Assembly (NCBI GenBank): GCA_009781125.1
Contig: WQYS01000047.1
Location: 1-11,718 of the forward strand
Direction of reading: 5' to 3'
DNA: 11,718 nt
From: Acidobacteriaceae bacterium
Lineage (GTDB): Bacteria > Acidobacteriota > Terriglobia > Terriglobales > Acidobacteriaceae
Shown here: piece after piece, positions 1 through 11,718 of the stretch
Numbering within the stretch: the stretch's first letter is position 1
How the letters are laid out: each line of letters opens with the position of its first letter
The notes under the pieces: generated by a model
Seen by the model: only the letters and a program-made list of their open reading frames with translations
What the model was told of the DNA's origin: nothing
Databases searched by the model: none
Made by a program: the position numbers and the translations under genes

Positions 1-133
1 CGGCCTCGGACCCGCGATTCTTCCACTCCTCGGGCGTCCAGTCAGCAAAAGGAGGCAGGATAAAACTATTTCTGGCAAAGAACTCTCTCGCTTCAGCAAT
101 ACTTTTATTGATAGTGGACCTGTTCATGCTCAT
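1..133 (-). CDS. D-lyxose ketol-isomerase-like protein, N-terminal fragment
   Basis: This gene is cut by the left window edge; only the first 44 codons are present, reading leftwards. The peptide begins MSMNRSTINKSIAEAREFF and continues with NSFILPPFADWTPEEWKN, which resembles the N-terminus of D-lyxose isomerases (Lyx_isomer family). These are cytoplasmic cupin-fold metalloenzymes that interconvert D-lyxose with D-xylulose and D-mannose with D-fructose. I chose the ATG at 131-133 over the second in-frame ATG (125-127) because a GGGAGGGA Shine-Dalgarno-like run lies about 6 bases upstream of it. The gene follows the GH92 mannosidase on the same strand after 227 bp, so mannose released by the mannosidase is a sensible substrate; that link is inference. 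The metal-binding residues lie outside the window, so the family call rests on N-terminal resemblance only. Confidence 0.7.
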   Translation of the reverse strand, partial: MSMNRSTINKSIAEAREFFARNSFILPPFADWTPEEWKNRGSEA

Positions 134-176
134 ACGTATTCCCTCCCGGAGCAGGAAGCTTCGGAACAGACCCTCT

Positions 177-188
177 CTTTACGTAAAG
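177..188. promoter_or_regulatory. 12-bp palindrome upstream of the isomerase gene
   Basis: CTTTACGTAAAG is a perfect palindrome with a central CG, 44 bp upstream of the isomerase start. Central-CG palindromes are typical of LacI-family operators, so sugar-responsive control is possible. No regulator gene is visible in the window. Confidence 0.35.
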
Positions 189-210
189 AAAGAGTGTCCT
201 ACAACCCTTG

Positions 211-228
211 CCTTGAATGCTTTCAAGG
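211..228. repeat. Inverted repeat CCTTGAA-TGCT-TTCAAGG
   Basis: This is a perfect 7-bp inverted repeat with a 4-base loop, in the gap between the GH92 gene and the isomerase gene. It could be an operator or a weak hairpin. No T-tract follows in either direction, so it does not look like an intrinsic terminator. Confidence 0.35.
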
Positions 229-360
229 ATTAAGGAAACATTATCTCCGATGCGGCGGCGCTGTCAAGATAGAGGTTACAGCCGGAAAGCCGCTCGGCGG
301 CTTATATAGCTGAACCCGCCTGGAAATTCAAACCGCTGCGGTCACAGGTGAAATCGTACC

Positions 361-2661
361 CTAACCGAGCAGCGCTGCTTTCATGGAAAAGACCAATCGC
401 GAGCCTTCCATAATTGCCTTATGCGAGATGAAGTCTTCACCATGCGGCTTGCCATTTACGTTTGGACGGTCGCTGTAAACGTTGCGAGAGCCATGATTGA
501 CAGCCTCAAGAATCGTCTTGCGTCCATTGGGTAAGTTGATGATTGCCCGGTTGAATAAAGGAGCACTCAAAACATAGCTGGCCTTTCCGGGGCAAGCCGA
601 AAGAAAGCCGAGAGCGCCCATCACGTACCAGGCAGCCATCGATCCGGTATCTTCGTCTCCGGGAAAATCGTCTGCAGTATATAGCTTGTCGAGAACTCTG
701 CGGGTCCAGTACTGCATGAGGTCTGGCCGTCCGGCGGCTGCAAACATGGGAAGGAAAAGATGGACAGGCTGGTTGCTGTGCGCATACTGTCCAAAATCAG
801 CGGCAGCCATCTCCGCCATCTCTTGAAGCTCATAGTTATAGTAGCCAACGTCAAAGACAGCAGGCATCGTCAACATCTCTTCCATATCTTTGACGAATGT
901 TTTCTTCCCGCCCATGGCTTCGATCAGTCCAGCAGCATTATGAGGCACGGCGAAGCGATGCTGCCACGCAGAACCTTCCACGTATGGACTTCCCCAGGCG
1001 ATAGGATTGAACGGCGTCAGCCAGCTTCCATCGGCCTTCCTGCCGCGCGGAAATCGTGTCTTCGCATCGTAAACGTTACGCCAGTTTTCGGAGCGCTTCT
1101 CGAACATTACAGCGTCTGCCTCATGGCCTGCCGCGCGCGCCACCTGCGCAATACAGAAGTCGCCGTAGGCTGCATCCATCGTTTCAGTGACAGCCTGATG
1201 AATCTTATCCGCGGGAATATAGCCTAACTTCAGGTAGAACTCGATTCCCCGGCGTCCGTAACCTTTGTCCGGATCACCCGGCTCTGTCGCGTGCCTCTTC
1301 AGAGCCTGATAGGCCGCTTCGAGATCGTATCCCTGGATACCTTTGCTGGCAGCATCGCCAAACACGGCATCGAGAAGGCTTCCAGTCATGGCCGCGCGGT
1401 AGCCCGGACTGGGGAACTGCGGCAGCCAGCCGCCCTCCTTCGAGGCGTTCACCCATGCCTGGAGAACTTCGCCTAGCCGCTCCGGGTTCAGAATCGACAT
1501 CAGCGGATACCACACTCGATAGACATCCCAATAGCCGTGATCGGCATACATCACGCCTGGAGTTACCTTGCCCGTATACGGACTGAAGTGAATGGGCTTG
1601 CCGGAGTCATCCATCTCGTGCCACATGCGCGGGAACAGAAAGCTCCTGTACAGAGACGAATAGAAAGTACGCTGCTGCGCCGGGGTCGCTCCCTCAATGA
1701 GGATGCGGCCCAATTCCCTTTCCCACACCTCTTCCGATGACCTGTGCATCGCTTCAAACGGCTTCGTTCCCAGTTCAAGCTCAAGGTTTCGCATGGCTTG
1801 ATCCGAGGAGATGAACGAAGTCGCAATGCGCACATCGATCGGACGGTTTGCCTCGGCCTGGAACCGGACGACGCCAATGCGGCGATGCGGCAGTTGCTTG
1901 ACTTCAAAGCCGGCGATTGGCCTGTCGATCTGGATCAGATAGTAGGATGCAAATCCTTCAGGCACCCCCCCGCTGTTCGCCCGCGTCAGGCCACGAATCA
2001 CGGAATTGCCAGAGTGCTCGCGTTCGAGATGGGCGTCATCCCCCGGAAGGTCAATGACTAAGCCCGCCGGGCCTGACTCACGGAAGGTGAGGCGCAGGAT
2101 CGAGCAGCGCTCGGTCGGCACCATCTCCAACTGGCAGCGGTATCGCAGCAGATCGAGCCGCAGATAGCCTGGCCTGATAACGCTGGTCTCTACCCTGTAA
2201 GACGAAGCTCGATCTGCAGGAAGCAGCGATGGCGGCTCGTTGATGAAGGGGAGAAAGGCAGCCTGGCCATAATCGGCCAGCCAGGGACTCAGTTGATGCG
2301 TGCAGCGGACACCTTCCAGACGCTGGTCTGAAGCATTAAAGAACCACGCCCCGCCATCCTCTCGCGTCTGTAGCGTCCAATGCGCCATGCCGAATGGCAT
2401 CGCAATAAGAGGCAAGGTATTTCCACGTGAAAATAACGGGCTGGAGTTCGTTCCCTGCAGGACATTCACTAGATCCACGAGCTTTCCGGAAGCTCGCGTG
2501 CGTGTTTCCGCTGCCATGGCCGCTATCGAAGAAACCTTCCGGGCGTCAGAGACTCCCTGCTCTGCTTCTGTGTCTGCCGACGCCATCGTTCCAGCGATTG
2601 CAACCGTAGCCGCTCCCTTACCAGCGGCTTTAAGAAAATCACGCCTGTTGGTTATCTTCAT
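361..2661 (-). CDS. TAT-exported GH92 family alpha-mannosidase
   Basis: This 766-residue protein has a twin-arginine signal at its start (NRRDFLKAAG, then a small-residue hydrophobic stretch ending near MASADTEA), so it is probably exported folded. The rest matches glycoside hydrolase family 92, calcium-dependent exo-alpha-mannosidases. It has an N-terminal beta-sandwich-like part, then GYWDVYRVWYPL (around residue 375), EGSAWQHRFAVPHN (from residue 562; the family usually has EGNAWQY..VPHD), HSNQP (628-632) and GDEDTGSMAAWYVMGALGF (from residue 668), which carries the Asp residues associated with the catalytic base in this family. Two departures stand out: HSNQP where GNEP is usual, and VPHN where VPHD is usual. 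Length is normal for the family. A putative promoter lies at 2725-2753, and no clear Shine-Dalgarno precedes the ATG. The linkage specificity cannot be read from sequence. Confidence 0.87.
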   Translation of the reverse strand: MKITNRRDFLKAAGKGAATVAIAGTMASADTEAEQGVSDARKVSSIAAMAAETRTRASGKLVDLVNVLQGTNSSPLFSRGNTLPLIAMPFGMAHWTLQTREDGGAWFFNASDQRLEGVRCTHQLSPWLADYGQAAFLPFINEPPSLLPADRASSYRVETSVIRPGYLRLDLLRYRCQLEMVPTERCSILRLTFRESGPAGLVIDLPGDDAHLEREHSGNSVIRGLTRANSGGVPEGFASYYLIQIDRPIAGFEVKQLPHRRIGVVRFQAEANRPIDVRIATSFISSDQAMRNLELELGTKPFEAMHRSSEEVWERELGRILIEGATPAQQRTFYSSLYRSFLFPRMWHEMDDSGKPIHFSPYTGKVTPGVMYADHGYWDVYRVWYPLMSILNPERLGEVLQAWVNASKEGGWLPQFPSPGYRAAMTGSLLDAVFGDAASKGIQGYDLEAAYQALKRHATEPGDPDKGYGRRGIEFYLKLGYIPADKIHQAVTETMDAAYGDFCIAQVARAAGHEADAVMFEKRSENWRNVYDAKTRFPRGRKADGSWLTPFNPIAWGSPYVEGSAWQHRFAVPHNAAGLIEAMGGKKTFVKDMEEMLTMPAVFDVGYYNYELQEMAEMAAADFGQYAHSNQPVHLFLPMFAAAGRPDLMQYWTRRVLDKLYTADDFPGDEDTGSMAAWYVMGALGFLSACPGKASYVLSAPLFNRAIINLPNGRKTILEAVNHGSRNVYSDRPNVNGKPHGEDFISHKAIMEGSRLVFSMKAALLG

Positions 2662-2674
2662 GATTCTGTCAGCT

Positions 2675-2692
2675 TAATTGATAAAGCAATTA
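2675..2692. repeat. Small inverted repeat TAATTG/CAATTA in the GH92 leader
   Basis: Two perfect 6-bp arms separated by 6 bases sit 14 bp upstream of the GH92 ATG, inside the predicted untranslated leader. This could be an operator half-site pair or a weak RNA hairpin near the ribosome-binding region. It is AT-rich, so chance is a real alternative. Confidence 0.25.
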
Positions 2693-2724
2693 TCGAACAG
2701 AATCGCTCCCTGTCGTTGCTGTGG

Positions 2725-2753
2725 GTTATGAACGATTAATTCGTACCTGACAA
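2725..2753 (-). promoter_or_regulatory. Candidate sigma70-type promoter for the GH92 gene
   Basis: On the minus strand, TTGTCA (2753-2748; 5 of 6 to the -35 consensus) and CATAAC (2730-2725; 4 of 6 to the -10 consensus) are separated by exactly 17 bp. A start near 2718 would give a leader of roughly 57 bases before the ATG at 2661. The promoter lies outside the island, in backbone sequence. Confidence 0.4.
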
Positions 2754-2898
2754 CCAAGGCAAGCCCGGTTTCAGGATCGCTTAATAGAAGATAAAATGAG
2801 TCCGCCCAAAAACATCAGATAACCTCTTTGTAGGATTACCTCTGTACGTTTTCGGTACGCAGCAAGGTATTATCTACTGGTTCTAAACAACTTAGTAT

Positions 2899-2924
2899 TT
2901 GGGGCGGCTAGTGGGGTTCGAACC
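2899..2924. repeat. attL-like 26-bp tRNA-His 3' tag
   Basis: This stretch is identical to 11466-11491 and then diverges abruptly (G at 2925, C at 11492). It contains the complement of the CCA end (2900-2902), discriminator, acceptor strand (2904-2910), T-stem and T-loop, but no anticodon arm, D-arm or 5' acceptor strand follows. It is therefore a tag left by integration, not a second tRNA gene. Confidence 0.87.
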
Positions 2925-2987
2925 GCAGTGGGCTGTTTAGAATCTGAAACTTACAGGTTCTCCAACTACTTAGAAAGCGCAAAATTC

Positions 2988-3023
2988 CTACAATCCCAGA
3001 CCCTTAGCACAATCTAGCACAAA
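2988..3023. repeat. Candidate left integrase arm-type sites
   Basis: CTACAATC (2988-2995), CCTTAGCACAAT (3002-3013) and a further TAGCACAA (3016-3023, 11 bp after the copy starting at 3005) lie 64-99 bp inside the left att tag. CTACAATC and CCTTAGCACAAT recur in the same order and orientation near the right att site (11382-11389 and 11411-11422). Short direct repeats flanking a core site are what tyrosine recombinases use as arm-type sites. The function is inferred. Confidence 0.5.
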
Positions 3024-3172
3024 TCAGAGAACTTCACTGATCCGCATACCACACAAAAATTTATAGCGATTCCGAGGTCTATTCAAAGCTTGTTTTAGAA
3101 CTGTAGGAATCGTAATGAGTGTATGCCATGGGGATTTGTCTTTGTCCATTATCGAGTTCCTCCAGCAGCGGT

Positions 3173-3313
3173 CTACGCTTCTGCTGCATGATGTTGGTTA
3201 TGGGTATACACATCCATCGTGATAGAACCCATCGAAGCGTGTCCGGTGCGTTTATCCCTCAATTTCAGCGGTATTCGCAAGTGGTCCATCGTTGACGTGT
3301 CAAAATGGTGAGT
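3173..3313 (-). pseudogene. Tyrosine recombinase (phage integrase) C-terminal remnant
   Basis: Reading leftwards, 46 open codons end at a TAG (3175-3173) and are preceded in frame by a TAA (3316-3314). The peptide contains GHASMGSITMDVYTH, the hallmark end of tyrosine recombinases: the Gly-His of the catalytic box and, about 10 residues later, the Tyr nucleophile (codon 3208-3206) in the Y-T-H context. The conserved HxLRH box expected some 30 residues earlier is not recognisable (the sequence there reads TSTMDHLRIPLK), and no start codon or N-terminal domain is present. It is therefore a decayed fragment. It sits about 250 bp from the left att tag and points toward it, so it is the likely relic of the enzyme that inserted the island. 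The motif is seen directly; the role is inference. Confidence 0.75.
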
Positions 3314-3453
3314 TTACGGTTACGCTCCACGTTCATATCCAAGGGTTGTAAGGCAAGTCCCTGCCGGGCAGCATGTAACCTTGAAACATATGGCTATATT
3401 TTTTGATAACATTAGCCATCTCTTTCTTGAATCGGTTCCAGCAAGAGTTTTTT

Positions 3454-4944
3454 ATGGCTTCTACGAAGAGCGCCAGTCAGTCTATTTCACCCTGGGATTT
3501 AGCGGAAACCGAGCGGCTTCTCGACCACCCCGCTGTGCGCCTGTTGAGGAGCCCGAATGGAGCGTTCACGCTTACCTTTCTGCATCGCGCCTTCAAAGAA
3601 CAGCATGACATTTCCGTTTCAGAATCGCATTTAAGGGCACGTCTGGAGAATTTTCTCGAAGAATCGCGAGCGCTTCAGCCCGGCTCCTATCCGAGGACGG
3701 CGTCAGATTATCTTGCTGCCTGGTGCGGTGATGAGCAGCTTCTGCTCAAAAAGCTGTATAGCCATCAGGTCGAAGAACCTGTCTTTGAATTGACCTCTGG
3801 CGCCGAGCGCGCCATGCAGTGGATCGAAGACCTACAGGCAAAACCTTTCATCGGCGCGGAGTCCAGGCTGGAATTAATTCTGCGCAACCTGGAGGAGATT
3901 GTTCTGTTTTCGACGCCTGATGTCGAGAAGCGAATCTCCGTATTGCGGGAGCAGCAATTGGATATCCAGGCGCAGATCGATGTGATGCTGACGAGCAATA
4001 TGGCTGTCGCATACACGCCGGTTCAACTGACGGAGCGTTTTGCCAATGCGCTTGATCTGGCTCGCGGCCTTACCGGTGACTTTCGCCAGTTGGAGGAGAA
4101 CTTCAAGGAAGTAGCGCGCTCGCTCGCTGAGAGCCACGCGAAGCCGGGAGTCAAAAAGGGACGCATGGTCGGCCAGTTGCTCGACACGCACGCGGCCATT
4201 AAGGATTCGCCTCAGGGACAGAGCTTCTACGCCTTCTGGAATCTTCTCTCCTCGCCCGAGCGCCAGCAGCGGTGGCGAGAACTGACCCGGCAGGTCTATC
4301 GCATTGAGAAGATCGATTCGGCCCTGCGCTCCAACCGGCTGCTGGAACGGCTTTCGAGCCTGCTGCTTGTCGAGGGCGAGCGCGTCGTCCGCTCCAATGA
4401 GCGCATGGCCGCGACGCTGCGGCGCGCGCTGGAGTCCGCCGCGTCCGGCGAAGATCAGCGGCTCCGCGAACTTATCCACGAGATTCAGCAGGCTGCCATC
4501 ATCGTTCGGAACAATCCGCCATCGGAAGATGAATTCTTCGATTTTGCCGGGCCGCCGGTTCCGTTTGCCAACTTCAGCCGAAGCTTCTGGCAGCCGGATG
4601 CGAACGGAAGTTTGTTAGACGAATTCTCCTTCGCCTCCGGCGCGGAACTGGACCGGTCCATCGTCGATCGCTTCAAAAATCTTGCGGATTTGAATCTTAA
4701 GCGTCTTCGCGAGCATATCCGCGAGTGCCTCTCGACCCACGATTCGATTCTCTTATCCGAGATTCTGCGGCAATTTCCTGCCACGGATGGCGCGATTGAG
4801 ATCATCGGTTATCTCGTCATCGCGACGCAGGAGGATACGCATTATGTCGCCCGAAACCAGTTTGCCAGCATCTGGGTCGAGGACGCGGCCGGGAGAGCAA
4901 GCTGGCGCGTTCCAGAGGTTTTGTTTGCACGGGCAGGTGAGTAA
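3454..4944 (+). CDS. jetA: JetA, Wadjet kleisin subunit (DUF3375)
   Basis: This protein of 496 residues is the kleisin-like (MukF/MksF-type) subunit of type I Wadjet. It bridges the JetC heads and binds JetB in the loop-extruding complex. The start of the protein shows the DUF3375 pattern: LLDHPAVRLLRSPNGAFTLTFLHRAF, followed by a helical wHTH-like region (YLAAWCGDEQLLLKKLY), a long helical middle (about 130-350) and a C-terminal region ending EVLFARAGE that would hold the second winged helix. I chose ATG 3454 over an upstream TTG at 3403: the extra 17 residues are hydrophobic (ITLAISFLN), out of place on a cytoplasmic kleisin, and the family alignment begins just after 3454. Only a weak Shine-Dalgarno precedes it. 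The TAA stop abuts the jetB ATG with no gap. It is the first gene of the operon. Confidence 0.9.
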   Translation: MASTKSASQSISPWDLAETERLLDHPAVRLLRSPNGAFTLTFLHRAFKEQHDISVSESHLRARLENFLEESRALQPGSYPRTASDYLAAWCGDEQLLLKKLYSHQVEEPVFELTSGAERAMQWIEDLQAKPFIGAESRLELILRNLEEIVLFSTPDVEKRISVLREQQLDIQAQIDVMLTSNMAVAYTPVQLTERFANALDLARGLTGDFRQLEENFKEVARSLAESHAKPGVKKGRMVGQLLDTHAAIKDSPQGQSFYAFWNLLSSPERQQRWRELTRQVYRIEKIDSALRSNRLLERLSSLLLVEGERVVRSNERMAATLRRALESAASGEDQRLRELIHEIQQAAIIVRNNPPSEDEFFDFAGPPVPFANFSRSFWQPDANGSLLDEFSFASGAELDRSIVDRFKNLADLNLKRLREHIRECLSTHDSILLSEILRQFPATDGAIEIIGYLVIATQEDTHYVARNQFASIWVEDAAGRASWRVPEVLFARAGE

Positions 4945-5524
4945 ATGCAGGATAATTCCGAGTTCGGCCCCAGAACATTTGCGCTAGCACAGCTATTCGT
5001 CGGCCCGGTGTACGCCGGGGATACGCAGATATGGGAGACGATTCGCGGCGAAAGAGAGTACCTTGCCCGCTACTTCCGCCAGATTGGGCAGGAACTCGTC
5101 GTCGATGAAGCGGAGGGCTACGCCTTCATCCGGCAGATGGAGCCGGATGGCGAAGAACGAGTACCAAGAATCGGGCGGCGACAGGTGCTTGGGTATGCGG
5201 CAACCGTCCTGCTGGTTTGTCTGCGCGAAGAGCTGGCGCGCTTCGATGCAGCTCCCGGAGATTCAACCCGGCTGGTACTTACCAGACAACAGTTGCGGGA
5301 TATGGTTGCGCAGTTCATCAAGAGAATCAAACAACCAGATTCGCGATACGCGCGCGATGGACAATGCGATCCGGCGAGCCGAAGAACTGGGATTTCTGAA
5401 GACGGTTGGACCGGCGGAGTCCGACACGCTTGAAGTGATGCGCATTTTGAAGGCGCGATTTGGTCCGTCGGAACTGGAACTGGTGAGGGAACGATTGATA
5501 CGGCATGGAGAAGGACAATCTTAA
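4945..5524 (+). pseudogene. jetB: JetB, Wadjet KITE/MukE-like subunit (DUF4194), frameshifted
   Basis: JetB is the MukE-like winged-helix subunit that binds the JetA kleisin. From the ATG at 4945 the frame reads a plausible DUF4194 protein (RTFALAQLFVGPVYAGD, then the GEREYLARYFRQIGQEL region and LRDMVAQFIKR). It then runs into unrelated sequence and stops at 5433 after 162 residues. The missing C-terminal half is in the +1 frame: NNQIRDTRAMDNAIRRAEEL, GFLKTV, then LEVMRILKARFGPSELELV, ending in a TAA at 5522-5524. The switch is most likely near ATC AAA CAA C (5326-5335); one base fewer there would give a continuous protein of about 192 residues, normal for the family, overlapping jetC by 20 bp. 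The alternatives are a true mutation, a sequencing error or recoding. An ATG at 5357 could start a 55-residue C-terminal piece, but it has no clear ribosome site. Confidence 0.85.
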
Positions 5525-8500
5525 TTCGCAGGACGAACTTCGGCGATTGCCGGGTTTTCGTCTCGACCGCCTGGAGCTGCTGAACTGGGGAACCTTTCAC
5601 GGGGAGGCGCAGGTCTTTGCGCCGCGCGGGGAGTGGTCGCTTCTGGTGGGCGAAAACGGCTCGGGAAAAACGACGGCCATTGATGCTTTGCGCACGCTCC
5701 TGGTGCCTCCGCGCATTCTCTCCTCTTCTTACAACGACGCTTCGGGAGATGGCCGCAAGGCCCATGACCGTACGCGGCGCTCCTACATTCGCGGTGCCTG
5801 GGCAAGCTCCAGCACCGTCGATTCAACCGCGCAGACCATCCAGTATCTGCGCGAACCGGGAACGCTGAGCGCAATCGCGGCTGTCTTCACCAACGCGGCA
5901 CACTCCGAATCGGTGACCCTGGCCCAGGTGCTTTGGGAGAGCGATGAGCAGGTCCGCGAGATATTCGCCATCTCTCACGCCGCCAAAAGCCTGAAAGACC
6001 TGCTCGGACAGCAGACCAACACCACCGAGATCCGGCGCGCTGCCAAACGCAGCGGATGGGAGGTATTCGACAGCTTTCCAGCTTACTCCGAGCGTATGCG
6101 CAAGCTGCTCTCGATCCCCGGCGAGAAGGCGCTTGAGGTGTTCAACCAGGCAATCGGGATGAAGGAGGTTAACGATATCGATGCGTTTGTTCGCCAGTTT
6201 CTGCTGCCCTCTGCCGATACCTTCGCCTTCATTCGGGATACGGTTCAGCCTCAGTACAGAACCCTCATGGACTGCTGGACAGCCATCGATCGCGCCGTGC
6301 GCCAGTTGCAGGCTCTGCGCCCCGTATCGGAGAATGCCGCGCGGGTTGCGGTCGCCGAATCCACAATTAATGAGTGGAAAGAGCTTCAGGATGCGGTAAG
6401 ACCTTACTTCCTGACAAAGTATCTCGGATTTCTGGAGCAGCGGGTGGCAGACCTGCAGAAGGAACATACGGTCGCTCAAGCGGAACGAGACGCCACAAAA
6501 ACTGGTCTGGAGCAGCGCAGAGGTGATCGCGACGGATTGATCGCCGCCATCAGCGCGACCGGCGTGGGGGCTCGCCTTCAGACCATCGATCGCGATATTC
6601 AATATTCAGAAGGAGAGTGGCAGCGAGCACAGACGCTGCGTAGCCGCATTCAACCCTCGATTGCGCTTCTCTCGGCGGAAGCTGCTTTGGCCGATGCGGC
6701 AGCCTTCGCCGGAGCGCAGTCTGATTGGGAGTCGGTAGAGATTCGGGAAAACCAGGTTTTCGATGAGAGTGAAGAACGCCGTGCCGAGCACCATTATCGT
6801 CAACAGACTGTTGTGAAGGATATGCTCGATGTGCGCGATGAGCTTTCAAGCACCGAGCGGAACAAGGTAAACATTCCAAGAAATTTTCTGGAGGTACGCT
6901 CACGCCTATGTGAGGCTCTCAAGGTCGATACAGCCACCATGCCGTTTGTCGGCGAGTTGATGGAAGTGAAGGCCGAATATGCGGAATGGGCTGGCGCTAT
7001 AGAGCGTCTACTGCGCGGTCTTGGACTATCCCTTCTGGTGCCGGAGCGTCTCTATCGTCCCGCCGCCGAGCTTATTAACTCGACCATGCTCAACCTGCGG
7101 CTGACATTTTATCCAGTGCCAGCGCAGGTTCCCATGCTGCCTCGTCTTTCCGCTGAGCTTGTGCCGGGGCGATTGTCCTTCCGTACCGATCATGCGCTGC
7201 ACTCCTGGGTGATCTCCGAACTAACGCGGCGATTCAACTATCGCTGCTGTGAAACGATTGCGGACCTGGAGCGAGTGGAAAAAGGCTTGACGCGGCAGGG
7301 ACTTCTGCGAGACCGCTCACGCCATCTCAAGGACGACACGCATTCGATCGACGACCCAAAGAACCGGATTCTTGGATGGTCCACGGAGCGGAAGATCGCC
7401 GCTCTACGGGCGCAACTTGTGGAACTGGAGAAGCAGGCCGAAGCCGCCGCGCGTGATTCGTCCCAGGCAGCCGACGCGGCCGCCAGCGCCAGAGCGCGTG
7501 CCGCCGCTGCCAGAGAACTCCTCGGCATTACAAAATTTCTGGACATCCATCCTGCCCATTGGAGCGAGCAACTTATTCGACTGCGTGAAGAAAAGGCGCT
7601 GCTGGAAAACAGCTCCGAAGAACTTCATCTGCTTGAACAGCAGAAAAAGAAGATCGAATTGGAAATCACGGATTTTGAGCAGCAGCTTCGGAAGATGGAT
7701 GGGAGTGTGCAGATTCTTGAGAGAGATCTGGGCGACTGCGCGCAGATCTCTCAAACCAGAAGAGTCGAGCTTAATAAGTTTTCAGACTATGAGCATGAAA
7801 GAACCGACGGGGACTTTACACGATTGCTGGAGTCCCACGATCCGCTCACGATGGACAACATGGACCAGTTGATACACACGGTCTTCAACAGAATTCAGGG
7901 GAGGATAAATAACGAATCTGGAAAAGCCAACGAAGCAGTCGTAAAGATGGAGGTGGCCATGAGCGATTTTCTTAAGGAGTTCACCGAGTTTGGCCAGACG
8001 CTTCTCTCCGGGCGCGCATACGCGGATAGTTTTCTTGCCGTACAGCGAAGAATCGAAGAGGAAGACCTCCCGCAGCATAGAGAGCGCTTTGAACACTATC
8101 TCGACGAAAACCTCGTGGGCGACCTTATCATGCTGGATAGCCGGCTCCGGGAGCATGACGATGCGATTAAATCGCGAGTGGAAGAGATTAATCAGGCTCT
8201 CCGCACGATTGCGTATCACGAGAATACCTACGTTCAACTGCACTTGGCCAACCGTCCGAATCTGCAGATCGGAGAGTTCAGGCGCTCCTTGAAAGAATGC
8301 TACGAACATGGGATCGATCCTGCTCCCGAGGAGCGCCTGCGCATCTTCGAGCGCGTGCGCGCTCTATTGGAAAAATTTAAGGCAAACCCAGAAGAGACAC
8401 AGCGCGTCACCGACGTTCGCACCTGGTACAGTACCGGCATTAAGGAACTGCTGCGGCAGGATGATTCCGAGATCGACTACTCCGCAGCAACCACGGGCAG

Positions 8501-8882
8501 GTCCGGCGGCCAGAAGGCCAGGATGGCATTTACGATTCTTGCCTCGGCGCTTTCCGCGCAGTACGGTTTATCGCAGGCTGAGCCGGAGAGTTCGAACTTC
8601 CGTCTGGTCGTAATCGACGAGGCATTCTCGAAGACCGATGAAGAGAACTCCGACCGTTCGATGCAGCTTTTTGAAGGTCTTGGTTTCCAGCTTGTGATTG
8701 TCAGTCCGTTCGATGCAAAGGCCAAATTGGCGGTGCCATTCGTGCGGACGATTCATCTGGCATCGAATCCAACCAAAAACAAATCTCAGATACTTGCCAT
8801 AACTCGGCAGGAACTTGAAACCGGTGATGGTGAAGAGTCAAAGGCAGATACAACTGCGATCCTGATGGAGGCCGCCCGGTAA
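5505..8882 (+). CDS. jetC: JetC, Wadjet SMC/MukB-like ATPase
   Basis: This is the 1125-residue SMC-family motor of Wadjet, which dimerises and uses ATP to extrude DNA loops. Motifs seen: Walker A GENGSGKTT (residues 49-57), ABC signature RSGGQK (999-1004), Walker B LVVIDEAF with D1038 and E1039, and a D-loop-like SKTDEENS just after, followed by LVIVSPFD. Between the head halves lie two long heptad-rich, Glu/Lys/Arg/Gln-rich stretches (about 300-460 and 640-960), split by a compact non-coiled segment (about 478-600, with GELMEVKAEYAEWAGAIERLL) that should be the hinge. Length matches Wadjet JetC and is shorter than MukB. The ATG at 5505 lies inside the jetB C-terminal frame, with a GAGGGA run about 15 bp upstream, suggesting translational coupling. 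The stop overlaps the jetD start by one base (TAATG). All ATPase residues are intact. Confidence 0.93.
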   Translation: MEKDNLNSQDELRRLPGFRLDRLELLNWGTFHGEAQVFAPRGEWSLLVGENGSGKTTAIDALRTLLVPPRILSSSYNDASGDGRKAHDRTRRSYIRGAWASSSTVDSTAQTIQYLREPGTLSAIAAVFTNAAHSESVTLAQVLWESDEQVREIFAISHAAKSLKDLLGQQTNTTEIRRAAKRSGWEVFDSFPAYSERMRKLLSIPGEKALEVFNQAIGMKEVNDIDAFVRQFLLPSADTFAFIRDTVQPQYRTLMDCWTAIDRAVRQLQALRPVSENAARVAVAESTINEWKELQDAVRPYFLTKYLGFLEQRVADLQKEHTVAQAERDATKTGLEQRRGDRDGLIAAISATGVGARLQTIDRDIQYSEGEWQRAQTLRSRIQPSIALLSAEAALADAAAFAGAQSDWESVEIRENQVFDESEERRAEHHYRQQTVVKDMLDVRDELSSTERNKVNIPRNFLEVRSRLCEALKVDTATMPFVGELMEVKAEYAEWAGAIERLLRGLGLSLLVPERLYRPAAELINSTMLNLRLTFYPVPAQVPMLPRLSAELVPGRLSFRTDHALHSWVISELTRRFNYRCCETIADLERVEKGLTRQGLLRDRSRHLKDDTHSIDDPKNRILGWSTERKIAALRAQLVELEKQAEAAARDSSQAADAAASARARAAAARELLGITKFLDIHPAHWSEQLIRLREEKALLENSSEELHLLEQQKKKIELEITDFEQQLRKMDGSVQILERDLGDCAQISQTRRVELNKFSDYEHERTDGDFTRLLESHDPLTMDNMDQLIHTVFNRIQGRINNESGKANEAVVKMEVAMSDFLKEFTEFGQTLLSGRAYADSFLAVQRRIEEEDLPQHRERFEHYLDENLVGDLIMLDSRLREHDDAIKSRVEEINQALRTIAYHENTYVQLHLANRPNLQIGEFRRSLKECYEHGIDPAPEERLRIFERVRALLEKFKANPEETQRVTDVRTWYSTGIKELLRQDDSEIDYSAATTGRSGGQKARMAFTILASALSAQYGLSQAEPESSNFRLVVIDEAFSKTDEENSDRSMQLFEGLGFQLVIVSPFDAKAKLAVPFVRTIHLASNPTKNKSQILAITRQELETGDGEESKADTTAILMEAAR

Positions 8883-10057
8883 TGCTGAGTCCACAGCAGA
8901 TTTTGGATGCGGCACGCAGTAAGTGGCCGCGAGTGCTACGCGCCGAAGCTGCCGGAGAGAACATGTTTCCGCTGGCAATTCCCTTTGGGCGTCCTTCAAC
9001 AACAGGTGATTTTGGAACCATCCGAAAGAAACTGGCAAATTTAGCGTCGGCAGATTACAAGTGGCGAATCGACTGGAAGGAAATCGACACGCGAAGGTGG
9101 GGCAAACAGCGCTGGCCGAGAAAGGTAAGTTTCGATTCTATTGAAAACCTGGCCGTCGCGTTGCAACTTACAGAACAGTTAAGGTTGTTTCGTGAAGCTC
9201 TGGCCTTCGCACGATCCGCCTGCCCCAAACTTGAACCGTGGCTCCAAACCAGGGGGCACAAGATACCGGAGTTGTTTTCTGACTGGAAGAGTCTCATCCG
9301 TGTTTGCGCGTATTTTGACGCAAATCCTTCCCCGCATTGTTTCGCCAGACAACTTTCCATTCCAGTCGGAACCAAATTTATAGAGGAACATAAAGGAATT
9401 CTTGACGAGTTGTTGAAAGAGGTGCTTGGAGATCGAGTCAACACCAATGGCGTGAGTTTCGAAGAGCGTTTTTATCTTAGAACGGAAACGCCCCAGGTGC
9501 GATTTCGCTTTCTCGATGAAGCCCTCCAAGATCATACAGGATGGCCGGTAGTGGATTGCAGTATTTACGTGGAGGATTTTGCGAGTATGCGCTGGAATAT
9601 TCCCCGCGTTCTTATCGTCGAGAATAAGGCTGTATTCCTTAGCCTTCCTAATACTCCGGACACATTAGCCATACTTGGCAGCGGAAAAGCCGCTGTTTCG
9701 CTCTCTTCGTGCAAATGGATAGAGGACTCTGATGTCGTCTATTGGGGAGATTGTGATGAAGCTGGTCTTGGAATTCTCTCGTCGATGCGTGCTCTATTTC
9801 CAAAGATGCGAAGCATTTTCATGGATTACGAATCCTGGATGCGCTGGAAACGATTCGCTGTCGCAGGTAAGAGAGATGGAACAGCTCAGTATGCTCATCT
9901 GACGCCTGCGGAGGTGGAAACGCTTACCGCTGTGAAGGAAGGGCCATGGATGCTGGAGCAAGAGAAAATCCCGCACGAAGAAGTGGAAAAGATGATTAAG
10001 ATAATTTTCCCGATGAATCAACACGGAAGCAGTCGCCTCCACTTGAGTGTGGACTGA
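8882..10057 (+). CDS. jetD: JetD, Wadjet Toprim-like nuclease (DUF3322/DUF2220)
   Basis: This 391-residue protein is the nuclease of the Wadjet complex; in characterised systems it dimerises and cuts small circular DNA after loop extrusion. The N-terminal part (about 1-190: RSKWPRVLRAE, YKWRIDWKEIDTRRWG, RLFREAL) fits the DUF3322 arm-like domain. The C-terminal part has a Toprim-type catalytic set: VLIVENK with E247, and DVVYWGDCDEAG with D290 and D292 (the DxD pair), followed by helices such as LGILSSMRALF. The ATG overlaps the jetC stop (TAATG), and GGAGG at 8867-8871 gives a 10-base spacing. It is the last gene of the operon and ends 2 bp from the convergent ATPase gene. By eye the gene is less GC-rich than jetC, which may reflect a separate history, but I have not measured it. 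Confidence 0.92.
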   Translation: MLSPQQILDAARSKWPRVLRAEAAGENMFPLAIPFGRPSTTGDFGTIRKKLANLASADYKWRIDWKEIDTRRWGKQRWPRKVSFDSIENLAVALQLTEQLRLFREALAFARSACPKLEPWLQTRGHKIPELFSDWKSLIRVCAYFDANPSPHCFARQLSIPVGTKFIEEHKGILDELLKEVLGDRVNTNGVSFEERFYLRTETPQVRFRFLDEALQDHTGWPVVDCSIYVEDFASMRWNIPRVLIVENKAVFLSLPNTPDTLAILGSGKAAVSLSSCKWIEDSDVVYWGDCDEAGLGILSSMRALFPKMRSIFMDYESWMRWKRFAVAGKRDGTAQYAHLTPAEVETLTAVKEGPWMLEQEKIPHEEVEKMIKIIFPMNQHGSSRLHLSVD

Positions 10058-10059
10058 AT

Positions 10060-11256
10060 TTAAGGAAGTTGGCTGAGAAATGTGCGCGCAGGAACAGTGA
10101 CAGGACGCTGCGCGGTAAAACAGTTAACCTCTTCGAAGGGGAGGTTTACTATCACCTGAAATGCGTATGGAGCCTTAACCTGTGTCTGAAAGTAGGCAAG
10201 CGCGGGCGAAAGCGCCGTATCGCCGAGCTTCGCCTCGACTAGAAACCAAGGCTTACGGTCGCGTACCACTAAAAAATCCACCTCTCGTTGTTGTTTGTCG
10301 CGCACGTAACGCAGCTCAAAGTTGCCAAAACCCAGGTCGGTCCAAATATCAACCGCCTTGAGTAAGTGGCAGGCAATGAAGTTCTCGGCGCGTGCGCCAT
10401 CATCGGCTACCCCGCTCCAGTCGCGGAGAAACCATTTTGGTTCCTTGCGCAGCGCCTTGGCTACGTTGTTAAACCAAGGGCGAATCGTAAAGCCATAATG
10501 CATTCGGATCAGCAGGTCGACCCATCTCCTGATCGTGTCCACCGAAACCTGTATCTCCGCCGCCAGATTCGAATACACAAGTTGCTGAGCGGAGCGTTCA
10601 ACGAGCAACTCCATCAGGACCTCGATTATTCCCAGATCGCGAACCGCTGCTACATCGCGCAGATCTTCTCGGGAGAGCTGGGCTTGACGAAGGGTTCTCC
10701 AACGCCTGGTAAAGCGTATCTCTCGACGCAGAAACGGCTCGGGAAAGCCTCCGTGTTCCCATAGCGCATCCCAATCCGCCTCTTTTACTTTTTGTGGAGG
10801 ATGGATTTCGCTTGCCGGAAGTTCCGTACGAATACATTCACCAACACTCCAGGGATGTAGGCGATAAAGCAGGTAGCGGCCCATCAGGCTATCACCGCCT
10901 CGACGGTAGATATCCATCCGCGAGCTTCCAGTCACCAACAGATGTGCCTGATCACCGTAAGTATCGAAGAATCCTTTCAGCAGCGTCTTCCACTTCGTAT
11001 ATTTATGCAACTCATCGAGCACGGCAACGGGAGGTTGCGCACGCAGCTTTTCGAGACCAAGCGATTCGGCCAAAGCTTCTGGTCCTTGCAGAAGCTCGCG
11101 CCGATCATTGATGTTGTCCCAGTTGAAATAAGCGTTGCCAACCGATTTCGCAACCCAAGTCTTCCCCACTTGGCGTGGTCCGCTTACAAACGCCATTTGA
11201 CGGTGCTGTTCAAAGTGTTCTCGTAGAATTGCGGTATAGAGTCGTGGCCGATCCAT
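10060..11256 (-). CDS. AAA_14/DUF4143 family ATPase
   Basis: This 398-residue protein belongs to a widespread family of P-loop ATPases without an established role. Its N-terminal AAA_14-type domain has Walker A GPRQVGKT (26-33), Walker B VAVLDELHK (D81, E82) and a sensor-like TGSSR (109-113). A middle winged-helix-like region follows (SAQQLVYSNLAAEIQVSVDTIRRWVDLL). The C-terminal DUF4143 region ends in a PD-(D/E)XK-like pattern: REVDFLV with D327, then LVEAK with E341 and K343. Whether this cuts nucleic acid is unknown. It is transcribed toward jetD, with the two stops 2 bp apart, so it is not part of the jet operon. No Shine-Dalgarno precedes the ATG, and a perfect palindrome lies 11 bp upstream. 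It is island cargo; involvement in Wadjet is not supported beyond proximity. Confidence 0.85.
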   Translation of the reverse strand: MDRPRLYTAILREHFEQHRQMAFVSGPRQVGKTWVAKSVGNAYFNWDNINDRRELLQGPEALAESLGLEKLRAQPPVAVLDELHKYTKWKTLLKGFFDTYGDQAHLLVTGSSRMDIYRRGGDSLMGRYLLYRLHPWSVGECIRTELPASEIHPPQKVKEADWDALWEHGGFPEPFLRREIRFTRRWRTLRQAQLSREDLRDVAAVRDLGIIEVLMELLVERSAQQLVYSNLAAEIQVSVDTIRRWVDLLIRMHYGFTIRPWFNNVAKALRKEPKWFLRDWSGVADDGARAENFIACHLLKAVDIWTDLGFGNFELRYVRDKQQREVDFLVVRDRKPWFLVEAKLGDTALSPALAYFQTQVKAPYAFQVIVNLPFEEVNCFTAQRPVTVPARTFLSQLP

Positions 11257-11267
11257 GCTTGGACCAG

Positions 11268-11285
11268 TTTACGATATATCGTAAA
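11268..11285. promoter_or_regulatory. 18-bp perfect palindrome upstream of the DUF4143 ATPase
   Basis: TTTACGATATATCGTAAA is its own reverse complement, and its near edge is 11 bp from the ATPase start codon (11256). Its centre (TATATC on the minus strand) could serve as a -10 element, so a bound repressor would block initiation and the transcript would have a very short leader. A further half-site, TTTACG, lies at 11300-11305, exactly 32 bp (about three helical turns) from the first half. The role as an operator is inferred; no dedicated repressor gene is visible. Confidence 0.55.
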
Positions 11286-11358
11286 AAAGTTCACACCATT
11301 TTACGGTGAGCAGATGATTGGCTAAGACGAAAACCTATTGAGCGAATAGAGCGCAACG

Positions 11359-11389
11359 GATTGTAGAGCTGACAGAAGTATCTACAATC
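11359..11389. repeat. Inverted repeat GATTGTAGA/TCTACAATC near the right end
   Basis: Two perfect 9-bp arms (11359-11367 and 11381-11389) are separated by 13 bases. The CTACAATC part recurs near the left end at 2988-2995. It lies between the ATPase gene and tRNA-His and could be a recombinase-binding site or a hairpin. No T-run follows that would mark it as a terminator. Confidence 0.5.
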
Positions 11390-11410
11390 TGGCGGTCTCT
11401 ACTGAGGTCA

Positions 11411-11422
11411 CCTTAGCACAAT
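11411..11422. repeat. Candidate right integrase arm-type site
   Basis: CCTTAGCACAAT is identical to 3002-3013 near the left end and lies 43 bp inside the right att copy. It is interpreted with the left copies as arm-type sites for the lost or decayed integrase. Confidence 0.45.
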
Positions 11423-11465
11423 TACAAAACAGTACGCGCCATATTATTGATTATAAATAAGTTAC

Positions 11466-11491
11466 TTGGGGCGGCTAGTGGGGTTCGAACC
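11466..11491. repeat. attR-like 26-bp core within tRNA-His
   Basis: This is the right-hand copy of the 26-bp direct repeat at 2899-2924. It covers the 3' end of the intact tRNA-His from one base beyond the CCA to the first bases of the T-stem 5' strand, so integration left the tRNA functional. Confidence 0.85.
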
Positions 11492-11543
11492 CACGACATC
11501 CGCAGCCACAGTGCGGCGTTCTGGCCACTGAACTATAGCCGCC
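11467..11543 (-). tRNA. tRNA-His (GTG anticodon)
   Basis: The reverse complement folds into a full cloverleaf. The acceptor GCGGCTA pairs perfectly with TAGCCGC, the D-stem is GTTC/GAAC, the anticodon stem CCGCA/TGCGG encloses the loop CTGTGGC with anticodon GTG, and the T-stem GTGGG/CCCAC encloses TTCGAAC. Two further signs confirm histidine identity: the extra G at position -1 (11543) and the C discriminator (11470) that pairs with it. The CCA end is encoded (11469-11467). The 3' half is the island integration site. Confidence 0.97.
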
Positions 11544-11629
11544 GTATACTCTTGAATTATAGCATTGAGGTTTTGCTGGCCGGGCAGAGCCGCTGTGAGA
11601 ATGCGCGAAAGAATATCGAGAGGAGACCG

Positions 11630-11718
11630 ATGGCGACCGCGGTAAAACCCGAGATTCTTCTTCCGCGCGTCGAACGCGGCAGCCGCGTCTTCGGCGACGA
11701 GAGCCTGAACTGGCTGTC
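11630..11718 (+). CDS. Unrecognised protein, N-terminal fragment
   Basis: An open frame starts at ATG 11630 and runs off the right edge after 29 complete codons (MATAVKPEILLPRVERGSRV then FGDESLNWL). AGGAG at 11621-11625, five bases before the ATG, is a good Shine-Dalgarno sequence and supports the start. There is no signal peptide or membrane segment in the visible part. It diverges from tRNA-His across an 86-bp gap and belongs to the backbone, outside the island. I do not recognise the family. Confidence 0.6.
   Translation, partial: MATAVKPEILLPRVERGSRVFGDESLNWL

Follow-up and report, generated by a model that had tools for sequence, protein, structure and literature searches.

A type I Wadjet operon in what is very probably a decayed tRNA-His-integrated island of an Acidobacteriaceae bacterium

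Our analysis of an 11,718-bp stretch of Acidobacteriaceae DNA (a lone contig, here called the window) leads us to posit, with considerable confidence, that it contains a decayed island that integrated at a tRNA-His gene, carries a Wadjet operon and is today immobile after the loss of the greater part of its integrase. The limits of the island are marked by a direct repeat of the tRNA-His 3′ end. Positions 2899-2924 and 11466-11491 share an exact 26-mer in the same orientation, which gives 28/29 matches when extended 3 bp leftward and comprises the last 25 nt of the tRNA-His gene, from the T-loop to the encoded CCA, together with one further base. No other exact direct repeat of at least 16 bp occurs in the window, and a chance origin of the displaced copy, or tag, was rejected because the longest repeat in 100 mononucleotide shuffles of the window was 16 bp (mean 12.7). 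The tag sits on the 3′ side of the intact gene, in the same orientation and displaced by ~8.6 kb, and the circle expected from the excised island is 8,567 bp. GC content does not separate the island from its left flank (0.540 versus 0.546).

A preliminary description of this DNA had proposed both the bracketing repeat and a tRNA-His-integrated unit with one Wadjet operon as its main cargo. The former is confirmed, and the latter is supported by the side and orientation of the tag, by an integrase remnant whose 3′ end faces the tag and by arm-like repeats inside both ends. The further claim that the unit can be delimited exactly stands in part: judged from the sequence, the inner borders follow from the two tag copies, whereas the left flank is unlike that of relatives and the junction between the left flank and the tRNA body is based on ~50 bp of weak similarity.

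Table 1. Features of the window
Feature	Position	Strand	Evidence
D-lyxose isomerase gene, N-terminal part; left flank outside island, runs off contig	2..127	-	PF07385, E 1.3e-11
Glycoside hydrolase family 92 (GH92) gene; left flank outside island	361..2661	-	PF07971, PF17678; best relatives 51-57% identical
Displaced tRNA-His 3′ fragment (distal att site, tag)	2899..2924	-	26/26 identical to 11466-11491
Candidate integrase arm-type repeats, left	2988..3022		CTACAATC 2988, CCTTAGCACAAT 3002, TAGCACAA 3015; common to right inner end
Frame-broken remnant of tyrosine integrase C-terminal end	3173..3352	-	43% over 35 aa to PF00589 integrase frame of L107
jetA, kleisin subunit	3403..4944	+	DUF3375 5e-93; PADLOC JetA1 5.6e-108
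jetB, KITE subunit, two reading frames, break near 5321	4945..5524	+	DUF4194 / JetB1 in overlapping ORFs 4945-5433, 5063-5524
jetC, SMC ATPase subunit	5505..8882	+	PADLOC JetC1 2.4e-264; PDB JetC 8dk2 7.4e-55
jetD, Toprim nuclease subunit	8882..10057	+	PF09983, PF11795; JetD1 2.8e-101; PDB MksG 8b7f, JetD 8q72
AAA_14/DUF4143 ATPase gene, PADLOC candidate PDC-S01	10060..11256	-	PF13173, PF13635; PDC-S01 4.2e-45
Candidate integrase arm-type repeats, right	11359..11422		CTACAATC 11382 (inverted at 11359), CCTTAGCACAAT 11411
att copy within intact tRNA-His gene, T-loop to CCA end	11466..11491	-	
Intact tRNA-His(GTG)	11467..11542	-	ARAGORN; Rfam RF00005 68.5 bits
DUF4112 gene start; right flank, runs off contig	11630..11718	+	tblastn with relatives' gene c2

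The integrase debris named in the preliminary description proves to be the PF00589-type remnant listed in Table 1. Its pieces were identified solely through an integrase in genome G068 and a fragment in G366, and gave no match to Pfam or PHROGs at E up to 5; approximately the first 365 of the 481 residues of the L107 frame are without counterpart in the remnant. A point in favour of integration is that both of its best homologues sit ~34 bp from a tRNA-Met gene; points against are the ~250 bp between the end of the remnant and the tag, and the position of one homologue (L106) 5′ of its tRNA. A frame-broken remnant in place of an integrase reading frame suggests a decayed rather than an active island. 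Candidate arm-type repeats are shared by the two inner ends, although the motif was chosen post hoc, after inspection; the observed sharing of 9-, 10- and 11-mers is reached by 6, 8 and 3 of 1000 dinucleotide shuffles, respectively. CCTTAGCACAAT occurs once just inside each island end. TAGCACAA is found 14 times in 990 kb of partly overlapping loci, and the arm motif is absent beside the two homologous integrases, in seven occupied or rearranged tRNA-His loci and in L150.

Wadjet systems restrict small circular DNA. The island carries the genes jetA, jetB, jetC and jetD in this order, with matches to all four PADLOC type-I families, and the ATPase gene behind them, so that the cargo list of the preliminary description holds except that jetB is not one open frame. 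The other four genes are open frames matching their families; jetA probably starts near 3454, the alignment of G301 JetA beginning at residue 20. The N-terminal part of jetB (4945 to ~5322) is read in one frame and its C-terminal part (~5321 to 5524) in another, and the subunit set is to this extent not intact. Measured against G301, conservation in both parts equals that of the remaining operon (79% and 82% amino-acid identity; third positions 0.44 and 0.54), from which it follows that the frame change is either very recent or a sequence error. This conservation lends weight to the idea that the locus may be active despite the break, through a sequencing error or ribosomal frameshifting, and we regard such activity as a serious prospect, if one slightly disfavoured. 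JetB is truncated as read, all four subunits are needed in Bacillus subtilis according to a review (PMC10586767), and the one continuous jetB frame of G301 makes a conserved programmed frameshift unlikely.

The island cargo is sporadic in the family. JetC was found in 8 of 398 family genomes; across the class it was matched in 17 of 379 genomes, none of these matches being close over the full length, and the ATPase is represented by 27-33% paralogues only (6 of 35 genomes). The nearest full-length Wadjet, that of G301 (JetC 75%), is located elsewhere, not at this site. Near the Wadjet loci of six relatives, no tRNA gene was present in the stretches examined (40 kb in G301, of which 6.3 kb upstream to the contig start; contigs of 9.5 and 8.9 kb in G390 and G374; 40 kb each in G063, G068 and G157). 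No JetC relative turned up in viral contigs; named phages yielded a single distant record, and none of the 16 plasmid records reached 60% identity.

Across relatives, the usual state of the tRNA-His site is empty: its native neighbour, defined as a DUF72 gene or, where this is missing, an alpha/beta-hydrolase gene, is close to tRNA-His in 80 of 88 informative loci. In three of the eight exceptions the native neighbour lies behind other cargo (G281, 6.9 kb; G402, 10.9 kb; G076, 10.7 kb), and in the other five it is absent from the stretch examined. The view that the site is empty in all relatives, based on an initial 34 loci (four plus the 30 best tRNA matches), was rejected when wider sampling that included G391, G402 and 60 more loci found occupied sites. 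At the G281 locus (L207), a decayed tag whose span nearly equals that of the window's tag lies 6.9 kb from tRNA-His and directly before the native alpha/beta-hydrolase gene, with 21/24 matches where 200 shuffles reach at most 18. Its insert carries SpoIIE-like, MFS and CMD-family genes, and none of the proteins tested from it was recognised as an integrase. No tag was found in the G402 and G076 inserts; the former, which separates tRNA-His from DUF72, is a cluster for sugar use (GH127, rhamnosidase, outer-membrane receptor). A tag pattern allowing at most one mismatch, which overlooks decayed tags like that of G281, matched 150 of 398 genomes, the other 248 being uninformative; within 80 kb of tRNA-His in 19 relatives, there was no integrase among the matches listed, which counts as weak evidence. 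Together with the window island, the G281 tag indicates that tRNA-His serves as an att site in the Acidobacteriaceae and is occasionally used for insertion. A tRNA-His defence hotspot, as earlier proposed, is thus weakly supported as regards other cargo before the native neighbour (3 of 88 loci) but not as regards defence, since PADLOC matched none of the 10 proteins tested from the inserts of G281, G076 and G402. The comparison proposed alongside it did yield empty sites, but none with the window's GH92 left flank.

The flanks of the island bear on two other readings. To the right, DUF4112 is the flank seen beside tRNA-His in relatives (the L059 copy is PF13430). To the left, GH92 and D-lyxose isomerase genes differ from the relatives' flank, and no empty site bearing both window flanks was found, the empty loci having DUF72 or the alpha/beta-hydrolase gene on the left, not GH92. 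It is conceivable, if unlikely, that the site is composite, such that the 2899 tag marks an inner boundary only and the two sugar-related genes came with a previous insertion that separated tRNA-His from the native neighbour and has its outer end beyond the contig. In most relatives DUF72 or the alpha/beta-hydrolase gene directly follows tRNA-His, and the window has neither; the G402 cluster occupies just such a position; the best GH92 homologue among 65 genomes is ~12 kb from tRNA-His in G172; and D-lyxose isomerase, present in 4 of 31 genomes, is 4.6 kb from tRNA-His in G271, the last two in orientations opposite to the window's. Positions 1-2898, however, contain neither a further tag nor a match to the homologous integrase, and similarity just left of the tag to the tRNA spacers of relatives favours native sequence up to the tag. 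Of 32 relatives, 12 show this similarity, over 60 nt, at a score that ranks among the best 118 of 3332 null scores, versus 1 of 32 for an island-side control; the remaining 20 show none of note, and a left-flank query matches 56 of 60 genus genomes over the tag, extending past it by 17 bp at the very most.

We consider it very improbable that there is no integration scar at all and that a local duplication or assembly join placed the end of tRNA-His beside GH92. The window is a single contig with a non-syntenic left flank, and two one-base differences from relatives, one in the jetB frame and the other an extra base in the tRNA-His D-loop, hint at sequence errors. Yet the fragment stops at the T-loop, as is typical of integrase sites, its place and orientation are right, an integrase remnant faces it, G281 has the same kind of scar at tRNA-His, and the probability of a 26-bp chance match is negligible.

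Returning to the integrated island as the favoured reading, we hypothesize that a small integrative element, using its tyrosine integrase, recombined with tRNA-His between the T-loop and the 3′ end, that the element's own att copy rebuilt the gene and that the 26-bp 3′ fragment of the old gene was thereby displaced by 8.6 kb. The element would have brought a type I Wadjet operon and one AAA_14 ATPase gene, and the Wadjet, while active, would have shielded the host from plasmids; most of the integrase would later have been lost, leaving the element fixed in the chromosome. The size of circular DNA that escapes Wadjet is roughly 100 kb. As Wadjet cuts small circular DNA and the excised circle would be far below this size, the element may be an instance of self-conflict. 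An integrative element that carries only Wadjet might enter a cell yet be prone to self-destruction when excised, favouring integrase loss and stranding Wadjet at tRNA sites as fixed host defence; we offer this as speculation and think it improbable. The island also raises the question of whether a working integrase can persist in elements armed with a circle-cutting defence.

The signature described for tDNA-integrated islands in the Islander report (PMC4383910) is a displaced tRNA 3′ end on the 3′ side of the gene in the same orientation. The window island resembles this class, with its T-loop/junction att subsite, in having an intact tRNA gene at one end and, downstream, a 3′ fragment of the same tRNA in the same orientation, in the expected order and within the 2-200 kb length range. 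It differs in holding an integrase remnant and no integrase ORF, and the Islander integrase filter would reject it. Similarly, the operon shares with type I Wadjet JetABCD (PDB 8dk2, 8q72) the gene order, the four subunit families and matches of JetC and JetD to solved chains, but its jetB is split and its similarity to the solved proteins is distant. At E. coli hotspot #37, listed among the tRNA-gene sites of P4-like satellites, Wadjet travels on mobile elements that favour a particular site (PMC10121019); the window, in contrast, holds one small decayed unit at an acidobacterial tRNA-His gene, and relatives rarely have other cargo there, none of it recognisably defensive. The G281 insert is also close in form, with a displaced tRNA-His tag of almost equal span 6.9 kb away and no integrase seen in the tested proteins, although its cargo is not Wadjet and the native neighbour lies directly behind its tag. 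The kind of arrangement is already known, and the window island is a further example of it: one well-bounded Wadjet operon that a tRNA-targeting element would have delivered outside the usual model bacteria.

Exact to the base, a 26-bp copy of the 3′ end of tRNA-His(GTG), the sole tRNA gene of the window by the agreement of ARAGORN and Rfam, lies on the 3′ side of that gene in the same orientation, bearing out the direct repeat claimed in the preliminary description. This displaced tag comprises the final 25 bases, from the T-loop through the encoded CCA, plus one flanking base; the window has no other exact direct repeat of at least 16 bp, and 100 mononucleotide shuffles gave at most 16 bp (mean 12.7). 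Junctions at the T-loop and T-stem are described as one of two att classes counted by Islander (PMC4383910). The most likely origin is the insertion at tRNA-His of a small element driven by an integrase; it would have carried in Wadjet together with one ATPase gene and decayed afterwards. Two proteins encoded in the window trace to a single contig of 11,718 bp, which suggests that the window is an entire metagenomic contig. The D-loop of this tRNA-His has one base more than in 19 of 19 relatives aligned, reflecting either a lineage difference or a sequence error.

Features of the window (positions in nt)
Feature	Position	Strand	Remark
GH92 and D-lyxose isomerase genes	1-2661		in this order, same strand
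Tag	2899-2924		copy of tRNA-His 3′ end
Left inner end	2925-3170		compared region
CCTTAGCACAAT	3002; 11411		arm-like repeat
TAGCACAA	3005; 3015; 11414		arm-like repeat, 8-mer
Integrase remnant	3174-3313	minus	46-residue piece; alignment widened to 3352
jetB, N-terminal part	to about 5322		first frame
jetB, C-terminal part	from about 5321		second frame
Right inner end	11257-11465		compared region
TTTACGATATATCGTAAA	11268-11285		perfect 18-nt palindrome
tRNA-His(GTG)	11467-11542	minus	intact gene

Among the 398 family genomes, tRNA-His was located in 232, and in an interrelated, non-random sample of 88 loci the site was empty at 80, with a native neighbour close by. The first 34 loci (four initial ones and the 30 best tRNA-His matches) all had such a neighbour, namely a DUF72 gene in 30, no more than 125 bp away (27 distances measured, 3 taken from coordinates), and an alpha/beta-hydrolase gene (PF00561 in one locus, L059) at 123-344 bp in 4. 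A second set of 60 loci was reduced to 52 by setting aside 6 without the tag pattern (leaving 54) and 2 with too little sequence; DUF72 was near in 28, the hydrolase gene in 17 and neither in 7. Two genomes, G391 and G402, were added for showing two tRNA-His matches each: over 11.8 kb the two contigs of G391 have the same sequence and were therefore counted as one locus, with a neighbour near, and about 11 kb separates tRNA-His from DUF72 in G402. In G402, the ends of two contigs (C103 and C27, loci L150 and L151) have exactly 77 bp in common, corresponding to the tRNA-His gene; this is a possible branch point of the assembly, such as a mixed sample with filled and empty sites would produce.

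Empty tRNA-His sites thus exist in relatives, but their left neighbour is DUF72 or the hydrolase gene and not GH92, so that no empty site joining both flanks of the window, as sought in the preliminary description, was found among these loci. While the right flank (DUF4112) is that of the relatives, neither native neighbour was found in the left flank, which is probably native but rearranged. Over the 60 nt adjoining the tag on its left, the window is similar to the relatives' tRNA 3′ spacers: 12 of 32 relatives score among the highest 118 of 3332 null scores (island-side control, 1 of 32), the best being G259 and G278, with one null score equally high; the other 20 were unremarkable. Alternatively, the left flank may be an earlier insertion, as in G402. 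The best Acidobacteriaceae relatives of the GH92 gene share 51-57% identity with it; the best of its homologues across 65 genomes (G172) is about 12 kb away from tRNA-His. A D-lyxose isomerase gene was found in 4 of 31 genomes and, in G271, is 4.6 kb away from tRNA-His. Both genes have the orientation opposite to that in the window. When the left flank served as query, matches came from 56 of 60 genus genomes and, among the 57 matches listed, covered the tag with no more than 17 bp beyond it. The GH92 and D-lyxose isomerase genes may form a small sugar-use pair.

Profile searches of the claimed integrase debris gave no match. The 46-residue piece matched at E up to 10 in 15 of 40 relatives, convincingly in two, G366 (7.3e-5) and G068 (4.1e-4). 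The G068 match, 43% over 35 residues, falls in a 481-residue PF00589 frame, which upholds the reading as integrase debris; the widened alignment is interrupted by stops and includes another piece in a different frame, and the remnant keeps the final tyrosine, with histidine in place of the arginine that the G068 protein has before its HF pair. No convincing counterpart of residues 1 to ~365 of that frame was found in the window. A tRNA-Met gene lies about 34 bp from each homologue (which is on its 3′ side in L107 and on its 5′ side in L106), and the remnant ends about 250 bp short of the tag. The G366 copy is likewise fragmentary.

Pfam and PADLOC identify jetA, jetB, jetC and jetD, with type I Wadjet models the best match for all, and an AAA_14/DUF4143 ATPase gene that is PADLOC candidate PDC-S01; JetC and JetD also match chains of solved structures. 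The island's gene content was therefore described correctly by family, except that jetB is split between two frames. Its parts are 79% and 82% identical in amino acids to the single continuous frame of G301, the nearest full-length relative (third positions 0.44 and 0.54, first and second 0.82-0.91). Because both are conserved to the same degree as the other genes, the frame change would be either very recent or a sequence error; unbroken copies are present elsewhere. About 12 nt upstream of the ATPase start codon, the palindrome TTTACGATATATCGTAAA looks like a putative operator.

Of 398 family genomes, 8 have a JetC match (G301, 75% full length; G075, two pieces; the others distant); in the class, matches were found in 17 of 379 genomes, none close over full length. 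The G075 pieces overlap in different frames (63% and 70%; L078, on the 4.7-kb contig C118), perhaps a second frame-broken Wadjet. The G301 operon has different neighbours (AraC, SDR, JAB-domain, TPR and GAPDH genes). No tRNA gene was found in the 40 kb examined around it or within the stretches examined at five further Wadjet loci; the cassette is therefore not tied to tRNA-His. Among 35 relatives the ATPase is represented only by 27-33% paralogues, in 6 genomes, although a large protein collection contains copies up to 85% identical.

Since 80 of the 88 loci are empty and few hold other cargo, tRNA-His is an occasional insertion site in Acidobacteriaceae. In G281 (L207), a decayed tag covering nearly the same bases as that of the window lies 6.9 kb from tRNA-His, immediately before the native hydrolase gene, and matches its own tRNA end at 21 of 24 positions (maximum in 200 shuffles, 18); SpoIIE-like, MFS and CMD-family proteins, none of a defence type, are among its cargo. 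Ahead of DUF72, G402 carries outer-membrane receptor, GH127, rhamnosidase and WbsX-family genes, and G076 (L191; 10.7 kb) carries GDSL lipase, MacB/FtsX, SDR, TetR and DUF2306 genes; no tag was found in either locus. A Pfam scan of 20 proteins from the three loci, flanking DUF72 and hydrolase included, found no integrase, and 0 of 10 insert proteins matched PADLOC; these results thus point to occasional insertion and do not establish the proposed defence hotspot. Rearrangement or occupation is possible at five further sites (G218, G362, G371, G263, G221), where no tag was found and the stretch examined contains neither native neighbour. Searching for a 25-bp tag with at most one mismatch, an approach that overlooks decayed tags such as that of G281, gave matches in 150 of 398 genomes, and only G391 among them had two.

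The inner ends of the island share CCTTAGCACAAT, the source of all their common 10-mers, and in the window TAGCACAA is confined to them. Sharing of 9-, 10- and 11-mers was as high in 6, 8 and 3 of 1000 dinucleotide shuffles, and TAGCACAA occurs 14 times across 990 kb of partly overlapping loci. These arm-like repeats are suggestive only, because the motif was chosen post hoc, after inspection, and does not occur next to either of the homologous integrases, in L150 or in the G281, G076, G218, G362, G371, G263 and G221 loci.

Wadjet is reported to cut circular DNA, with linear DNA and circles above about 100 kb escaping, and in B. subtilis all four subunits are required (PMC10586767). The excised island would be a circle of 8,567 bp (computed) and hence a potential target of its own Wadjet, a putative self-conflict. 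In E. coli, Wadjet-carrying mobile elements are described as favouring hotspot #37, named among the tRNA-gene sites of P4-like satellites, and tRNA loci as housing 18 of the mapped hotspots (PMC10121019); Wadjet is also reported on Tn7-like transposons (PMC8649781). Titles and abstract openings of the papers listed for Wadjet with tRNA, integrase, genomic island, tRNA-His or Acidobacteria do not describe the present arrangement. Wadjet on mobile elements with tRNA-gene sites is of a known kind, and what is new is this particular example.
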